DNA of 64,000 bases from Propionibacteriales bacterium. Its GTDB lineage: Bacteria > Actinomycetota > Actinomycetes > Propionibacteriales > Nocardioidaceae. The notes under the pieces were generated by a model. It searched no databases. It was not told where the DNA came from and was given only the letters and a program-made list of their open reading frames with translations. Location: NCBI GenBank assembly GCA_009377795.1, contig WHTJ01000010.1:1-64000 (forward strand), read 5' to 3'. Each line of letters starts with the position of its first letter. The first letter of the stretch is position 1. This document shows positions 1 through 64,000 of this stretch, piece after piece. Position numbers and translations under genes: made by a program.

Positions 1-283
1 GAGCAGATCTGGGCGTGATGGTAACCATTTGACCAGCGTCAGCGGCGAGATCTCGCCCGGGAGGTCTGCGACGTGGAGAGCTCCGGCGCGTGGAGATGCC
101 AATTGAGCAACGCGTCGCAGCGCTGCTGGAAACCATCGAGTCGGTATCCGACAGGTCCACTGGAGATGGGTCGACGCTAGGCCGGGCTCACCTTCGTGAT
201 GCTGGCCGCCAGGGCGCTCACGCCCGAGTCGCGCTTCTGCACTCCGCGCTCGGCACCTCGTAGGATGTGGCAAGGTGTTAATA
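1..283. other. Window-edge region without a convincing gene
   Basis: No recognisable protein or RNA gene is visible. A 55-codon ATG frame at 96-263 has no ribosome binding site and no family resemblance, so I do not call it. The stretch ends in an AT-rich patch (about 278-300) that looks like the promoter of the SDR gene starting at 318. Confidence 0.4.
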
Positions 284-291
284 TGACGCCA
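284..291. promoter_or_regulatory. Operator-like site, TGACGCCA variant
   Basis: TGACGCCA lies 27 bp before the SDR start at 318, next to an AT-rich stretch (gttaatatg). It differs from the recurring TGACGTCA palindrome of this window at one position. The same TGACGCCA variant precedes the thiolase gene at 61029-61036. Binding is inferred from recurrence only. Confidence 0.45.
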
Positions 292-317
292 GTTTCGTTT
301 CAGGAAGGGTCCGAGGG

Positions 318-1103
318 GTGAGGGCAGACGGCGTCGAGGTTCGCGGGCCGGGGGAGCTGTTCTCGCTTGAGGGACAGGTCGCGGTACTTACCGGGGCATC
401 AGGAGGGCTAGGCCACCGGTTCGCACGGGTGCTGCACGAAGCCGGTGCTCATGTTGTGCTCGCGGCTCGCCGGAAAGGTCGGCTCGTCGACCTCGCTGTC
501 GAGCTCGACCGGGCAACGGTCGTCGAGTGCGACGTCACCAGCGACGCAGACCGCGAGCGCCTGATCGAGCAGGCGCTGCACGTCACCGGACGCCTCGACC
601 TATTCGTCAACAACGCTGGCATTTCGCTCGCGGGCCCGGCGGCGGAGCAGAGCACCGACGATTTCCGCCGAACCATCGAGGTCAACCTCACGTCGGTCTT
701 CGTCCTGTGCAAGCTCGCCGCGGCGCACATGGTCGAGCAGGGGGGTGGCACGATCATCAACGTCGCCTCGATGCTCGGGGTGGTCGCGGCCACGCCCGTC
801 AGCGACGCAGCCTACGCCGCGTCGAAGGCAGGCGTGATCAACTTGACCCGCGAGCTCGCCGCGCAGTGGGGCCGCGAGGGTGTGCGGGTCAACGCGCTCG
901 CACCTGGGTGGTTCCCGACGGAGATGTCGGCCAGGCTGTTCGGGGACGAACGGTCGATGCGGTGGCTGCGCCGGAACACGATGGTGGGCCGGGCCGGGCA
1001 GCTCGAGGAGCTGGATGCTGCGCTCCTGCTGCTAGCGGCGTCCTCCAACTCCTACATGACCGGCCATGTGTTGCTCGTGGACGGTGGATGGACCGCTCGA
1101 TAG
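318..1103 (+). CDS. SDR family oxidoreductase
   Basis: This 261-residue protein is a classical short-chain dehydrogenase/reductase, probably oxidising or reducing a hydroxyl/keto group with NAD(P)(H) in the cytoplasm. The cofactor motif TGASGGLG is at residues 25-32, NNAG at 98-101, and the catalytic YAASK at 166-170. The C-terminus has the usual YMTGHVLLVDGG pattern. The GTG start is chosen because GGAAGGG lies about 9 nt upstream and an operator-like site lies just before it. The gene is monocistronic and converges on the selenoprotein gene on the other strand. The substrate cannot be deduced; the setting suggests a hydroxyacyl-CoA or cyclic alcohol intermediate. Confidence 0.9.
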   Translation: MRADGVEVRGPGELFSLEGQVAVLTGASGGLGHRFARVLHEAGAHVVLAARRKGRLVDLAVELDRATVVECDVTSDADRERLIEQALHVTGRLDLFVNNAGISLAGPAAEQSTDDFRRTIEVNLTSVFVLCKLAAAHMVEQGGGTIINVASMLGVVAATPVSDAAYAASKAGVINLTRELAAQWGREGVRVNALAPGWFPTEMSARLFGDERSMRWLRRNTMVGRAGQLEELDAALLLLAASSNSYMTGHVLLVDGGWTAR

Positions 1104-1115
1104 CGGACGGTCACG

Positions 1116-1649
1116 TCAGCAGTCGTAATACCCCGTCGTCCCCGTTCTCGTTCCGTCGGAGGCCTCGCCCGGGAGCACGCATGTCGTTTCGAGGCCGAGC
1201 ACCTTCGTGAGCCGGCCGAACGCGAGATGGCGGCCGATCACGAGCGTGAGCTCGAGGATCTCGCCGTCGTCGAAATGGGTCCGGAGACGGTCGAAGAGCT
1301 CTGGTCCGATGTGGTGGTGGTCGAGGGCGAAGCGCTCGGCGTACTCGATCGCGAGCCGCTCACGCTCGGAATAGATCTCGCTGCGCTCCGGATGCTCCGC
1401 GACGTGGTCGTAGAACTCCTGCGTGAGCCCGTGCCGCATGCCCGATGCGGCGCGCCAGCCCAGTCAAACCGGACAGTCGTTGATCTGCGCGATGCGCATG
1501 CGTACGGCCTCGCGCTCGCGAACCGACAGCGTCATTTGTCCGTAGACGACCTCGCGGAGTTGGACGCTCACCTCACCCAGATGCGGTCGCAGCTGCCAAA
1601 CGCGGTCGACCTCGGAGCCCTCGCCCTCGGGGACGTCGATGTGGGCCAT
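1116..1649 (-). CDS. AhpD/carboxymuconolactone decarboxylase-like selenoprotein, in-frame UGA (Sec62)
   Basis: The frame reads as one 177-residue CMD/AhpD-fold protein if the TGA at 1464-1466 is decoded. Residues 1-61 end in RIAQINDCPV, the TGA is residue 62, and the frame continues LGWRAASG then a typical CMD second half (RERLAIEYAERFALD). Family members usually carry a CxxC redox pair here, so the TGA replaces the second cysteine and gives C59-P-V-U62. A perfect 7-bp hairpin begins 13 nt after the TGA. A paralogue at 25030-25524 has the TGA at the same residue. It is the last gene of a SnoaL / AroQ-like / CMD operon. Peroxidase, disulfide reductase or decarboxylase roles are all possible. 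The alternative is a nonsense-mutated pseudogene, disfavoured by the intact downstream frame and the paralogue. Confidence 0.8.
1433..1451 (-). other. Putative bacterial SECIS hairpin
   Basis: In the mRNA (minus strand) GCCGCAU, loop CGGGC, AUGCGGC forms a perfect 7-bp stem. The loop starts 19 nt after the UGA at 1464-1466 and has a G at its second position. Distance and loop composition fit bacterial selenocysteine insertion elements (in E. coli fdhF the SelB-binding loop lies about 18-23 nt after UGA). Folding was done by eye. Confidence 0.6.
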
Positions 1650-1679
1650 GCCGGGATCCTCCGTTCCTGCTGGGATAGC

Positions 1680-2189
1680 TCACATGAGCGGCCAGAAATC
1701 CTGCGGGGGAAGGGAGTCGCCGTCGTCGAGCATCGCCACCATGCCGATGAGGGCGGCGGTGTAGGAGTGCTTCCGCATCCCGTGCACGGTGCCCACGACG
1801 ATCTCCGAGAAGGCGGACTCTAGCTTGTTCAGCGCTGGGTTGGCGAGATGCACCTCCAGGGTGGGCAGGCGGCTGTCCTGGATGGCATTGCGCAAGGCGA
1901 AGCCGTACGGGGTGGAGCCCGCGGGGTTGACGAGGAGGCCGTCGAGGTCGGCGGCGTTCTCGTGGAGCCACTCCAGGAGCGCGCCCTCGTAGTTGGACTG
2001 AAACTGGTGAACGACGACGCCGAGCGCCTTGGCGAGCGCGTCGACTCGTGCCTCGAGGTCCGGCAGGGTCATCCCGGTGCCGTAGCGGGCCGGGTGACGG
2101 TTTCCGAGGTTCGACAGGTTCGGGCCGTTGATGCACCCGATGATCCACTCCCGGTCGGTCGTGCGCACGGCGGTGCGAAGTTCGGTCAT
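1680..2189 (-). CDS. Type II dehydroquinase (AroQ)-like protein with altered active site
   Basis: The 169-residue product has the type II 3-dehydroquinate dehydratase fold signature: INGPNLSNLG near the N-terminus, the loop NRHPARYG with the usual Arg and Tyr, QSNYEG, LVNPAG and EVHLANP with the conserved His. The substrate-binding THTS stretch is STPYG here and the usual R-E-x-F-R segment is absent. It is therefore unlikely to be the shikimate enzyme and may dehydrate or isomerise a related cyclic intermediate. I place the start at 2189, where GGGAG lies about 6 nt upstream, rather than at the ATG nine codons earlier. It sits between a SnoaL gene and the selenoprotein gene in a leftward operon. 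Confidence 0.75.
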   Translation of the reverse strand: MTELRTAVRTTDREWIIGCINGPNLSNLGNRHPARYGTGMTLPDLEARVDALAKALGVVVHQFQSNYEGALLEWLHENAADLDGLLVNPAGSTPYGFALRNAIQDSRLPTLEVHLANPALNKLESAFSEIVVGTVHGMRKHSYTAALIGMVAMLDDGDSLPPQDFWPLM

Positions 2190-2219
2190 GGCGGCTCCCT
2201 GTCGGCGTGCTGTCATTCC

Positions 2220-2729
2220 TCAAGCGCCCGGTGTCGGCACGCTTCGCTTGTCGGGCTCGTGCCGCTCCACCCAGCACCAGTCGAAGTCCTCGAGCCCCAG
2301 GCAGCCGCTCATCTCCATGCGCCGCTGGTGGATGCGCCAGCCGTCGTCGGTCCGCAGGAGCCGGTCGACGTAACGGATGCGGAGCTCATCGATTCTGCCG
2401 TCCCAGCGTTCGTGCCAGGCGATCGCGTAGGTGAGCGCGTAGGTGAGCGCGCTGGCCTCCTCGTGGCTGTATAGCTCGATGAGCATCTGGCCGAGCTGAT
2501 GGTGGGTCCGACGCCACGACGACTGGCTGCGGGCGATGCGGGCGCGGAACGCGTCACGTCTCAGAACGGTCCCGCCGCCGGACATGCGACTGCGTCCGTA
2601 ATCGGTGACACAGTCCTCTGTGAACAGGGCGGCGACGGCGTCGATGTCGTACTCGTCCAGGCGGGCACAGTACGACCCGAGCACATCCGCGATGCGCTGC
2701 CGCTCGACCAACTCGGTGGGGGTGTCCAA
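2220..2729 (-). CDS. SnoaL/NTF2-like (nuclear transport factor 2 family) protein
   Basis: This 169-residue protein begins with the helix-rich start typical of SnoaL-like dehydratase/isomerase domains (RQRIADVLGSYCARLDEYD) and ends with the beta-sheet segment IRYVDRLLRTDDGWRIHQR. Family members catalyse dehydration, isomerisation or cyclisation of hydrophobic ring substrates, or lack known activity. The TTG start is supported by GGGGAGG about 6 nt upstream. It is the first gene of the SnoaL / AroQ-like / selenoprotein operon. It shares its promoter region with the divergent thiolase-like gene and an operator-like site. Confidence 0.8.
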   Translation of the reverse strand: MDTPTELVERQRIADVLGSYCARLDEYDIDAVAALFTEDCVTDYGRSRMSGGGTVLRRDAFRARIARSQSSWRRTHHQLGQMLIELYSHEEASALTYALTYAIAWHERWDGRIDELRIRYVDRLLRTDDGWRIHQRRMEMSGCLGLEDFDWCWVERHEPDKRSVPTPGA

Positions 2730-2755
2730 GACGAGCCTCCCCGGTAAGATGTGGG

Positions 2756-2767
2756 TGTGACCTCACA
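2756..2767. promoter_or_regulatory. Operator-like site TGTGACCTCACA in a divergent promoter
   Basis: TGTGACCTCACA is a near-perfect inverted repeat with core TGACCTCA, between the SnoaL gene (start 2729) and the thiolase-like gene (start 2837). It matches the recurring TGACGTCA element except for one base. An AT-rich stretch (aattgcgaaataatc) follows and could hold the rightward -10. Confidence 0.5.
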
Positions 2768-2836
2768 ATTGCGAAATAATCGTACCGCGACTGCCGCGTA
2801 CGATGGAGGCTTCTCGTCTCCGGGAAGGGATTAACG

Positions 2837-4003
2837 ATGAGATCTGTCGCATCGGGCGTTGTCGGAGTCGGGTACACGGACATCTCCCCGAACTCGGGAC
2901 GTTCCACGTTGCAGCTCGCAACTGAGGCCGCACAGGCGGCGCTGGCCGACGCCGGGATGACGGCAGCCGACGTCGACGGGCTCGTCACTTATCACCTCGA
3001 TGACTCGGACCCCGCACTCGGGCTCGCCCAGTCACTCGGCCTCGACGATCCAGGCGTGATGGTCGACTGGAGCGACGGGGGCGGGAACCTCGCGTGCGGG
3101 GTCGTAGGCCTCGCCGACGCGGCGATCCGCGCGGGAATGGCGCACACGGTCATCGTCTACCGCAGCCTCAACGGCCGCTCCGGTCGCCGGCTCGGGGGGA
3201 TGGGTCAAGGCGTCGACACCACGGGTGTCCGGCAGTTCATGACGCCGGCCGGGTGGACCACCTACCCGGAGATGATCGCGATGTGGGCCCGGCGCCATAT
3301 GGAGGTCTACGGCACAACGCCAGAGCACCTCGGCACCATCGCGGTGAAGTCACGGGCCCACGCGAAGGACAACCCCCGCGCCCAGAAGCGCGAGCCGATC
3401 ACGCTCGACGACTATTTCGCCTCGCCACTGATCTGCGACCCGTTCCGCCTCTACGACATCTGCCTGGAGAGCGACGGGGCGTGCGCCGTCGTCGTGACCG
3501 CCATGGACCGGGCTCGCGACACCGCCAAGCCGCCCGTCGGCGTCCTCGCGGCCGCCCACGGCGGAACCGGGAGCGGGCCAGGGGCAGACCTCGCCGACGT
3601 CCTCGGGATGGGTGACCTCGCCCGTAACTTCGGGTACGCGGTACGCGACCGCCTCTACGGCATGGCCGGCGTGACTGCCGCCGACCTGGACTTCGCCGAG
3701 ATCTACGACTGCTTCACCGCGTCGGTGATCCTCCAGCTCGAGGGGTTCGGGATCGTCGGGCCTGGTGAGGCCGGGCCGTACGTCGCCGGGGACGACACGT
3801 TCTCGCTAGGGAGCAAGCTGCCGATCAACACCCACGGCGGGCTGCTGTCGGAGGGCTACCTCCATGGCCTCAACCACGTGACGGAGGCCGTACTCCAGCT
3901 CCGCGGCGAGTGCGGGCCCCGCCAGGTGCCGGACGCGGAGCTCGCGCTCGTCACCGCAGGAGCGATGGCGACAGGCTCGGCGCTAGTCCTCGGGCGGGTG
4001 TAG
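2837..4003 (+). CDS. Thiolase-like lipid-transfer protein (Ltp2/SCP-x type)
   Basis: The 388-residue protein belongs to the thiolase superfamily branch of SCP-x/Ltp2 lipid-transfer proteins. Visible landmarks are the N-terminal ATEAAQAALADAG, the segment AEIYDCFTASV and the late PINTHGGLLSEGYLHG. The region where true thiolases carry the nucleophilic CASG cysteine reads GGGNLACG, so the nucleophile appears missing or displaced. This is typical of the retro-aldolase branch (Ltp2), which works with a DUF35 partner. No DUF35 gene is adjacent; two exist at 29434 and 42118. ATG 2837 is preceded by GGGAAGGG. It may cleave a side-chain beta-hydroxyacyl-CoA; ordinary thiolysis is less likely. Confidence 0.8.
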   Translation: MRSVASGVVGVGYTDISPNSGRSTLQLATEAAQAALADAGMTAADVDGLVTYHLDDSDPALGLAQSLGLDDPGVMVDWSDGGGNLACGVVGLADAAIRAGMAHTVIVYRSLNGRSGRRLGGMGQGVDTTGVRQFMTPAGWTTYPEMIAMWARRHMEVYGTTPEHLGTIAVKSRAHAKDNPRAQKREPITLDDYFASPLICDPFRLYDICLESDGACAVVVTAMDRARDTAKPPVGVLAAAHGGTGSGPGADLADVLGMGDLARNFGYAVRDRLYGMAGVTAADLDFAEIYDCFTASVILQLEGFGIVGPGEAGPYVAGDDTFSLGSKLPINTHGGLLSEGYLHGLNHVTEAVLQLRGECGPRQVPDAELALVTAGAMATGSALVLGRV

Positions 4004-4241
4004 CCGGCGCTTCCTGCGCACCGGCCGCCTCGCTCGTGCCGGGTAGCGGTCCAGTGCCGCCGGACCGTCGTCGTGTCACGCTTCGGCGGTCGTCGGCCGG
4101 GCCATAGAGGGACGTCGCCTTGGCCAGCTCCATGGCGGCGCCGTGTTCAGGCTGCGTTGGCATCTACCGAGAATTTCGGCTCGCTCGGCGAAACTCTCCC
4201 GCGGGACTCGATCGCGCACGACGCAGCCCCTAGAATGAACA
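4004..4241. other. Intergenic stretch, no gene seen
   Basis: I see no frame with a plausible ribosome binding site or family resemblance in this stretch between the thiolase-like gene and the next promoter. It ends in tagaatga, a possible -10, directly before the operator-like site at 4242. Confidence 0.4.
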
Positions 4242-4257
4242 TGACGTCGCTGTCACA
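4242..4257 (+). promoter_or_regulatory. Operator-like promoter element shared with the ACAD gene at 49557
   Basis: TGACGTCGCTGTCACA is the core of a 21-nt stretch (4242-4262) repeated exactly at 49514-49534. Both copies lie upstream of an acyl-CoA dehydrogenase gene, here about 95 bp before the start. A tagaat box at 4231-4236 is a likely -10. The first eight bases are the TGACGTCG version of the recurring palindrome. Confidence 0.6.
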
Positions 4258-4352
4258 GATTGCTGACGACCGGAGGCACCATGCGCGTACTCGTCACCGT
4301 CCTCTGCAGCACGACCGACCCATCGGAGGGTCGAGAGTAGGGGAACGGGCAC

Positions 4353-5498
4353 ATGGACTTCTCTGTGTCCGAAGAGGTGCGCACGCTACTCGACAGCGTG
4401 CGCCAGTTTCGTGAGCGCGAGCTCATGCCGCTGGAGCGCGAGTTCCTCATGGAGGGCCGGCTCGATCTCGCGAAACGATTCGCCGCCGAAGAGAAGGGGC
4501 GCAAGAGCGGGTTCTGGGCGCTCGACGTGCCTGAGGAGGACGGTGGCCAGGGGCTTGGCCAGCTGCAGATGGCAATGGTCCACGAGGTGCTCTTTCAGCA
4601 CCCAGCGATGTTCGAGTTCGGCGGCAGCCCTGAGCCCGTGCTGCGCCACTGCCACGGCGAGTTGCGAGACCGTTACTACCACGGCGTGATCCGCGGGGAG
4701 CGCCGCAGCTGCTACGCGTTCACCGAGCCGGACACGGGTTCGGACTTCGCACGGATCCGGACGACCGCCGTCCGTGACGGCGACGGCTGGGTGATCAACG
4801 GGACGAAGATGTTCATATCGCACGCGGACCGTGCGGACTTCGTCATTCTCTTCGCGACCACCGATCCCTCGCTCGGTGCCAGCGGCGTCGGCTGCTTCCT
4901 CGTCGACATGGACACCCCGGGCTTCGAGGTCTCCCGCCCCATCCCCACGATGGGCGACGACTGGGAGCCCAACGAGCTGTCCTTCAACGACTGCCGCATC
5001 CCGCTCGACAGCCACGTCGGCGACCAGGACAACGGGTTCGGGCTCGCCGACGAGCAGCTTACCCACGGGCGGTTGAAGATCGCCGCCTTCCAGCTCGGGA
5101 TCGCCCGCCGGTGCATCGACATCGCGGTCGACTGGGCCAAACGGCGCGTGACGTGGGGGAAGCCCATCGCGGCACGCCAGGGCGTGCAGTTCATGCTCGC
5201 GGACTGCGAGACGGAGCTCGAGGCGGCCCGCATGCTCGTCTACCGCGCGGCGTGGATGGCCGACATGGGGGAGCCGATCCGCAACGAGGCGTTCATCGCG
5301 AAGCTCTACGCGACGGAGATGGCTCAGCGCGTCACGGACCGGACGCTGCAGGTCCTTGGGGGGCTCGGCTACAGCAGGGAGCTGCCGATCCAGAGCTTCT
5401 ACCGCCAGGTCCGCGTGTGGCGCATCGGCCACGGCACCTCGGAGATTCACCGCTGGATGATCGCCCGCAACATGCTCGGCTCGGCGGCGAAGGACTAG
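4353..5498 (+). CDS. Acyl-CoA dehydrogenase (CaiA-like)
   Basis: The 381-residue product is a full-length FAD acyl-CoA dehydrogenase. The central YAFTEPDTGSD flavin/substrate motif is near residue 128 and the C-terminal LGGLGYSRELPIQSFYR block is present. The position that usually supplies the catalytic glutamate (YEGT) reads IGHGTSEIHR, with His in place of Glu. The base may therefore come from another site, as in isovaleryl-type enzymes, or the chemistry may differ. It opens a long rightward operon; the ligase start lies 4 bp after its stop. Introduction of an alpha,beta double bond into a CoA thioester is the expected role. Confidence 0.88.
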   Translation: MDFSVSEEVRTLLDSVRQFRERELMPLEREFLMEGRLDLAKRFAAEEKGRKSGFWALDVPEEDGGQGLGQLQMAMVHEVLFQHPAMFEFGGSPEPVLRHCHGELRDRYYHGVIRGERRSCYAFTEPDTGSDFARIRTTAVRDGDGWVINGTKMFISHADRADFVILFATTDPSLGASGVGCFLVDMDTPGFEVSRPIPTMGDDWEPNELSFNDCRIPLDSHVGDQDNGFGLADEQLTHGRLKIAAFQLGIARRCIDIAVDWAKRRVTWGKPIAARQGVQFMLADCETELEAARMLVYRAAWMADMGEPIRNEAFIAKLYATEMAQRVTDRTLQVLGGLGYSRELPIQSFYRQVRVWRIGHGTSEIHRWMIARNMLGSAAKD

Positions 5499-5502
5499 CG
5501 CC

Positions 5503-7044
5503 ATGCCGATAGACCTCGTCGGGGAGCGCACCCTGAACGACCTGCTGGAGGATCGCGTTCGGGCCCACGGGCAGCGTCCTTTCCTCGTGTTCGAGGATGC
5601 CGATGGAGCCGTGTCGGAGTGGACGTACGACGGCTTCGCCAGTCGTACGGGGGCGCTCGCAGCCGGCCTCGCCTCGCTCGGCGTCGGCAGGGAGGACAAG
5701 GTCGTCTGCCTCCTGCCGAACAGTCCGACGTTCGTGTTCCTGTGGTTCGCGCTCGCCCGACTCGGCGCGGTGTTCGTCCCGGCTAACACGGCGAGCACCG
5801 CACCGGAGATCGACTACATCGTCGAGCACTCGGAGGCGATGAGCATCGTGGCGGATGCGGAGCTCGCGGAGACCGCCGAGGACATAGGCAACGGGGACCT
5901 GCTGCGGCTCACAGCGCATGGGGTCCGCGAGGGGTGGCGCAGGCTCGATGACTGCCTGCGGACCGACGTGCCGCCACCGCAGCCGTCGGCGCGGCCGATG
6001 GACCTCGCCGAGCTCCTGTTCACCTCGGGCACGACCGCGCGGCCGAAGGCCGTGATGCTCACCCACGCCAACTGCCTGCACTCCGGTGAGCGGGCCGCTC
6101 GCTCGCTCATGCTCCAGCCGGGCGAGCGCTGCCTCACCGCCCTGCCGCTGTTCCACGTGAATGCCCAGTCGTTCACCCTGCTCGCGGCGCTGACCACGGG
6201 TGGGACCGCGATCGTCCTCGAGTCGTTCCAGGCACGCCGGTACTGGTCGTGCGTCCGCAGCCACGAGGCGACGCAGACGAGCCTCGTCGCGATGCAGCTG
6301 CGTACCCTGCTCGCAAGGCCGACCGAGCCCACCGACGCCGACCACAGCCTGCGTCGCGTCCTCTACGCGATCAACGTCACCGACGAGGAGAAGGCCGCGT
6401 TCGAGTCGCGCTTCAACGTGGAACTCTGCAACGGGTACGGGCTCACCGAGGCGATGACGATGGTGAGCGTCGCGCCGGTCGTCGGGCCGAAGCGATGGCC
6501 GTCCATCGGTCTGCCGGCGTCGGGCAGGGCGGTTCGCCTCGTGGACGAGGAGGGACACGAGGTCCCGACGGGGACGGTCGGGGAGATCCAAGTCGACGGC
6601 GTTCCGGGTCGTACGGTCATGCTCGGGTACTACCGCGACCCTGATGCCACGGCCGCGGTCCTGCGAGACGGCTGGCTGTCGACGGGCGATACGGGCTACG
6701 TCGATGAGCTCGGCTACCTCTACTTCTTCGACCGGCGCAAGGACATCATCAAGCGGGCGGGCGAGAACGTCTCGGCCGGCGAGGTGGAGCGTGTGCTGCT
6801 CGAGCACTCGGCCGTCGTGGAGGCAGCGGTCGTCGGTGTGCCCGACCCCCTCCGGGACGAGGCCGTGAAGGCGTACGTCGTCGCCGACGGGCCACTGGAG
6901 GAGGCGCAGATCGTCGAGCACTGCCGCAGCCGGCTCGCGTCGTTCAAGGTCCCTACGTTGGTCGAGTTCCGGGACGCGCTCCCGAAGACTTCGGTCGGCA
7001 AGATCGAGAAGGCCGTCCTGCGCCAGGAGAGTTCACGTGGCTGA
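5503..7044 (+). CDS. Acyl-CoA ligase (AMP-forming)
   Basis: The 513-residue protein is an ANL-superfamily adenylate-forming enzyme that activates a carboxylic acid with ATP and CoA. The P-loop-like motif LFTSGTTARPK is near residue 170, the adenylate motif NGYGLTEA near 310, DTGY near 395, and the C-terminal lysine motif KTSVGKIEK near 500. The first motif has TARPK rather than the commoner TGxPK. It lies between the ACAD and a MaoC-like pair and overlaps the next gene by 8 bp, so it is co-translated with them. It is one of seven CoA ligases in the window; the substrate is unknown. Confidence 0.88.
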   Translation: MPIDLVGERTLNDLLEDRVRAHGQRPFLVFEDADGAVSEWTYDGFASRTGALAAGLASLGVGREDKVVCLLPNSPTFVFLWFALARLGAVFVPANTASTAPEIDYIVEHSEAMSIVADAELAETAEDIGNGDLLRLTAHGVREGWRRLDDCLRTDVPPPQPSARPMDLAELLFTSGTTARPKAVMLTHANCLHSGERAARSLMLQPGERCLTALPLFHVNAQSFTLLAALTTGGTAIVLESFQARRYWSCVRSHEATQTSLVAMQLRTLLARPTEPTDADHSLRRVLYAINVTDEEKAAFESRFNVELCNGYGLTEAMTMVSVAPVVGPKRWPSIGLPASGRAVRLVDEEGHEVPTGTVGEIQVDGVPGRTVMLGYYRDPDATAAVLRDGWLSTGDTGYVDELGYLYFFDRRKDIIKRAGENVSAGEVERVLLEHSAVVEAAVVGVPDPLRDEAVKAYVVADGPLEEAQIVEHCRSRLASFKVPTLVEFRDALPKTSVGKIEKAVLRQESSRG

Positions 7045-7543
7045 GCACACGCGCGAGTCGGCCGTCGAGGCCGCCTTCGAACGCGTCCAGGCGGCGGTGG
7101 GGAAGGTCGCCACCCGGCATCACCTCGGGCCTGTGGGCAAGGTCGCCGCCGCGCGCTTCGCGGTGGCCTGCGACACGCCGCCGACGCTGCTGGACGAGGA
7201 CGGGTTGCCCGGAGGGCGGGTGCCGAACCTTTACCTGTCCAGCGTGCTCGGATGGGACGCCGGCCGGCACGAGGCCGAGCTGCGGCTGGACGGCACCGGT
7301 GGCGATGTCCTCACGGACCTGCCGCTCACCGGCCTGCGTCTCATGGGGGTCGGGCAGGAGCTCACGTTCGGCCGGCCCGTGCTCCCGGACACCGATGTCC
7401 TAATGGAGATGTCGATCGACGCGGTGGAGCGCAAGGAAGGTCGCTCGGGAGTGCTCCTTCTCGTCACAGTGCTCCGGCGCCTCGTCGACGCCGCGTCCGG
7501 GGAGGAGCTCGTGAGCTGCCGGGAACGGTTCGTAGGGAGATGA
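7037..7543 (+). CDS. Hot-dog fold dehydratase subunit, MaoC/FAS1-like N-terminal type
   Basis: This 168-residue protein resembles the N-terminal dehydratase-like (FAS1_DH/MaoC_N) hot-dog domain: a helix, then the GMQ-like segment LTGLRLMGVGQELTFGRPVLP and strands with a DxxxRKEGRSG turn. Such subunits usually lack the hydratase motif and pair with a catalytic MaoC protein, here the next gene, as in heteromeric enoyl-CoA hydratases of actinobacterial steroid catabolism. The GTG start overlaps the ligase end by 8 bp. A free-standing thioesterase role is less likely. Confidence 0.72.
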   Translation: MAEHTRESAVEAAFERVQAAVGKVATRHHLGPVGKVAAARFAVACDTPPTLLDEDGLPGGRVPNLYLSSVLGWDAGRHEAELRLDGTGGDVLTDLPLTGLRLMGVGQELTFGRPVLPDTDVLMEMSIDAVERKEGRSGVLLLVTVLRRLVDAASGEELVSCRERFVGR

Positions 7544-7547
7544 GGGC

Positions 7548-7985
7548 ATGACTCGCTACCTCGAGGACGTCCGGGTGGGGGAGGAGATCCCCGCGCTGGT
7601 GCGCAGGCCGTCACGGCTCCAGCTCTTCCGGTTCAGCGCCGTGACGTGGAACGCGCACCGGATTCACTACGACCGCGACTACGCGGCGGAGGAGGGGTAC
7701 GCCGATGTGCTCGTGCAGTCGCATCTCCATGGCTGCTATCTCATGGACACGCTGCTCGCCTGGGCCGGGGCCGGCGCGCATGTGGTGGCGTTCGGCTGGC
7801 GCAACGCTGCCGTTGCCGTACCGGGCGACACGCTCACGTGCACGGGTCGCGTCGTCGACGTGAGCAGCGAGGGTGAGGTCTCCTGCGAGCTCGAGGAGCG
7901 AAACCAACGCGGCGAGCTGTGCGCTCCGGCCACCGCGACCGTTCGGCTCGAGCGCCGGGCCCGAGGCGGTGGTGCGGATGGTTGA
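7548..7985 (+). CDS. MaoC-like enoyl-CoA hydratase subunit
   Basis: The 145-residue product shows the R-hydratase (MaoC) signature: FRFSAVTWNAHRIHYDRDYA around residues 26-45, with an Asn/His pair where the family has its catalytic Asp/His, followed by VQSHLHGCYLMDTL. The length fits a single hot-dog domain, and the preceding gene supplies the partner. Hydration of the enoyl-CoA made by the operon's ACAD is the natural role. Asn in place of the usual Asp at the active site could alter activity. Its end overlaps the E1-alpha start by 8 bp. Confidence 0.78.
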   Translation: MTRYLEDVRVGEEIPALVRRPSRLQLFRFSAVTWNAHRIHYDRDYAAEEGYADVLVQSHLHGCYLMDTLLAWAGAGAHVVAFGWRNAAVAVPGDTLTCTGRVVDVSSEGEVSCELEERNQRGELCAPATATVRLERRARGGGADG

Positions 7986-8958
7986 TCCGTACGCGCTCTA
8001 CGAGACCATGGCGCGGATCCGCAGCTTCGAGACCGCGGCGAGCAAGCTGCTCGCGCAGACCAGGATCGGCGGGTTCCTTCACCTGTCTATCGGCCAGGAG
8101 GCCGTAGCCGTCGGCGTGTGCGCGGCCCTCCGCCGCGATGACCTCATCTCCTCGACGCACCGAGGGCACGGGCACTGCATCGCCAAGGGCGGGACGGTCG
8201 AGCGGATGATGGCCGAGATGTTCGGCCGGGAGAGCGGGTACTGCAAGGGTCGCGCCGGCTCGCTGCACATCGCGGATCCGAATGCGGGGATCCTCGGCGC
8301 GAACGCGATCGTGGGCGGCGGGTTGCCGATGGGGGTGGGCGCTGCGTTGTCCGCGCAGGTCCGAGGCAGCGACCAGGTGTCCGCCGTGTTCTTCGGCGAG
8401 GGCGCCGTGGCCGAAGGGGTGTTCCACGAGTGCCTCAACCTGGCCGGGCTGTGGAGGCTGCCCGTGGTCTTCGTCTGCGAGCACAACTCGTGGGCGGAGA
8501 TGACCCCCGTCACGACCCACCTCGCAGCCCCGGACGTCGAGGAGTTCGCCGTTCCGTACCGCATCGCCTCCGAGGTCGCGGACGGCAACGACGTGCTCGT
8601 CGTGCACGACGCGGCGTCCCGGGCGGTCGCGCGGGCACGCGCCGGTGAGGGGCCGACGCTGCTCGTGTGCCGGACGTACCGGTGGCGCGGCCACTTCGAG
8701 GGCGACCCGGCGACGTACCGCGACCCGGACGAGCTGGCTGCCTGGCAGGAGCGGGACCCCCTCCGTGCCCTGCGGGAGGTGCTCGTGGCCGAGGACACGA
8801 GCGCGGCTGCGAGGTTGGACGCGCTGGACGCCGAGGCCGAGCGCGCCGTACAGCGCGCGGTGGAGGCGGCCGAGGCCGAGCCCCCAGCACCGGTGGGTAC
8901 CGTCGTCGAGGACGTCTACCGTGCCCCGCTCGCGATCCACGGCGGTGCGCATGCCTGA
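7978..8958 (+). CDS. Thiamine-dependent 2-oxoacid dehydrogenase E1 component, alpha subunit
   Basis: The 326-residue protein matches E1-alpha of the pyruvate/acetoin/branched-chain family. It has HLSIGQEAVAVG near residue 38, STHRGHGHCIAKG near 60, and the ThDP-binding block FFGEGAVAEGVFHECLNLA near 140 with the GDG-like start. ATG 7978 is chosen because earlier in-frame ATGs lie in the MaoC gene and produce no family sequence. It is followed by E1-beta and a lone lipoyl protein, giving an incomplete dehydrogenase complex. It would decarboxylate a 2-oxoacid or split an acetoin-like diketone. Confidence 0.88.
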   Translation: MVDPYALYETMARIRSFETAASKLLAQTRIGGFLHLSIGQEAVAVGVCAALRRDDLISSTHRGHGHCIAKGGTVERMMAEMFGRESGYCKGRAGSLHIADPNAGILGANAIVGGGLPMGVGAALSAQVRGSDQVSAVFFGEGAVAEGVFHECLNLAGLWRLPVVFVCEHNSWAEMTPVTTHLAAPDVEEFAVPYRIASEVADGNDVLVVHDAASRAVARARAGEGPTLLVCRTYRWRGHFEGDPATYRDPDELAAWQERDPLRALREVLVAEDTSAAARLDALDAEAERAVQRAVEAAEAEPPAPVGTVVEDVYRAPLAIHGGAHA

Positions 8959-9925
8959 GCTGAAGTACTGGCAGGCGATCCGCAGCGCCCTCCGGGACGA
9001 GATGGCACGTGACGAGCGCGTCCTGGTCCTCGGAGAGGACGTGGCGCAGCCGGGTGGGCCGTTCGGGGCGACGAAGGGTCTGCTCGACGAGTTCGGGCCC
9101 TCGCGGGTCCGTGATACGCCGATCAGCGAGGCCGCGATCATGGGCGCCGCACTCGGCGCCGCGATGACGGGGCTGCGCCCGGTGGCCGAGATCATGTTCC
9201 TCGACTTCATGACCCTCGCCGCCGACCAGCTCGTCAACCAGGCGGCCAAGGTCTCCTGGATGTCCGGTGGCCGTTTCCACGTCCCCCTGGTCGTCCGCAC
9301 GATCTGCGGGAACCGGCGCGGAACGGGCCCGCAGCACGCGCAGAGCCTGGAGGCCTGGCTCGCGCACGTGCCGGGTCTGAAGGTCGTGTGGCCATCGAGC
9401 CCGGGTGACGCGTACGGGCTGTTGAAGACCGCGATCCGGGACGACGACCCGGTGGTGGTCGTCGAGAGCCTTGCGCTCTGGGGCTCGCGTGGCCCGGTCG
9501 ATGAGGGTGCCGACGTGCCGCTCGGCACCGCCGCAGTCCGGCAGCCAGGCGGCGACCTCACGGTCGCCGCCTGGGGAGCGACCGTACCCGTGGCTCTCGA
9601 CGCCGCGCGACATCTGGCCGACGAGGGCATCGGCGTCGAGGTGGTCGACGTGCGCTCGATCTCGCCGCTGGACGAGGCGACCATCCTCGCGTCGGTCGCG
9701 AAGACCGGGCGCCTCGTGGTCGTCCACGACGCGGTGAGCCCCGCAGGCGTCGGGGCCGAGATCGCCGCGCTCGCCGCGGGGCAGGGTTTCGACACGCTGC
9801 GGGCTCCGGTGGTCCGGGTGACCGCACCGTTCGCTCCGGTGCCTTTCGCGAAGCATCTCGAGACCGCGTACTATCCGCAGGCGGACGACGTCGTCGCCGC
9901 CGCCAGAAGAGTGTTGGAGCGATGA
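8951..9925 (+). CDS. Thiamine-dependent 2-oxoacid dehydrogenase E1 component, beta subunit
   Basis: The 324-residue protein has the transketolase-like pyrimidine domain (VLVLGEDVAQPGGPFGATKGL near residue 28, DTPISEAAIMGAALGAAM near 58) and the C-terminal transketolase domain (VEVVDVRSISPLDEATI). The ATG at 8951 overlaps the end of E1-alpha by 8 bp. Its TGA overlaps the ATG of the lipoyl protein (ATGA). With E1-alpha it forms the alpha2beta2 thiamine enzyme; the substrate is not predictable from sequence. Confidence 0.9.
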   Translation: MPELKYWQAIRSALRDEMARDERVLVLGEDVAQPGGPFGATKGLLDEFGPSRVRDTPISEAAIMGAALGAAMTGLRPVAEIMFLDFMTLAADQLVNQAAKVSWMSGGRFHVPLVVRTICGNRRGTGPQHAQSLEAWLAHVPGLKVVWPSSPGDAYGLLKTAIRDDDPVVVVESLALWGSRGPVDEGADVPLGTAAVRQPGGDLTVAAWGATVPVALDAARHLADEGIGVEVVDVRSISPLDEATILASVAKTGRLVVVHDAVSPAGVGAEIAALAAGQGFDTLRAPVVRVTAPFAPVPFAKHLETAYYPQADDVVAAARRVLER

Positions 9926-10158
9926 TGGACGTCGTGATTCCGCAGTGGGGCCTCACGATGGAGGACGCTGTCCTCGTGCGGTGGTTGGTGGTTCCGGGGG
10001 ACACCGTGTCCGAGGGCCAGGCCATCGCCGAGCTCGAAGCCGACAAGGTCGACGCCGAGCTCGAGAGCCCCGCTGACGGCACGGTGACCGAGCTGCTCGG
10101 CGTCGACGGTGAGACCTACTCGGTGGGCGCCGTCATCGCGCGCCTCGAGACGAGCTGA
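9922..10158 (+). CDS. Stand-alone lipoyl-domain protein
   Basis: The 78-residue product is just a biotinyl/lipoyl attachment domain. It starts with MDVVIPQWGLTMEDAVLVRW and carries the lipoylation hairpin ELEADKVDAE with the acceptor lysine near residue 42, then the mirrored half ending AVIARLE. There is no E1-binding or catalytic acyltransferase domain of E2, because the frame stops directly after the lipoyl domain. It is translationally coupled to E1-beta. It could carry the acyl group from E1 to an acyltransferase encoded elsewhere, or serve an E1 that transfers to another acceptor. ATG 9922 or 9925 may be used. Confidence 0.85.
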   Translation: MMDVVIPQWGLTMEDAVLVRWLVVPGDTVSEGQAIAELEADKVDAELESPADGTVTELLGVDGETYSVGAVIARLETS

Positions 10159-10165
10159 GGACGCC

Positions 10166-10669
10166 ATGGAACAGGCCCTGCGGGATCTGCTTGACAAGCA
10201 AGAGATCACAGAGCTGCTCATGCGTTACTGTCGCGGCGTGGATCGCTGCGACGAGGCGCTCGTCCGGTCCGTCTATCACGCGGACGCGTTCGACAACCAC
10301 GGGTACTGGAAGGGATCGGGTCACGAGTTCGCCGCGTTCATCACCGAGCGGTTGCGCGCGGTGAACTCGGCCAGCCTGCACTCGCTCGCGAACGTGCTGA
10401 TCGAGCTGGACGGCGACGAGGCGCACTGCGAGTCCCACGTCTACGCCTCGATGGTGCGCCGCGAGGGCGAGCCGCAGATGATCGACTTCTTCGCCGGACG
10501 GTACGTCGACCAGGTCGAGCGCCGGGATGGCAGGTGGGGGATCAGCCATCGCGTCGTCGTCATGGACTGGGTGCGTAGCGACACCGGCGGGCCCGGTCCC
10601 GGATGGCCCGTCGCCCTGGACGACTACGCCCAGGGCGCCCGGTTCCCCGACGATCCCATCTACCTCTAG
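10166..10669 (+). CDS. SnoaL/NTF2-like protein
   Basis: The 167-residue protein begins with LLDKQEITELLMRYCRGVDRCDE, almost the same as the SnoaL at 25547-26071, so the two are close paralogues. The family forms a cone-shaped barrel that often dehydrates or isomerises polycyclic substrates. A second landmark is the late beta strand GRYVDQVERRDGRWGISHR. The ATG at 10166 follows a gagg box and lies 7 bp after the lipoyl gene. It is the penultimate gene of the ACAD / ligase / dehydrogenase operon. Confidence 0.82.
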   Translation: MEQALRDLLDKQEITELLMRYCRGVDRCDEALVRSVYHADAFDNHGYWKGSGHEFAAFITERLRAVNSASLHSLANVLIELDGDEAHCESHVYASMVRREGEPQMIDFFAGRYVDQVERRDGRWGISHRVVVMDWVRSDTGGPGPGWPVALDDYAQGARFPDDPIYL

Positions 10670-10694
10670 CGGGCGTGGCGGCCGGGAGCGCGAC

Positions 10695-11315
10695 ATGGGT
10701 GACGAGGCAAACGGCGACGCCGCGTTCGATGCGATCGAACGTGCGCTGGCCGTGCGCAGCTACACCGACCGTACCGTGCCCCCGCGGGTCGTGGAGCGGC
10801 TCATCCGCGCCGCGTGCGCGGCACCGAGTCCGCGGAACCTGCAGCCCTGGGAGTTCGTGGTGGCGTCCGACGAGGAGGTCCGCACGAGGCTCGGTGAGGC
10901 CTTCGCGCCACGGGTCGCGCAGCTCGAGGCGACGATCGCGGACATGGTGGACGGACCTGAGCGGCGCCTGTTCGCGGCCGGGGCGCGGCTCGCCCGTTCC
11001 ATCGGTGAGGCGCCCGTCGTCGTGTTCGTCTGTGGCCGCCCTCTGGACATGCCGCCGCCGCACGACCCGGACGAGGTGCTCCTGAGCGCCTTGTTCTCCG
11101 CGGCGCAGAACCTACGCATCGCCGCCAGGGCCATGGGTCTGGGCAGCGCGTTCACCAACCTGCACGTGCACGCCGAGGCGCGGGTTCGCGAGATCCTCGG
11201 GATCCCGAACGAGGTGCGCATCGCCGCGACCATCCCGCTGGGGTGGCCCGCGCGGCCACAGGGGCGCGCCCGCCGGCGTCCCGTGGAGGACGTGCTCCAC
11301 TGGGACACGTGGTAG
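10695..11315 (+). CDS. Nitroreductase family FMN oxidoreductase
   Basis: The 206-residue protein has the nitroreductase fold hallmarks: RSYTDRTVPP at the N-terminus, the FMN-binding APSPRNLQPWEFVV near residue 45, and the C-terminal LGIPNEVRIAATIPLGWP. These FMN enzymes reduce nitro groups, quinones or enones with NAD(P)H. Some relatives act on ring compounds, for example as dehalogenases or flavin destructases. The ATG is preceded by CGGGAG. It closes the rightward operon and converges on the flavoprotein gene 8 bp away. Confidence 0.85.
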   Translation: MGDEANGDAAFDAIERALAVRSYTDRTVPPRVVERLIRAACAAPSPRNLQPWEFVVASDEEVRTRLGEAFAPRVAQLEATIADMVDGPERRLFAAGARLARSIGEAPVVVFVCGRPLDMPPPHDPDEVLLSALFSAAQNLRIAARAMGLGSAFTNLHVHAEARVREILGIPNEVRIAATIPLGWPARPQGRARRRPVEDVLHWDTW

Positions 11316-11322
11316 ACCCTGC

Positions 11323-12801
11323 TCAGCCTTCGTCGAGTGCGGTCTCCACGGCGATCTGCCCGAAGCACAGCGCCTCCGACAGGTTCGTGCCGTCGCCCGG
11401 ATAGAGCATGCCGGACACCTGACCGAGCTCTCCCGCGGCGTAGAGGCCGGGTATCGGCTCGCCGTACACGTCGACGACGCGGCCGCGCTCGTCCCGGCGA
11501 GGGCCACCCGTCGTGTTCGATCCTCCCGGCCACAGCGGGACGCACCAGAACGGCGGCTCCTCGAGCGGGACGAGCGACTCGAATGGGCGCCCGAAGGCGT
11601 CCACCCCCGTGGCGCACCCTGCGTTGTAGTCCGCCACGGTGCGCGCCGCGGCCACCGGGTCCGCAATCCCGGCCGCTGCCGCGGCGTTCTCGACCGTGTC
11701 GCCCCCGTGGATCCAGCCCCGGTCGATCTCGGCGCGGTTGTCCGGGCTCCAGTCGTACATGCCCACGCCCACCGCGCCCATCTGTGTCCACGTGAGGGGG
11801 CCCGCACGCCTTCGCCGGTCGTCGAAGAACCAGTAACACGGCATCCGCGGGTGCTCGCCGCGGTCGCTGTCGAAGACGGTGAGGTGGTGGTAGAAGTCGT
11901 GCAGCAGCTGCGCCTGCCCGTGCTCGTTCGCGAACCTGTGTCCGTACCTGTCGGTGAGGACGTAGCCGGGTGGGTCCATCTGGACCATGAACCCCTGAGG
12001 GCGGCCGTCGTCGAGCGGGAACCACGCGATGGCCCGGCCGACCACTCGGTTCATGTGCCAGAGGTCCGCACCCACGTCCTGCGCCATGCGCACGCCGTCG
12101 CCGGTGTTCCCGGGGTTGCCGTAGAAGTAGATCGGGTGCGCCGGCAGGAACTCCGCCTTCATCCGGTCGTCGAACTCGTAGCCACCGCAGGTGAGCACGA
12201 CCCCCTTGCGTGCGCGGATCTTCGCCGGCCCGCCGGATTGCTCGACCTCCACACCGACGACCCGGCCGTCCTCCACGACCAGCCGGCGCGCCGCGGTGTG
12301 CCAGCGGACCGGCAGGTCGCGCTTCTCGACGGCGGAGGCGAGCGCGGCGAACAGCGCGCGTCCCATTCCCGACTCCGGGTCGTGTCGGAACCGGGCACCC
12401 GCCTGGTAGCCCTCGACCGCGTCGGCGCCCGGGAACTGCGGCCGCTCGGGTCCGGCCACATGTGCGAGCCCGAGTTGCGGCGCGACCTCGTCGAGCCAGC
12501 CCCGCAGCCTCGCTGCACGTGCTGCCCACGCTCGAGAGACCGCCTCCGGGACGAGCCCGCCCGCGCACGCGTCGAGATACCGGGCGCCCGCCTCGGCATC
12601 GTTCATGCACAGCACGATCCCGCCGGACATGCGGATGCTCGGCGTGTGCGCGGCGGGATCCTGCTTCTCCAGGAGGAGCGCCGACGCGCCCCGGTCATGT
12701 GCGGTGATCGCCGCCGCCGAGCCGGCAGCTCCGTAGCCGACGACGACCACGTCGGCCACCTCGTCCCATCCCTGCCCGGTGCCGCTCGCCACTGCGCTCA
12801 C
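11323..12801 (-). CDS. FAD-dependent oxidoreductase, fumarate reductase/KstD-like
   Basis: The 492-residue flavoprotein has the N-terminal dinucleotide-binding fold VVVVGYGAAGSAAAITAHDRG near residue 20, with an acidic ELLEK-like end (ALLLEKQDP). It also has the FAD signature GGYEFD near 210 and the C-terminal GLYAAGELGQVSGMLYPGDGTNLSEALCFG. This architecture is shared by fumarate reductase flavoproteins and 3-ketosteroid delta-1-dehydrogenases, so ring or side-chain desaturation is plausible. It is transcribed leftward from a promoter holding a perfect CTGACGTCAG operator, divergent from the maleylacetate-reductase-like gene. Two other flavoproteins of this type lie at 20316 and 38549. Confidence 0.88.
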   Translation of the reverse strand: MSAVASGTGQGWDEVADVVVVGYGAAGSAAAITAHDRGASALLLEKQDPAAHTPSIRMSGGIVLCMNDAEAGARYLDACAGGLVPEAVSRAWAARAARLRGWLDEVAPQLGLAHVAGPERPQFPGADAVEGYQAGARFRHDPESGMGRALFAALASAVEKRDLPVRWHTAARRLVVEDGRVVGVEVEQSGGPAKIRARKGVVLTCGGYEFDDRMKAEFLPAHPIYFYGNPGNTGDGVRMAQDVGADLWHMNRVVGRAIAWFPLDDGRPQGFMVQMDPPGYVLTDRYGHRFANEHGQAQLLHDFYHHLTVFDSDRGEHPRMPCYWFFDDRRRRAGPLTWTQMGAVGVGMYDWSPDNRAEIDRGWIHGGDTVENAAAAAGIADPVAAARTVADYNAGCATGVDAFGRPFESLVPLEEPPFWCVPLWPGGSNTTGGPRRDERGRVVDVYGEPIPGLYAAGELGQVSGMLYPGDGTNLSEALCFGQIAVETALDEG

Positions 12802-12825
12802 ACGGCCTCCCTGCAGAAGATGACA

Positions 12826-12835
12826 CTGACGTCAG
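12826..12835. promoter_or_regulatory. Operator-like palindrome CTGACGTCAG with abutting -10
   Basis: CTGACGTCAG is a perfect 10-bp palindrome between divergent genes starting at 12801 (minus) and 12882 (plus). On the minus strand it reads TGATACTGACGTC, so an ATACT -10 core directly abuts the operator. On the plus strand tatcatacaat follows. A protein bound here would block initiation in both directions. Confidence 0.65.
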
Positions 12836-12881
12836 TATCATACAATCTCCAGCCGGGTCACACGCCGACGCGAGGACCGCG

Positions 12882-14093
12882 ATGATGGGTGCAGCAGCGC
12901 AGCGGAGACCGGTGTCCCCGCCGCTCGATCACGACCGGCTCGGCGGCAGGTTCGCGACCGCCGAGCTCCCGTCTGTGGTCCTCCATGGTCGCGGGGCGCT
13001 CAACGGGCTCGGCGACGAGTTCGAGCGCGCGGGTGGCGAACGGGCGGTCCTGCTCACGACGGGCTCCGTCGGGCGCGACGGCCGCCTGACCGAGCAAGTG
13101 CGGGATTCCCTCGGAGTCCGAGTCGTGGCCGTCTTCGACGGTTGTGGTCAGCACACGCCGGAGCGGGCGGTCGCGGCCGCCGTCACCGCCGTGCGGAGCG
13201 CGCGGGCCGACACGGTGCTGACGCTGGGCGGGGGCAGCGTTGTCGACACGGGTAAGCAGGTCGTACGACGACTCGCCGGCCACGGCGTGCGACGCCATAT
13301 CGCGCTGCCCACCACGCTCGCGGGTTCGGAGCACACCGCCGCGGCCGCGGTCACCACCGCGAACGGCCAGAAGTGCGTGCGCCGGGACGCCGTCATGGCA
13401 CCGAGCGTCGTCGTGATCGACCCGGCCCTGACCGTTGCCACGCCCCGGCGGCTCTGGGCCTCCAGCGGCGTCAAGGTCATCAGCGACGCCGTGGAGCAGC
13501 TCTGCTCGGTGCACGCGAGCCCGCTCGTCGACGTGCTGGCTACCCGGGCGGTGGCCGACCTGGCCGTCGACCTGCCCGCCTCCCTGGACGGCGACCTCGA
13601 CGCGAGGCTGCGCTGCCAGCTCGCGGCATGGATGTGTATGTACGGCATGTTCGGCGCCGGTGTACTCGGCGGACTCGCCGCAGGGTTGCGTCACCAGCTC
13701 GCACCACGTCACGACCTGCCCCACGGGCTGGTGGGGAGCGCGCTGTTGCCGGCCGCCGTCCGCGCCCTGCTGCCCACCGCGCCGAAGGCCCGGCTGCCGC
13801 TGTCCCAGGCGCTCGGGGCCCTGGACGCCACAACCGAGGGCATCGCGGCCGGTGTCGGGGCATTGCTCGACGCGCTCGAACTGCCGCGCTCCCTCACGGC
13901 GATCGGGTTGGGAAGGGACGACGTCCGCGCCGTCGCAGATGCGGTCTTCGCTGACCTCGTGACGGCAGGCAACCCGTTGCCGGTCGACAGCCCCGAGGCG
14001 CTCGCGATGGCGTTCGCCGACGAACCGACCACCGCCCCTGAGGGCACCGTCCCGCGACGTGTACGACCCGACCAGGAAGGACCGAGCCCGTGA
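12882..14093 (+). CDS. Iron-containing alcohol dehydrogenase family, maleylacetate reductase-like
   Basis: The 403-residue protein has the Fe-ADH/maleylacetate reductase fold: the NAD-binding GGGSVVDTGK near residue 110, PTTLAGSEHT near 145, and the C-terminal HDLPHGLVGSALLP. The usual metal-ligand helix (DALTHAIE in iron alcohol dehydrogenases) reads KVISDAVEQL, so at least one metal ligand is not conserved, as in some maleylacetate reductases. Reduction of an enone or ketone of a ring-cleavage intermediate with NAD(P)H is a reasonable role. Its GTGA overlap with the next gene means co-translation with the aldehyde dehydrogenase. ATG 12882 and 12885 are both possible starts. Confidence 0.78.
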   Translation: MMGAAAQRRPVSPPLDHDRLGGRFATAELPSVVLHGRGALNGLGDEFERAGGERAVLLTTGSVGRDGRLTEQVRDSLGVRVVAVFDGCGQHTPERAVAAAVTAVRSARADTVLTLGGGSVVDTGKQVVRRLAGHGVRRHIALPTTLAGSEHTAAAAVTTANGQKCVRRDAVMAPSVVVIDPALTVATPRRLWASSGVKVISDAVEQLCSVHASPLVDVLATRAVADLAVDLPASLDGDLDARLRCQLAAWMCMYGMFGAGVLGGLAAGLRHQLAPRHDLPHGLVGSALLPAAVRALLPTAPKARLPLSQALGALDATTEGIAAGVGALLDALELPRSLTAIGLGRDDVRAVADAVFADLVTAGNPLPVDSPEALAMAFADEPTTAPEGTVPRRVRPDQEGPSP

Positions 14094-15574
14094 CCGACCT
14101 CCCTTCTACCGTGCATGCGATCCTGGACCGCGCTGGACCCCTGCTCGTCGACGGCGAGTGGGTCGATGCGATCGACGGCGGCACACTGCCGGTCTTCGAC
14201 CCCTCCACCGCCGAGGAGCTCACCACCGTCGCCGCGGCGGGTCCGAAGGACGTCGATGCAGCCGTCGTGGCCGCTCGGCGCGCCTTCGACGAGGGCCCAT
14301 GGCGTCGGTTGTCACCTGGCGAGCGCACCAGGCTGCTCTGGCGGCTGGCCGACCTCGTCGAGGAGCACGCCGAGGAGTTCGCCGTCCTCGAGTCGCTCGA
14401 CGTGGGCAAGCCCATCGTCGCCGCCCGGGCAGGTGACGTCCGCGGCGCCGTGGCGGTGCTCCGCTATACCGCGGGATGGGCGGACAAGCTTGAGGGCGAG
14501 ACGCTGCCGCTCGCGGCTCCGCCGGACGGCGAGTACCACGCTTTCACGGTGCGGGAGCCGGTTGGTGTCTGCGCACAGATCATCCCGTGGAACTACCCGC
14601 TCGTCATGGCCGTCTGGAAGATCGCACCGGCGCTCGCGGCCGGGTGCACGGTGGTGCTCAAACCTGCGGAGGAGACGCCGCTGTCGGCACTGAGACTCGG
14701 TGAGCTGATCAAGGAGGCGGGGTTCCCGCCTGGGGTCGTCAACATCATCCCCGGGTTCGGTGAGACGGCGGGGGCGGCGCTGGCTGCCCACACTGGGGTG
14801 GACAAGATCGCCTTCACCGGCTCCACCGAGGTCGGCAGGCAGATCGCGCACGCGGCTGCCGACAACCTCAGCCGCGTGTCGCTGGAGCTCGGCGGCAAGT
14901 CGCCGAACGTCGTGTTCGCCGACGCCGACCTCGAGCGTGCCATTCCCGGCTCGGCACGGGCGATTTTCACGAACGCCGGGCAGAGCTGCGGATCCGGGTC
15001 CCGGGTCTACATCGAGGAGCCGGTCTTCGACGAGGTCGTGTCCGGCATCGTCGCAGAGGCCGAGGCGCTCCGCCTCGGTCCCGGCTTGGACGAGCGCAGC
15101 CAGCTCGGGCCGATCGTCTCCGCTCGCCAGCTGGAGCGCGTCTCAGGCTACGTCGACGACGCCGTCGCCGACGGCGCGACGATCGTGACCGGCGGGGCAC
15201 GCCCCGAGCTGCCGGGGTGGTTCTACAGGCCCACGATCGTCACCGACGTCCGCGCCGAGATGCAAATCGTGCGGGAGGAGGTGTTCGGGCCCGTGCTCGT
15301 CGCCGTCCCGTTCTCGGACTACGACGACCTCGTCCGCAGGGCCAACGACACCCGGTTTGGGCTGGCCGCGGGCACGTGGACGCGGGACCTTCGCAAGGCG
15401 TTCCGCGTCGTCCGTGACATGCGCGCCGGGCGCCTCTACGTCAACTGCTGGTCAGTCATCGATCCGGCTCTGCCCGTCGGGGGCTTCAAGGAATCCGGCT
15501 GGGGTCGTGAGATGGGCCGTGCGGTCCGTGAGCTCTACACGGAGGTCAAGGCCGCCTGCGTGCGCATCGATTGA
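14090..15574 (+). CDS. Aldehyde dehydrogenase (NAD(P)+)
   Basis: The 494-residue protein is a full-length ALDH-superfamily enzyme. It contains IIPWNYPLVMAVWKIAPALA near residue 165, FTGSTEVG near 243, the general base in LELGGKSPN near 265, and the catalytic cysteine in NAGQSCGSGSR near 300. The EEVFGPVL and GGFKESGWGRE blocks are also intact. It oxidises an aldehyde to a carboxylate. Its GTG start overlaps the stop of the maleylacetate-reductase-like gene. The gene converges with the SDR pair. Confidence 0.92.
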   Translation: MTDLPSTVHAILDRAGPLLVDGEWVDAIDGGTLPVFDPSTAEELTTVAAAGPKDVDAAVVAARRAFDEGPWRRLSPGERTRLLWRLADLVEEHAEEFAVLESLDVGKPIVAARAGDVRGAVAVLRYTAGWADKLEGETLPLAAPPDGEYHAFTVREPVGVCAQIIPWNYPLVMAVWKIAPALAAGCTVVLKPAEETPLSALRLGELIKEAGFPPGVVNIIPGFGETAGAALAAHTGVDKIAFTGSTEVGRQIAHAAADNLSRVSLELGGKSPNVVFADADLERAIPGSARAIFTNAGQSCGSGSRVYIEEPVFDEVVSGIVAEAEALRLGPGLDERSQLGPIVSARQLERVSGYVDDAVADGATIVTGGARPELPGWFYRPTIVTDVRAEMQIVREEVFGPVLVAVPFSDYDDLVRRANDTRFGLAAGTWTRDLRKAFRVVRDMRAGRLYVNCWSVIDPALPVGGFKESGWGREMGRAVRELYTEVKAACVRID

Positions 15575-15592
15575 CCGGCCGCGGATAGGGCG

Positions 15593-16375
15593 TCACTCAT
15601 CGACGGAGCCGTAGTCCTGCGCGGCCGCGCCGAGGTTGACGTTCGCGGTCATGCCGCCATCGGCGACAAGGACGTGCCCGGTCACGAAGCTCGCCTCCTG
15701 TGAGGCGAGGAACTCCACCGTCGCCGCGATCTCGTCGGGCTCGGCGAACCGTCCGAGCAGCGTGGCCCCGGCGATCGCGTCGGCGACGCCCGCCGTCGAC
15801 CTGGCCTCCGCAGTGAACGGCGTCGCGATCGGGCCAGGCGCGACGCTGTTCACACGAATGCCCCGACCGCCGAGCTCCACGGCCAGCCGCTTCGTCAGGG
15901 CGATGACCCCGCCCTTGGCGGCGCAGTACGCCGCATACCCCATCCCGACGAAGCCGGACACCGAGCTCACGTTGACGATCGCGCCGCCGTCTCGCATGAC
16001 CGCGGCACCTCGCTGGCACAGCTGGAAGATGCTCGTGAGGTTGATGTCGATCATCCGGTACCAGTCTTCCCGAGTCGTCTCATCGAGCGACTTGCGGATG
16101 GCCATTCCGGCCACGTTCGCGATGACGTCCAGCCGGCCGAGCTCGCCGGCGGCCGTCTCGACCGCGGTGGAGACGACCTCCTCGCTCGTGATGTCCCCGG
16201 CCACAGCCACCGCCGTGCCGTCGATATTGGCGACCGTCCGTTCGAGGTCGTGCGCATTCACGTCCGTGGCCACGATCGCCATCCCGCGCCTGCCGAGCCG
16301 CAGCGCGACGTGCCGGCCGACACCAGAGGCCGCCCCGGTGACGATGGCCACCGGCTGCTCATTGCTCACAGTCAT
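15593..16375 (-). CDS. SDR family oxidoreductase
   Basis: The 260-residue classical SDR carries TGAASGVGRH near residue 14, NVAG near 90, the catalytic YAAYCAAKGG near 157 and the end motif FVTGHVLVADGG. The ATG overlaps the stop of the upstream SDR gene (ATGA), so the two are co-translated, possibly as a pair handling successive or opposite stereochemistry. Its substrate is unknown; a role as hydroxyacyl-CoA or ring alcohol dehydrogenase fits the setting. Confidence 0.9.
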   Translation of the reverse strand: MTVSNEQPVAIVTGAASGVGRHVALRLGRRGMAIVATDVNAHDLERTVANIDGTAVAVAGDITSEEVVSTAVETAAGELGRLDVIANVAGMAIRKSLDETTREDWYRMIDINLTSIFQLCQRGAAVMRDGGAIVNVSSVSGFVGMGYAAYCAAKGGVIALTKRLAVELGGRGIRVNSVAPGPIATPFTAEARSTAGVADAIAGATLLGRFAEPDEIAATVEFLASQEASFVTGHVLVADGGMTANVNLGAAAQDYGSVDE

Positions 16376-17199
16376 CGTTGGTCCGTTCCACTCGTGCGGT
16401 CAAGCGGCTGGAGCTCGGGGGTGATGTGCCACGGCCAGGCGTCGGGGAGGAGGCTCGTCGTGAGCGCGTTGTCGACCACGACCGTGGTCCCGCTGATGGC
16501 GCGTGTGCGGTCGGACGCGAGGAACAGCACGGTCTCGGCGACGTCCTTCGGGTGATGGCGGTCGGTGCCGAGGGGCAGCGTCGCCCGCATCGCCTCGATC
16601 ACCTCGTCGTCGTACATCGCGGTCATCTCCGTCTCGGCGGTGTAGCCGGGCGCAACCGCGACGACCTGGATGTTCGACGCCGCCAGCTCGACCGCCGCCT
16701 GCCGGGTCAGCCCGTCGACCGCGGCCTTGGCAGCGCAGTACGGTGCACGGTTCGCGACCCCCACGATCCCGGACACCGATCCCAGGTTGACGATCTTGCC
16801 GCCACCCGCACGACGCATGGTCGGGACCACCGCCTGCATGCTAAAGAACGTGCCCTTGACGTTCACGTCCATCACACGGTCCCACTGCTCCTCGGTGACG
16901 GAAAGCAGATCGGTGATGAGGCGCATGCCGGCGCAGTTCACGAGCACGTTGATGTCGCCCAGCGCCTTCTCGGCCTCGGCGAACAGGCGATGCACCTGCG
17001 CGACGTCGGCGACGTCGGCGACGACCGCGGCGTACCGCGCCTTCTGCCGCTCGAGCTCGACTGCGAGCTCGTCGAGCGCGTCCGCGTCGACGTCGGAGAC
17101 CACCACGCCCCAGCCCTCGGCGGCGAACAGGCGGGCGACCGCACGACCGATGCCCCGTGCCGCCCCGGTGATTACGGCCCGCTTGGCGGGGAGGTCCAC
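16372..17199 (-). CDS. SDR family oxidoreductase
   Basis: The 275-residue SDR begins with the NAD(P)-binding TGAARGIGRAVA near residue 10. It has VLVNCAGMRL near 86, the Ser of NLGSVSG and the catalytic YCAAKAAVDG near 155. The C-terminus is extended past the usual dimer motif (SGTTVVVDNALTTSLLPDAWPWHI), ending later than most classical SDRs. It is the first gene of a two-SDR leftward operon, with an operator-like CGACGTCA about 57 bp upstream. Confidence 0.9.
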   Translation of the reverse strand: MDLPAKRAVITGAARGIGRAVARLFAAEGWGVVVSDVDADALDELAVELERQKARYAAVVADVADVAQVHRLFAEAEKALGDINVLVNCAGMRLITDLLSVTEEQWDRVMDVNVKGTFFSMQAVVPTMRRAGGGKIVNLGSVSGIVGVANRAPYCAAKAAVDGLTRQAAVELAASNIQVVAVAPGYTAETEMTAMYDDEVIEAMRATLPLGTDRHHPKDVAETVLFLASDRTRAISGTTVVVDNALTTSLLPDAWPWHITPELQPLDRTSGTDQR

Positions 17200-17255
17200 G
17201 TCGCTACCTCCTCGGCTCGGGACGGCCTTCTTTGGCCTCGCGGCAAAATTGGATG

Positions 17256-17263
17256 CGACGTCA
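17256..17263 (-). promoter_or_regulatory. Operator-like site CGACGTCA with abutting -10
   Basis: On the minus strand the site reads CAATACTGACGTCG, an ATACT -10 core joined to the operator, upstream of the two-SDR operon (start 17199). The 14 nt CGACGTCAGTATTG recur exactly at 54016-54029 in front of another leftward operon. Confidence 0.6.
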
Positions 17264-17330
17264 GTATTGCGAATCGCTGCCGATTGTCAAGAGGCGACCA
17301 GACGTACAGCCCAACGGTGGCGCGGATGCG

Positions 17331-18671
17331 TCAGTCGATACCGTGCACACCCAGGACGGCGTCGACGAGCGCCTCCACGGATGTGTGCTCGAGGTCAAAC
17401 ACCGCATCGGCGAGCGGCCGCGGATCCCCGAGCGCCTCGTCCCCGGCGATGCGGCCGGCGAGGGCCAGTGCGCCCTCGCGGCCGAATCGGAACACCTCGT
17501 CATTCGGCTGTCCATGTGCGCTCAGGATCTCCCCGTCGACGAGGCGCACTTCGAGTGCGCAGGTCTGCGGGGCGAGGTCGGGATTTGGAACGACCTCGAC
17601 ACGGCGCGTGAGCTCCATCAGCGCCGCGTCGTCGAATGCGAGAAGGTGGCGCGCCGCCACTGTGCGGAAGGTCGCGGCGGCGGCGAGGCAGAACTGCGCA
17701 CTCATGAGCGTGCCGCCGACGTCGGTGAACGGACCGATCGCGTCCGTGCCGGGATAGGAGTACTCGTCGGGGTGGAGGCTCAGCCGCATCGAGTCGATGC
17801 TCGGCGGCTCGATCTCCGGGCGCTCGGCGAGCACGTCGAGCAGGGTTACGACGGGAACCTGGTTGATCGCGCAGACCGGGTACGGCTTGTAGGACACCTC
17901 GTCGAGGGCCCAGCGGACGCCCAGGCGTCCGGGGTCGCCCGTACGGGGCTCCCCGGTGAAGGCCGCATAGAACCCTGCGGCGCCCTCGAGGGCATCCGGG
18001 GCGGCGGCGGCGCCGTGCATGGCGAGGCGTGCGCACAGCATGCCGTGCCGGGCGGCGATGCCCGGCTGCACACGCCACTCCGGTGTGCTGGCCACCCAGG
18101 TCTGGCTCGTCCCGGCCGACGTGCCCGCCGCAAGCCCGGCCGCGTGCGCTGTAGTGGTCGCATCGAGTTCGAGGAGACGGGCGCAGGCGAACGCGGAAGC
18201 GATCGGGCCGTAGAGCGCCGTCGCCCGCAGGCCTCGGGCCGTGGACCGCGGGGCGATGTCCGCACCGACGGCCGCAAGCGCCTCATAGCCGGCGATCATC
18301 GCCACGAGGACGTCGACACCGCTTGCTCCGCGCTCCTCACCGAGCGCGAGGATGGCCGGAATCGTGACCGAGCCCGCATGGGTTTGGGACGGGAAGTGGA
18401 CGTCGTCCTGCGTCCGGGCGTGGACGAGAGCGGCGTTGACGAGGGCAGCGGTCTCCGGGTCGACCCGCGTACCGTCCGCGAGGATGCGGGCGGGTCCCCC
18501 GCCTGCACTGGTGGCTGCAAGGGCGAGCGTGGCGTCGGAGCCCGGTGTACCCGCCAGGGCGACCATGAGGTTGTGGAACAGCGTTACCTTCGCGCGCTCC
18601 AGGATCCGTTCAGGCACTGTCGAGATCGGCAGCGAGCTTGTGAATTCGGCGATCGTGCGCGTGAGCGTCAT
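17331..18671 (-). CDS. MmgE/PrpD family protein
   Basis: The 446-residue protein matches the MmgE/PrpD family: helical N-terminus (TLTRTIAEFTSSLP), then the family segment VNAALVHARTQDDVHFPSQTHAGSVTIPAILALGE near residue 80-115, and the second domain with DEVSYKPYPVC near 258. Family members include 2-methylcitrate dehydratase, cis-aconitate decarboxylase and many uncharacterised catabolic enzymes. Dehydration or decarboxylation of a hydroxy acid is expected. It is divergent from a CoA ligase gene; a 20-bp palindrome unlike the other operators lies between them. Confidence 0.85.
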   Translation of the reverse strand: MTLTRTIAEFTSSLPISTVPERILERAKVTLFHNLMVALAGTPGSDATLALAATSAGGGPARILADGTRVDPETAALVNAALVHARTQDDVHFPSQTHAGSVTIPAILALGEERGASGVDVLVAMIAGYEALAAVGADIAPRSTARGLRATALYGPIASAFACARLLELDATTTAHAAGLAAGTSAGTSQTWVASTPEWRVQPGIAARHGMLCARLAMHGAAAAPDALEGAAGFYAAFTGEPRTGDPGRLGVRWALDEVSYKPYPVCAINQVPVVTLLDVLAERPEIEPPSIDSMRLSLHPDEYSYPGTDAIGPFTDVGGTLMSAQFCLAAAATFRTVAARHLLAFDDAALMELTRRVEVVPNPDLAPQTCALEVRLVDGEILSAHGQPNDEVFRFGREGALALAGRIAGDEALGDPRPLADAVFDLEHTSVEALVDAVLGVHGID

Positions 18672-18725
18672 ACATCCTCCTCGTCAGTCCCCGCGTCTGC
18701 GCTGCCGCAGGCCGCAAAACGTGAA

Positions 18726-18745
18726 CCGACCGACCGGTCGGTCGG
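18726..18745. promoter_or_regulatory. Perfect 20-bp palindrome (CCGACCGACC + reverse complement)
   Basis: CCGACCGACC is followed directly by GGTCGGTCGG, between the MmgE/PrpD gene (start 18671) and the CoA ligase gene (start 18767). Palindromes built on ACCGACCGGTCGGT are common TetR-family operators. It differs from the TGACGTCA element, so a second regulator is implied. A TACGCT box at 18753-18758 could be the rightward -10, which would put the transcript start at or near the ligase ATG. Confidence 0.65.
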
Positions 18746-18766
18746 GCCATGCTACGCTGCGCGGCC

Positions 18767-20323
18767 ATGTCGATGTCGATCGTCCGGATGCTCGAACGGC
18801 AGGCCGACACCGACGCCGACGCCCCTCTGTTCACCTTCGTCACGGAAGACGCCCCGCAGGCTGAGTGGACCAGGCTCACCCGCGGTGAGGTCCTCACGAA
18901 GAGCTTGGAGGTCGCCGGCGGCTTGCGTGCGGCCGGTCTGGGTCCTGGTGATCGGCTGGTCATGTTGTGCCATAACGAACCGGCGTTCCTGCCCGTGTGG
19001 CTCGGTGCCCTCGCCATCGGCGTCGTGCCGGTACCGCTGAACACCTCGTTCCGCGGGGCCAGCCTCGAGCGACTCGTTACACGGGCCGAACCGAAGGCCG
19101 TGGTCGCCAGCCCCGACCTCATCGATGCCGTGGCCCACGGCGCTCCGCTCGCCTTCGACACGTCCGCTGCGGGCCTGCGGGAGTTCGTCAGCGCCGGAGA
19201 CACGGCAGCGGTCGAGATCGTCGATCCGCCCCCGGGGACCCTTGCGACCATCATGTTCACGTCGGGGACGACCGGGTTGTCGAAGGGCGTGATGTGGACG
19301 CACGAGTACCTGCTGGGGATGACCGACTCCGCCCGGGCAGTGCTCGGGCATGGCCCGGACGACGTAGCTTTCACGGTCCTGCCGCTGTTCCATTCGCAGG
19401 CGCTCGCCGTCACGAGCCTCACCGCGCTCGTCGTCGGAGGCGAAGCGGTGATCGCGCCCCGCTTCAGCGCCAGCCGGTTTTGGCAGCAGGTGACCGAGTC
19501 CCGCGCGACGCTCACCTACATGATCGGCTCCATCCCGCAGATCTTGTGGACGCAGCCGCCGTCGGAGTGGGATCGCGCCCATCGCCTCCGCGGGGCCGAG
19601 GTCATCCCACCACCTGCCGGTAGCTACCACGCGTTCGAGGGCCGCTTCAACCTCCGGATGGCCGAGCTGTACGGCATGACCGACATCGGGATCCCGATCG
19701 GCATTCCGTACGGGGAGCGCCGGTCGGGCTCGTGCGGACGCGAGCTCGACGACTGGGAGTGCGTCCTCGTGGACGACCACGACGTCCCGGCGCCGGAAGG
19801 GACGGTGGGGGAGCTGGTGATCCGCCCGCGCCGCCCGTGGATCATGCCTCTTGGCTACTGGCGCGACCCAGAGGCCACCGCCTCGGTGTGGCGGAACCTC
19901 TGGTTCCACACCGGGGATCTCCTACGGCGGGACGAGGAGGGCTGGTTCACGTTCGTGGACCGCAAACGGGACGCGATTCGCCGAGCCGGCGAGAACATCT
20001 CCTCCACCGAGGTGGAGGACGTCCTACTCGCGCACCCGGCGGTGCGCGAGGCGGCCGTCTTCGGTGTCGCGGCAGAGATGGGGGAGCAGGAGGTCATGGC
20101 AGCCGTCGTCCTCGAGCAGTCCCAGGACGTCGAGCCGTACGAGCTCGTCGCGCACTGCGAGAAGGACCTTCCTTATTTCGCCGTCCCGCGCTTTTACGAC
20201 TTCCTCGACGCGCTCCCGCGCACCGAGAACGAGAAAGTCCGCAAGCAGCCGCTCCGAGAGCTCGGGATCACTGCGACGACCGTGGACACAGGCTCCCGCT
20301 CCCGGACCCACCTCGATGGCTGA
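18767..20323 (+). CDS. Acyl-CoA ligase (AMP-forming)
   Basis: The 518-residue ANL enzyme contains MFTSGTTGLSKGVMW near residue 165, MAELYGMTDIG near 300, NLWFHTGDLL near 375 and the C-terminal PRTENEKVRK with the late lysine region. It closely resembles the ligases at 29871 and 55993 in the segments NLWFHTGD and DRKRDAIRRAGENIS, so these three form a paralogous group. I chose ATG 18767 because a possible -10 lies 9 nt upstream, suggesting a leaderless transcript; 18773 is an alternative. The end overlaps the next flavoprotein start by 8 bp. Confidence 0.87.
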   Translation: MSMSIVRMLERQADTDADAPLFTFVTEDAPQAEWTRLTRGEVLTKSLEVAGGLRAAGLGPGDRLVMLCHNEPAFLPVWLGALAIGVVPVPLNTSFRGASLERLVTRAEPKAVVASPDLIDAVAHGAPLAFDTSAAGLREFVSAGDTAAVEIVDPPPGTLATIMFTSGTTGLSKGVMWTHEYLLGMTDSARAVLGHGPDDVAFTVLPLFHSQALAVTSLTALVVGGEAVIAPRFSASRFWQQVTESRATLTYMIGSIPQILWTQPPSEWDRAHRLRGAEVIPPPAGSYHAFEGRFNLRMAELYGMTDIGIPIGIPYGERRSGSCGRELDDWECVLVDDHDVPAPEGTVGELVIRPRRPWIMPLGYWRDPEATASVWRNLWFHTGDLLRRDEEGWFTFVDRKRDAIRRAGENISSTEVEDVLLAHPAVREAAVFGVAAEMGEQEVMAAVVLEQSQDVEPYELVAHCEKDLPYFAVPRFYDFLDALPRTENEKVRKQPLRELGITATTVDTGSRSRTHLDG

Positions 20324-21593
20324 CGATGTGCTCAGGATGGGGGTGGACCTCCTCGTGGTGGGAGGTGGGATGGCCGGGCTCACAGCGGCTGCCTTCGCCG
20401 CTCGCCGTGGCACGCGGGTGATGGTCGTCGAGAAGGGCCCAGAGATCGGCGGGAGTGCCCTGCTGTCCAATGGCTACCTCTGGACGGTCCCTTCGCTGGC
20501 GGCGTTCCGATCCGAGGATCCGGACGGCGACACGAGCCTCGCGCAGGTGCTCGTCGGCCAGCTGCCGGCGCTCGTCGAATGGGTGCGCTCCACGGGCGTC
20601 GACGTGTCGGAGCGGATCTCCGTGCTCGGCTACGGCACCGGCCACCGGATCGACATCGGGGCGTACCTGGCGCGGTGCCGGGCCATCGTCGAGTCCGCGG
20701 GTGGGTGGATCGTCCCGCGGGTCGAGGTCGAGCGGCTGCTCGTCGTGGGCTCTTCGGTAACTGGCGCCCGGGCAAAGGACGCGCGCGGAGATGTGCTCGA
20801 GGTCGAGGCGACCACCACGCTCCTCGCGACCGGCGGATTCCAGGGCGATCGGGCGTCGCGGGAACGGTACCTCGGATCCGAGGCGGGGGACGGTCTGCTG
20901 GTCCGCTCCAACCCGCATAGCATGGGGGATGGGCTTCGCCTGGCACTCGAGGCCGGCGCCGTCGGCGATGTCAGCGGTCGCGGGTTCTACGGCCACCTTG
21001 TTCCCGCACCGCTCGCCGCGTTCCATCCCAAGGATTTCCTACGCCTCGCGCTGCTTTGCAGCGATAGGGGTGTCCTCGTGAACGAGCGCGGTGAGCGGTT
21101 CACCGAGGAGGCGCGCGGTGATCACCACAGTGCGCAGGCGGTGCTGAGGCAGCCGGGTGCTCGCGCCGTCCTCGTCGTGGACGACGAGGTACGACAGGGC
21201 TCGCGCGCGCCGTTCATCGCCGGCATGGAGCAGCTCGACCCGCTCGGGGACGCGGAGGCGGTTGGGGCCAACGTAGCCGTGGCCGACAGCGTGGACGCGC
21301 TCGCAGCGAGAATCCACACATGGGGGTTCGACCGGGCGGGCGTGGAGCGGTCGCTCGGCGCCGCAGTCGGCCGGGTCCTTAGTCGTGCGCCGTTCACCGC
21401 GGTCGAGGCGCAGCCCGCCATCACGTTCACGTACGGAGGGATTGCCGTCGATGAGCACGCATCGGTCCTCGGGTCGGAGCGCCGCCCCATCACGGGGCTG
21501 AAGGCGGCGGGCGCCGATATCGCGCTCTACCGCTCCGGCTACGCGGGCGGCCTGGCGCTCGCGGGCGGCTTCGCGCTGCGCGCGCTGACCTGA
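20316..21593 (+). CDS. FAD-dependent oxidoreductase, KstD/fumarate reductase-like
   Basis: The 425-residue flavoprotein has the N-terminal FAD fold DLLVVGGGMAGLTAAAFAARRG near residue 10, the acidic MVVEKGPEIGGSALLS and the later TTLLATGGFQGD. It ends with the FAD/active-site region TFTYGGIAVDEHASVLG and SGYAGGLALAGGFALR. It is shorter than typical KstD proteins (about 500-560 residues). It is co-translated with the CoA ligase, so it probably acts on that ligase's CoA ester or the free acid. Desaturation or reduction of a C-C bond next to a carbonyl is the family chemistry. Confidence 0.85.
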   Translation: MADDVLRMGVDLLVVGGGMAGLTAAAFAARRGTRVMVVEKGPEIGGSALLSNGYLWTVPSLAAFRSEDPDGDTSLAQVLVGQLPALVEWVRSTGVDVSERISVLGYGTGHRIDIGAYLARCRAIVESAGGWIVPRVEVERLLVVGSSVTGARAKDARGDVLEVEATTTLLATGGFQGDRASRERYLGSEAGDGLLVRSNPHSMGDGLRLALEAGAVGDVSGRGFYGHLVPAPLAAFHPKDFLRLALLCSDRGVLVNERGERFTEEARGDHHSAQAVLRQPGARAVLVVDDEVRQGSRAPFIAGMEQLDPLGDAEAVGANVAVADSVDALAARIHTWGFDRAGVERSLGAAVGRVLSRAPFTAVEAQPAITFTYGGIAVDEHASVLGSERRPITGLKAAGADIALYRSGYAGGLALAGGFALRALT

Positions 21594-21594
21594 C

Positions 21595-21618
21595 CGCGTC
21601 CCGCCGCGGCAGGACGCG
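21595..21618. terminator. Hairpin between convergent genes
   Basis: CGCGTCC and GGACGCG form a 7-bp stem around a 10-nt GC-rich loop, immediately after the flavoprotein stop and before the end of the convergent enoyl-CoA hydratase gene. There is no T-run, so its terminator activity is uncertain. Confidence 0.35.
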
Positions 21619-21623
21619 CGCCT

Positions 21624-22430
21624 TCACGGGTTCCTCGGATCCGGGGGCATCGCCGGGGTGCGGCTCTCGCGCAGGGAGTCGAGCGCGACCTGGACCTCCG
21701 GGCGCGCCATCGTGATGGCCTCGAGGGACAGCGAGTGGTCGAAGATCGGCCAGGCTTGCCGCAACCAGTGGTGCAGCGCACGTTTCGTGTAGCGCAGCGC
21801 CACCTGCGGGGCCTTGGCGAGCCGCTCGGCGATCTCCGTAGCGCGTGCCAGGGATTCCCCCTCCTCCACGACCTCGGTGACCAGCCCGAGCCGCTCCGCC
21901 TCGTCGGCGGTCACCCAGTCGGCCGTCAGCAGGTACTGCTTCGCCTTCACCATCCCGACCGCGAGCGGCCAGATCAGCACACCACCGTCGCCCGCGGCCA
22001 GCGCTCCGCGGAGGTGTCCGTCGGAGATTCTCGCCTGCTGCTCCATCACGATGAAGTCGCACAGCAGGCCGAACGCCGCACCGGCGCCGAAGGCCGGACC
22101 GTTGATCGCGGCCACGATCGGTTTGTCGAGGTCGATGTGCGCGCGGACGAGCTCGCTCGCGGACGAGATGAGCCCGGGGATCCGGCCAGCGGGGTCGTGG
22201 TTGACCTCCTCGACGAGGTCGAAGTCGCCGCCGACGGAGAACGCTCGTCCCGCACCGGTGACGACCGCGACGTCCGCCTCGTCGGTGGCCCCGAACTCGC
22301 GCAAGACGCGCGGCATCTCGTCATGCCCTGCGGCATTGCACGCGTTGAGCTTGTCCGGACGGTTGAACGTGATGAAGAGGATTCGATTTCGGATCTCGAC
22401 CCTCAGGTACTCGAACCCATCCGTCCTCAT
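21624..22430 (-). CDS. Enoyl-CoA hydratase/isomerase family protein
   Basis: The 268-residue crotonase-fold protein has FITFNRPDKLNACN near residue 20, the first oxyanion-hole segment GAGRAFSVGGDFDLV near 60, and the second block PIVAAINGPAFGAGAAFGLLCDF near 105. Position equivalents of the two catalytic glutamates of rat enoyl-CoA hydratase are not clearly conserved (DGHLRGALAAGDGG), so isomerase, hydrolase or lyase activity is also possible. It is transcribed leftward from a shared promoter with a perfect GTGACGTCAC site. Confidence 0.85.
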   Translation of the reverse strand: MRTDGFEYLRVEIRNRILFITFNRPDKLNACNAAGHDEMPRVLREFGATDEADVAVVTGAGRAFSVGGDFDLVEEVNHDPAGRIPGLISSASELVRAHIDLDKPIVAAINGPAFGAGAAFGLLCDFIVMEQQARISDGHLRGALAAGDGGVLIWPLAVGMVKAKQYLLTADWVTADEAERLGLVTEVVEEGESLARATEIAERLAKAPQVALRYTKRALHHWLRQAWPIFDHSLSLEAITMARPEVQVALDSLRESRTPAMPPDPRNP

Positions 22431-22454
22431 GGCAGCCTCCGGCTATTCGTGAAG

Positions 22455-22474
22455 GTGACGTCACAGTCTATACT
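22455..22474. promoter_or_regulatory. Operator GTGACGTCAC and rightward -10 TATACT (leaderless promoter)
   Basis: GTGACGTCAC (22455-22464) is a perfect palindrome between divergent genes at 22430 and 22481. Rightward, TATACT at 22469-22474 is a near-consensus -10, followed by six bases and then the ATG at 22481. Transcription would begin at or very near the start codon, giving a leaderless mRNA. The same arrangement occurs in front of the MFS gene. Confidence 0.62.
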
Positions 22475-22480
22475 GTGCCC

Positions 22481-23214
22481 ATGCGCACGTTGAAGGACCG
22501 GAAGGTGCTCGTCACCGGCGGCTCCTCGGGCATCGGCGCCGCCACCGTCCGCGCCCTCCGGGAATCCGGGTGCGAGGTTGCCGCCCTCGGACGGTCGCGC
22601 GACCGGCTCGCGGAGGTCTGCAACGCAAGCGGAGCGGGGCCCGCCGCGGCCGATCTCGCGGACGAGCCGGCCGTGCAGGTCGCGGTCACCGCCGCCGCGG
22701 AGCGGCTCGGTGGACTCGACGCGGTGGTGAACAACGCGGGGCTCATGCTCCACAGCCGGCCGTCGGCGGGGGTGTCGTCGGACTGGCGACAGATGGTGGA
22801 CGTGAACGTCCTTGCGCTGCTCAGGGTCACCCATGCGGCGCTGCCGAACCTGGAAGCCGCCGACCAGGGCGACGTCGTGAACGTCGGCGATCGCGGCGGC
22901 TCGGACGAGCGTCGCGGACTTCACGCTCTACTCCGCCACCAAGGCGGCGGTCGTGCGGCTGACGGAGGGCTTGCGCCTCGACCTCGCCGAGAGGGATCCG
23001 CGTGAGCCTGCTGAGCCCAGGGGTCACGAACACTCCGGGGTTCGGGCCGTGCATCCGCGACGACGAACTCCGTGCGCGATCGGAGCGCAACAAGAAGCGC
23101 AACAGCCTCGACCCGCGAGCCGTCGCGGAGCAGGTCTGCTACCTGCTCTCGCTCGAGCCGGAGCTGTGTGTGGACGAGCTGGTGGTGCAGCCCAACCCCG
23201 CGTGGAAGGCGTGA
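22481..23214 (+). pseudogene. SDR gene with two frameshifts
   Basis: The frame starts as a normal SDR (VLVTGGSSGIGAATVRALRESG, VVNNAGLMLH, NVLALLRVTHAALPNLE). At about 22885, after DVVNV, it shifts: the family sequence IAAARTSVADFTLYSATKAAVV continues one nucleotide later in phase. At about 22998 it shifts again in the same direction into VSLLSPGVTNTPG and runs to TGA at 23212-23214. Joined, it would be a near-complete SDR of about 240 residues with its YSATK motif. Two indels within about 115 bp mean either a recent pseudogene or sequencing errors. The promoter in front looks intact. Confidence 0.75.
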
Positions 23215-23242
23215 GGGCTATAGCCCAAAGGAAGGGAGCAGC

Positions 23243-24079
23243 ATGGACGGCGAGGGTCGGTTGTCAGGGATGGTCGCGCTCGTCACCGGGGCGGCGCGGG
23301 GTCTCGGACGCGCCATGGCGATACGGCTGGCGCGGGACGGAGCGGACGTCGTCGGGCTGGACCTGACGAAGAAGGTGGAGGTGTTGTCCTACGACCTGTC
23401 CACGCCGGACGAGCTGTCCGAGACCGGTCGCCGCGTCGAGGCGTTCGGGAGGCGCAGCCTCATGATCGGCGAGGTGGACGTGCGCGAGCTCAGCGCCGTG
23501 CGACAGGCCGTGGACCAGGCCCTCGACACGTTCGGGCAGATCGACATCGTCTGCGCGAACGCCGGTATCAGCGCCACCCGCAAGCTCACCTGGGAGATCG
23601 AGGAAGACGAGTGGCAGGCGATGCTCGACGTGAACCTCACCGGGGTGTGGCACACGGTGAAGGCGGTGGTCCCCGCAATGTTGGAGCGGGACGCGGGCGG
23701 CGCGATCATCATCACGAGCTCGGTCGCCGGCGTCCGCGGGACGCCATACGCGTCGGCGTACGTCGCCTCGAAGCACGGCGTGGTGGGGCTCATGCGCGCC
23801 CTGGCGAACGAGCTCGGGCCGCATGGCGTCCGGGTGAACAGCGTCGCGCCCTCGGCTGCCGACACGCCGATCGCTCGCCGTCCCGATCTCAGCCAGCAGG
23901 TCGGTGGGACCGACGACGTGGATGCCCTGTTCCGGAAGATGAACCTCATGCCGGTTGGGTTGCTGCCACCGGAGGATGTCGCCGATGCGGTGGCCTGGCT
24001 CGCGTCGGACGAGGCGCGCTACGTCACCGGCGCCGTCCTGCCGGTGGATGCCGGGACGGTCGTGCGTTTCAGCTCTTAG
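23243..24079 (+). CDS. Mycofactocin-coupled-type SDR family oxidoreductase
   Basis: The 278-residue SDR has TGAARGLGRAMAIRLARDGADVVGLDL near residue 14. It then has an insertion of about 15-20 residues (KKVEVLSYDLSTPDELSET) before VEAFGRRSLMIGEVDV. That insertion is characteristic of the mycofactocin-dependent SDR group of actinobacteria, in which NAD(H) is tightly bound and electrons leave through mycofactocin. NAGIS, SSVAG and the catalytic YVASKHG are present. ATG 23243 follows AAGGAAGGGAG. It overlaps the convergent gene by 11 bp. The substrate is probably a hydroxylated ring or alcohol. Confidence 0.85.
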   Translation: MDGEGRLSGMVALVTGAARGLGRAMAIRLARDGADVVGLDLTKKVEVLSYDLSTPDELSETGRRVEAFGRRSLMIGEVDVRELSAVRQAVDQALDTFGQIDIVCANAGISATRKLTWEIEEDEWQAMLDVNLTGVWHTVKAVVPAMLERDAGGAIIITSSVAGVRGTPYASAYVASKHGVVGLMRALANELGPHGVRVNSVAPSAADTPIARRPDLSQQVGGTDDVDALFRKMNLMPVGLLPPEDVADAVAWLASDEARYVTGAVLPVDAGTVVRFSS

Positions 24080-25022
24080 GCACGATCCAGGTGCAGTGGT
24101 CCTTCGGAGAGGCGGGAGGGACGACGGTCCGCAGCGGCGATTGTCCCTGCTCGCGCGGATAGGTCATGAGGTTGGCCGTGCAGCGGCAGCAGTAGTACGG
24201 CAGCTGTCTCCGCCCGACGGTCCACGGCGCCTCGTCCGCTGTCACGCCGTAGCGGTCCACGCCCCGGCGCCACATCCGCAGGCCGCTGCTGCAGTCGAGC
24301 TCGATCGTGACGTGTTTCTCGTCCTCGACGAGGGTGCCCTCCATCGTGTGAGCGCGGAGGAGGGTGAGGACCCGCTGGAGGAGGTCGGGGGTCCCGCGCC
24401 GCTCGGGGTCGACGATCGAGTCGATCGCGTCGGCGGCGTACGACGAGATCCACAGGTGGGCCGCGTGCATCGTCGCCTCCCCGTGCTCCCGGGCGATGTG
24501 CGTGCTGTACAGCGCGCAGGTGTGTACGAGGCGGTCCTGGCACAGCGGCCATTCGACGAGGAGCTCCCGGGTCTTCGCCGCGGCGCTGGCCGCGTCACCC
24601 GCTTCGAGCTGTGTCACGAGATGCGCGCATGCGGTGGCGCATGCGTATGGCGACCCGTTGCGCAGTGGCCCGGTGGCTTCGAACCCTTCGACCCGGTGAA
24701 GGACGTCGAGGAGGCGCTCCGCGCGCCCGTCGTCCGGACCGTCGCTCACACGTTGCAGGGCGGGGCCGAGGGGGGCGCCTCCGATCCACGAGTTCGCACG
24801 GGTGAGCGCCTTCGGCCCATGCTCGGCGAGGAGGAAGGCTTGGTAGCCGGCTCCGAGCCTGGCGAGGCGGTGCTCGAGCGCGAGCCATTCCTCTTGGAAT
24901 GCGACGGCGATGTCCCTTGCCGTGTCGAGATCGCCCTCGTCGAGGGCACTGAGGATCCTGGTCGGCAGCGGCTCAAGGACGGCTGCAGTGCCTGAGTCGG
25001 TCCATCCCTGCTCCTGACTCAT
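24069..25022 (-). CDS. Conserved-looking protein of unknown function with Cys-rich C-terminus
   Basis: I do not recognise this 317-residue protein. The N-terminal two thirds look all-helical (LDEGDLDTARDIAVAFQEEWLALEHRL; ATACAHLVTQLEAGDAASAAAKTRELL). The last quarter is beta-like with the clustered cysteines PYYCCRCTANL and a terminal KDHCTWIV. There is no signal peptide or membrane segment. Its start lies 8 bp beyond the selenoprotein stop, so it is co-transcribed as the last gene of the leftward operon. The Cys cluster (CCRC plus HC near the end) could bind a metal or take part in thiol chemistry with the neighbouring CxxU protein. That is inference only. Confidence 0.65.
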   Translation of the reverse strand: MSQEQGWTDSGTAAVLEPLPTRILSALDEGDLDTARDIAVAFQEEWLALEHRLARLGAGYQAFLLAEHGPKALTRANSWIGGAPLGPALQRVSDGPDDGRAERLLDVLHRVEGFEATGPLRNGSPYACATACAHLVTQLEAGDAASAAAKTRELLVEWPLCQDRLVHTCALYSTHIAREHGEATMHAAHLWISSYAADAIDSIVDPERRGTPDLLQRVLTLLRAHTMEGTLVEDEKHVTIELDCSSGLRMWRRGVDRYGVTADEAPWTVGRRQLPYYCCRCTANLMTYPREQGQSPLRTVVPPASPKDHCTWIVPKS

Positions 25023-25029
25023 GTCGTCT

Positions 25030-25524
25030 TCACCGCCCGTCGTGAGGGAGCTCGCAGATCTCGTCCAGTCCCAGGATCTTCGTGAAGCGCCCGAACCCGA
25101 GGAAGCGAGCGAGCAGTACGGTCAGTTCCACGATCTCCTGGTCGCTGAAGTGGCTCCGGAGCCGCTCGAAAAACCGCAGGCCGAGGTGGCGCTGGTCGAG
25201 CGCGAAGCGCTGCGCGTATTCGATCGCGAGCTTCTGCCGGTCGGTGTACAGGGGGCTGTCCCGATAGTCGGCCACCTGCTGGTAGTGCTCCTCGGTGAGC
25301 GCGTCGGCCGCGGACCGCGACCCTCGTCGGACGTTCAGTCAATAGTGGCAGTCGTTGATCTGGGCGATGCGCATGCGCGCGACCTCGATCTCCGAGGACG
25401 GGAGCACGCTGCCCTCGGTGACGGCCTCGCGGAAGCGCCGCTCGACATCGGCGAAGGCGGGAGCGAGCTGCCAGACTCGTTGCGCCTCGGTGCCTTCACC
25501 GGGTGGGATGTCAATATTCGCCAC
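25030..25524 (-). CDS. AhpD/carboxymuconolactone decarboxylase-like selenoprotein, in-frame UGA (Sec62)
   Basis: Reading through the TGA at 25339-25341 gives a 164-residue CMD/AhpD-fold protein. Residues 1-61 end in RIAQINDCHY, residue 62 is the TGA, then LNVRRGSRSAADALTEEHYQQVADYRDSPLYTD continues in frame into LAIEYAQRFALD. The family normally has CHYC here, so the codon gives C59-H-Y-U62. The TGA residue number is identical to that of the paralogue at 1116-1649. A GGUCGCG/CGCGGCC stem follows. It lies downstream of a SnoaL gene, as does the other copy, and ahead of an unknown Cys-rich protein. Redox catalysis (peroxidatic selenocysteine) is the likely role. No selA, selB or selC is in the window. 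Confidence 0.82.
25306..25322 (-). other. Putative bacterial SECIS hairpin
   Basis: In the mRNA GGUCGCG, loop GUC, CGCGGCC forms a 7-bp stem with one U-G wobble. The loop begins 23 nt after the UGA and its first base is G, which fits the bacterial SECIS pattern. A smaller alternative hairpin (CGAC, loop GAGG, GUCG) starts closer to the UGA. Folding was done by eye. Confidence 0.5.
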
Positions 25525-25546
25525 GCGATCCTCCTTCGTCGTCTGC

Positions 25547-26071
25547 CTATCGTCCGAGCAGCTCGTGGCGTCGTGGCCCGGTCACCACGTCGTCCTGCCT
25601 TCGTGCGCCCTGTATGAAGAGATCCGGGGGAACCGTGTCGAGCGTCCACGGCTCCATAGTGATCGAGCCGCTCCAGTCATGGACGATGATGCGTTGGGCG
25701 ATGCGCCACTCGCCATTGCGTCGCTCGAACCGATCGATGTACCTGCCGGCGAGCACCTGCACCCGCGGATCTTCGACCTTCTGCTGATACGACATGAAGC
25801 AGGCCTCGGAGAGTGCGGTGTCCCCCTCGAGTTCGACGAGGTGGTTCGCGATGTCGTGACGGCACCAGCTGGTCTCGGCGAGCTTCGCGGCGACGATCGT
25901 CTTGGCGAACTCCCAGCCGTTGCTTTCGTAGATGCCATGCTTGTCGATGGCGTCCGGATGGTACGCGGAGCGGATGAGGTCCTCGTCGCAGCGGTCCACG
26001 CCGCGGCAGTACCGCATGAGCACCTCGTAGATGGCCTGCTTGTCGAGCAGGGCTTGCACGGATGGGTCCAT
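25547..26071 (-). CDS. SnoaL/NTF2-like protein (own start inside the EamA-SnoaL frame)
   Basis: The 174-residue domain starts ALLDKQAIYEVLMRYCRGVDRCDED and is the close paralogue of the SnoaL at 10166. It has the usual late strands GRYIDRFERRNGEWRIAQR. A strong GAGGAG box lies 6 nt before the ATG at 26071, so it is probably made as a separate protein. The same frame is open upstream into the EamA gene with no stop, so a fusion product is also possible. It is directly followed by the selenoprotein gene. Confidence 0.78.
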   Translation of the reverse strand: MDPSVQALLDKQAIYEVLMRYCRGVDRCDEDLIRSAYHPDAIDKHGIYESNGWEFAKTIVAAKLAETSWCRHDIANHLVELEGDTALSEACFMSYQQKVEDPRVQVLAGRYIDRFERRNGEWRIAQRIIVHDWSGSITMEPWTLDTVPPDLFIQGARRQDDVVTGPRRHELLGR

Positions 26072-26995
26072 GGCTTTCTCCTCAGGCGGTGGCGCGCCGG
26101 TCAGGGGGTTGAGCGTGCATGGTGGATCCTGCGGTACGGGTCTCGTCCAGTTCACCAGCGCAATGCCTACGACCACGATGGCGCCCGCGACGAGCAGCAG
26201 GGGGTCGAGCGGCTCGCCGAGCACGAGCACGCCCAGCGCCGTGGTCACGACGGGCACGGCGAAGATCCAGGAGCTCACGACGGTCGCCTCGCCTCGACGC
26301 AGGAGGACGAAGCTCAGGCCCATGCCGACGACACCCGCGAAGACGCCCGCCCAGATGGTCGCGAGCACCAGCTGACCGCGCCACTCCACCGTGCCCCCGC
26401 TCATGAGCGCGACGGCCCCGAGCGGCGGGAGCGCGTAGAGATTCATCCAGCACATGAAGGGGATGAGCGGCACGTCGGCTGGCAGGCGCTTGAACAAGAT
26501 GCTGCTCACCGCCCACACGGCGGCGGCCAACAGCACCAGCGCCATGGCGGACCGCGGCGTCGCCCCTGCCTTGAGCTGGCCGAGTACGAGCAGGACGACA
26601 CCGAACCAGCCCAGCGTCATCCCCATGATGCGCCGCGTGGACAGCCGCTCGCCGAGGAACGTGCGCGCAGCGATCGCGACCATGAAGGGCTGGGTGTACA
26701 GCAGCACGGCGCTGAGACCGGCGCTCGCGTCCGCCATGCCGAGGTTCTGCGCGGTGAAGAACAGGACGATCTGCGTCATGCCGACGACGAACGCCCAGCG
26801 GTGGAACCGCAACGTCATGACGCGCGGCCCGCGGGGCTGGACGATCAGCACTACGGCGCTCAGGAGCGCGGTGGCGGTGAGAACCCGAAGGAAAACGAAC
26901 GGCATCGGGTCGGAGTGCTCCAAGCCGACCTTGATGGAGATCAGCGCGGTGGCCCACGCCAGCCACAGGGCGACGAGGACGACGGGCGTGGACAT
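25547..26995 (-). CDS. EamA/DMT-family transporter, in-frame with SnoaL domain
   Basis: Residues 1 to about 285 form an EamA drug/metabolite transporter: about ten hydrophobic segments in two repeats (for example VVLVALWLAWATALISI at the start and LLLVAGAIVVVGIALVNW at the end). Such proteins export or import small organic molecules through the inner membrane. No stop codon separates this from the SnoaL domain; a linker of about 25 residues (WTRPVPQDPPCTLNPLTG...) joins them, giving 482 residues in total. Because the SnoaL has its own ribosome binding site, both a fusion and separate translation are possible. The start at 26995 has a weak ribosome binding site. Confidence 0.75.
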   Translation of the reverse strand: MSTPVVLVALWLAWATALISIKVGLEHSDPMPFVFLRVLTATALLSAVVLIVQPRGPRVMTLRFHRWAFVVGMTQIVLFFTAQNLGMADASAGLSAVLLYTQPFMVAIAARTFLGERLSTRRIMGMTLGWFGVVLLVLGQLKAGATPRSAMALVLLAAAVWAVSSILFKRLPADVPLIPFMCWMNLYALPPLGAVALMSGGTVEWRGQLVLATIWAGVFAGVVGMGLSFVLLRRGEATVVSSWIFAVPVVTTALGVLVLGEPLDPLLLVAGAIVVVGIALVNWTRPVPQDPPCTLNPLTGAPPPEEKAMDPSVQALLDKQAIYEVLMRYCRGVDRCDEDLIRSAYHPDAIDKHGIYESNGWEFAKTIVAAKLAETSWCRHDIANHLVELEGDTALSEACFMSYQQKVEDPRVQVLAGRYIDRFERRNGEWRIAQRIIVHDWSGSITMEPWTLDTVPPDLFIQGARRQDDVVTGPRRHELLGR

Positions 26996-27042
26996 GGCGG
27001 TGCGCGCAAGCCGCGCGACTCCACCGCCAGATCTCCACCCGG

Positions 27043-27834
27043 TCACTCCTGCGGGGTCTCCCAGCCGACAAGTGACATGCCACCGTCGAGGATGAGCGTG
27101 TGGCCCGTGATCCACGACGCCTCGTCGCTGAGGAGGAATCGGGCGGCACTCGCCGTGTCGGTGATCGCCCCGAGACGCCCGATCGGATAACCCTGCAGGA
27201 CCGAATCCTCCACACCGTCGTAGAGCTTTCTCGCGAAGCGGGTCTTGACCACGGCCGGTGCGATCGCGTTCACCCGCACCGCGGGTGCCAGCTCGAGCGC
27301 GAGCTGGCGAGTCATGTGGATGAGCGCCGCCTTGCTCACGTTGTAGAAGCCGAGGTTCCGAGCGACGCGGACACCGCCCATGGACGACACGTTCAGGACC
27401 ACGCCGCCATGCTCGGCCATCCACGCCTTGTAGGCGAGCTGTGTCCACGCGAAGGGAGCGATCACGTTGACGCCCATGATCTTGTCGGCGACCGTGACGT
27501 CGCCGTCGATCATGGGTCCATAGTGCGGGTTGATCCCGGCGTTGTTCACGAGCAGGTCGAGGGAGCCGAAGCGCTCGAGCGTCTGCTCCACCGCGGCCTC
27601 GCGGTGCGCCTCGTCGTCGGATGCTCCGGGCACCGCCATCACGTGTTCCGACGCCAGGGCGGTCACCGCCTCGTCGAGGCTCTCCTTCGAGCGTCCCGTG
27701 ATGCACACGCGTGCGCCGTTCCGCAGGAGGTCCTTGGCAATGCCGAAGCCGATGCCGCGCGATGCGCCGGTGATGAGGGCGACCGAGTCGCGGAGGCCGT
27801 GCCCGTCGCTTTCGGTTTTCATGGTGTCAGCCAT
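27043..27834 (-). CDS. SDR family oxidoreductase
   Basis: The 263-residue SDR has ALITGASRGIGFGIAKDLLRNG near residue 19, LLVNNAGIN near 95, the Ser in LNVSSMGG near 147 and the catalytic FYNVSKAALIH near 160. It ends WITGHTLILDGGMS. The ATG overlaps the TetR stop (ATGA), so it is co-translated with the regulator. It is one of seven intact SDRs in the window; the substrate is unknown. Confidence 0.9.
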   Translation of the reverse strand: MADTMKTESDGHGLRDSVALITGASRGIGFGIAKDLLRNGARVCITGRSKESLDEAVTALASEHVMAVPGASDDEAHREAAVEQTLERFGSLDLLVNNAGINPHYGPMIDGDVTVADKIMGVNVIAPFAWTQLAYKAWMAEHGGVVLNVSSMGGVRVARNLGFYNVSKAALIHMTRQLALELAPAVRVNAIAPAVVKTRFARKLYDGVEDSVLQGYPIGRLGAITDTASAARFLLSDEASWITGHTLILDGGMSLVGWETPQE

Positions 27835-28493
27835 CACTCCTCGTCCGTCAGGTACACACCGTTGGCCCAGATGCGGGAGATCTGCTCGGCGAGCCGTTTC
27901 GGCGAGCCCTGCGGCTCGTCCTTCAGGACGTACTGGAGATAGGCGTAGTGCTCGGTCATGCCCCCGAGCAGGGAAGCGGCGAGATCCGGGTCGATGTCCT
28001 TGCGGACGATGCCCTCCTTCTGACCTCGGCGCAGCGAACGGGCGATGCGCTTGAAGAACATCGCCCGGGACTCCCGCCACACCTCGTGCACGGTCAGCTC
28101 CGTCTGGGCCACCTCGATCTCGACCCGCATGAGATCGGCGTTGTCGCGGTAGAGCTCCATGTAGCGCAGCGTGGACTCTCGCACCGAATGCTTCGGGTCG
28201 CCGGGCTGCCACGGCACGCGGGAGAACTCGTACATCTCCTCAGAGAGCTCGCTCAGCAACGCCATAAGGATGTCGTGCTTGTCCTTGAAGTACCGGTAGA
28301 AGGCGCCGTTCGACATGCCAGCCTCGGCCGCCATGTCCGACACCCGTGCGTGCGCGAATCCCCGCTCGCGGAACACGACCCGTGCGGCATCGAGGAGGGC
28401 CCGCTTCGAACGACGCCCCTTCCTCGTCTTCGGCTCGACGTCCCGACCGACCTCGTCCTGCACCGTCACCAGGTCCTGCGCCTCGGTGGCCAT
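27834..28493 (-). CDS. TetR/AcrR family transcriptional regulator
   Basis: The 219-residue protein begins with a charged tail (about 25 residues). The TetR DNA-binding domain follows: RRSKRALLDAARVVFRERGFAHARVSDMAAEAGMSNGAFYRYFKDKHDIL at about residues 27-77, with the helix-turn-helix in SDMAAEAGMSNGAFYRYF. The C-terminal helical ligand domain is unique. It is the only regulator gene in the window. It lies inside the leftward operon whose promoter (31545) carries a perfect TGACGTCA palindrome, so autoregulation is plausible. I infer it binds the recurring TGACGTCA sites and senses a CoA-ester or acid intermediate. Confidence 0.9.
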   Translation of the reverse strand: MATEAQDLVTVQDEVGRDVEPKTRKGRRSKRALLDAARVVFRERGFAHARVSDMAAEAGMSNGAFYRYFKDKHDILMALLSELSEEMYEFSRVPWQPGDPKHSVRESTLRYMELYRDNADLMRVEIEVAQTELTVHEVWRESRAMFFKRIARSLRRGQKEGIVRKDIDPDLAASLLGGMTEHYAYLQYVLKDEPQGSPKRLAEQISRIWANGVYLTDEE

Positions 28494-28523
28494 CTGTGCT
28501 CCTTTCGGTGCGTGTCCCCAGCC

Positions 28524-29447
28524 TCATCCCGTCCTGACCAGCTCCGCGACTTCCCGTACGGCCTCGAACTGGGAGCTGGGGTCCCGCGTGCCCGGGTAGA
28601 GCATGAACAGCGACACCCCGGCCTCGCGGTACGCAAGCAGCCGCTCGGCGATTGCGTCCGGCTCCCCGGTGAGGAACCATTTCTCCATCTTCTCAAAGGA
28701 CAAGGCGTAATGTCCTTCAACGAAGGCGCGCCCTTCCTCCAACGCCTTCTCCGGAGCCCCGACGTTGCAGAAGACCACGAGGCCGAGGCGCGGGACGGGC
28801 CCGTTCTCCTCCTCAGCGACGCGCGCGAGGTCCTCGCGGGCAGCGGCGATCCGTCGGGGGCTCGACCATACCGAGAGCCACCCGTCCCCGTGCCGCACGG
28901 CGCGCCGCAGCGCGGCGTCGGACCGCCCGCCCACCCACACCGGCGGACGTCGGGACGGCGGCGGCAGCATCGCCGGGGTGGTGACCCGGAGGTGACGGCC
29001 GTGGAAATCCGTCGAGGCGCCCTGCAGAACGGTGTCGAAGTACTCGAGGAAGTCGTCGGTACGGGCACCCCGCTCGCGCGGGTCGACTCCCACGGCCTCC
29101 CATTCGGGGCCGTACTCGCCTCCCACTCCGACGCCGAGCAGGAAGCGTCCGTCGCTGACGTGGCACAGGGTCGTGAGCTGCTTTGCCAGCGCGACCGGCT
29201 CCCGCAGAGCGGGCAGCAGCACGCCGGCCCCGAGGCCGATGCTTTCCGTCGCGCCGGCCGCAGCCGCCAGGGCGACGATGCACTCGTGGTTCGGTCGGTG
29301 GAAGAACAGGTGATCGCCCGCCCAGACCGAGTCGAACCCGAGGTCCTCGGCCAGCCGCGCCGATCGCTGCACCGGCGGGATGCCCCCGAGCAGCGAGTCG
29401 AACACGGGCAGGGTGACGGCGAATTCGAGCTTGTCAGGTGTCGTCAT
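28524..29447 (-). CDS. Luciferase-like monooxygenase (LLM class, probably F420-dependent)
   Basis: The 307-residue TIM-barrel protein shows LLM landmarks: ARLAEDLGFDSVWAGDHLFF near residue 30, GAGVLLPALREPVALAKQLTTL near 75, DGRFLLGVGVGGEYGPEWEAVG near 100 and PPVWVGGRSDAALRRAVRHGDGW near 165. In actinobacteria this subfamily mostly uses F420 for redox reactions on alcohols, ketones or enones; FMN-dependent monooxygenases share the fold. Its start overlaps the end of the DUF35 gene by 14 bp. It is encoded just upstream of the TetR regulator. Confidence 0.87.
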   Translation of the reverse strand: MTTPDKLEFAVTLPVFDSLLGGIPPVQRSARLAEDLGFDSVWAGDHLFFHRPNHECIVALAAAAGATESIGLGAGVLLPALREPVALAKQLTTLCHVSDGRFLLGVGVGGEYGPEWEAVGVDPRERGARTDDFLEYFDTVLQGASTDFHGRHLRVTTPAMLPPPSRRPPVWVGGRSDAALRRAVRHGDGWLSVWSSPRRIAAAREDLARVAEEENGPVPRLGLVVFCNVGAPEKALEEGRAFVEGHYALSFEKMEKWFLTGEPDAIAERLLAYREAGVSLFMLYPGTRDPSSQFEAVREVAELVRTG

Positions 29448-29874
29448 CGGTCCGTCCCCCGGCGAGGTGGAAGATCGGGACGAAGTAGCCGGCAAGCTCT
29501 CGGAAGCCGACCGACAGTGCCATTCCCGCGCGTGGCGTGATCTCGTCGGAGTCGAAGAGCAGATTGCCGACGACGTGGACCTCGTCGGCGAACTCCGCGA
29601 CCGCGATGCAGTACGGGACGGGGACATCGCGGCTCACCGAACGATGCACGATCACCCAGGAGTAGAGCCGCGGCATGCCCTCGACCGGCTCCCACGACGC
29701 CTCGAGGGAACCGCAGGTCCGGCACGCCGGCAGGGGAGGGAAGCGGAAGCGGCCGCAGGCGCCGCAGCGTTGGACGCGCAGCTCGCCCTGGGCCGTCCAG
29801 TCCCAGAAGGGCTGCGTGTCCTCGGTAATGCCCGGGGCGAACAGCTCACCTTCGGGAAGCAGCATCTTCGTCAT
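29434..29874 (-). CDS. DUF35 OB-fold/zinc-ribbon protein
   Basis: The 146-residue protein has the rubredoxin-like zinc ribbon CGACGRFRFPPLPACRTCG at about residues 37-55 (two CxxC pairs), then an OB-fold domain. DUF35 proteins bind thiolase-like partners (Ltp2, HMG-CoA synthase, acetyl-CoA acetyltransferase) and contribute to acyl-CoA binding. No thiolase is adjacent, so it may partner the orphan Ltp2-like protein at 2837. The ATG overlaps the stop of the CoA ligase (ATGA). Confidence 0.85.
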   Translation of the reverse strand: MTKMLLPEGELFAPGITEDTQPFWDWTAQGELRVQRCGACGRFRFPPLPACRTCGSLEASWEPVEGMPRLYSWVIVHRSVSRDVPVPYCIAVAEFADEVHVVGNLLFDSDEITPRAGMALSVGFRELAGYFVPIFHLAGGRTDDDT

Positions 29875-31484
29875 CGTTCCGACCCTCCAGCATCCACGTA
29901 GCGCTGCTCGCGGGAATCCCAGGTGCCGGGCACCAACCCCGCATCCCGGAGCGCTGCCTTCTGCACCTTCTCGGTCTCGGTCATCGGGAACGCCTCCAGA
30001 ACGGCGATGTAGCGGGGCACCGCGAAGCGCGGCAGCCGCTCGGCACATTGATCGACGAGCTCCTGCGGCTCGACCTTCTCGCCCGGCTGGACGATGACCG
30101 AGGCCATGACCTCGTGGCCCATGATCTCGTCGTCGACTCCGTACGCCGCCGCGTTGAGCACTGCGGAGTGGGCGAGGACCGCCTGCTCCACCTCCCACGA
30201 GGAGATGTTCTCCCCGCCACGGCGGATCGAGTCCTTGCGGCGGTCGACGAAGTAGTACCAGCCCTCGTCGTCCTGGCGGACGTAGTCGCCCGTGTGGAAC
30301 CAGAGATTCCGCCAGGCCTCCACCGTGGCGTCGGGACGTCGGTAGTACCCGGACATGCCCGCGTACGGCTTCGTGGGGCGTAGCACGAGCTCGCCGACCT
30401 CGCCACGCTCCACCGGCTCGTCGTACTCGTTGACGACGGCGCACTGCCAGCCCTCCGTCGGCAGGCCGCACGATCCGGGACGGCGCTCGCCGTGCGGGAT
30501 GACAAGGGGGATCGCGTTGTCGGTCAAACCGTAGAGCTCCGTGAGGCGCAGGTTGAAGCGCTCCTCGAACTCCTCGTAATGATCGACCGGCGAGGGCACG
30601 ATCATGATGAGCCGTAGCCGGTGCTCGCGCTCGAGCGGCGACGGGTCACGACGCCACAGGATGGCGCCCATGGCGCCGAGTAGGTTCGTCGTCGTCGCCT
30701 GGGAGTTCACGACCTGACGCCAGAAGTAGGTGCCGCTGAACCGCGGCGCGATCGCGAGCCGACCGCGTCCGAGCATGGTGGGCAGGACGGTGCAGCACAG
30801 CCCGTTCCCGTGGTAGATCGGCAGGCAGGTGAAGGCCACGTCTTCGACGTGGTTGCCGATGCACGATCGAGCCGCCTCGGCCCAGGTGACGACCATGTTG
30901 TGGCTGCACATCACCCCCTTGGAACGGCCGGTGGTCCCCGAGGTGTAGAGCAGCGTGGCGAGATCCGACGTGGCCACTTCGACGGGGTCGGCGAGGGGTG
31001 CGTCGCGGACGAAGTCCTCGTACGACGACGAGCGCGGATCGGAGATGATCGACGCGTCCCCGACGACAACGAACCGGGTGACGGAGGGCGTTCCGTCGAG
31101 CACGTCGGCGATCTGCGGTGCGTACGCCTCGTCGGTGACCACGACCGTGGGCTCGGTCTCCTCGAGGGCCGCCCGCAGCACGTCGCCCCGTGAGGCTGTG
31201 TTGAGCGGCACGGAGACCATACCGGCGGCGGAGATGCCGAAGAACGCCGTGAGGAACTCGGGCTGGTTCCCCAGCAGCGTCATGACTCGATCCCCCCGCG
31301 CGGCGCCGCTCGCCGCGAGAGCCCAGGCGAAGCGCTGAGCGCGCTGCCAGACATCGCCCCGTGACAGCCTGCTCGCGGTGTCACCCTCCAGCGTGATGAA
31401 GTCCACCAACGGGGCGGACGGGTCCTCGTCTACGATGTCGGCCAGTATCTGGTGGACGAGTCGCCCGCTGTCTGCGAGACGCAC
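29871..31484 (-). CDS. Acyl-CoA ligase (AMP-forming)
   Basis: The 537-residue ANL enzyme has LLYTSGTTGRSKGVMCSH near residue 175, LTELYGLTDNAIP near 315, NLWFHTGDYV near 385 and DRRKDSIRRGGENISS. It is close to the ligases at 18767 and 55993. I chose the GTG at 31484 because GGAGAGG lies 6 nt upstream; longer frames would start upstream of the predicted promoter at 31545-31560. It is the first gene of the long leftward operon that includes TetR and the second selenoprotein. Confidence 0.87.
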   Translation of the reverse strand: MRLADSGRLVHQILADIVDEDPSAPLVDFITLEGDTASRLSRGDVWQRAQRFAWALAASGAARGDRVMTLLGNQPEFLTAFFGISAAGMVSVPLNTASRGDVLRAALEETEPTVVVTDEAYAPQIADVLDGTPSVTRFVVVGDASIISDPRSSSYEDFVRDAPLADPVEVATSDLATLLYTSGTTGRSKGVMCSHNMVVTWAEAARSCIGNHVEDVAFTCLPIYHGNGLCCTVLPTMLGRGRLAIAPRFSGTYFWRQVVNSQATTTNLLGAMGAILWRRDPSPLEREHRLRLIMIVPSPVDHYEEFEERFNLRLTELYGLTDNAIPLVIPHGERRPGSCGLPTEGWQCAVVNEYDEPVERGEVGELVLRPTKPYAGMSGYYRRPDATVEAWRNLWFHTGDYVRQDDEGWYYFVDRRKDSIRRGGENISSWEVEQAVLAHSAVLNAAAYGVDDEIMGHEVMASVIVQPGEKVEPQELVDQCAERLPRFAVPRYIAVLEAFPMTETEKVQKAALRDAGLVPGTWDSREQRYVDAGGSER

Positions 31485-31544
31485 ATGAATCCTCTCCACG
31501 TCATCACCTGAGGGTTGCAGGTCACCGAGTTCATGTCGGGAACC

Positions 31545-31560
31545 TGACGTCACTATTATA
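31545..31560. promoter_or_regulatory. Operator TGACGTCA with leftward -10 TATAAT
   Basis: TGACGTCA at 31545-31552 is a perfect palindrome. On the minus strand TATAAT (31560-31555), a consensus -10, directly precedes GTGACGTCA, so bound protein would cover the leftward start site. The leftward gene starts at 31484 (CoA ligase) and the rightward gene at 31622 (luciferase-like). Confidence 0.68.
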
Positions 31561-31621
31561 TTCTGCCTTGGACTCGAAGGCGAGGACACACCGGCTCGCA
31601 GCTCGACACGGGAGACGATCC

Positions 31622-32653
31622 ATGGGACGGCTCGACATCGGACTCGGCCTGCTGACCACGCAGACACCCCCGGGCGGAGATCCTGCGGCCGTCTACGAAG
31701 CCGTGCCGGCGATCGGTGCCGCGGCGGAGCGAGCGAGATTCGACGCGGTGTGGTCCAGCGAGCACCACGTCGCCGAGGACGGCTACCTCACGGCTCCGCT
31801 CCTCGCGCTCGCGGCGATCGCGGGCGTGACCTCGACGATCCGGCTCTGCTCCGGCGTCGTCCTCGCCCCCTTGTGGCCCCCGTTGCGCCTCGCCGAGGAG
31901 GCGGTCACGCTGCAGCTCATGTCGAAGGGCCGCCTGACCCTCGGGCTCGGCCTCGGCTACCGGACCGCGGAGTACGGGGTTCACGGGGTCCCGCGCTCGA
32001 AGCGCGGCCGGCGCCTCGAGGAGACGGTGGAGGTCGTGCGGCGGCTTTGGGCGGGGGAGACCGTGGATCTCGATGACGAGCGTGGCCGGGTTCCCGGCCT
32101 CGCGGTCTCCCCTCACCCATCGACGCCGATCCCGGTGTGGCTGGGCGGGTACGCCGAGCCCGCGGTACGACGGGCGGCCCGCATCGGTGACGGGTTCCTC
32201 GCCGGAGGCGGCGAACCCGAGCTGGTCGGGCGGTTGCTCGACCAGCTCGACGATGAAGGGCCGGTGCACCCCGGTTTCCAGATCGGTGTACAGCAGACGA
32301 TCATCCCCGAGGACGGCCCGGTGGACCCGGAGGTGCTGCGGCAGGGCCTGCTGCACTCCGAGGAGACCTACGCCCAGTGGCGCGACGAGGAAGGAGGCGG
32401 GACCACGCTCAGAGCGCTCAGCGGCGAGCCGGACGCGGGTGGAACCGTCGCCAAGATCGTGGATCGGCTCACGCCAGTACTCTCAAGGCTGCGCCGCTAC
32501 GAGCACGTTCAGCTCGTGTGCCGCCTCATCCACCCGGGGCTCGACGAGGCGCAGTCTGTCGCGCTCGTGGAGGACGCAGGGGAGCGCCTGCTCCCGGCGC
32601 TCCGTGCCCGGTGGGAGAAGCTGCCCGAGGGGCCCTCGGAGTCGTCGCGATGA
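31622..32653 (+). CDS. Luciferase-like monooxygenase (LLM class)
   Basis: The 343-residue protein starts MGRLDIGLGLLTTQTPPGGD. It has ARFDAVWSSEHHVAEDGYL near residue 40, GVVLAPLWPPLRLAEEAVTLQLMSKGRLTLGLGLGYR near 82 and STPIPVWLGGYAEPAVRRAARIGDGFL near 165. It fits the LLM TIM-barrel family, either an FMN monooxygenase or an F420 enzyme. ATG 31622 follows a gggag box. It is longer than its paralogues at the C-terminus. It runs divergently from the ligase-TetR operon and shares its operator region. Confidence 0.85.
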   Translation: MGRLDIGLGLLTTQTPPGGDPAAVYEAVPAIGAAAERARFDAVWSSEHHVAEDGYLTAPLLALAAIAGVTSTIRLCSGVVLAPLWPPLRLAEEAVTLQLMSKGRLTLGLGLGYRTAEYGVHGVPRSKRGRRLEETVEVVRRLWAGETVDLDDERGRVPGLAVSPHPSTPIPVWLGGYAEPAVRRAARIGDGFLAGGGEPELVGRLLDQLDDEGPVHPGFQIGVQQTIIPEDGPVDPEVLRQGLLHSEETYAQWRDEEGGGTTLRALSGEPDAGGTVAKIVDRLTPVLSRLRRYEHVQLVCRLIHPGLDEAQSVALVEDAGERLLPALRARWEKLPEGPSESSR

Positions 32654-32763
32654 CCTCTGGGCCGCGGGGACGCAGAGGCGCTGACGGTGCTCCGGGACCC
32701 GCAAGAGGGCCATCCGGCCGCAGGGCGGAAGACATGTACGACGGGGCCGCGACGCGCTGCGCG

Positions 32764-33222
32764 TCAGCTGTCGGGCTGGACCACCTTGCTGTTGCCCTGC
32801 GCCCACACGCGGGTGTAGCGACGGGCGGCGATGCGCCACTCGCCGTCCTGCTTCACGAGCTCGTCGGTGTAGTAGCCCGCGGATTGGTAGACCGGGCCGT
32901 CCGGATGGGTCTTCAGCACGAGGATGTTGTCTCCGTAGACGCGGGCGCTCGCGGTGTCCCGGCCCGTCACCTCGATCGAGATGTTGGACATTCGGTGCAG
33001 GCAGCCGTCCAGCGGGTCGTGCGTACGCGCCATGTAGGCAACGAGCGCGTCGACGTTGTCGAAGCGAGCGACCCCATCCGGGTGTGGCGACGCGCCGTTG
33101 CCGTAGCTGACCGCGCAGTCGGCGGTGAAGCAGCCGCGCAGCAGCTCCCAGTCCTTGGAGTCGATGGCCCACCCGTAGCGGATGAGCAGGTCGGTGATCG
33201 CCTGCCGTTCGGTGTCCGCCAT
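32764..33222 (-). CDS. SnoaL/NTF2-like protein
   Basis: The 152-residue protein begins RQAITDLLIRYGWAIDSKDWELLRGCFTADCAV and ends with GYYTDELVKQDGEWRIAARRYTRVW, the usual SnoaL-like domain pattern. It has no gene close behind on its strand. It diverges from the MBL hydrolase gene and converges with the luciferase-like gene. I see no clear TGACGTCA element near its start. A dehydratase or isomerase role is possible but not shown. Confidence 0.82.
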   Translation of the reverse strand: MADTERQAITDLLIRYGWAIDSKDWELLRGCFTADCAVSYGNGASPHPDGVARFDNVDALVAYMARTHDPLDGCLHRMSNISIEVTGRDTASARVYGDNILVLKTHPDGPVYQSAGYYTDELVKQDGEWRIAARRYTRVWAQGNSKVVQPDS

Positions 33223-33292
33223 CGTCCCTTACTCTCCAGGCACCTGTCCGATGTTCGTACCCTACGTCAACGCTTCGAGAGGATGTCGCCGC

Positions 33293-34333
33293 ATGCCCGA
33301 CTCGCCGGGGTCTGCCCAGGACTGGACCGAGCCAGGGGCGTTCGAGGTCGTCCCCGGAGTGCACCGCATCCCGCTGCCGCTTCGCTTCGACGCGCTGAAG
33401 GCGGTCAACGTGTACGCGCTGGAGGACGGCGAGCGCCTCACACTCATCGACGCCGGCTGGGCCCTCGAGGAGGCGCGGCAGGTGCTCGAGGACTGCCTGG
33501 GCCGCATCGGGTACGACCTCGGCGCGGTGCAGCGCTTCCTCGTCACCCACGTCCACCGCGACCACTACACGCTCGCCACCGTCGTGCGGCGGTTGTTCGG
33601 CTCAAGGATCGCCCTCGGCGAGGACGAACGCGACTCCCTCGTAGGGGTTCGGGAGGCCGAGAACACCGGTGCCCCCGTGTCTGAGATCTCGCGGCTCTTC
33701 CGCTACGGTGCCGAGGACCTCGCCAGGCGGTTGCTCGAGAAAGGGGACTGGGACGCGATCGACCCCGGGCTATGGGAGGACCCCGACGAATGGCTCTCGG
33801 ATGGGATGCGCCTGCCAGTCGGAGCACGGACGCTGGAAGCCGTGCACACGCCAGGACACACCCGGGGCCATCTCGTTTTCGTCGATGCCGCGGCCGGCCT
33901 GATGTTCTCGGGCGATCACATCCTTCCCCACATCACCCCGTCGATCGGTTTCGAGCGTGCCCGGCCGGACCGGCCACTCCGCGACTACCTGCGCTCGGTG
34001 CGGCTCACACTGCGGCTGCCCGATCTCCGGATGCTCCCCGCTCACGGGCCGGTCGCGCCGAGCGTGCACGCCCGCAGCGACGAGCTGCTCGCGCATCACC
34101 GCCGCCGCCTGGACGAGACCGCGGCGACCGTGGCACAGGGGGCGCGGACGGCCTACGATTCCGCAAAGTTGCTCACGTGGACGCGTCACCATCGCCGGTT
34201 CGACGAGCTCAATGGGTTCAACCAGATGCTCGCGGTGTCCGAGACCGCGGCGCATCTCGACGTTCTCGCTGACGACGGTCGGATCACGATGCAGATCGCC
34301 GACGGCGTGACCTGCTATGCGCCGCTCGATTAG
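33293..34333 (+). CDS. MBL-fold metallo-hydrolase
   Basis: The 346-residue protein has the metallo-beta-lactamase zinc motif THVHRDHYTLA (HxHxDH) near residue 83, a downstream PGHTRGHLVFVD near 185 and the metal-bridging Asp in MFSGDHILPHI near 203. The C-terminal helical extension (about residues 230-346) is of the type seen in glyoxalase II-like hydrolases. A thioesterase, lactonase or glyoxalase II-type activity is expected. I place the start at 33293; an in-frame ATG at 33251 would add 14 residues, and neither has an ideal ribosome binding site. Confidence 0.82.
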   Translation: MPDSPGSAQDWTEPGAFEVVPGVHRIPLPLRFDALKAVNVYALEDGERLTLIDAGWALEEARQVLEDCLGRIGYDLGAVQRFLVTHVHRDHYTLATVVRRLFGSRIALGEDERDSLVGVREAENTGAPVSEISRLFRYGAEDLARRLLEKGDWDAIDPGLWEDPDEWLSDGMRLPVGARTLEAVHTPGHTRGHLVFVDAAAGLMFSGDHILPHITPSIGFERARPDRPLRDYLRSVRLTLRLPDLRMLPAHGPVAPSVHARSDELLAHHRRRLDETAATVAQGARTAYDSAKLLTWTRHHRRFDELNGFNQMLAVSETAAHLDVLADDGRITMQIADGVTCYAPLD

Positions 34334-34374
34334 GTGGTGTCTGGCTCGGTTGTCCTGTCTGGTAGTCGGTGTGT

Positions 34375-34392
34375 GTGGCTTCGCAAGGCCAC
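34375..34392. terminator. Weak hairpin between convergent genes
   Basis: GTGGC and GCCAC pair around an 8-nt loop in the gap between the MBL gene and the end of the convergent CoA ligase gene. There is no T-run and the stem is short, so this is only a candidate. Confidence 0.25.
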
Positions 34393-34411
34393 TCCACATC
34401 GTCTTCACCCA

Positions 34412-36040
34412 TCACCGCGACGGACGACGCTTGCGGTCTCGTAGATCGATGATGTCGGGCCGCTCGCGCGGGTCCTCGCCGTCGGCCAGGATCTCGCCCT
34501 TCTGCACCTTCTGTGTCGACGTGGTCGGCAGTTCGTCGATGAACAGGACCCACCCCGGTGCCTTGAAGTAGGCGAGGTGCTCCAGCGACCAGTCGCCGAT
34601 GGCCTCCGCGGTCGCGCGGTCCGCGGCGGTGCCCCGGGCGGGTACGACGCAGGCGAGCACCTCCTCCTGACGGGTCTCGTCGGGCACCGGCAGGATCGCG
34701 ACCTCCCGGATGGCGGGGTGGAGGCGCAGGACGGTCTCGATCTCCGCAGGGGCGATGTTCTGACCGGACCGGCGGATCATGTGTTTCTTGCGGTCGACGA
34801 AGTAGTAGATGCCCTCCTCGTCGCGCGACAGGAGATCACCGGTGTGGAACCACCCGTTGCGCCACACGTCCTCGGTGATCCGCTCGTCGTGCAAATAGCC
34901 GCGGAAGAAGCCCCTGCGCGGATCCGGCCCGCTGCGGCGGATGGTGAGCTCACCTATCTCGCCCACGGGCGCTTCCTCGTCGTCGTCATTCACGAGCCGG
35001 AACTCGATGCCTGCCCATGGTCGTCCAACAGCACGGGTGTCCGGCCGACGCGGCTCGTGGTTGGTCGCCGCGCAGATACCGACCTCAGTCATCCCGAAGA
35101 ACTCGATGAAGGGGAACCCGAAGCGCGCTTCGAGGGCCGCTCGCTGCTCAGGGTCGATGCCGGCTCCGCCGCTGAACTTGATCCGGTGCATCCGCTCCTC
35201 GGGCACAGGGTCGTGCTTCAGCAGGATGTTCGGGATCAGTCCGAGATGGTGGACGATCGTGGCGTCGGTCTCCACGACCTCATGCCAGTACGTACGTGCA
35301 TGGAACCGGTCGGGCACGATTATGCAACCGGCCGTCAGGATCATCACGATGTTGGTGATCGCAAAGGCGTTCGCGTAGTAGAAGGGGAGTGGGTTGTAGA
35401 GTCGCTCCTCGCCGTGCTCGAGCGCCATGAGCCCGCCGGCGGCCACGTATCGGACGCCGTTGGACAACATCGCCTCGTTGTCGAGCCGGCATCCCTTGGG
35501 CATGCCCGTCGTCCCAGATGTGAAGAGCAGCCCTGTCTCGGTGTGCCGGTCCGGGGTCCCGCCGGTCGCTTCGATCGTCGGCGGCGGGATCTCCTCGTCG
35601 TCCATGCTCGCGACCGGGACGCGGTGCGGGATGCCGGCGGCCGCCGCCCGGAAGTCGTCGACGAACTCGGGGAGCACGACGGCGGCCGCTGCCCCGGAAC
35701 GGTCCAGCAACCATTGGATCTCGTGCCCCCGGTAGTCGGGGTTGACCGGTGCGACGCTCACTCCCAGCCGGTTCAGGGCGAGCCAGTGGAAGAAGAAGTC
35801 GGGCCGATTCTCCATCGACAGGGCCACCCGGTGGCCACAGCGGTAGCCGGCGCTCGCATAGCGCCGGCTCAGGTCGTCGGCGATGTCCCAGACCTCGGTG
35901 TAGGTCAGGCGCAGACCATCCGGGAGGTAATGGCGGTCGGGGCGCACGGGCACACAGATACAGGGATTGTCGGGATGCTCACGCACGATCGCTTCGAACG
36001 CGTCGGCCACGGTGCGGTAGGCCTCGGGAACCTCGTCCAT
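34412..36040 (-). CDS. Acyl-CoA ligase (AMP-forming), in the mutase operon
   Basis: The 542-residue ANL protein has LLFTSGTTGMPKGCRL near residue 172, FIEFFGMTEVGICA near 308, GWFHTGDLLSRDEEG near 395 and the late PTTSTQKVQKGEIL. It lies directly downstream of the two mutase subunits. In the hydroxyisobutyryl-CoA mutase cluster a dedicated ligase likewise accompanies the mutase, so this enzyme probably makes the mutase substrate. The sequence groups apart from the ligases at 18767, 29871 and 55993. Its start lies 12 bp after the B12-subunit stop. Confidence 0.87.
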   Translation of the reverse strand: MDEVPEAYRTVADAFEAIVREHPDNPCICVPVRPDRHYLPDGLRLTYTEVWDIADDLSRRYASAGYRCGHRVALSMENRPDFFFHWLALNRLGVSVAPVNPDYRGHEIQWLLDRSGAAAAVVLPEFVDDFRAAAAGIPHRVPVASMDDEEIPPPTIEATGGTPDRHTETGLLFTSGTTGMPKGCRLDNEAMLSNGVRYVAAGGLMALEHGEERLYNPLPFYYANAFAITNIVMILTAGCIIVPDRFHARTYWHEVVETDATIVHHLGLIPNILLKHDPVPEERMHRIKFSGGAGIDPEQRAALEARFGFPFIEFFGMTEVGICAATNHEPRRPDTRAVGRPWAGIEFRLVNDDDEEAPVGEIGELTIRRSGPDPRRGFFRGYLHDERITEDVWRNGWFHTGDLLSRDEEGIYYFVDRKKHMIRRSGQNIAPAEIETVLRLHPAIREVAILPVPDETRQEEVLACVVPARGTAADRATAEAIGDWSLEHLAYFKAPGWVLFIDELPTTSTQKVQKGEILADGEDPRERPDIIDLRDRKRRPSR

Positions 36041-36052
36041 GTGCGCCGTCCG

Positions 36053-36451
36053 TCAGAGCTCGGAGCGCTCGCGCCCGCCCGCGAGCCGTCGGGCGGTCGT
36101 GACGATGTCCTTGAGGGCCGACCCCGGGGGGAAGAGCTCCACCCCAAGCCCCTGCAACCGCTCCTGCCACTGCGGGGCGATGGTGCCGCCGGCCATGACC
36201 GGGGCGGCCACCCCTTCATTGCGGAGCCGGTCGATGATCCGCTCGACGACCTCGATCCGGCCGCCGACGTTCAAGCCGACGATGTCGACGTCCTCCTGGA
36301 CGGCGCTCGCGACGATCTCGTCGGCGTTCGCCATGCCGAGCATGATCACCTCGAAGCCGGCGTCACGGAGCGTGCTGGCCACGACGAGGACGCCTCGCCA
36401 GTGGCCGTCGAGGCCGGTCTTCGCAACGAGCACCTTCGGGCTGCGTGCCAT
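36053..36451 (-). CDS. Cobalamin-binding small subunit of acyl-CoA mutase
   Basis: The 132-residue protein is a Rossmann-like B12-binding domain. It has the signature KTGLDGHWRGVLVVASTLRDAG (DxHxxG, with the cobalt-ligating histidine near residue 16), then GLNVGGR and PVMAGGTI. The size matches the small subunit of isobutyryl-CoA or hydroxyisobutyryl-CoA mutase, which are split from the catalytic barrel. It is placed between the large subunit and a CoA ligase in a leftward operon. Confidence 0.92.
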   Translation of the reverse strand: MARSPKVLVAKTGLDGHWRGVLVVASTLRDAGFEVIMLGMANADEIVASAVQEDVDIVGLNVGGRIEVVERIIDRLRNEGVAAPVMAGGTIAPQWQERLQGLGVELFPPGSALKDIVTTARRLAGGRERSEL

Positions 36452-36468
36452 ACGTTTCCCTTCGAACG

Positions 36469-38082
36469 TCAGAACTGGATCGGGACGTCCCAGTCCCCGA
36501 ACACGTCGCGGAGTACCGCACCGACCTCGCCCATCGTCACCTCGGCGTCCACGGCCTCCATCATGGGCACCATGATGTTGCCGTCGCCCCGGCAGGCCCG
36601 CTCGAGCTCGCGAAGCGTCTCCGTCGCACGGCGCTGATCGCGTTCGCGACGAATGGTCTTGAGGCGTTCCATCGCACCCTCCCAAGCGTCGCTCACATGC
36701 TCGAAGGCCCCGATCTCGAACGGTGCGAGGTCGTCCGTGAACTCGTTGACGCCCACGACGACCTTCTCGCCGCTCGCGACGCGCTGCGCCTCGTCGATCT
36801 GGTTCTCCGCAGCCTTGCGGTGCAGCCATCCGCTGTCGAGCGAGGCGATGAACCCACCCTGGTCCTGGATCTCGTCGAAGAAGGCCCAGGCTCGTTCCTC
36901 GACCTCCGCTGTGAGGGACTCCATGAAGTAGGAACCGCCGAAGGGGTCGGCAACGGCTCTGATACCGGTCTCGTGCTGGAGGATCGCCTGGATGCGGACC
37001 GACATCTGGTGGGCGTGCTCAGACGGGATCGACAACGCCTCGTCGTATCCGGAGATGCCGAGCGACTGGGTGCCTGCGAGGACCCCGGCGAGGCCCATGA
37101 TAGTCCCGCGGGCGATGTTGTTGAGCGGCTGCTGATAGGTCATGGCGGACCCGGCCGTGAGGGTGTGGATCCGCAGCCGCAGTGCCTTCTCGTCGGTCAC
37201 CCGGTAGCGTTCGCGCAGCAGGTCGTGCCACATCTTCCGACTCGCCCGGATCTTCGCGATGTCCTCGAACAAGTCCATGGAGCCACGGAAGTTCACCCCG
37301 CCGATGCCGCGGGCCAGCTCGTCGACCGAGAAGCGCCCGCGCTTGGCCACTCCGTCGAGGTACTCGACCGCGTTCGCGAACAGCGCTCCGAGCTCCTGGT
37401 AGGCGTTGAGGCCGGTGTCTGCGCCGTTGTAGCCGGCGATTGATACCGGCACCCAGAGCGGCATGTGCTCGGTGCAGAACTCGATGATGTCGAGGTTGAA
37501 GCGCAGCCCGACGGTCGCAGGCACCTGCTGTTTCGTGATGCAGCCGAGGTACGTGAGGAAGAAGTCGCTCTGCCCGGTGCCGCGTAGCCGGCTCAGTTCG
37601 ATGCCACGGCGGCGCGCGACCGTCCAGTAGTTCGCGAGCGCGAACGGGCCGTGCTGCACGACCCCACCGCCGGGATGCCCGTACGTGGACTCCAGCGGGA
37701 TCTGGTCGAGGATCGTCTCGTAGTCCCGAATGGAGAAGGTGACCGCACCGGTGAGGCCGACGTCCTCGCGTCGCGCTACGACGTCCGGGTGGTCCACGTC
37801 GTAGAGGTGGTCGGCCGTGTTGCGGTCGTGTTCCAAGATGAAGCCGGTGCTGCCGTTGGCGAGCAGGAACCGGATGCGCTCGTTCTCGTCCTTCGGGTTG
37901 CCGAAGCCGCTCAGCTGGAAGATCCGCCACGGCTGGGCGCGGTACATCTCGGGATAGGAGCCCCGCAGGAAGGGTGGCTCGCCCGGGCCCTTCGCCGAGA
38001 GCTCCCGATACGCGTCCGGGACGTCTTCGGGTCCGTAGTGGTTCTTCAGCGGAATCCCGGAGGAGGTGCGCCAGTCGCCCAT
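36469..38082 (-). CDS. B12-dependent acyl-CoA mutase large subunit, methylmalonyl-CoA mutase-like, altered active site
   Basis: The 537-residue protein aligns over its whole length with the TIM-barrel subunit of methylmalonyl/isobutyryl-CoA mutases. Two active-site regions differ. The segment equivalent to RQYAGFS reads FQLSGFG (Leu for the substrate-stacking Tyr). The segment equivalent to SISGYHMQEAG reads SIAGYNGADTG (Asn for the conserved His). VAFDLATH reads LEHDRNTA. A carbon-skeleton rearrangement of a non-methylmalonyl acyl-CoA is likely; the substrate is unknown. ATG 38082 follows AAGGAG. No MeaB-type chaperone is in the window. Confidence 0.88.
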   Translation of the reverse strand: MGDWRTSSGIPLKNHYGPEDVPDAYRELSAKGPGEPPFLRGSYPEMYRAQPWRIFQLSGFGNPKDENERIRFLLANGSTGFILEHDRNTADHLYDVDHPDVVARREDVGLTGAVTFSIRDYETILDQIPLESTYGHPGGGVVQHGPFALANYWTVARRRGIELSRLRGTGQSDFFLTYLGCITKQQVPATVGLRFNLDIIEFCTEHMPLWVPVSIAGYNGADTGLNAYQELGALFANAVEYLDGVAKRGRFSVDELARGIGGVNFRGSMDLFEDIAKIRASRKMWHDLLRERYRVTDEKALRLRIHTLTAGSAMTYQQPLNNIARGTIMGLAGVLAGTQSLGISGYDEALSIPSEHAHQMSVRIQAILQHETGIRAVADPFGGSYFMESLTAEVEERAWAFFDEIQDQGGFIASLDSGWLHRKAAENQIDEAQRVASGEKVVVGVNEFTDDLAPFEIGAFEHVSDAWEGAMERLKTIRRERDQRRATETLRELERACRGDGNIMVPMMEAVDAEVTMGEVGAVLRDVFGDWDVPIQF

Positions 38083-38164
38083 GACTCGCTCCTTGAGGCT
38101 GCTTTCCGTACTGTTGTTCGCAGGGTAAGCGCTCGGCGGAACCCGCGCCGCACGATGTGAATCT

Positions 38165-38193
38165 AACACGAAAACAAAACGTGATGTCGTGTT
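38165..38193. promoter_or_regulatory. Inverted repeat and TGATGTCG operator variant before the mutase operon
   Basis: AACACGA (38165-38171) and TCGTGTT (38187-38193) form a 7-bp inverted repeat with a 15-nt spacer, upstream of the mutase gene (start 38082). Inside the right half lies TGATGTCG (38182-38189), a two-mismatch version of the recurring palindrome. The region is notably AT-rich (aaaacaaaac). It is the weakest of the operator-like sites. Confidence 0.4.
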
Positions 38194-38477
38194 CATTTAT
38201 CTCTCCAGGATGGGCACGCTCGTTCCTGCGGGATCCTCTTCGGCGGGGATGCGATCGCGGCGCTTCAGAACAGTGCGCGGACAGAGGCCATCGCGTCGAT
38301 CTCGACGGCGAGGACGACGATCAGCGGGGGCGGTACGGCGATGGGGAACCGTTCGCGAGATCCAGCTGCCACCGATCGCCGGCCACACCGCGCCGCCCAG
38401 GCGGACACCTGGTCGGGCGGACCTGCCGTGGCTGATCCGGCCGACCCGTTGACCAGCCGAACGCATTTTTGAGATAC
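38194..38477. other. Intergenic stretch without a convincing gene
   Basis: I find no gene with a plausible start here. GC-rich codon-like sequence on the minus strand could be a decayed remnant, but I cannot assign a family. A GATACT box at 38473-38478 ends the stretch and serves as the likely -10 of the flavoprotein promoter. Confidence 0.35.
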
Positions 38478-38485
38478 TGACGTCA
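38478..38485 (+). promoter_or_regulatory. Operator TGACGTCA abutting GATACT -10
   Basis: The plus strand reads GAGATACTGACGTCACA: the -10-like GATACT (38473-38478) shares its last T with the palindrome TGACGTCA. It lies about 65 bp upstream of the flavoprotein start at 38549. The 11-mer ATACTGACGTC recurs in the leftward promoters at 12827, 17256 and 54016. Confidence 0.66.
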
Positions 38486-38548
38486 CATCCATATGCGTCG
38501 AGACGCGGGACCCGCCCGGGCGCCGACGAGGGAGAGGAATAGCTGCGC

Positions 38549-39910
38549 ATGAGGCAGCTTGGCACACTCGCCGAAGCGGATGTCGTCGTCGTGGGCGGTG
38601 GACCGGCGGGGTTGTGCGCGGCGGTCGAGGCCGTCAGGGCCGGCGCGTCGGTGACCGTGATCGAGTCGCTTGACCGCCTGGGTGGCAACGGTCCCCTGTC
38701 GGGCGGCTACCTGGCGCTCGTCGGGTCGGACATGCAGCGAGTGGCGGGGGTGGAGGACAGTACCGAGCGCTTTCTCGAGGACATGCGGCGCGAGATGAAG
38801 CCCTATCGGCGGCAGTTCGCCACCATGTTCGACGAGCGCCTCGCGCGGCAGTTCGTCGCAGGCAGCCCGGATGCCTTCCTGTTCCTCATCGACCTCGGCT
38901 TCACGTTCGACCGCATCATCGATCGACCTGGCATCCATTCGGTGCCCCGGCTCGTGGCCCTGGCCGACCCGCAGCAGTTCCGGAACGTCTTCAGCGCGAC
39001 CCTCGACGAGCTCGGCGTCGTGGTGCGCCACCGCACTTTCGCCGAGCGTCTCCACCTCGTCGACGGGCGGATCGACGGCGTGGTCGTGTGCTCGGAGGAA
39101 ACAGATCGCGGGGTGGTGCGAGCCGGCAAGGGCGTTGTGATCGCCGCGGGCGGCTTCCAGGCCGGTCAGGAGCTGCGACGCCGCTATCAGCCGGAACACC
39201 TCGCACGCACGCCAGCCCTCGGGATCGACACCTGCACGGGACAGGGACATCTGATGGGGCAGTCCATGGGGGCGGACTTGATCAACATGCCCTACATCCA
39301 ATCGCTGGTCATCGTGGGCTCGGCATTGCTGGAGGACGCGATCGCGGTCAACGTTCGGGGTGCGAGGTTCCATGATGAGATGGGCCCCGTCAGTGCGCGC
39401 CTTCGGGCGCTCGGCGAGCAGCCGAACGCACGGGGGTTCTACGTATTCGACAACCGCGTCATGACGCGCAAGCCCGGCCTGGTGTCCGGGCTGACGGAGT
39501 CGCCCGTCGCCGCCGATACCTTGGGCGAGCTCGCCGGGCTCGTCGAGTGCGATCCTGCGGGCCTCGCGCGGGCCGTCGCGGAGTGGAACGAGCTGCTCGG
39601 TTCCTCGACCCGGAACGATCCGTTCGGTCGCACGATCTTCACGGAGGGGTCGCCCGGCATCGTGGAGCCGCCCTTCCGTGCGGCGCGCATGGTTCCCGGT
39701 GCCATGCTCACTGCGGGCGGCTTCCAAGTCGACGAGCGGATGCGGGTGCTGGACGTGTACGGCGACGTGATCGCACACTTGTTCGGCGCGGGTGATTGCG
39801 TCGGCGGCATCCTGCCGCCGCATCAGGTCGGCGGCGTCCACCTCGGCTCGGCGGTGGTATTCGGGCGCATCGCGGGTGCTGCCGCGGCCAGTGGGGGAGA
39901 TGCGGGATGA
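38549..39910 (+). CDS. FAD-dependent oxidoreductase, KstD/fumarate reductase-like
   Basis: The 453-residue protein has the FAD fold DVVVVGGGPAGLCAAVEAVRAG near residue 12, the acidic VIESLDRLGGNGPLSGG and a second-domain GVVIAAGGFQAG near 200. The end has VIAHLFGAGDCVGGILPPHQVGGVHLGSAVVFGR. It is a member of the fumarate reductase/3-ketosteroid dehydrogenase superfamily and the third such protein here. ATG 38549 follows GGGAGAGG. It is expressed from an operator-bearing promoter and is followed by a luciferase-like gene with its own site. Confidence 0.87.
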   Translation: MRQLGTLAEADVVVVGGGPAGLCAAVEAVRAGASVTVIESLDRLGGNGPLSGGYLALVGSDMQRVAGVEDSTERFLEDMRREMKPYRRQFATMFDERLARQFVAGSPDAFLFLIDLGFTFDRIIDRPGIHSVPRLVALADPQQFRNVFSATLDELGVVVRHRTFAERLHLVDGRIDGVVVCSEETDRGVVRAGKGVVIAAGGFQAGQELRRRYQPEHLARTPALGIDTCTGQGHLMGQSMGADLINMPYIQSLVIVGSALLEDAIAVNVRGARFHDEMGPVSARLRALGEQPNARGFYVFDNRVMTRKPGLVSGLTESPVAADTLGELAGLVECDPAGLARAVAEWNELLGSSTRNDPFGRTIFTEGSPGIVEPPFRAARMVPGAMLTAGGFQVDERMRVLDVYGDVIAHLFGAGDCVGGILPPHQVGGVHLGSAVVFGRIAGAAAASGGDAG

Positions 39911-39939
39911 GGAGCCGGTGGCGCACCCGTAGTAGAATA

Positions 39940-39947
39940 TGGCGTCG
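39940..39947 (+). promoter_or_regulatory. Operator-like variant TGGCGTCG
   Basis: The stretch tagaatatGGCGTCGCATTCACA resembles the promoter before the ACAD gene at 4353 in layout: a tagaat -10, the (T)GxCGTCGC core, TTCACA or TGTCACA, then a GACGA-CGGAG ribosome-binding region. It lies 34 bp before the GTG at 39982. As a single sequence it is weak; the shared layout supports it. Confidence 0.42.
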
Positions 39948-39981
39948 CATTCACAAAAGTTGTTGACGATCGGAGTGCCTC

Positions 39982-40881
39982 GTGCGCGCAGGGCTCATGG
40001 TTCCGACTCTGTTCACCTTCGAGCCATGCCCGATGGAGCGCTTGCGCGAGGCCGCGGCGATAGGCGACGCGCAGGACCTGGAGGCGCTCTGGGTCGGTGA
40101 TCACCTGCTGTGGAATGTGCCCATGCACGAGGCGGTGAGCACCCTTGCCATGCTCGGTGCGCTGACGACCCGGACCAAGGTCGGCACGAACATCCTGCAG
40201 CTGCCGCTACGGCGACCGGTCGACGTGGCGAAGTCGTTTGCGACCATCAGCTGGTTGACGCAGGGCCGCGTGATCATGGGCGTCGGCATCGGGGGGGAGT
40301 TCGAGGCCGAATGGCAGGCCGCCGGCGTCGATCCCCGTAAGCGCGGCCGCCGCTGCGACGAGGCTCTCCAGGCGCTCCAGTGGTTCTGGAACGGCGACGA
40401 GCAACAGGGTGAGCACTTCGTCTCGCCCGGGGTGGCGATCGAGCCGGGACCGGCCGAGCCGGTGCCGATCTGGGTGGGAGGCCGCAGCGACGCGGCCATA
40501 CGGCGTGCCGCACGCTGGGACGGCTACCTCGGTGTCTGGCTCAGCGTGTCGCGGTACCGGCGAATCCGCGAGCAAATCGAGTCGGAACGGGGCGGCGACC
40601 GGCCCTTCCGTTACGCGTTGCAGATGTTCACCCGGATCGCCGACGACCGGGAACGCGCGCGGGACGTCGCGATGCCGGCCATGGCCAGGACCTACAACAT
40701 GGACCCCTCACCGTTCGAGAAGTACGTGGCGATGGGAACGCCTGCGGATGTGGCGGAATTCGTCGACACCTATCGTGAGGCAGGTGTCGACCACGTGAGC
40801 TTTTACCTCATCGGCGACGATTGGAGTGAGCAGGCCCGACGGCTGAGCGAGGAGGTCCTGCCCCTCATCCAAGAGCGTTGA
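39982..40881 (+). CDS. Luciferase-like monooxygenase (LLM class, probably F420-dependent)
   Basis: The 299-residue protein shows LEALWVGDHLLWNVPMHEAVSTLAMLGALT near residue 34, GTNILQLPLRRPVDVAKSFATI near 72, GRVIMGVGIGGEFEAEWQAAGVDP near 95 and PVPIWVGGRSDAAIRRAARWDGYLGVW near 165. It is closest in pattern to the LLM protein at 28524. The GTG start follows CGGAG. A reduction or oxidation of a ring carbonyl with F420 is the likely role, but the substrate is unknown. Confidence 0.87.
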   Translation: MRAGLMVPTLFTFEPCPMERLREAAAIGDAQDLEALWVGDHLLWNVPMHEAVSTLAMLGALTTRTKVGTNILQLPLRRPVDVAKSFATISWLTQGRVIMGVGIGGEFEAEWQAAGVDPRKRGRRCDEALQALQWFWNGDEQQGEHFVSPGVAIEPGPAEPVPIWVGGRSDAAIRRAARWDGYLGVWLSVSRYRRIREQIESERGGDRPFRYALQMFTRIADDRERARDVAMPAMARTYNMDPSPFEKYVAMGTPADVAEFVDTYREAGVDHVSFYLIGDDWSEQARRLSEEVLPLIQER

Positions 40882-40942
40882 CCATGACGGTCAGGAGACG
40901 ACCTGCGGTCCCGTGCACGACCGAGGACAGAAAGGACGACAG

Positions 40943-42121
40943 ATGACGACGCAGCTTCGCGACGTCGCTGCCTTCGTCGGCATCGGCGAGACACCAGCGG
41001 TTCGGAAGGCCGACAAACCGCTGAAGGCGCTCGTGCTGGACGCGATCACCGCGGCCCTCGACGACGCCGGGCTCACGCCAGCCGACGTCGACGGTCTCGT
41101 CACCGAGGGGGCGCTGATGCCGAGCGCCATGCCGCATGACGAGGTGGCCGCGACCCTCGGCATCTCGCAGTACTTCAGCGGGATGTCCTCGTACTGGGGC
41201 TCGGGCATCGCGTCCGCGCACCTGGTCGGTGCCCAGGCGATCGCCTGCGGTCAGGCAGACGTCGTCGTCTCTTACTTCGGCGTCGACTGGGGCTCGACGG
41301 CCGGCGCTGCCTACACGTCGATCGGCGAGGAGAACTCGCCGAAGGTCGTCTACGAGAAGCCATTCGGGTACTTCGGACAGCCCTACTTCTTCGGTGCCAT
41401 CGCGAACCGTTACCGGAGCACCTATGGAGTCGACCTCGAGCGCGCTTTCGGCAGCCTCGCGATCAACCAGCGGGAGAACGCGCTGCGAAGCGGCACCGCG
41501 CAGATGGACCGGTCGATGACGTACGGGCAGTACCTGGAGAGCCCTTACGTCGCCGAGCCGCTGCGCATTCCCGACTGCTGCCTGCTCACCGACGGCGCCG
41601 CGGCGGCGGTGCTCGTGCGCTCGGACCGCGCGAAGGACCTGCCAAAGCCGCCGGTCTACCTGAAAGGCGCGTCGCTCGCGACCATGCCGCTCAGCATGGA
41701 CAACTACTTCACGCAGAACCCCGACTACCTCACCTGGCCGACCGCGCGCCCCGCGGTCGAGCAGGCGCTCGCCATGGCCGGCCGCGAGCTCGACGACCTC
41801 GACTTCGCGGAGCTCTACGACTGCTTCACGATGACGTTGCTCATGCAGATCGAGGACATCGGCTGGTGCTCGAAGGGCGAGGCGGCCGCTTTCGTGGAGG
41901 ACGGCAAGCGGGTCGCGCTCGACGGCGACATCCCGATCAACACGCACGGCGGCCTGCTCTCCCATTCGTACCTGCTCGGCGCCACGCACGTGACCGAGGC
42001 GATCCGCCAGCTCCGAGGCGACGCCGGTGACGTGCAGGTCGCCGACGCGGAACTTGGACTCGTCGGCCTGCTCGCCGGGCCGCACTACGGCGCACTCGTC
42101 CTCGGGAGGGACGAGGGATGA
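40943..42121 (+). CDS. Thiolase-like lipid-transfer protein (Ltp2 type)
   Basis: The 392-residue protein is a thiolase-superfamily member of the SCP-x/Ltp2 branch. It has ALVLDAITAALDDAGLTPADVDGLV near residue 30, FAELYDCFTMTLLMQIEDIGW near 295 and PINTHGGLLSHSYLLGATHVTEA near 340. The site of the thiolase nucleophile reads YWGSGIASAHLVG, with no cysteine. Its end overlaps a DUF35 gene (ATGA), the arrangement of ltp2 and its DUF35 partner in steroid side-chain degradation, where the pair is a retro-aldolase. A comparable C-C cleavage of a beta-hydroxyacyl-CoA is expected. ATG 40943 follows AAAGGA. Confidence 0.85.
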   Translation: MTTQLRDVAAFVGIGETPAVRKADKPLKALVLDAITAALDDAGLTPADVDGLVTEGALMPSAMPHDEVAATLGISQYFSGMSSYWGSGIASAHLVGAQAIACGQADVVVSYFGVDWGSTAGAAYTSIGEENSPKVVYEKPFGYFGQPYFFGAIANRYRSTYGVDLERAFGSLAINQRENALRSGTAQMDRSMTYGQYLESPYVAEPLRIPDCCLLTDGAAAAVLVRSDRAKDLPKPPVYLKGASLATMPLSMDNYFTQNPDYLTWPTARPAVEQALAMAGRELDDLDFAELYDCFTMTLLMQIEDIGWCSKGEAAAFVEDGKRVALDGDIPINTHGGLLSHSYLLGATHVTEAIRQLRGDAGDVQVADAELGLVGLLAGPHYGALVLGRDEG

Positions 42122-42567
42122 GCACGAGCCCGGCGCTCGAGGAGATCGGACAGCGGTACGTCCCGGTGCTGCCCGACGTCGAGGGCACCCTCGCCGCAGG
42201 ATTCTGGGAGGGCGCCGACGAGGGCGAGCTGCGCTTACCGCGCTGCACGGACTGCGGGCGGTTCCACTGGTACCCGCTGCACCGGTGCCCACACTGCCAA
42301 TCCCCCCGCTGGGAGTGGACGGCGGTCGCGGGGCGCGCGCGGATCTTCACCTGGACCGTGTTGCGGCGCCCGCTCCACAAGGCATTCCAGGACCGCGTGG
42401 GCGAGATCGTCGCCATCCTCGAGCTCGACGACGCGTCCGGCGTCCGGATCGTGGCGAACGTCTTCGGAGCGGACGACCTGGAGGTCGGCATGCCGGTCGA
42501 GGTCGCCTTCGCGCCGACGCCCGACGGGCGCGCGGTGCCGATCTTCGTCCCGACCAGCGGGTCCTGA
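42118..42567 (+). CDS. DUF35 OB-fold/zinc-ribbon protein, partner of the Ltp2-like protein
   Basis: The 149-residue protein has the zinc ribbon CTDCGRFHWYPLHRCPHCQ at about residues 42-60, then an OB-fold (RIFTWTVLRRPLHKAF, IVAILELDDASGVRIVANV). It overlaps the Ltp2-like gene by 4 bp and so is very probably its stoichiometric partner. DUF35 domains bind the acyl-CoA moiety and complete the active-site tunnel of their partner. Confidence 0.88.
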   Translation: MSTSPALEEIGQRYVPVLPDVEGTLAAGFWEGADEGELRLPRCTDCGRFHWYPLHRCPHCQSPRWEWTAVAGRARIFTWTVLRRPLHKAFQDRVGEIVAILELDDASGVRIVANVFGADDLEVGMPVEVAFAPTPDGRAVPIFVPTSGS

Positions 42568-42568
42568 C

Positions 42569-44134
42569 GTGTCGGCCGAGCAGACCGGTCACGCCCTGAC
42601 CGAGCCGCTCCAGCTCGAGCACGTGCTCGGCGTCGCCGCCGACCGGTTCGGCGACCGGTGCGCGCTGATCGGTGACGCGCGCAAGGTCACCTACACGGAG
42701 CTCGAAGCCCTGGCGCTCGGCTGCGCGGCGCAGCTGCGCGCGCGGGGCGTCCAGCCCGGGGACGCCGTCGTCGTCCTCGTCGCCAACTCGGTCTCCTACG
42801 TCGCCGCGCTGTTCGGCGCGCTCATGACCGGAGCGGTCGTAGCCACACTGAGCCCCGACTCGACCGCGCGAGAGCTTGAGGCGATGGTGACGACCATCGG
42901 TCCACGGGCGGCGGTCGTGGCCCGCGGGGGAGAGGGCCGTGACGTCGCCTCGGAGCTTGACCACGTGCTGCCCAGCGCGCGGATCGAGGTGCAGGATGCG
43001 GACGAGCCGGGATGGCCGACCTCTACCGACAGGTCGCTCGTCGTCAAACGGGACCCCGATTCCCCGGCCTTCGTCGCGTTCACCTCGGGCAGCACCGGTC
43101 AGCCGAAAGGTGCCGTGCATCGCGCGGTCACCCTCATGCACACCGGGCGCTTCTACCTCGATCTCGTTGCCAGGTGCGCGGCCATGACCACCGTGGCGAC
43201 GTTCCCCCTGTACCATCTCGGCGGCCTCACGCTCGTCCTCCTCCCGACGCTCCTCGGCGGGGGAACGGTGGTGATGATGGACGGCTTCACCGTTCCGGAG
43301 TTCGTCGAAGCTGTCGAGCGCCATCGAGCCGACCACGTCGCCGCGATCCCCGCGATGCTCGAGCTGCTCTTTCTCCGGGCGAACGTCGCCGAGCACGACC
43401 TGTCGAGCCTGCGGTGGGTCATGCTGTCGGGCGCTCCGGTCACCAACCAGCTCGCCAGACAGGTTCATGAGCGGCTCGGCGTGACCGTCTTCGTCGGGTA
43501 CGGGCAGACCGAATGCCCGGGAACCAACGTCATGACGCGGAAGGACACGTCGGTCGAGGACGTCGGGCCGATGGTCGGCTGGCCAGTCGAGGGGTACGAG
43601 GTCGCGATCCTCGACCATGACGGACGACCCTGCCCCGATGGCGAGATCGGGGAGGTCTGCGTCCGCAGCCACTACCAGATGCTGGGCTACCTGGGGAATC
43701 CGGAGGCCACCCAGACGGCGATCGACCAGGACGGCTGGCTGCACATGGGTGACCTCGGCGTGCTCCGTCCCGACGGGGCGCTGGAGATCCGTGGGCGGAA
43801 GAAGGAGATGTACATCCGCGGCGGCTTCAACGTCTATCCCGTCGAGGTCGAGGCGGCGCTGCTCGAGCACCCGGACGTGTCGATCGCCGCGGTCCACCCG
43901 ATCTCCGACGAAGTGCTCGGCGAACGCGGCGTGGCGTGGGTCGTCCCGGAGGCAGGTCGCTCGATCGATCCCGACGATTTGCGGGCGTTCGTCGGGAAGA
44001 CGCTCGCGTACTACAAGCTCCCCGATGTCGTCCGCGTGGTTGCAGAGCTGCCGATGAACGCAGTGGGCAAGGTCGACAAGCGGGCGCTCCGCAGCCGGAT
44101 GGCAGAGGGCGACGACGCGGCCGACGGTCCATGA
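42569..44134 (+). CDS. Acyl-CoA ligase (AMP-forming), tandem copy 1
   Basis: The 521-residue ANL protein has VAFTSGSTGQPKGAVHRAVT near residue 172, VFVGYGQTECPGTNVM near 310, GWLHMGDLGVLRPDG near 390 and KKEMYIRGGFNVYPVEVE, ending MNAVGKVDKRAL. It is a close paralogue of the next gene and shares GGFNVYP and FTxGSTGxPKGA. The GTG start lies 1 bp after the DUF35 stop. The family includes long-chain and dicarboxylate ligases; the substrate is unknown. Confidence 0.87.
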   Translation: MSAEQTGHALTEPLQLEHVLGVAADRFGDRCALIGDARKVTYTELEALALGCAAQLRARGVQPGDAVVVLVANSVSYVAALFGALMTGAVVATLSPDSTARELEAMVTTIGPRAAVVARGGEGRDVASELDHVLPSARIEVQDADEPGWPTSTDRSLVVKRDPDSPAFVAFTSGSTGQPKGAVHRAVTLMHTGRFYLDLVARCAAMTTVATFPLYHLGGLTLVLLPTLLGGGTVVMMDGFTVPEFVEAVERHRADHVAAIPAMLELLFLRANVAEHDLSSLRWVMLSGAPVTNQLARQVHERLGVTVFVGYGQTECPGTNVMTRKDTSVEDVGPMVGWPVEGYEVAILDHDGRPCPDGEIGEVCVRSHYQMLGYLGNPEATQTAIDQDGWLHMGDLGVLRPDGALEIRGRKKEMYIRGGFNVYPVEVEAALLEHPDVSIAAVHPISDEVLGERGVAWVVPEAGRSIDPDDLRAFVGKTLAYYKLPDVVRVVAELPMNAVGKVDKRALRSRMAEGDDAADGP

Positions 44135-45639
44135 CGACGCTCTGGGAGCTCTTGCCGGAGCAGGCCCGGAGGCACCGGGACCGGCCGGCGCTCTGCGGAC
44201 CCACGGGAGCGATCACGTACGGGCGCCTCGCGCACGAGGCCGCCGGTTGCGCGGCGCAGTTGCGCGCCCTCGGTGTCAAGCCCCGCGATCACGTGGCCCT
44301 GCTCGCGCCGAACTCGCTCGCCTGGGTCGCGGGGTTCTTCGGCATCGTCTCGGTGGGCGGCGTCGTCGACTGCCTGAGTCCCGACGCCACCGTGCACGAG
44401 CTCGAGGGCATGGTGGACGTCTCGCGGCCGGTCGCGGCGGTCTCCGCCCCAGCCGTGGAGCGTGCGCAGGTCCTGGACGACCGGCTGCCCGGACGTACGG
44501 TCTGGGCGGACGACCTCGAAGAACCCGGCTGGCGTACGGGCGCGTCCCTGCAGATCCCCGATTGCGAGGCGGACGCCCCGGCGGTCGTAGCCTTCACCGC
44601 CGGGAGCACGGGACGTCCGAAGGGGGCACTGCACCGCGCGGACACCCTCGTTCGGTGTGGCGAGGACTATCTCGAGCATGTCCTCGACGGGGCGCCGCGT
44701 CGGCTGCCGGCGAACCTTCCCCTCTACCACATGGGCGGCATCGTCCTCGTCCTGCTGCCGGCCCTGATGGGCGCCGGATCGATCACGCTCCTGCGCGGGT
44801 TCAACGCGCTCGAGGTCGCGGAGGCGCTGGCTCGGGACCGAGTCGACGCGATGCTCGCCATCCCCGCGATGATGGAGCTGCTGTTCATGAAGGTTGACCT
44901 CGACGCGTACGACCTCTCCTCGCTCGAAGTCGTGGCCATGGGTGGCGCACCCGTCCCGAACTCGCTTGTCCGTCAGGTCGCCGAGCGCCTGTCCGTCCGG
45001 GTCCACGTCGGCTACGGCTCCACCGAGTGCCCGGGGTTCTTCCTTGTGACGCGGCGGGACACGCCGCTGGACGGTATCGGCCCGTTCGTGGGGCGGCCGA
45101 CGGGTGAGGAGTACGAGGTGGCGATCCTCGACGACGAGGGACGACCTGTCGCGGCGGGGGAGATCGGCGAGATCTGCATCCGCAGCCCGTACGTCATGAC
45201 CGCCTACCTCGGCAACCCCGAGGCGACCGCCCAGGCGATGTCCCCGGACGGGTGGCTCCACAGCGGTGACCTCGGCCGGCTGCGAGCGGACGGCGGGGTG
45301 GTGATCGACGGCCGGAAGAAGGAGATGTACATCCGCGGCGGCTTCAACGTCTACCCGGCCGAAGTCGAGGCTAGGCTGCTCGAGCACCCCGACGTGGTGG
45401 CGGCCGCGGTGCACGCGATCGCGGATCCGGTGCTCGGCGAGAAGGGCTGGGCATGGGTGGTCGCCGAGGCGGGCTCCACGCTGGGGCCGGGCGGGCTGCG
45501 AACCTTCGTCGGCGACCGGCTCTCGCACCACAAGGTGCCCGACCACATCGAGGTCGTCGATGCGCTCCCCTTGAACTCCATCGGCAAGATCGACAAGGTG
45601 GCGCTGCGGACACGCGCCCAAGAGTCCAAGGCGGGCTGA
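44131..45639 (+). CDS. Acyl-CoA ligase (AMP-forming), tandem copy 2
   Basis: The 502-residue protein is the tandem paralogue of the previous ligase: VAFTAGSTGRPKGALHRADT near residue 153, VHVGYGSTECPGFFLV near 290, GWLHSGDLGRLRADG near 370, KKEMYIRGGFNVYPAEVE and the late LNSIGKIDKVAL. FTAGSTG replaces the usual FTSGTTG in the ATP loop. ATG 44131 overlaps the previous stop (ATGA). The duplication and 4-bp coupling suggest two ligases with slightly different substrates made together, or a gene duplication under way to specialise. Confidence 0.87.
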   Translation: MTTLWELLPEQARRHRDRPALCGPTGAITYGRLAHEAAGCAAQLRALGVKPRDHVALLAPNSLAWVAGFFGIVSVGGVVDCLSPDATVHELEGMVDVSRPVAAVSAPAVERAQVLDDRLPGRTVWADDLEEPGWRTGASLQIPDCEADAPAVVAFTAGSTGRPKGALHRADTLVRCGEDYLEHVLDGAPRRLPANLPLYHMGGIVLVLLPALMGAGSITLLRGFNALEVAEALARDRVDAMLAIPAMMELLFMKVDLDAYDLSSLEVVAMGGAPVPNSLVRQVAERLSVRVHVGYGSTECPGFFLVTRRDTPLDGIGPFVGRPTGEEYEVAILDDEGRPVAAGEIGEICIRSPYVMTAYLGNPEATAQAMSPDGWLHSGDLGRLRADGGVVIDGRKKEMYIRGGFNVYPAEVEARLLEHPDVVAAAVHAIADPVLGEKGWAWVVAEAGSTLGPGGLRTFVGDRLSHHKVPDHIEVVDALPLNSIGKIDKVALRTRAQESKAG

Positions 45640-45666
45640 GCGCTGGCCGCGAAGTCCCGGCGGCGG

Positions 45667-46581
45667 TTACGCGAGCGCTGCTGCCACCGCCTCCACGTCC
45701 GCCATGCGGAGGTCGTCCGGTCCCTCGCCGAGCACATAGACAGTGACGTGGTCTGCGCCGGCCTCGCGGTGTGCGGCGACGCGCTCCGCAGCGGCGCCGG
45801 GACCACCCCACGCCACGATCCCGTCGACGAGCGCATCGCTGCCCCCGTGCGCGAGGTCCTCGTCGGTGTAGCCGAGGCGCCGTAGGTTGTTGGCGTAGTT
45901 CGGCAGGCCGAGGTAGAGCGCCAGCCACGCGCGTGCGAGGGTGCGTGCGCGACCTGCGTCCCTCTCCATGCATACGGCCTGTGCAGGGGCGAGGACCCGG
46001 TCGGGACCGAGGATCTCCCGTGCACGACGGGTGTGATTGGGGTCGATGACATAGGGCGTGGCGCCGTCGGCGGCCTCCCTGGCGAGCTCCAGCATCCGGG
46101 GGCCGAGGGCCGCGAGAATGATCGGCGTCGTCCCCTCTGGCCGGAGGTCCTCGGGGCTGTCGGGTTGCGGTGCGCGGAAGGGGGCGGCCGCCATGTCCGC
46201 GAGGTACGTGCGCATACGCTCAAGAGGAGAGCCGTAGTCGTGGCCGCGTGTGCCGACCAGCGGACCGTGGCTCACCCCCACACCGAGCACGAAGCGGTCG
46301 GGGTGTGCGTCAGTCAGCGTCCGACCGCCGTTGCGCATCGCGATCGGGTCACGCGCCCAGATGTTCGCGATGCCCGTCGCGACCGTGACACGCTCGGTCT
46401 CCCCGAGCAGGAAGCCTGCGTGCGCGAACGCCTCCTTGCTGAGGGACTCGTTGATCCACAACGTGTCGAAGCCCAGGCCCTCTAGTTGCGTCAGGAGCGG
46501 TCGGACCGTTCGAGCGGGGAGGAGAGAAAGCTGGCCGGCCCACAAACCGGTCGCGCCGAGCATGTCCACGGCGGACGTCAT
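45667..46581 (-). CDS. Luciferase-like monooxygenase (LLM class, probably F420-dependent)
   Basis: The 304-residue protein has QLEGLGFDTLWINESLSKEAFAHAGFLL near residue 33, VTVATGIANIWARDPIAMRNGGRTL near 65 and DRFVLGVGVSHGPLVGTRGHDYGSPLERM near 97, then TPIILAALGPRMLELAREAADGA near 150. It is one of the F420-type LLM subfamilies common in mycobacteria and relatives. ATG 46581 overlaps the thioesterase stop (ATGA) and follows GGAGG. It ends a leftward group headed by the MFS transporter. Confidence 0.86.
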   Translation of the reverse strand: MTSAVDMLGATGLWAGQLSLLPARTVRPLLTQLEGLGFDTLWINESLSKEAFAHAGFLLGETERVTVATGIANIWARDPIAMRNGGRTLTDAHPDRFVLGVGVSHGPLVGTRGHDYGSPLERMRTYLADMAAAPFRAPQPDSPEDLRPEGTTPIILAALGPRMLELAREAADGATPYVIDPNHTRRAREILGPDRVLAPAQAVCMERDAGRARTLARAWLALYLGLPNYANNLRRLGYTDEDLAHGGSDALVDGIVAWGGPGAAAERVAAHREAGADHVTVYVLGEGPDDLRMADVEAVAAALA

Positions 46582-47027
46582 GACAGGGCCTCCACGAGCC
46601 ATCCGGGCAGCGGCTGCGGCGAGAATCCGGCGGTCGGGTCACCGACGGCGCTCATCTTTCCATGCACGTGCCGCGAGCGCGTGACGACCCGTGGGGTGTC
46701 CTCGTCGCCGCGGTAGATCCACACGTCGAATCCGAAGCTCGTCCTGCCCACGTGCCCCGTCCTCAGAGACAAGCGCAGCGGGTCGTCAGCCACCAGCGCA
46801 CCCCGGTACTCGGCCTCGCTGTGAACGCAGGGGCTCGCCCAGCCCGTCTGGAACATCGCGCCGAGCGGATGGCCGATCTCGGCCCACCACGCGCTGAACA
46901 CCGCCTCCGCCCAGCGGTACGGCGCACCGTAGTAGATGAGCCCCGAGGCGTCGGTGTCCACGATCGCGACCCGGCTCCGCACCTCCAGTAACTCCTTGCC
47001 CGTCGGCGCGTCTGGGGCTGATGGCAT
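46578..47027 (-). CDS. Acyl-CoA thioesterase, 4-hydroxybenzoyl-CoA thioesterase-like
   Basis: The 149-residue hot-dog protein contains the YbgC/4HBT motif VDTDASGLIYYGAPYRWAEAVFSAWW near residue 24. It has the catalytic Asp of the family and the helix that follows, then VTRSRHVHGKM. It hydrolyses an acyl-CoA to the free acid. The ATG follows GAGAGGAG. A gap of about 170 bp separates it from the MFS gene, and I see no gene there. It is coupled to the LLM gene by 4 bp. Confidence 0.84.
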   Translation of the reverse strand: MPSAPDAPTGKELLEVRSRVAIVDTDASGLIYYGAPYRWAEAVFSAWWAEIGHPLGAMFQTGWASPCVHSEAEYRGALVADDPLRLSLRTGHVGRTSFGFDVWIYRGDEDTPRVVTRSRHVHGKMSAVGDPTAGFSPQPLPGWLVEALS

Positions 47028-47195
47028 CGTCGCTCCTCTCGCTATGGTCGTTGTCCTCGCGTGCCTGTCGTGACGCCGAACGGTGTCGACCCGGCCGCCG
47101 TCGATCCGGTACGAGGCGTCGGCGTCCATGACGGGGAGGCCGGCGCTCGGCCATAGGACTGGCGCCGAGGACCACGACATCGATGTGCGCGCCCA
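47028..47195. other. Short gap, no gene seen
   Basis: Codon-like sequence on the minus strand (about 47040-47180) has no start signal and no recognisable family, and may be the eroded end of a gene between the MFS and thioesterase genes. No operator-like site is visible. Confidence 0.25.
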
Positions 47196-48416
47196 TCAGG
47201 CTCCCTTCATCGCGTCGGTGGACAGGCGGATCGTCTCAGAGCGGGCGGGGCGCCAGGCGGCGAGGGTTGCGAGGGCGAAGGTGGCGGTGAGCGCGAGCCA
47301 GGCGCCGCGGTAATGACCCTGGACGTCGATGAGGAGGCCGAGCGCCGGGGGCGTCACCGCGGCTCCGACGAAGAGCGTGCGCTGGACCCGGCCGGCGGCC
47401 CGTCCGGCGGTCTCGAACGGGGTGGCCGCCACGACGGCGATCATTGCCACCGGCATCCACGAGAGCGGGATCAACCCGAACAGCAGGGCAGCGGGCCACA
47501 GCAGCCAGGCGGCACCGGTGAGCGCTGCGGCGAGGAGGCCTAGCTGGATGGCGCAGCTGCAGCCTGCGAGCCAGGCCATCGTCACGGCGGGGTTGTGGGC
47601 GGCGTGCGTCTGACGGCTCCACCACACTCGACCCAGGATCCCCGCGAGCCCGAGGCAGGCCACGGCCAGACCACCCGTGGCAGGGGTCAGCTGGAGGTCG
47701 TCCACGGCGAAAAGGGCGAGGTAGGAGGGCACGCCGGTGGCGCCACAGCCCATGAGAAACGCGTACGCGGACATCCAGCGGATCAGCTCGCGGTCGTGGG
47801 TGCGCGTCGCGCGAGCCTGCTCGGAGTGGGGAGGGTGCGAGGGGACCGCCATCATGGCGCCCGCGATCCCCAGGAGGGGGATGAACGCGGACAGCAGCAG
47901 GGCGCCCCGCCAGCCGACGGCGAGGGCAGCGAGCGGAAGGGCGGCGCCGGTCAGGAGGGCGCTCACCTGGGCTCCGGAGTACGCGACCCCCATGAGAGTG
48001 CCCTGCGCGGCGCTCGGCACGTGCGCGGCGACGAGGCGGTTCGTCACCGAGTTCCCGGTGGTGAGCGCCAGCCCCGCCGCGACGGCCGCGACCAGCAGGA
48101 GCGGGTAGGCGGGGCTCAACGCTGCGCCGACGAGCCCCGTCGCGGCCAGGGCGAAGACGCCAAGCAGCACGCGGCGCGGACCTAGACCGTCGACGAGCGC
48201 CCCGGCACGAGGAGCAGCGACCGCCGCGGTGAGAAACATCGCGCCGGTGATCGCCCCGAATGCCGTGCGGTCGATCCCGAGGTCGGTGATGAGAAACGGC
48301 CCCAGCGCGGCCAGCGCGAACATGAACAGGACCGTCGTCGCGAGACAGGTGGTGAGTGTGGCGGCGAGCCCGACGATCCGCCATCGGCCTCCCTGTGGGT
48401 CCGATTCGGGCTGCAC
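47196..48416 (-). CDS. Major facilitator superfamily transporter
   Basis: The 406-residue protein shows twelve hydrophobic segments, with the loop motif GALVDGLGPRRVLLG after TM2 (the MFS signature G-x-L-x-D-x-x-G-x-R) and no signal peptide. It resembles aromatic acid or sugar proton symporters and would import the pathway substrate or export an intermediate. The GTG at 48416 is chosen because a TATACT -10 on the minus strand (48428-48423) ends six bases upstream, predicting a leaderless mRNA. It may head the operon with thioesterase and LLM. Confidence 0.82.
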   Translation of the reverse strand: MQPESDPQGGRWRIVGLAATLTTCLATTVLFMFALAALGPFLITDLGIDRTAFGAITGAMFLTAAVAAPRAGALVDGLGPRRVLLGVFALAATGLVGAALSPAYPLLLVAAVAAGLALTTGNSVTNRLVAAHVPSAAQGTLMGVAYSGAQVSALLTGAALPLAALAVGWRGALLLSAFIPLLGIAGAMMAVPSHPPHSEQARATRTHDRELIRWMSAYAFLMGCGATGVPSYLALFAVDDLQLTPATGGLAVACLGLAGILGRVWWSRQTHAAHNPAVTMAWLAGCSCAIQLGLLAAALTGAAWLLWPAALLFGLIPLSWMPVAMIAVVAATPFETAGRAAGRVQRTLFVGAAVTPPALGLLIDVQGHYRGAWLALTATFALATLAAWRPARSETIRLSTDAMKGA

Positions 48417-48427
48417 CCTATTAGTAT

Positions 48428-48441
48428 AACTGACGTCAGTT
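48428..48441. promoter_or_regulatory. Operator AACTGACGTCAGTT, the longest perfect copy
   Basis: AACTGACGTCAGTT is a perfect 14-bp palindrome between the MFS gene (start 48416, leftward) and the LLM gene (start 48477, rightward). Leftward, TATACT at 48428-48423 is the -10, overlapping the palindrome by one base and followed after six bases by GTG. This is the best single match to the recurring element. Confidence 0.72.
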
Positions 48442-48476
48442 TTGGAAATGTCTCCTCGCTCCGGGACGGAACAACG

Positions 48477-49379
48477 ATGACGGTGGTGGGCCTGTCGGTT
48501 CCGCAGATCGGTGCCCATGTGACGGCTGACGTCGTCGAGGGCTTCGTCCGCCGGGCCGAGGAGTTGGGCTACGGCAGCCTGTGGGTGCAGGAGCGGCTGC
48601 TGCGGCCGCTCCACCCGCGTTCGAAGTACGCCGGTGTCAGCGACGAGATCCCGGCCGACTACGCGTGTGCCCTCGGGCCGACGGAGCTGCTCGCCGCCGT
48701 CGCGGCCTGGACGAGCACGGTCCGGCTGGGCACGAGCGTCCTGGTCGCCGGCTACCACCGCCCCGTCGAGCTGGCGAAGCGGCTTGCCACCATCGACGTG
48801 CTCAGCGGGGGCAGACTCACCGTGGGGCTCGGCATCGGGTGGTCTGCCGAGGAACACGAGGTCTGCGAGGTGGATCCGTCCACGCGGGGTGCCCGCTGCG
48901 ACGACTTCATCCCGGCCCTCCTGGCCTGCTGGGGACCCGACCCGGTTCAGCACACGGGGCCGTTCTTCACGATCCCGGAGGCGCAGATCGGCCCGAAGCC
49001 TGTCCAGGACCCGCGTCCCCCGCTGATTTTCGGGATGCCGTCCCGGCCGGGCTTGCGTCGCACGGCGCGCTGGGCCGACGGTTGGAACCCGGCGGGCGGC
49101 CGACTCGACACCATCCTCGAAACGAAGGCACGTCTCGACGCCGCGCGCCCCGACGGCGCCGCACAGCTGACCGTGCACCGGCGACTCTTCCTGCAACCGC
49201 CCGTCCCCACGCTGCGTCCGCGCACCGTCGAGGCGATGGCCGAGGAGGTCGCCGCGTCCTCCCGCGCAGGCGTCGACGAGGTCATCGTCGAGCTCAGCCT
49301 GTGGGAGGAGCTGCGCTCGGGCGACGACTGGCTGGCCGCCCCCGACCGCCTTCTGCCCGTTCTCGAGGCAGCCGGGTGA
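48477..49379 (+). CDS. Luciferase-like monooxygenase (LLM class, probably F420-dependent)
   Basis: The 300-residue protein has RRAEELGYGSLWVQERLLRPLHPRSKYAG near residue 25. It has VRLGTSVLVAGYHRPVELAKRLATIDVLSGGRLTVGLGIGWSAEEHEV near 82-130 and PPLIFGMPSRPGLRRTARWADGWNPAG near 180. It is close to the TIGR03619-like F420 oxidoreductases. The start lies 36 bp after the operator. A nested hairpin follows the stop. Confidence 0.86.
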   Translation: MTVVGLSVPQIGAHVTADVVEGFVRRAEELGYGSLWVQERLLRPLHPRSKYAGVSDEIPADYACALGPTELLAAVAAWTSTVRLGTSVLVAGYHRPVELAKRLATIDVLSGGRLTVGLGIGWSAEEHEVCEVDPSTRGARCDDFIPALLACWGPDPVQHTGPFFTIPEAQIGPKPVQDPRPPLIFGMPSRPGLRRTARWADGWNPAGGRLDTILETKARLDAARPDGAAQLTVHRRLFLQPPVPTLRPRTVEAMAEEVAASSRAGVDEVIVELSLWEELRSGDDWLAAPDRLLPVLEAAG

Positions 49380-49380
49380 C

Positions 49381-49418
49381 CACCGGCGACCGGCTGGAGC
49401 TCGCTCCATCTGCCGGTG
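49381..49418 (+). terminator. Nested hairpin after the luciferase-like gene
   Basis: CACCGGC (49381-49387) pairs with GCCGGTG (49412-49418), enclosing TGGAG / CTCCA (49395-49399 and 49404-49408). It begins 2 bp after the stop codon. There is no T-run, as is common for terminators in GC-rich actinomycetes, so this is a candidate rather than a proven terminator. Confidence 0.45.
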
Positions 49419-49512
49419 ATGGGCATCTGCTTCGCGGTCACCCGTAGGGGCGACCGCGCCCTTGCCGTGGCCGGTGCGCTCTTACCTGCCAGTAGGGTAG
49501 AATTTTGCTAAT

Positions 49513-49530
49513 GTGACGTCGCTGTCACAG
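49513..49530 (+). promoter_or_regulatory. Operator-like promoter element shared with the ACAD gene at 4353
   Basis: GTGACGTCGCTGTCACAG lies 27 bp before the ACAD start at 49557. The 21 nt from 49514 are identical to those at 4242-4262. Upstream, tagggtagaatttt supplies a likely -10. GTGAC and GTCAC, 3 bp apart from the inner core, form an additional outer inverted repeat. Confidence 0.62.
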
Positions 49531-49556
49531 ATTGGCCGCGACGGTGCAGGAGGATC

Positions 49557-50696
49557 ATGGATTTTCGGGATACACCCGAGCAGGCTGCCTTCCGCCGGGA
49601 TGCCATTCGATGGCTCGAGGCGACACTGCCGAAGGCACCGTCGCTCGGGGCCGGCACGCAGGAGGAGCGCGAACGGCGGAACATCTGGTGGCAGGAAGCG
49701 CTCGCGGACGGTCGCTACGCCGGCATCACCTGGCCAGAGGAGTACGGCGGGCGGGGCCTGCCGGGGGAGTTCCAGGCGATCTTCGACGAGGAGGCCGGCC
49801 GACGGCACGCCCCCGCTCCGGTCAACGTCCTGGGGATGATCCTCGCCGGACCCACCATCCTGACCCATGGGTCCGACGAGCAGAAGAAACGCTTCCTTCC
49901 GAAGATCCTCACCGGCGAGGAGATCTGGTGCCAGGGCTTCAGCGAGCCTGGGGCGGGCTCGGACCTCGCAGCGGTCCGCACCTCGGCCCGACGCGAGAGT
50001 GGGCGCTGGGTCGTCAACGGCCAGAAGGTGTGGACGTCGTTCGCGCACCTCGCGCAGCGCTGCATGCTCCTCACGCGCACGGATCGGGACAGCACGCGAC
50101 AAGCGGGCCTCACGTACCTGTGTGCCCCGATGGACGACGCAGAGGTTCGTCCGCTCGTGATGATCAACGAGGACCGAGATTTCAACGAGGTCTTCTTTTC
50201 GGACGTCTACGTCGACGACGAGGACCGGCTCGGCGACGAGGGCGACGGATGGCGGGTCGCGATGACGACCCTGGCTTTCGAGCGGATGTCCATCCCGGCA
50301 ACGATGCGGGTCGACGCGGAGCTCGCCCTGACTCGGCTCGTCGAGAGCGTACGCGCGAGTGGGCGGCAGGACGACCCGTACGTCCTCGAGCGCCTCGGTG
50401 CTTTCGCCTGCGAAGTGGACGCGCTGCGTGTCGACGGGCAGCGGCTGCTCGCCCAGGCGGACATCGGGCCCGAGGGATCGCTCATGAAGCTCACGTGGGC
50501 ACACGTTGTCCAAGACATCACACGCTTCGCGCTGGACCTCGGTGGCCGAGCACACGTGCTCGATGACGACGCGGACGCCCGGTACTGGACGCGGGCCTAC
50601 CTGCGAGCGCGCGGCAACTCCGTCGAAGGCGGCACGGACCAGATTCAGCGCTCGATCATCGCTGAGCGCATCCTCGGCTTGCCCCGGTCCCGCTGA
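49557..50696 (+). CDS. Acyl-CoA dehydrogenase, catalytic subunit of a heteromeric pair
   Basis: The 379-residue protein has AGITWPEEYGGRGLPG near residue 60, the flavin motif FSEPGAGSDLAAVRT near 127 and VVNGQKVWTSFA. It ends RGNSVEGGTDQIQRSIIAERILGLPR, where the Glu of EGGT is the expected catalytic base. It resembles FadE26/FadE28-type subunits of actinobacterial steroid or cholate degradation, which pair with a base-less partner, as the next gene here. It would desaturate a branched or cyclic acyl-CoA. The ATG overlaps the shared operator region. Confidence 0.88.
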   Translation: MDFRDTPEQAAFRRDAIRWLEATLPKAPSLGAGTQEERERRNIWWQEALADGRYAGITWPEEYGGRGLPGEFQAIFDEEAGRRHAPAPVNVLGMILAGPTILTHGSDEQKKRFLPKILTGEEIWCQGFSEPGAGSDLAAVRTSARRESGRWVVNGQKVWTSFAHLAQRCMLLTRTDRDSTRQAGLTYLCAPMDDAEVRPLVMINEDRDFNEVFFSDVYVDDEDRLGDEGDGWRVAMTTLAFERMSIPATMRVDAELALTRLVESVRASGRQDDPYVLERLGAFACEVDALRVDGQRLLAQADIGPEGSLMKLTWAHVVQDITRFALDLGGRAHVLDDDADARYWTRAYLRARGNSVEGGTDQIQRSIIAERILGLPRSR

Positions 50697-50718
50697 CCAT
50701 GACCGGAAGGACTGCACG

Positions 50719-51789
50719 ATGAGTGCCCGCTTCACCGACGAGCAGCTCGTGCTCGCCGAGACGGTTCGCGATCTCGCGTCCTCCGGCCTAGCCCACGCTC
50801 GGGACGCACTGGAAGGGCGCGACCCCGCGCCCGGGCCCACCGCCGCCCTGTTCGAGGGCTTCGGTGGGCTGGCCGTCCCCGATGACCGTGGTGGTTTCGG
50901 CGGTGGCCTGGTCGACCTCGCGATCGTCGTCTGCGAGCTCGCACGAACGATCAGCCCGACACCGTTCGTCAGCCACGTGCTCGCGACCCAGGTCGCGTTG
51001 GCCGCAGATCTCGACGTGGCTGACGCCGTGACGGGCACCCAGCGCTGGGCGCTGGCCGTCGACGAACCGGCCGCGTCGCCGTGGGGCCCGTGGGGGCTGC
51101 GGCTGGGCGTCGATGAGATCGCGGGTCGCAAGGTGGGCGTCGTGGGTGGCTCCGAGTGCGACGCGGCTGTCGTGGTCGGCGAGGGGGGCGTCGTCGGAGT
51201 GGCCGTCCCGTCCGCCCGTCATCCGCGCAGTTGCATGGACCGAACCCGGCCAGTGGCCGACCTGGAGTTCTCCGGCACACCCGCTGTCGTCGGTACCGCC
51301 GCCGCCGAGCTGGGGCTTGCCAGGGCGGGCGCGATCGTCGCCGCGGAGCTCGCGGGTACGGGCCGAGGCGTGATCGACCTCGCGGCGGCATACGTGCACC
51401 AGCGCGAGCAGTTCGGCCAGCCGGTCGGGAAGTTCCAGTCGGTGGCGCATCCCTTGGCGGAGGCCCACACCGCGGCGCAGCATGCCTGGTCTCTCGCGCT
51501 CTACGCGGCCTGGGCGGTAGACGCCGGCGCAGCCGACGCGCGACGCGCGGTCTCCTCGGCACTGGCCAAGAGCGGGTCCGCAGCGATCATGGCCTCGGAG
51601 GTCAGTACGCAGTCCCTTGGTGGCCTGGGCATCGCCTGGGAGGCGGACGCCCATCTGTTCCTGCGGCGGGCGATGGCCTCCGCGACGTGGCTCGGGGCAC
51701 CGTCGCTGCATCGACAGGCGCTCGCGCGAGCGGTGCTTGCGGAGCATGCCGAAAGAAGGTCTCGTGACCTCGGCCCCCCGCCGACATGA
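50719..51789 (+). CDS. Acyl-CoA dehydrogenase, partner subunit of a heteromeric pair
   Basis: The 356-residue protein aligns with ACADs but is shorter. It has GGLAVPDDRGGFGGGLVDLAIV near residue 50, ELAGTGRGVIDLAAAYVHQREQFGQPVGKFQSVAHPLAEA near 215 and a C-terminus without the EGGT glutamate (ATWLGAPSLHRQ). This is the pattern of the non-catalytic subunit of alpha2beta2 ACADs, such as FadE27/FadE29 in mycobacteria. Its start lies 22 bp after the catalytic subunit stop. Confidence 0.85.
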   Translation: MSARFTDEQLVLAETVRDLASSGLAHARDALEGRDPAPGPTAALFEGFGGLAVPDDRGGFGGGLVDLAIVVCELARTISPTPFVSHVLATQVALAADLDVADAVTGTQRWALAVDEPAASPWGPWGLRLGVDEIAGRKVGVVGGSECDAAVVVGEGGVVGVAVPSARHPRSCMDRTRPVADLEFSGTPAVVGTAAAELGLARAGAIVAAELAGTGRGVIDLAAAYVHQREQFGQPVGKFQSVAHPLAEAHTAAQHAWSLALYAAWAVDAGAADARRAVSSALAKSGSAAIMASEVSTQSLGGLGIAWEADAHLFLRRAMASATWLGAPSLHRQALARAVLAEHAERRSRDLGPPPT

Positions 51790-51822
51790 GTGAGAGTGAC
51801 CTGTTTCTCTGAGGAGGACGCA

Positions 51823-52788
51823 ATGACGGATCGCCTGCCGCTCGAAGAGGTGCCCGAGTGGTTCTTCCAAGTCTACGAAACGGAGAGCGTGGACCTGCGC
51901 GACGAGCGCCCTTGGGACGTCGACCGTCCGCTCGCCGTGCGCGCCGCCATCACCGGCGCCTTCTTCTCGCGCACGAACAACCCGACCCAGCCGTTCCTGC
52001 CCGAGGAGATCGCGGAGGAGGCCACCGACGCAGTCGCGGCCGGTGCGTGCGGGGTTCACATCCATGTGCGCAACGCCCAGGGCATCCCCGTGGGCAAGCG
52101 CGAGTACTACGAGCGGGCCATCAACCCCGTACTTGAGAAGTACGGCGATGGGGTCGTCGTCGACGGCTGCACCGTGTTCAAGACGATCTACAAGGCCCAG
52201 GAGGTCCTCGACTTCGGACTGTTCGAGACGTCGCCTGTCAACACGACCGCGTGCATCATCGGGAACAGCATCCTCGCGATCCCGCCGCGGTATCAGCGGG
52301 CGCATGCCGAGCTCATGCTCGACAGGGGCGTGAAGCCGCAGATCGCCGTCTACACGAACGGCGACATCGACAGCGCCGTCCGCTATCTCATCGAGCCGGG
52401 CCTGCTCGAGCCGCCGTTCTACTGGATCCTCCTACCGGGCCTCCCCGGGTGCATCCCGACTCCGGATCCACTCACTGCAGCCCAGAACCTCACGACGGCC
52501 GTACAGCAGATCCGCTCGGTGTCCCCAGGTGATTCGGTCATCGAGGTCTGCGCGGCCGGCCGAGGGTCCTCGCATCTCACGGCACTGGCGATGGTGCTCG
52601 GCGTGGAGAGCGTGCGGGTCGGTAAGGAGGACACGATCTACCGCTACCCCCACCGTGACGACCTCGTCGAGTCGAACGCCCAGGTCACCGCGGACGCGGT
52701 GAAGATGGCAACAGCGCTCGGCCGGGAGATCGCGACCGCGGCGCAGTTCCGGGACATGCTCGGCATCGAGACCCCTGGGCGAACGTAG
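51823..52788 (+). CDS. BKACE (DUF849) beta-keto acid cleavage enzyme
   Basis: The 321-residue TIM-barrel protein has the DUF849 landmarks: AAITGAFFSRTNNPTQPFLPEEIAEEA near residue 42, the metal-binding HIHVRN (HxH) near 80 and the late ESVRVGKEDTIYRYPHRDDLVESN. BKACE enzymes condense a beta-keto acid with acetyl-CoA to give acetoacetate plus a shorter acyl-CoA. Some act on 5-carbon dicarboxylates or 3-keto acids such as dehydrocarnitine. ATG 51823 follows GAGGAGG and replaces an upstream ATG. It probably ends the ring-cleavage branch fed by the ACAD pair. Confidence 0.88.
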   Translation: MTDRLPLEEVPEWFFQVYETESVDLRDERPWDVDRPLAVRAAITGAFFSRTNNPTQPFLPEEIAEEATDAVAAGACGVHIHVRNAQGIPVGKREYYERAINPVLEKYGDGVVVDGCTVFKTIYKAQEVLDFGLFETSPVNTTACIIGNSILAIPPRYQRAHAELMLDRGVKPQIAVYTNGDIDSAVRYLIEPGLLEPPFYWILLPGLPGCIPTPDPLTAAQNLTTAVQQIRSVSPGDSVIEVCAAGRGSSHLTALAMVLGVESVRVGKEDTIYRYPHRDDLVESNAQVTADAVKMATALGREIATAAQFRDMLGIETPGRT

Positions 52789-52863
52789 CGGCAGCGGAGT
52801 CAACGTCCGTGAGCGGCAAGGCACGACGGGCCCGGTTGTCGGTGCAGGCTTTGATCGCGACGA

Positions 52864-53634
52864 TCACCCGCGGGCGAGGGAGCGGTTGTTCAGCCCCCAG
52901 CCGCCGTCCACACGTACGGTCGTCCCGGTCAGGTAGGCGGCAGCCGGGCTGAGCAGGTAGGCGATCGTGCCCGCGACGTGGCCGGGGAGGCCGAACTCCC
53001 CGAGGGGGATAGCCTCGGCCATCCGGGCCCGCACGTCCGCTGTGAGCGCCTGCACTTTGGGCGTGTCGATCATCCCCGGCATGACCACGTTGCAGCGGAT
53101 GCCGTGGGATGCCCATTCCACGGCCAGGGTCCGAGCGAACCCGACGAGGCCGGCCTTGGAGGCGGTGTACGCCGCCTGTCCGGGGAGCCCGGTCTCCGCG
53201 GCCGTCGACGACACGAGCACCACCCGGCCATTCCCGCTGTTGGCCAACGCGGGGAACGCCGCCTGGACCACGGCGAACTGGCCGGTGAGGTTCACGGTGA
53301 GGTCGCGTTCCCACGCGTCGAGGGGAAAGCGCTCAGCGCGGTGAAGGGTGTCCACGACACCGGCGTTGCCGACGACCGCATCGCAGCCGCCCAGTGACTC
53401 GACGAGGGCACCCACGCCGTCGGCCACGGCCGCCGTGTCGGCGAGATCGAGACGCGCCTGGTGGATGACCTGCGCCGCCACGGACGGGGCCAGGTCATCG
53501 ACGGTCACGAGGTCGCACAGCGCGAGGCGGCAGCCCGCCTCGGCGAGGTGTGCGGTGATGGCCCGACCCATGCCACCGGCCGCGCCGGTGACGATGACGC
53601 GGCTGCCGGGCGACGGTGTGGTGGGCAGAGCCAT
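52864..53634 (-). CDS. SDR family oxidoreductase
   Basis: The 256-residue SDR has VIVTGAAGGMGRAITAHLAEAG near residue 14, AVVGNAGVVD near 86, the Ser of LVSSTAAETG near 138 and the catalytic YTASKAGLVG near 152. It ends YLTGTTVRVDGGWG. It is the only intact gene of a leftward group whose first member (53640-53960) appears decayed. An operator-like site lies at 54016. Confidence 0.88.
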   Translation of the reverse strand: MALPTTPSPGSRVIVTGAAGGMGRAITAHLAEAGCRLALCDLVTVDDLAPSVAAQVIHQARLDLADTAAVADGVGALVESLGGCDAVVGNAGVVDTLHRAERFPLDAWERDLTVNLTGQFAVVQAAFPALANSGNGRVVLVSSTAAETGLPGQAAYTASKAGLVGFARTLAVEWASHGIRCNVVMPGMIDTPKVQALTADVRARMAEAIPLGEFGLPGHVAGTIAYLLSPAAAYLTGTTVRVDGGWGLNNRSLARG

Positions 53635-53639
53635 GCGGG

Positions 53640-53960
53640 GTGCTCCTCGTCGTGCTGGTACTTGTGCGCCAGGCCATCGGTGGTGGAGACGCCAGACAGC
53701 TGGAGAATGATGTTGTCATATTCGCTCGTCGCGCCGAGCGGACCGTATCTGTCAGCCGCGTGAAGATCGGGCACTTCCCGGAGTCCGATCCCGAGACCTC
53801 GTCGAGCTCGCGGTCGCCGCCGAGCGTCAATGTACCAATCCCTGTGGCGTGATGGGGCACCTCATCGTGCCGGAGCGCGAGGACGCGGAGTGCTCCTCGG
53901 TGCGGGCGCCGATCAGGTCGCCCTTCAGGTGCTCGGAGCCTTTCTTCGGTCGCTGCCGTC
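53640..53960 (-). pseudogene. Decayed gene remnant in front of the SDR
   Basis: Three minus-strand segments in different phases read like protein: GDLIGARTEEHSASSRSGTM, TLGGDRELDEVSGSDSGK and YGPLGATSEYDNIILQLSGV continuing to KYQHDEEH. Each is broken by a frameshift or stop, and no family is recognisable. They follow the operator-like promoter at 54016 in the direction of the SDR. The bounds are approximate. The alternative is chance coding-like sequence. Confidence 0.35.
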
Positions 53961-54015
53961 GAGGAGCGGCGTGGCTGACGGCTCTCCTTCCGGATGTGGG
54001 CGTTGTTCCTAAAAC

Positions 54016-54029
54016 CGACGTCAGTATTG
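54016..54029. promoter_or_regulatory. Operator-like CGACGTCA with abutting leftward -10
   Basis: On the minus strand CAATACTGACGTCG places an ATACT -10 core against the operator. CGACGTCAGTATTG is identical to the sequence at 17256-17269. The OsmC gene starts 57 bp to the right, and the leftward decayed gene and SDR lie to the left. Confidence 0.6.
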
Positions 54030-54085
54030 TAATCTGACACCGGCAAGGCGACGACGCCCCTCCGTGTCCAGGCTGGGAGAGGACG

Positions 54086-54511
54086 ATGATCCGCATCTAC
54101 GAGACGGAGGCGACGGCCGTCGGGGACGGGCGCGCCGGTGAGGCGATGTCACACGACCGGCGCCTGCAGGTGAACCTCTCGAGACCACCGGAGATGGGGG
54201 GCGGCCCGGAAGAATCCGGCACGAACCCGGAGCAGCTCTTCGCCGCCGGGTACGCCGCGTGTTTCCACAGCGCCCTGCGGTCGATCGGACGGCGCGGACG
54301 GCAGGACGTCGATGATTCGGCGGTGACCGCGCGAGTAGCGCTGCTCAAGGGTGAGGACGGTACGTTCTCCCTGGATGTCAAGCTCGTCGTCGAGCTACCC
54401 GGCGTCGACGAGGCGACGGCACGGGAGATGGTCGAGCAGGCGCACCACGTGTGTCCCTACTCGCGAGCGATCGCCGGCAACGTGAACGTGCGTCGCTCGG
54501 TGAGATCGTGA
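54086..54511 (+). CDS. OsmC/Ohr family peroxidase
   Basis: The 141-residue protein has the Ohr/OsmC landmarks. The first redox cysteine is in AAGYAACFHSALRSIGR near residue 60. The second is in QAHHVCPYSRAIAGNVNV near 124. These thiol peroxidases reduce organic hydroperoxides; the pathway's flavin oxidases could supply such peroxides. The start ATG lies 57 bp after the operator-like site and is followed closely by the HIBADH-like gene. Confidence 0.88.
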   Translation: MIRIYETEATAVGDGRAGEAMSHDRRLQVNLSRPPEMGGGPEESGTNPEQLFAAGYAACFHSALRSIGRRGRQDVDDSAVTARVALLKGEDGTFSLDVKLVVELPGVDEATAREMVEQAHHVCPYSRAIAGNVNVRRSVRS

Positions 54512-54520
54512 GGACCACCG

Positions 54521-55378
54521 ATGAGATGGCTGGTGGTCGGTCTCGGCGCGATGGGCGGGGCGTTCGCGCAGCGCCTCGTGGCAACTGGGTACGAGGTCGT
54601 CGGCGTCGATCCGCTCGCCGGGGCCCGTGACCGCGCCGCAGCCCTCGAGGGCGTAACGGTCGTCGGGTCTGTTGCGGAAGCCGGGCCCGTCGAACGGGTA
54701 CTCGTCATTGTCCGCACCTCCGCCCAGGTGTTGGAGGTGCTCGACGACCTCACGCACGAGATCGGCGGACCACGTCCTGTGCCGGTCTTCGTGTGCAGCA
54801 CGCTCGACCCGGAGACCGCGCGACGCCTCGGCGCGTGGGATGGCGATGCGCTGCGGATTCTCGAGGCGCCCGTCACCGGTCTCGTGGAGGGCGTGCTCGC
54901 CGGTCGGCTCACGGTCATGCTGGCTGGCGAACACACAGCGGCAGATCGCGAGGTCGTCATCAAGGCGTTCGGGCAGCGTGTCGTGACGTTCGACGAGTTC
55001 GGCCAGCCGACGCTCGCGAAGTTGCTCAACAACTGCCTGCTGTCGTACAACTCCCACGCGCTCGCCGCGGTGCTGCGGATTGCCGCGGCCGAAGGACTGC
55101 CTGCCGCCCGGCTCATGGAGGTGCTCGAGGAGGGGAGTGGGGGAAGCTTCGCCGCCGCGAACCTCTTCACCAGCGTCGGCGATCTCATCGACAAGGACGT
55201 CGGGCTGCTCGCTGGCTTTGTGGGATCGCTGCCGCCGGTGCGGCCTGGTGTGTCACCGGTCGAGGCGGAGATCGGGGCCGCTCGCCGCCTCGTCATGGAG
55301 GGTGATGCGCAGGATCCAGTGTCACGTCACGAATCGCGTCCACACCCACGCCACCAGATGGAGGAGCGAAACCGATGA
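54521..55378 (+). CDS. 3-hydroxyisobutyrate dehydrogenase-like NAD(P) oxidoreductase
   Basis: The 285-residue protein has the N-terminal Rossmann motif VVGLGAMGGAFAQRLVATGYEVVGVD at residue 5, the substrate-binding segment ILEAPVTGLVEGVLAGRLTVMLAG near 125 and the catalytic lysine in TLAKLLNNCLLSYN near 170. It belongs to the beta-hydroxyacid dehydrogenase family (HIBADH, tartronate semialdehyde reductase). Its oxidation of a beta-hydroxy acid fits valine-like or branched-acid catabolism. The ATG lies 10 bp after the OsmC stop; its own stop overlaps the cupin start (ATGA). Confidence 0.85.
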   Translation: MRWLVVGLGAMGGAFAQRLVATGYEVVGVDPLAGARDRAAALEGVTVVGSVAEAGPVERVLVIVRTSAQVLEVLDDLTHEIGGPRPVPVFVCSTLDPETARRLGAWDGDALRILEAPVTGLVEGVLAGRLTVMLAGEHTAADREVVIKAFGQRVVTFDEFGQPTLAKLLNNCLLSYNSHALAAVLRIAAAEGLPAARLMEVLEEGSGGSFAAANLFTSVGDLIDKDVGLLAGFVGSLPPVRPGVSPVEAEIGAARRLVMEGDAQDPVSRHESRPHPRHQMEERNR

Positions 55379-55761
55379 GCGCACCCGACGAACCCGGCGT
55401 GCACGTGGTGCGAGCCGGCAATCTGTCCGAGGCGACGGCGCAGACACCGGGGATGACACGCAGGGCGGGCATCGACCCGAGCATCTCGCGCGGGCTGTGG
55501 GTCGGCCGTGTCGCCACCGGGCCCGGCTTCAACTCTGGGGTGCACCACCACGGGGAGGCCGAGACCGTCGGCCACGTTCTGGAGGGGCGCGCGCGGATCC
55601 GCTACGGCGACGGCTACAAGTCCTTCGTCGACCTCGACCCGGGCGACTTCATCTACATCGGCCCCTATGTGCCGCACATCGAGGAGAACCTCAGCGACAC
55701 GGAACCGCTGGAGTTCGTCACGATCCGCTCGCCCGACAACATCGTCGTGAACCTGGAGTAG
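55375..55761 (+). CDS. Cupin-domain protein
   Basis: The 128-residue protein is a single-domain cupin with metal motif 1 in VHHHGEAETVGHVLEGRARI near residue 56 (three His and one Glu) and a second motif near PYVPHIEEN (His). Small cupins of this type act as isomerases, dioxygenases or sugar/keto-acid enzymes, or bind ligands only. It is coupled to the HIBADH-like gene by 4 bp. A hairpin follows its stop. Confidence 0.84.
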   Translation: MSAPDEPGVHVVRAGNLSEATAQTPGMTRRAGIDPSISRGLWVGRVATGPGFNSGVHHHGEAETVGHVLEGRARIRYGDGYKSFVDLDPGDFIYIGPYVPHIEENLSDTEPLEFVTIRSPDNIVVNLE

Positions 55762-55781
55762 CCGAGGCCGCAGACCTCGGC
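55761..55781 (+). terminator. Hairpin after the cupin gene
   Basis: GCCGAGG (55761-55767), loop CCGCAGA, CCTCGGC (55775-55781) forms a perfect 7-bp stem beginning at the last base of the cupin stop codon. There is no T-run. Confidence 0.42.
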
Positions 55782-55796
55782 GAAGACACCCCGACC

Positions 55797-56095
55797 GGCG
55801 GACGTGTCGGACGACGAGTGGCGCTACCTCATCGACGTGAACCTCACGAGCACGTTCTTATGCACACGGGAGTTCCTTCCCGGCATGCTGCGCCCGTGGT
55901 GGCCGAGTGGCGAACTTCAGTTCCATCTTCGGTCTTCGCGGCCATCCGGGGGATGCCGCGTACATTGCCGCGAAGGCCCGGCATCATCGGCTTCATCCGG
56001 GCCATCGCTCTGGCGTTCGCGCCGCCCTGCGGGACTCGCGCTGCTGCGCCTTCCGGCCCCGTGGTCCGGCGTCCCACGTGTCCGCGGTGATACCG
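55797..56095 (+). pseudogene. Truncated, frameshifted SDR remnant
   Basis: Three plus-strand segments in successive phases match the central part of an SDR: VSDDEWRYLIDVNLTSTFLCTREFLPGML, then ANFSSIFGLRGHPGDAAYIAAKA (with the YxxxK motif), then GIIGFIRAIALAFAP. The NAD-binding N-terminal half is missing, and there are at least two frameshifts. It overlaps the end of the leftward CoA ligase gene. It is a dead gene fragment. Confidence 0.75.
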
Positions 56096-57588
56096 CGTTC
56101 TCGGAGCTGGCCCTTGCGGATCTTCGCCGTCTGCGTGCGCGGGAGCTCGTTCATGAAGTCGATATAGCGGGGCACCGCGAAGTACGGCAGCCGGGCGTCG
56201 CAGTAGGCGACAAGCTCCTTCGGCTCGAGCCGGGCGGCCTCTCGGCACACGACGGCCGCCATCACCTCGTCCTCGGCGAACTCGGACGGCACGGCGTAGA
56301 CGGCGACGTCCTCGACGTCCGGGTGGGTGAGGATGATCTGCTCCACCTCGAAGGACGAGACGTTCTCGCCTGAGCGGCGGATGGCGTCCTTGTCGCGGTC
56401 CACGAAGGAGAACCAGCCGTCGGCGTCGCGCCGTACGAGGTCCCCAGTGTGGAACCAGAGGTTGCGCCATGCCTCTACCGTCGCCTCGGGCATCCGCCAG
56501 TAGCCTAGGGAGCCGAGGTACGGGCGCTCCGGCCGGAGGATCAGCTCGCCGACTTCCCCCGGAGGTACGACCTGGTCGTGCTCATCGACGACCTCGCAGC
56601 GCCAGCCCGGAAGTGGCTTGCCGCAGGATCCGGGCCGATGCTCGCCGTGCGGGATGCCCAACGGGATACCGAAATCGGTGAGGCCGTACAGCTCGCTGAT
56701 GGTGAACCCGAACCGCTGCTCGAACTCGTCATGGTGGTCCACCGGCGACGGGATGACGAGGCCGATCCGTACGCGGTGTGCCTGCTCGGCCGCCGAGGGC
56801 TCCTGGCGCCACAAGATCGGCGGCATCGATCCGAGCATGTTGACGATCGTGGCTTCCGTGCGGACAACCTGCGCCCAGAACTCGCTTGCGCTGAACCGCG
56901 GGCTGATCACGGCACGCCCGCCGCCGAGCACCGACGCGACGACCGTCGTGTAGAGCGCGTTCGCGTGGAACAGCGGGAGGCAGGTGTATGCGACGTCCTC
57001 GGGCCCGTGACCGAGCACCTCGAGCGCGGACTCCGCATACCCGAGGAGCATCCGGTGCGAGCACATCACGCCCTTGGACGGTCCTGTCGTCCCCGACGTG
57101 TACATGATGCTCGCGAGGTCGCGGTGCGCCGCGGGGACCGGGTCTGCCGGTGCGGCGGCGGCAAGCAGGTCCCCGAGCCGCTCGGTTCCGCCGACGGTGA
57201 TCACGCGCGGTCGCAGGTGGTCGGGCAAGGCCTGCCGGAGGTCGTCGATCGTCGCCACCTCGGTTGCTACGAGGACCGGCTCGGTCTGCGCGAGCATATA
57301 GCTAAGGATGTCCCCTCGCAGCGCGGTGTTCAGCGGCACCGAGACCGCGCCCGCCACCGCACAGCCGAGCCACAGCACCATGAACTCCGGTCGGTTGTCG
57401 ACGAGCAGGGCCACTCGGTCGCCGGGACGGACTCCGGCGTCCTGCAGCGTCCCGGCGCAGCGCCTGGCCGCCTCATAGAGCGCCTCGGCGGTGAATGTCC
57501 GCTCGGGCTCGAGGAAGGTGAGCAACGTCCGGTCCGGTTGCTCTGCCGCAACCTTCGCGAACAGACCGTGGAGGGTGTCGTGCGTCAC
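55993..57588 (-). CDS. Acyl-CoA ligase (AMP-forming)
   Basis: The 531-residue ANL protein has IMYTSGTTGPSKGVMCSHRM near residue 165, ISELYGLTDFGIPLGIPHG near 300, NLWFHTGDLVRRDADG near 375 and DRDKDAIRRSGENVSSFEVE, ending with PRTQTAKIRKGQLRERG. A C-terminal tail runs over the SDR remnant (ARTPERWPG), suggesting the stop was shifted by the neighbouring rearrangement. I chose the GTG at 57588, which follows AAGGGAG; a GTG five codons earlier is possible. It follows the ACAD gene in a leftward operon. Confidence 0.87.
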   Translation of the reverse strand: MTHDTLHGLFAKVAAEQPDRTLLTFLEPERTFTAEALYEAARRCAGTLQDAGVRPGDRVALLVDNRPEFMVLWLGCAVAGAVSVPLNTALRGDILSYMLAQTEPVLVATEVATIDDLRQALPDHLRPRVITVGGTERLGDLLAAAAPADPVPAAHRDLASIMYTSGTTGPSKGVMCSHRMLLGYAESALEVLGHGPEDVAYTCLPLFHANALYTTVVASVLGGGRAVISPRFSASEFWAQVVRTEATIVNMLGSMPPILWRQEPSAAEQAHRVRIGLVIPSPVDHHDEFEQRFGFTISELYGLTDFGIPLGIPHGEHRPGSCGKPLPGWRCEVVDEHDQVVPPGEVGELILRPERPYLGSLGYWRMPEATVEAWRNLWFHTGDLVRRDADGWFSFVDRDKDAIRRSGENVSSFEVEQIILTHPDVEDVAVYAVPSEFAEDEVMAAVVCREAARLEPKELVAYCDARLPYFAVPRYIDFMNELPRTQTAKIRKGQLRERGITADTWDAGPRGRKAQQRESRRAARTPERWPG

Positions 57589-57616
57589 GGGGCTCCCTTC
57601 CACCTGTGCAGGGGTC

Positions 57617-58834
57617 CTAGGCCGTAGGGCCAGCGAGCTGCCGCTTGGTCTCCTGGCGGGCGACGCTCATGAGGTGGACTTCGTTGGGGCCGTCGGCCAG
57701 GCGCAGTACCCGGGCGTACGCCCACAGCTCGGCCAGAGGGGTGTCCTGCGACACGCCCGCGGCGCCGAAGGTCTGGATCGCACGGTCGATCACGGCCAGG
57801 GCAACGTCTGGCGCGACGATCTTGATCATGGCGATCTCCTGCCGGGCCCCCTTGTTACCGACCGTGTCCATCATCCAGGCGGCCTTGAGCACGAGCATCC
57901 GCGCCTGCTCGAGCTCGATTCGAGACCGGGCGATCCACTCCTGGATCGTCTGCCGATTGATCAGCCGCTGCCCGAACGTCTCCCGCTCCGCGGCTCGCCG
58001 GGTCATGAGCGTCAGTGCCCGCTCGGCCGCCCCAATCAGCCGCATGCAGTGATGGATCCGCCCGGGCCCGAGCCGCCCCTGGGCGATCGCGAACCCCTCT
58101 CCCTCCCCGACGAGGATGTGGTCCACCGGCACCCGCACATCGGTGAAGAGCACCTCCGCGTGGCCCTCGGGGTCCGCGTATCCGAACACCTCGAGGTTGC
58201 GCACCACCTCGATCCCTGGCGCGACGAACGGGACGAGAACCATGGACTGCTGCCGGTGGCGCTCCGCGTCGGGGTCGGTTTTGCCCATGAAGATCGAGAG
58301 TTTGCAGCGTTCCTGCATCCCGCCCGAGGACCACCACTTGCGGCCATTGAGCACGTACTCGTCACCGTCACGGACGATCGATGCGCGGATGTTGGTCGCG
58401 TCCGAGGAGGCGACTTCCGGCTCGGTCATCGAGAAGCACGAGCGGATCTCGCCCTCCAGCAATGGCACGAGCCAGCGCTCCTGCTGCCTGCGGGTGCCGT
58501 AGCGGGCCAGTACCTCCATGTTGCCGGTGTCGGGCGCCGAGCAGTTGAACGCCTCCGCGCCGATCCGGCTCCATCCCATCAGCTCCGCCAGCGGCGCGTA
58601 CTCAGCATTCGACAGCCCCGGCCCCCACTGCGGATCTGGCATGAAAAGGTTCCACAGCCCCGCCGCCCGGGCCTTTGCCTTGAGTTCCTCCATGACCGGC
58701 GGGTGGAAGTGTGGATGCCCCGCCTCGGCGATCTGGGCGTGATACGTCGCCTCGGCCGGCAGCACCTCGCCCTCCATGAACTCGCACACCTGCTGGCGCA
58801 GGTTCTTCACCCTGTCGCTGAACTCGAACTCCAC
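57617..58834 (-). CDS. Acyl-CoA dehydrogenase (ACAD10/11-like)
   Basis: The 405-residue protein has [35 protein letters not shown] near residue 76, [19 protein letters not shown] near 130, [11 protein letters not shown] and the late [11 protein letters not shown]. The EPEVASSD flavin motif and RLADGPxEVH end are typical of ACAD10/ACAD11-type enzymes, which act with an APH-like kinase. Such a kinase gene lies at 61085 on the same strand. The operon order is thiolase, SDR, ACAD, ligase. Confidence 0.88.
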
Positions 58835-58882
58835 CGCTGGTCCTCCGTGTTGACGTGGCTTCCGATCCTGCGGCGGCCAGCC

Positions 58883-59743
58883 TTACAGGGGCGTGCTCCC
58901 TCGTTCGGCACCCTTGAGGTCGGTGATCGCCCCCCAGTGCTCGGAGAGCTCCTCCGGGGACGGGATGTGGTCGAAGCGGTGCCCGGGCGCCTGGAAGTAC
59001 GCGACGCCTGCGTACAGCCCGCCGCCGGCGAGCACGATCGTGCCTGTGTCGGTGCACTCGTCGCTGGCAAGGTGCACGGCCGCCGGCGAGACATAGGCGG
59101 GGTCGAGCTCCTCGAGCATCCCGGGCTCCATGATGTCTTCGGTCATGCGCGTCGCTGCGATCGGGCAGATGGCGTTGGCCGTGATGTTGTACTTCGCACC
59201 TTCGAGCGCGAGCGTATTGATCATCCCGAGCACACCGAGCTTGGCGGCGCCGTAGTTGGACTGGCCGAAGTTGCCGTACAGCCCCGACGTCGACGTCGTG
59301 ACGATCACGCGGCCGTGCTGTTGTTGCCGCATGTGCGCCCAGGCAGCACGCGTGACGTGATAGGTGCCGTACAGGTGAACCTTGACGACCGCGTCGAACT
59401 CCTCGTCGGTCATCTTGTGGAAGGTGCGGTCACGCAGGATCCCGGCGTTGTTCACGACGACGTCGATGCGCCTGAACGCGTCCAGCGCCGTCTGCACCAC
59501 GCCTGCGGCGCCGTCGGACGTGGCGACGTTGTCGTAGTTCGCGACGGCCTCGCCGCCGGCATCCTTGATCGCCCGGACGGTGTCGTCGGCCATGTCGCTG
59601 CCGCCACCAGTGCCATCGCGAGCGCCGCCGAGGTCGTTGACGACCACCTTCGCGTCCCGCTCGGCGAACAGCAGCGCGTGCCGGCGGCCGATCCCGCCGC
59701 CGGCTCCCGTGACCGCGATCACCCGGCCTTTGACTCCAGCCAT
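58883..59743 (-). CDS. SDR, 3-hydroxyacyl-CoA dehydrogenase (MFE-2/17beta-HSD4-like)
   Basis: The 286-residue SDR has VIAVTGAGGGIGRRHALLFAERDAKVVVNDLGG near residue 8, the family-specific DGTGGGSDMADDTVRAIKDAGGEAVANYD stretch near 43, NNAGILRDRTFHKM near 90 and the catalytic SNYGAAKLGVLG near 160. This is the signature of the hydroxyacyl-CoA dehydrogenase domain of peroxisomal multifunctional enzyme 2. The ATG follows GAAGGG. Oxidation of 3-hydroxyacyl-CoA between the ACAD and thiolase steps is expected. Confidence 0.9.
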   Translation of the reverse strand: MAGVKGRVIAVTGAGGGIGRRHALLFAERDAKVVVNDLGGARDGTGGGSDMADDTVRAIKDAGGEAVANYDNVATSDGAAGVVQTALDAFRRIDVVVNNAGILRDRTFHKMTDEEFDAVVKVHLYGTYHVTRAAWAHMRQQQHGRVIVTTSTSGLYGNFGQSNYGAAKLGVLGMINTLALEGAKYNITANAICPIAATRMTEDIMEPGMLEELDPAYVSPAAVHLASDECTDTGTIVLAGGGLYAGVAYFQAPGHRFDHIPSPEELSEHWGAITDLKGAERGSTPL

Positions 59744-59796
59744 TTTTCCGTTTCCCTTCTCGCCAGACTTGGATCGGCTGATCCGGTGCTCGAGGT

Positions 59797-61008
59797 TTAG
59801 GTGAGCCGCTCGACGATCATCGCCATGCCCTGGCCGCCGCCGACGCACATCGTCTCCAGGCCGATCTCGGCGTCGGCGGTCTGCAGCCCGTTGAGCAGTG
59901 TGGTCATGATGCGCGCGCCGGTCATGCCGAACGGGTGACCCACCGCGATCGAGCCGCCGTTGACGTTGAGCTTTTCCCACTCGACGCCGAGCTTGCGGGC
60001 GCTGGGTATGAGCTGGGCGGCGAACGCTTCGTTGATCTCGACGAGGTCGACGTCGTCGATCGTCATGCCGGCGCGTGCGAGTGCCTGTCGGCTGGCCTCC
60101 ACCGGCCCGAGCCCCATGATCTCGGGGTCGAGCGCCGAGACACCACTGGCGACGACACGCGCGAGCGGGCTGATGCCGAGGGCGGTTGCCTTCTCGTCGC
60201 TCATGACCACGACGGCGGCCGCGCCGTCGTTGAGCGGGCAGGCGTTGCCGGCGGTGACCCTGCCCTCGGGCCGGAAGACCGGCTGCAGCTCGGCGAGCTT
60301 CTCGAGCATCGTGTTGGGTCGCGGTCCGTCGTCGCTGTCGACGACGGTGCCGTCAGGTGTCGTCACGGGGCTGATCTCGCGGGCGAAGAAGCCGTTACGC
60401 TGCGACTCGACCGCGCGGTCCTGGCTCAGCTTGGCGAACTCGTCCATCTCGGTACGGGAGATGTCCTCGAGCTCGGCGACGTTCTCGGCGGTGTGGCCCA
60501 TGGCGATGTAGATGTCGGGCAGCCCGTCGGCGGGCTGCCAGGGATCGGCACCGCCCTCGGCGCGCTTGGCGGTCCGCTCCTGTGGTGCGGCGAAGCGGGG
60601 GTTCGTCGTATCCGGCAGGCCGTCGCTGGTCCCCTTGCCGTAGCGGGAGACGCACTCGACACCCGCCGCGACGAACGCGTCACCCTCGCCGGCCTTGATC
60701 GCGTGCGCGGCCATGCGGATGGTCTGTAGGCTCGACGAGCAGTAGCGGGTGATCGTGCACCCGGGTACGCCGTCCAAACCCGCGAGCACCGCCACGACGC
60801 GGCCCATGTTGTAGCCCTGCTCACCGCCTGGCAGCCCGCAACCGAGCATGAGGTCGTCGAGCTCGGCCGGGTCGAGCGCCGGCACCTTCGCAAGCGCGGC
60901 CTTGACCATCTGGGCGGTCAGATCGTCGGGGCGGCAGTCGACGAGTGATCCCTTCGCCGCTCGCCCGATCGGGCTGCGCGTCGCCGCGACGATGACAGGT
61001 TCAGCCAT
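59797..61008 (-). CDS. Acetyl-CoA acyltransferase (thiolase)
   Basis: The 403-residue protein is a true degradative thiolase: the nucleophile in TRYCSSSLQT near residue 90, NVNGGSIAVGHPFGMTGARI with the catalytic His near 355, and the second cysteine in ETMCVGGGQGMAM near 386. It cleaves a 3-ketoacyl-CoA to acetyl-CoA and a shorter acyl-CoA. It is first in the leftward thiolase/SDR/ACAD/ligase operon, with an operator-like site about 20 bp upstream. Confidence 0.93.
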   Translation of the reverse strand: MAEPVIVAATRSPIGRAAKGSLVDCRPDDLTAQMVKAALAKVPALDPAELDDLMLGCGLPGGEQGYNMGRVVAVLAGLDGVPGCTITRYCSSSLQTIRMAAHAIKAGEGDAFVAAGVECVSRYGKGTSDGLPDTTNPRFAAPQERTAKRAEGGADPWQPADGLPDIYIAMGHTAENVAELEDISRTEMDEFAKLSQDRAVESQRNGFFAREISPVTTPDGTVVDSDDGPRPNTMLEKLAELQPVFRPEGRVTAGNACPLNDGAAAVVVMSDEKATALGISPLARVVASGVSALDPEIMGLGPVEASRQALARAGMTIDDVDLVEINEAFAAQLIPSARKLGVEWEKLNVNGGSIAVGHPFGMTGARIMTTLLNGLQTADAEIGLETMCVGGGQGMAMIVERLT

Positions 61009-61027
61009 GGCGTGCTCCTAAATGAAA

Positions 61028-61037
61028 GTGACGCCAC
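61028..61037 (-). promoter_or_regulatory. Operator-like GTGACGCCAC before the thiolase operon
   Basis: GTGACGCCAC is a palindrome apart from one base, with core TGACGCCA (61029-61036), 20 bp before the thiolase start at 61008 and next to an AT-rich stretch (ctctagcaaaatga). The same core variant precedes the SDR at 318. Confidence 0.55.
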
Positions 61038-61084
61038 TCTAGCAAAATGATCCGGCGACGCGTGAACGCCGGGTGCTCGGCTGG

Positions 61085-62119
61085 TCAGCGGACCAGCAGG
61101 CAATGAGCCTCCGCGGCGAGGGCCTCGACGACCTCACCGTACCGCTGGACTTCCTCATCAACCTCGCCATATGCGCCCGCGATGTGGCGGGCGTACACGC
61201 CCTCGAGAATCGCCGCGAGCCGCCAGTAGGCGAACGCGACGTAGAAGTCGAGGTCGGCCTGGATGCCGGTTCCCGCGCGGTAGCGGTCGACGAGCTCTGC
61301 GCGCGTCGCGAACCCCGGCTCGCGAGTCGCGCTGTCGCCCAGGGGGTCGACCGTATCCTCGGCTTCGGACCAGTAGACGAGGAGCATCCCGACATCGGCG
61401 AGCGGATCGCCGAGCGTGCAAAGTTCCCAGTCCAGCACCGCCCGCACCTTGCCGGTGTTGGACAGGAGCACGTTGTCGAGCCGATAGTCGCCATGAACGA
61501 TTCGCGCCGGTCCCTGGGGCGGCACCCGCTCGGCGAGCAGCCGGTGCGCCTCGTCCATCGCCGGAAGGTCGCGCGTCTTTTGGGCCGTCCACTGGCCATG
61601 CCAGCGTTTGAGTTGGCGCTCGATGTAGGCGTCGCGGCGGGCGAGGTCGCCGAGCCCGACCTCGTCTGGATCGACGTTGTGCAGAGCGACGAGGATATCG
61701 ATGAGATCGTGGCTCGCCACGCGCCGGGCGGACTCGTCGAGCGGCACGGCGGAGGCGCGGTCGCGGACGACGAGCCCATCGACTCGCTCCATGACGTAGA
61801 ACTCCGCCCCTGACACCGACTCGTCGGCGCAGTGGCCGCTCATCATGGGAACCGGCACGGGGGTGACAGCGAGCGCCGCCTGGATGCGATGCTCGCGCTC
61901 CATGTCATGCGCGGAGGGCAGAGTGGAGTGCAATGGCGGCCGACGGAGCACCCAGCGGCGTCCCTCGGCGTCAGCGACCCCGAAGGTGAGGTTCGAGCGT
62001 CCACCACTTATGCGCTCGAACAACAGCGGGAGTGTGACATCCTCCACATGCTCGAGGAACCAGCGCTCGATCCCCTTGGGGTCAATGCCCTCAGGTGCCT
62101 GTGGTCCATTCATGCGCAT
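61085..62119 (-). CDS. APH-family phosphotransferase (ACAD10-type kinase)
   Basis: The 344-residue protein has the aminoglycoside phosphotransferase fold: RISGGRSNLTFGV near residue 36, VMERVDGLVV near 108, the catalytic loop IVHGDYRLDNVLLS near 208 and the metal-binding VLDWELCTLGDPLADVG near 227. Relatives next to ACADs phosphorylate hydroxy-acyl intermediates (ACAD10/11-type 4-hydroxy acid metabolism), and this gene lies upstream of such an ACAD operon. It starts with ATG 62119 on the minus strand. Confidence 0.88.
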   Translation of the reverse strand: MRMNGPQAPEGIDPKGIERWFLEHVEDVTLPLLFERISGGRSNLTFGVADAEGRRWVLRRPPLHSTLPSAHDMEREHRIQAALAVTPVPVPMMSGHCADESVSGAEFYVMERVDGLVVRDRASAVPLDESARRVASHDLIDILVALHNVDPDEVGLGDLARRDAYIERQLKRWHGQWTAQKTRDLPAMDEAHRLLAERVPPQGPARIVHGDYRLDNVLLSNTGKVRAVLDWELCTLGDPLADVGMLLVYWSEAEDTVDPLGDSATREPGFATRAELVDRYRAGTGIQADLDFYVAFAYWRLAAILEGVYARHIAGAYGEVDEEVQRYGEVVEALAAEAHCLLVR

Positions 62120-62218
62120 GCCTTTCCGGTCGGCGATCGTCCGGATGCTAGAGGATCAGCGACCGCTGCGCGTCGGGCCAGCGGTTGCCCGTCGTAGCGG
62201 GTCTGCTGCTACAGTCCG

Positions 62219-62228
62219 CCGACGTCGG
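62219..62228. promoter_or_regulatory. Operator-like palindrome CCGACGTCGG
   Basis: CCGACGTCGG is a perfect palindrome, the CGACGTCG variant of the recurring element, between the APH-like kinase (start 62119, leftward) and a small ORF at 62270 (rightward). A tacagt box at 62210-62215 could be the -10 for the rightward operon. Confidence 0.48.
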
Positions 62229-62269
62229 GGTACCGACGCGGTGATCGCCTGTCGAGAGGAGTCGTCGCG

Positions 62270-62368
62270 ATGAGGGTAGACCGCACGCTCCGGACCGGCC
62301 GCATCGTCCCGGGCGCCGACGTGCCACTGGAGCGGGAGATCCTGGCGATTCTCGGGGTGCTCGCGTGA
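62270..62368 (+). CDS. Small ORF, 32 residues, translationally coupled to the DapA-like gene
   Basis: ATG 62270 has a strong GAGAGGAG box about 8 nt upstream and runs 32 codons (MRVDRTLRTGRIVPGADVPL...). Its TGA overlaps the GTG of the next gene (GTGA), so ribosomes would reinitiate there. It has no family resemblance. It could be a leader peptide, a small protein, or the start of a gene whose frame moved by an indel into the next one. Confidence 0.5.
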   Translation: MRVDRTLRTGRIVPGADVPLEREILAILGVLA

Positions 62369-63288
62369 GGACCGCACAGAGGCAGTGCTCGACCTACGTT
62401 GTCAGCCTTACCCCGTTCGACACTCAAGGTGCGCTCGACGTGGACGCATTCCGCGCGCACCTGCGGCGCATGGCCGACGCCGGGGTCGGGGTCTACGTGG
62501 GCGGCAGCGGCAGCGGCGAAGGGTATGCGCTCTCGCGCGACGAAATGCAGACGGTCTACCGCGTCGCGGTCGAAGAGTTGCGCGGTCGCGTTCCGGTGCG
62601 TGCCATGGGCGTCGAGCCGCGAACCGCACAGGAGCTGGTGGACCTTGCCGCGCTTGCCTACTCCTGCGAGGTGGAGGTCCTGCAGATCTACTCCATGGAC
62701 GTCGGACATGGCATCAAGCCGACCGCGGACGAGCTCGAATGCTACTTCAGAGATGTGCTGGCGGCGACGGACCTGCCTGTGGTCCTGTCGACTCACTTCG
62801 CGGCCGGCTACGTGGTGCCGCTCGAAGTGCTCGAGCGACTCGTGGACGGGTTTGACCACATCGTAGGAATTAACTGCACCTCCCCGGATATCCCGTACGT
62901 CGTCTCGGTCATCGAACGGTTCGCCGACCGGATCGAGGTCCACGTCGGCGCCCCAGAGCAAGGACTCTTGTGCCTCATGCTGGGTGGCCATGGCTTCCTC
63001 AGCTCCGAAGGAAACCTCGTGTCCCGCTTGTGCGCCGCAGTGGTGGCGCACTACGAGGCCGGTGAGCATGAGCTGATGGAGTCGGCCTTCGCGACGCTCG
63101 CGCGACTCCACGCGCACGGCTCGCGCTTCTGGGGGTTGGGCGGCATCACCGGCATCAAGGCCGCGCTGCGCCAGCTCGGGCTGCCGGGCGGGTTCACGAG
63201 GCCGCCGCGGCTCCCACCGGGCCGTCTCGGGGAAGCGGCGCTGAGCGAGCTGCTCGCTGACCTCGATGTCGAGAGCTGGGTGCGGTGA
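62365..63288 (+). CDS. DapA/N-acetylneuraminate lyase-like protein lacking the Schiff-base lysine
   Basis: The 307-residue TIM-barrel protein fits the dihydrodipicolinate synthase/NAL superfamily: SLTPFDTQGALDVDAFRAHLRRMADAGV near residue 15, GGSGSGEGYALSRDE near 47 and LGGHGFLSSEGNLV near 208. The site where the Schiff-base lysine should be (GIKxxxxD) reads GINCTSPD, so the usual enamine mechanism is not available. It could use a metal or another base, or act as a hydratase. The GTG start overlaps the small ORF stop. Its position before a TRAP transporter suggests a role early or late in the pathway. Confidence 0.84.
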   Translation: MRTAQRQCSTYVVSLTPFDTQGALDVDAFRAHLRRMADAGVGVYVGGSGSGEGYALSRDEMQTVYRVAVEELRGRVPVRAMGVEPRTAQELVDLAALAYSCEVEVLQIYSMDVGHGIKPTADELECYFRDVLAATDLPVVLSTHFAAGYVVPLEVLERLVDGFDHIVGINCTSPDIPYVVSVIERFADRIEVHVGAPEQGLLCLMLGGHGFLSSEGNLVSRLCAAVVAHYEAGEHELMESAFATLARLHAHGSRFWGLGGITGIKAALRQLGLPGGFTRPPRLPPGRLGEAALSELLADLDVESWVR

Positions 63289-63559
63289 AGTCTTCGGGAG
63301 GATGTTGACGGCGCTTCGGACAAGGATGTAAAACTGACATCGTTGTTGTGTTTGGCGCAGAAGCCTTGACTGCAGCCGAGTTTCAACTGCGCTATGCGGC
63401 ATGTTGAGGACAAGGATCTTGCCCCGGGTCAGTGTTGGAGGTGTCGCTCGCCTGAGGCCGTTCGCTACGCGACGGCGCTCGTAGCCCATACGATCATCTG
63501 CGGCGTCAGGTCCGCTTGCTGTGCTCCACGGCAGGAAGCGTCGGACGAAAGGCTGTCCC
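63289..63559. other. Intergenic stretch with operator-like site, no gene seen
   Basis: It contains the operator variant TGACATCG (63335-63342) in an AT-rich setting (ggatgtaaaac). The remainder has no frame with a convincing start. The leader to the TRAP gene is therefore about 215 bp long, longer than most leaders in the window. Confidence 0.4.
63335..63342 (+). promoter_or_regulatory. Operator-like variant TGACATCG
   Basis: CTGACATCG lies next to gatgtaaaac, about 218 bp before the TRAP transporter gene and 47 bp after the DapA-like stop. It differs from TGACGTCA at two positions. It is a weak member of the set, accepted mainly because it sits alone in a promoter-like, AT-rich stretch. Confidence 0.4.
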
Positions 63560-64000
63560 TTGCCAGCTCAAGAACTTGACGGGAAGCGGCTCACCCCGCG
63601 GGGAGCGTTGCGCACCATCGTGCGGATGCTGAGCATCGTCGCCGGGGTGGCCCTGCTGTTCGTGCTGCTCACGACGACGGCGGACGTCGCCAAGCGCAAC
63701 TTGGGAGGGGGATCGATCCCCTGGGCCATCGAATACAACGAGATCATGCTGGTCGCCCTGGTGTTCTTGAGCCTGGCCAACACCCAGCGGACCGGCGACC
63801 ACGTCTCCGTCGTCCTCGTCACCGCGCGCATCCCGCACCGGGCCCGCTGTGTCATTCGAGGGGTCGGCATGGTGGTCGCAGCGGTGTTCGTCGGCTGGAT
63901 GCTCTACCGGAGTTGGCAGGTCGGCCTGCAGTCCTATCGGACCGGAGAGTACCGAATCGGCCTGGCACAGGTACCCGTCTGGCCGGCACGCCTGCTGATT
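63560..64000 (+). CDS. TRAP transporter small permease (DctQ-like), cut by the window end
   Basis: The visible 147 codons (no stop) encode a TRAP-type small membrane subunit. There is a short cytoplasmic start (about residues 1-20), TM1 around LSIVAGVALLFVLLTTTADV, the family segment WAIEYNEIMLVALVFLSLANTQRTGDHVSV, and TM3 around RGVGMVVAAVFVGWMLYRSW. It would pair with a DctM large permease and a DctP binding protein, presumably beyond the edge, to take up a carboxylate using an ion gradient. The TTG at 63560 follows AAAGG; an ATG at 63623 is a shorter alternative. Confidence 0.82.
   Translation, partial: MPAQELDGKRLTPRGALRTIVRMLSIVAGVALLFVLLTTTADVAKRNLGGGSIPWAIEYNEIMLVALVFLSLANTQRTGDHVSVVLVTARIPHRARCVIRGVGMVVAAVFVGWMLYRSWQVGLQSYRTGEYRIGLAQVPVWPARLLI

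Follow-up and report, generated by a model that had tools for sequence, protein, structure and literature searches.

A TGA codon interrupts the reading frame of a CMD/AhpD-like gene in the 64,000-nucleotide stretch of Propionibacteriales DNA analysed here (the window), and its presence could mark a broken gene or it could represent a codon that is read through as an amino acid. The gene (Sec-AhpD gene 2; 25033..25524, minus strand), recognized by ORF reading, a profile match and a fold model, has 164 codons, a GTG start and, 5' of that start, the Shine-Dalgarno sequence AAGGAGG (25530..25536, minus strand). Its frame, from 25524 to 25030 on the minus strand, reads VANIDIPPGEG...RMRIAQINDCHY-TGA-LNVRRGSRS...ELPHDGR-TGA; the terminal stop is itself a TGA (codon 165, 25032-25030), and the single internal stop is codon 62 (25339..25341, minus strand), as the initial annotation of this locus had described it. 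The internal TGA lies in the motif C59-H-Y-U62, where it aligns with the second Cys of a CxxC, and we propose that it encodes selenocysteine. The product matches the CMD profile (PF02627) at 25.8 bits against a cut-off of 23.

The window holds a paralogue with a TGA at the same codon, which likewise agrees with the initial annotation. Sec-AhpD gene 1 (1116..1649, minus strand), identified by ORF reading and alignment to gene 2, starts with ATG, has 177 codons plus a stop, and carries its TGA at codon 62 (1464..1466, minus strand, by the same alignment) within the motif C59-P-V-U62. The two proteins are 50–51% identical, and their loci are 24 kb apart. A coding-potential scan of stop codons found seven TGAs in the window with coding-like sequence in frame on both sides. 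Five of these (at 2222, 1682, 28526, 36055 and 54509) terminate ordinary genes and have the following gene in the same frame, leaving those at 25341 and 1466 as the sole TGAs inside genes in the window. That only two in-gene TGAs occur, at the same codon of both genes, agrees with the earlier argument that the codon was kept despite divergence and exceeds what random nonsense mutation would give. The same pattern makes a sequencing or assembly error extremely improbable: the window does come from a draft assembly (4.58 Mb, 182 contigs, 96.8% complete), but the error would have had to strike the homologous codon of two distant genes while sparing all other in-gene positions in the window.

Neither gene contains another internal stop or a frameshift, so the frame-disrupting indels that would have counted against recoding are not there, and identity between the two genes is 50.8% before the TGA and 49.5% after it. 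Past the TGA, differences between the genes fall 32/27/47 over the three codon positions, and GC3 holds at 0.88–0.90. The pN/pS ratio was 0.64 downstream of the TGA and 0.57 upstream, compared with 1.37 (minimum 1.09) in a control of shuffled codon pairings, and the NG86 dN/dS was about 0.5 downstream and 0.39 upstream. The initial annotation had expected a downstream dN/dS well below 1; constraint like that of the upstream half was found, but not a value that low, and the GC bias and divergence of this gene pair are too great for a low dN/dS value. The similarity of the two halves is what translation of both would produce.

These data bear directly on the possibility that the two genes are recent pseudogenes, each with a nonsense mutation at the Cys codon of CxxC that leaves a truncated peptide of 61 residues. 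A TGA is one step from TGC or TGT (from TGC by a single transversion) and is the easiest stop to acquire at a Cys codon, and the simple dN/dS is only about 0.5. Against this, the TGA sits at the same codon of both paralogues even though their identity has since fallen to 51%, no other lesion accompanies it, the paralogues are equally similar on either side of it, and GC3 and pN/pS indicate continued coding constraint. Together with the complete Sec machinery and the TGAs at the same column in five other genomes (both described below), this leaves loss of function very unlikely.

We next considered the residue that codon 62 would supply. Among the 91 homologues with a readable aligned residue, 84 have Cys at this column and seven, including both window genes, have TGA. 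The column is the second position of CxxC, and in a 30-sequence alignment it is one of only three invariant columns (Ala54, Cys59 and the Cys/TGA column 62). A family Cys at the TGA position is therefore as previously claimed; the sequence CHYC that had been quoted for the family is not, as relatives read CxFC, CVVC, CVAC and the like. One could still imagine that UGA is read as a standard amino acid, through a reassigned code such as TGA=Trp or by near-cognate reading, and the frame is indeed open under any code that treats TGA as a residue. However, TGA terminates other genes in the window and gene 2 itself, relatives never have Trp at this column, and the genome encodes tRNA-Sec, SelA, SelB and SelD; we regard this explanation as even less probable than pseudogenization. 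On the evidence given for each, we rejected a reassigned code, a sequencing error and a pseudogene.

Across 396 sampled genomes of the phylum and 342 of the family, homologues were mostly uninterrupted Cys forms; more distant homologues (L126-L130) from five other genomes of the phylum had a TGA at this column. The Cys column of these AhpD-like genes shows the motifs CEF-U, CVF-U and CGY-U. A tRNA-Sec with a UCA anticodon was present in four of the five genomes, and the fifth is 77% complete; these genes are likely further unannotated selenoproteins. No close orthologue with the TGA was found among 90 other same-family genomes with a strong match, all of which were stop-free in frame, and the genomes of named species that were scanned yielded distant homologues only.

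Selenocysteine at codon 62 demands a decoding system, whose absence from this genome had been named as grounds for abandoning the idea; all four components are present. A tRNA-Sec with a UCA anticodon (contig C39, 3644-3735) scored 74 bits against a gathering score of 47. Directly downstream of it lie SelA (438.5 bits, cut-off 267.9) and SelB (298 bits, cut-off 242.25), and SelD is encoded on contig C125 (383.7 bits, cut-off 125). On C39 (locus L025, 53-6854), FDH-beta-like, NrfD-like and Mrp-like genes lie 5' of tRNA-Sec, selA and selB; the FDH-beta-like Fe-S protein scores below its model's cut-off, and the NrfD-like membrane protein was assigned by inspection. A selenium-dependent FDH cluster with selA-selB has been demonstrated experimentally in Actinomycetospora chiangmaiensis (PMC7176365), and here, too, FDH-type Fe-S and membrane subunits precede tRNA-Sec/selA/selB. 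An FDH alpha subunit with a TGA would have provided an internal positive control, but, unlike in that cluster, none was found here: the contig end cuts the cluster, which begins at the beta-subunit-like gene. Three molybdopterin proteins of the genome lack an internal TGA.

Bacterial SECIS (bSECIS) elements have a stem of 4–16 bp, a loop of 3–9 nt with a G in its first two positions, and a distance of 16–37 nt from the UGA (PMC13188914). The hairpin previously noted after the gene 2 TGA is indeed present (GGUCGCG-GUC-CGCGGCC; 25306..25322, minus strand), and the paralogue has its own (GCCGCAU-CGGGC-AUGCGGC; 1433..1451, minus strand). Both putative elements fit these rules, with 7-bp stems, loops of 3 and 5 nt beginning 23 and 19 nt past the UGA, respectively, and, in gene 2, G first in the loop. 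The five more distant TGA homologues have hairpins of 6–7 bp, 17–18 nt away. As a control, a 7-bp hairpin was found in the same place in six of the 84 Cys homologues, so that the bSECIS rules discriminate weakly, and such hairpins also follow 13% of all codons in these homologues; the chance rate in GC-rich sequence is thus about 7–13% of places. Fold energies relative to shuffled sequences ranged from z of about 0.2 to -1.75 across the hairpins, and no RNA family was found in the window with Rfam. Since its fold energy (z about 0.2) was not significant, we counted the gene 2 hairpin as weak support only, and hairpins alone are weak support for Sec decoding.

We conclude, with high confidence, that UGA codon 62 is read as selenocysteine by the host Sec system and that gene 2, like its paralogue, encodes a selenoprotein with a C-x-x-U site. 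This reading follows from the same-codon TGA in the paralogues, the Cys/TGA column, the Sec machinery, the TGA homologues elsewhere and the downstream constraint, and also from the SECIS-like hairpins, the nesting of the sister paralogues among Cys forms and the AhpD fold with its CxxC site. Gene 2 thereby shows four features by which bacterial selenoproteins are recognized: a UGA at a catalytic Cys, Sec machinery, a bSECIS stem-loop and UGA homologues in other organisms. Conserved UGA recoding, as first suggested for this locus, is supported by the machinery, the intact frame and the five other genomes. The codon would be decoded by the genome's own tRNA-Sec and SelB, aided by the hairpin just 3' of it in the coding sequence.

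In a phylogenetic tree, the two paralogues are sisters (100/96 support) inside a group of Cys proteins, which is most simply explained by a TGA older than the duplication. Three changes in the Sec label are required on this tree, in which several long branches make deep placements unsure. The simplest history suggested by these sequences is that Sec first took the place of Cys in the ancestral gene, that this gene then duplicated, and that both copies retained the UGA while they diverged to about half identity.

An AlphaFold2 model of the gene 2 product, folded with Cys in place of Sec, was confident and all-helical (pLDDT 87.4), and its best PDB matches were Pseudomonas aeruginosa PA0269 (2ijc, 2o4d, 7xw1; TM 0.72/0.82) followed by other AhpD-like proteins. 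With its profile score above cut-off and an AhpD fold with CxxC (here CxxU), gene 2 falls within the CMD (PF02627)/AhpD-like superfamily. Its active-site residues are Glu47, 12 residues before the motif, Cys59, Tyr61, Sec62 and Arg66, four after it. The relay of PA0269 consists of Glu36, Cys48, Tyr50, Cys51 and His55 (PMC3141380); the first four correspond to Glu47, Cys59, Tyr61 and Sec62, so that gene 2 retains both the Glu and the redox pair, whereas Cys51 and His55 of PA0269 are replaced by Sec62 and Arg66. Gene 2 consequently lacks the full signature of a canonical AhpD peroxidase (Glu, CxxC and a proton-relay His at +4), and Arg occupies the relay-His position in at least 90% of the 30 aligned homologues.

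Reports of CxxU selenoproteins in the AhpD/CMD superfamily date back to 2005, and the current catalogue includes such proteins (PMC1088965, PMC2398784, PMC13188914). Like these CMD-like/AhpD-like proteins (PF02627, TIGR01926, COG2128), gene 2 has Sec for the second Cys of CxxC and a SECIS-like stem-loop after the UGA; unlike them, it belongs to another subfamily, with Arg for His four residues past Sec and with Cys proteins of the same phylum as nearest relatives. It scored 34.5 bits against the TIGR01926 model (peroxidase-related enzyme, the AhpD-like selenoprotein class; cut-off 81.8). The best NCBIfam match was NF053654 (GroundWater_YciW, 'YciW-related (seleno)protein'; E 3e-18, residues 49-147), but at 66.2 bits against a cut-off of 310 gene 2 is not a member, and no NCBIfam model matched the protein at cut-off. 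By sequence comparison, gene 2 probably represents an uncatalogued subfamily of the already known CxxU CMD/AhpD selenoproteins. Under the standard code, a coding-score gene caller called only the downstream halves of both Sec-AhpD genes; given this and the lack of an NCBIfam match at cut-off, automatic annotation would probably truncate such genes or call them pseudogenes.

From the model, the gene 2 product is best interpreted as an AhpD-like thiol/selenol redox protein. It would be small and all-helical, and one of its helices would begin with the C59-H-Y-U62 redox motif. If it works as AhpD does, Cys59 and Sec62 would alternate between a selenenylsulfide and the reduced thiol/selenol pair. 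Such a protein could act as a peroxidase or as a thiol-disulfide adaptor and might help to protect the cell or to transfer electrons during the oxidative catabolism encoded nearby.

The surroundings form a large catabolic region with acyl-CoA ligases, acyl-CoA dehydrogenases, thiolase-like, SDR, SnoaL-like, ChsH2-like and F420/LLM genes, several of these assignments being by inspection only. Directly upstream of gene 2, a single frame (25547-27046, minus strand) encodes an EamA transporter (two repeats) fused to a C-terminal SnoaL_4 domain, and directly upstream of gene 1 lie a type II dehydroquinase-like gene and a SnoaL_4 gene (1680-2729, minus strand); both Sec-AhpD genes thus follow a SnoaL-like domain. 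Directly downstream of gene 2 is a gene for a 317-aa protein (24069-25022, minus strand) without a Pfam or NCBIfam match. AroQ, the unknown protein and SnoaL-like neighbours were not found beside homologues within 1.5-kb flanks, a comparison that left out the SnoaL of the 25-kb locus.

This setting raises the question of whether the selenoprotein instead catalyses a reductive or isomerising reaction on a substrate of the catabolic pathway, in the manner of the AhpD-fold debrominase Bmp8, rather than peroxide or thiol-disulfide redox chemistry. Both copies lie amid the catabolic genes, Bmp8 was among the structural matches and the relay His is Arg throughout most of the subfamily; however, the Bmp8 match is distant (13–14% identity), a dehalogenation marker was not identified and the neighbours are not common to homologues in the 1.5-kb flanks. 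We consider such a role unlikely. A still more doubtful extension is that an uncatalogued Arg-type AhpD subfamily gained Sec and that the pair here serves a substrate-directed redox step (e.g., a reductive, Bmp8-like one) in aerobic catabolism; if true, it would make an aerobic catabolic pathway selenium-dependent.

Our preferred reading, a C-x-x-U selenoprotein of AhpD type, has its own consequences: if the two Sec-AhpD genes are expressed, the surrounding catabolism could depend on selenium. It would also add a new AhpD subfamily to those that use Sec and provide a clean case of Sec retained in both copies after a gene duplication.
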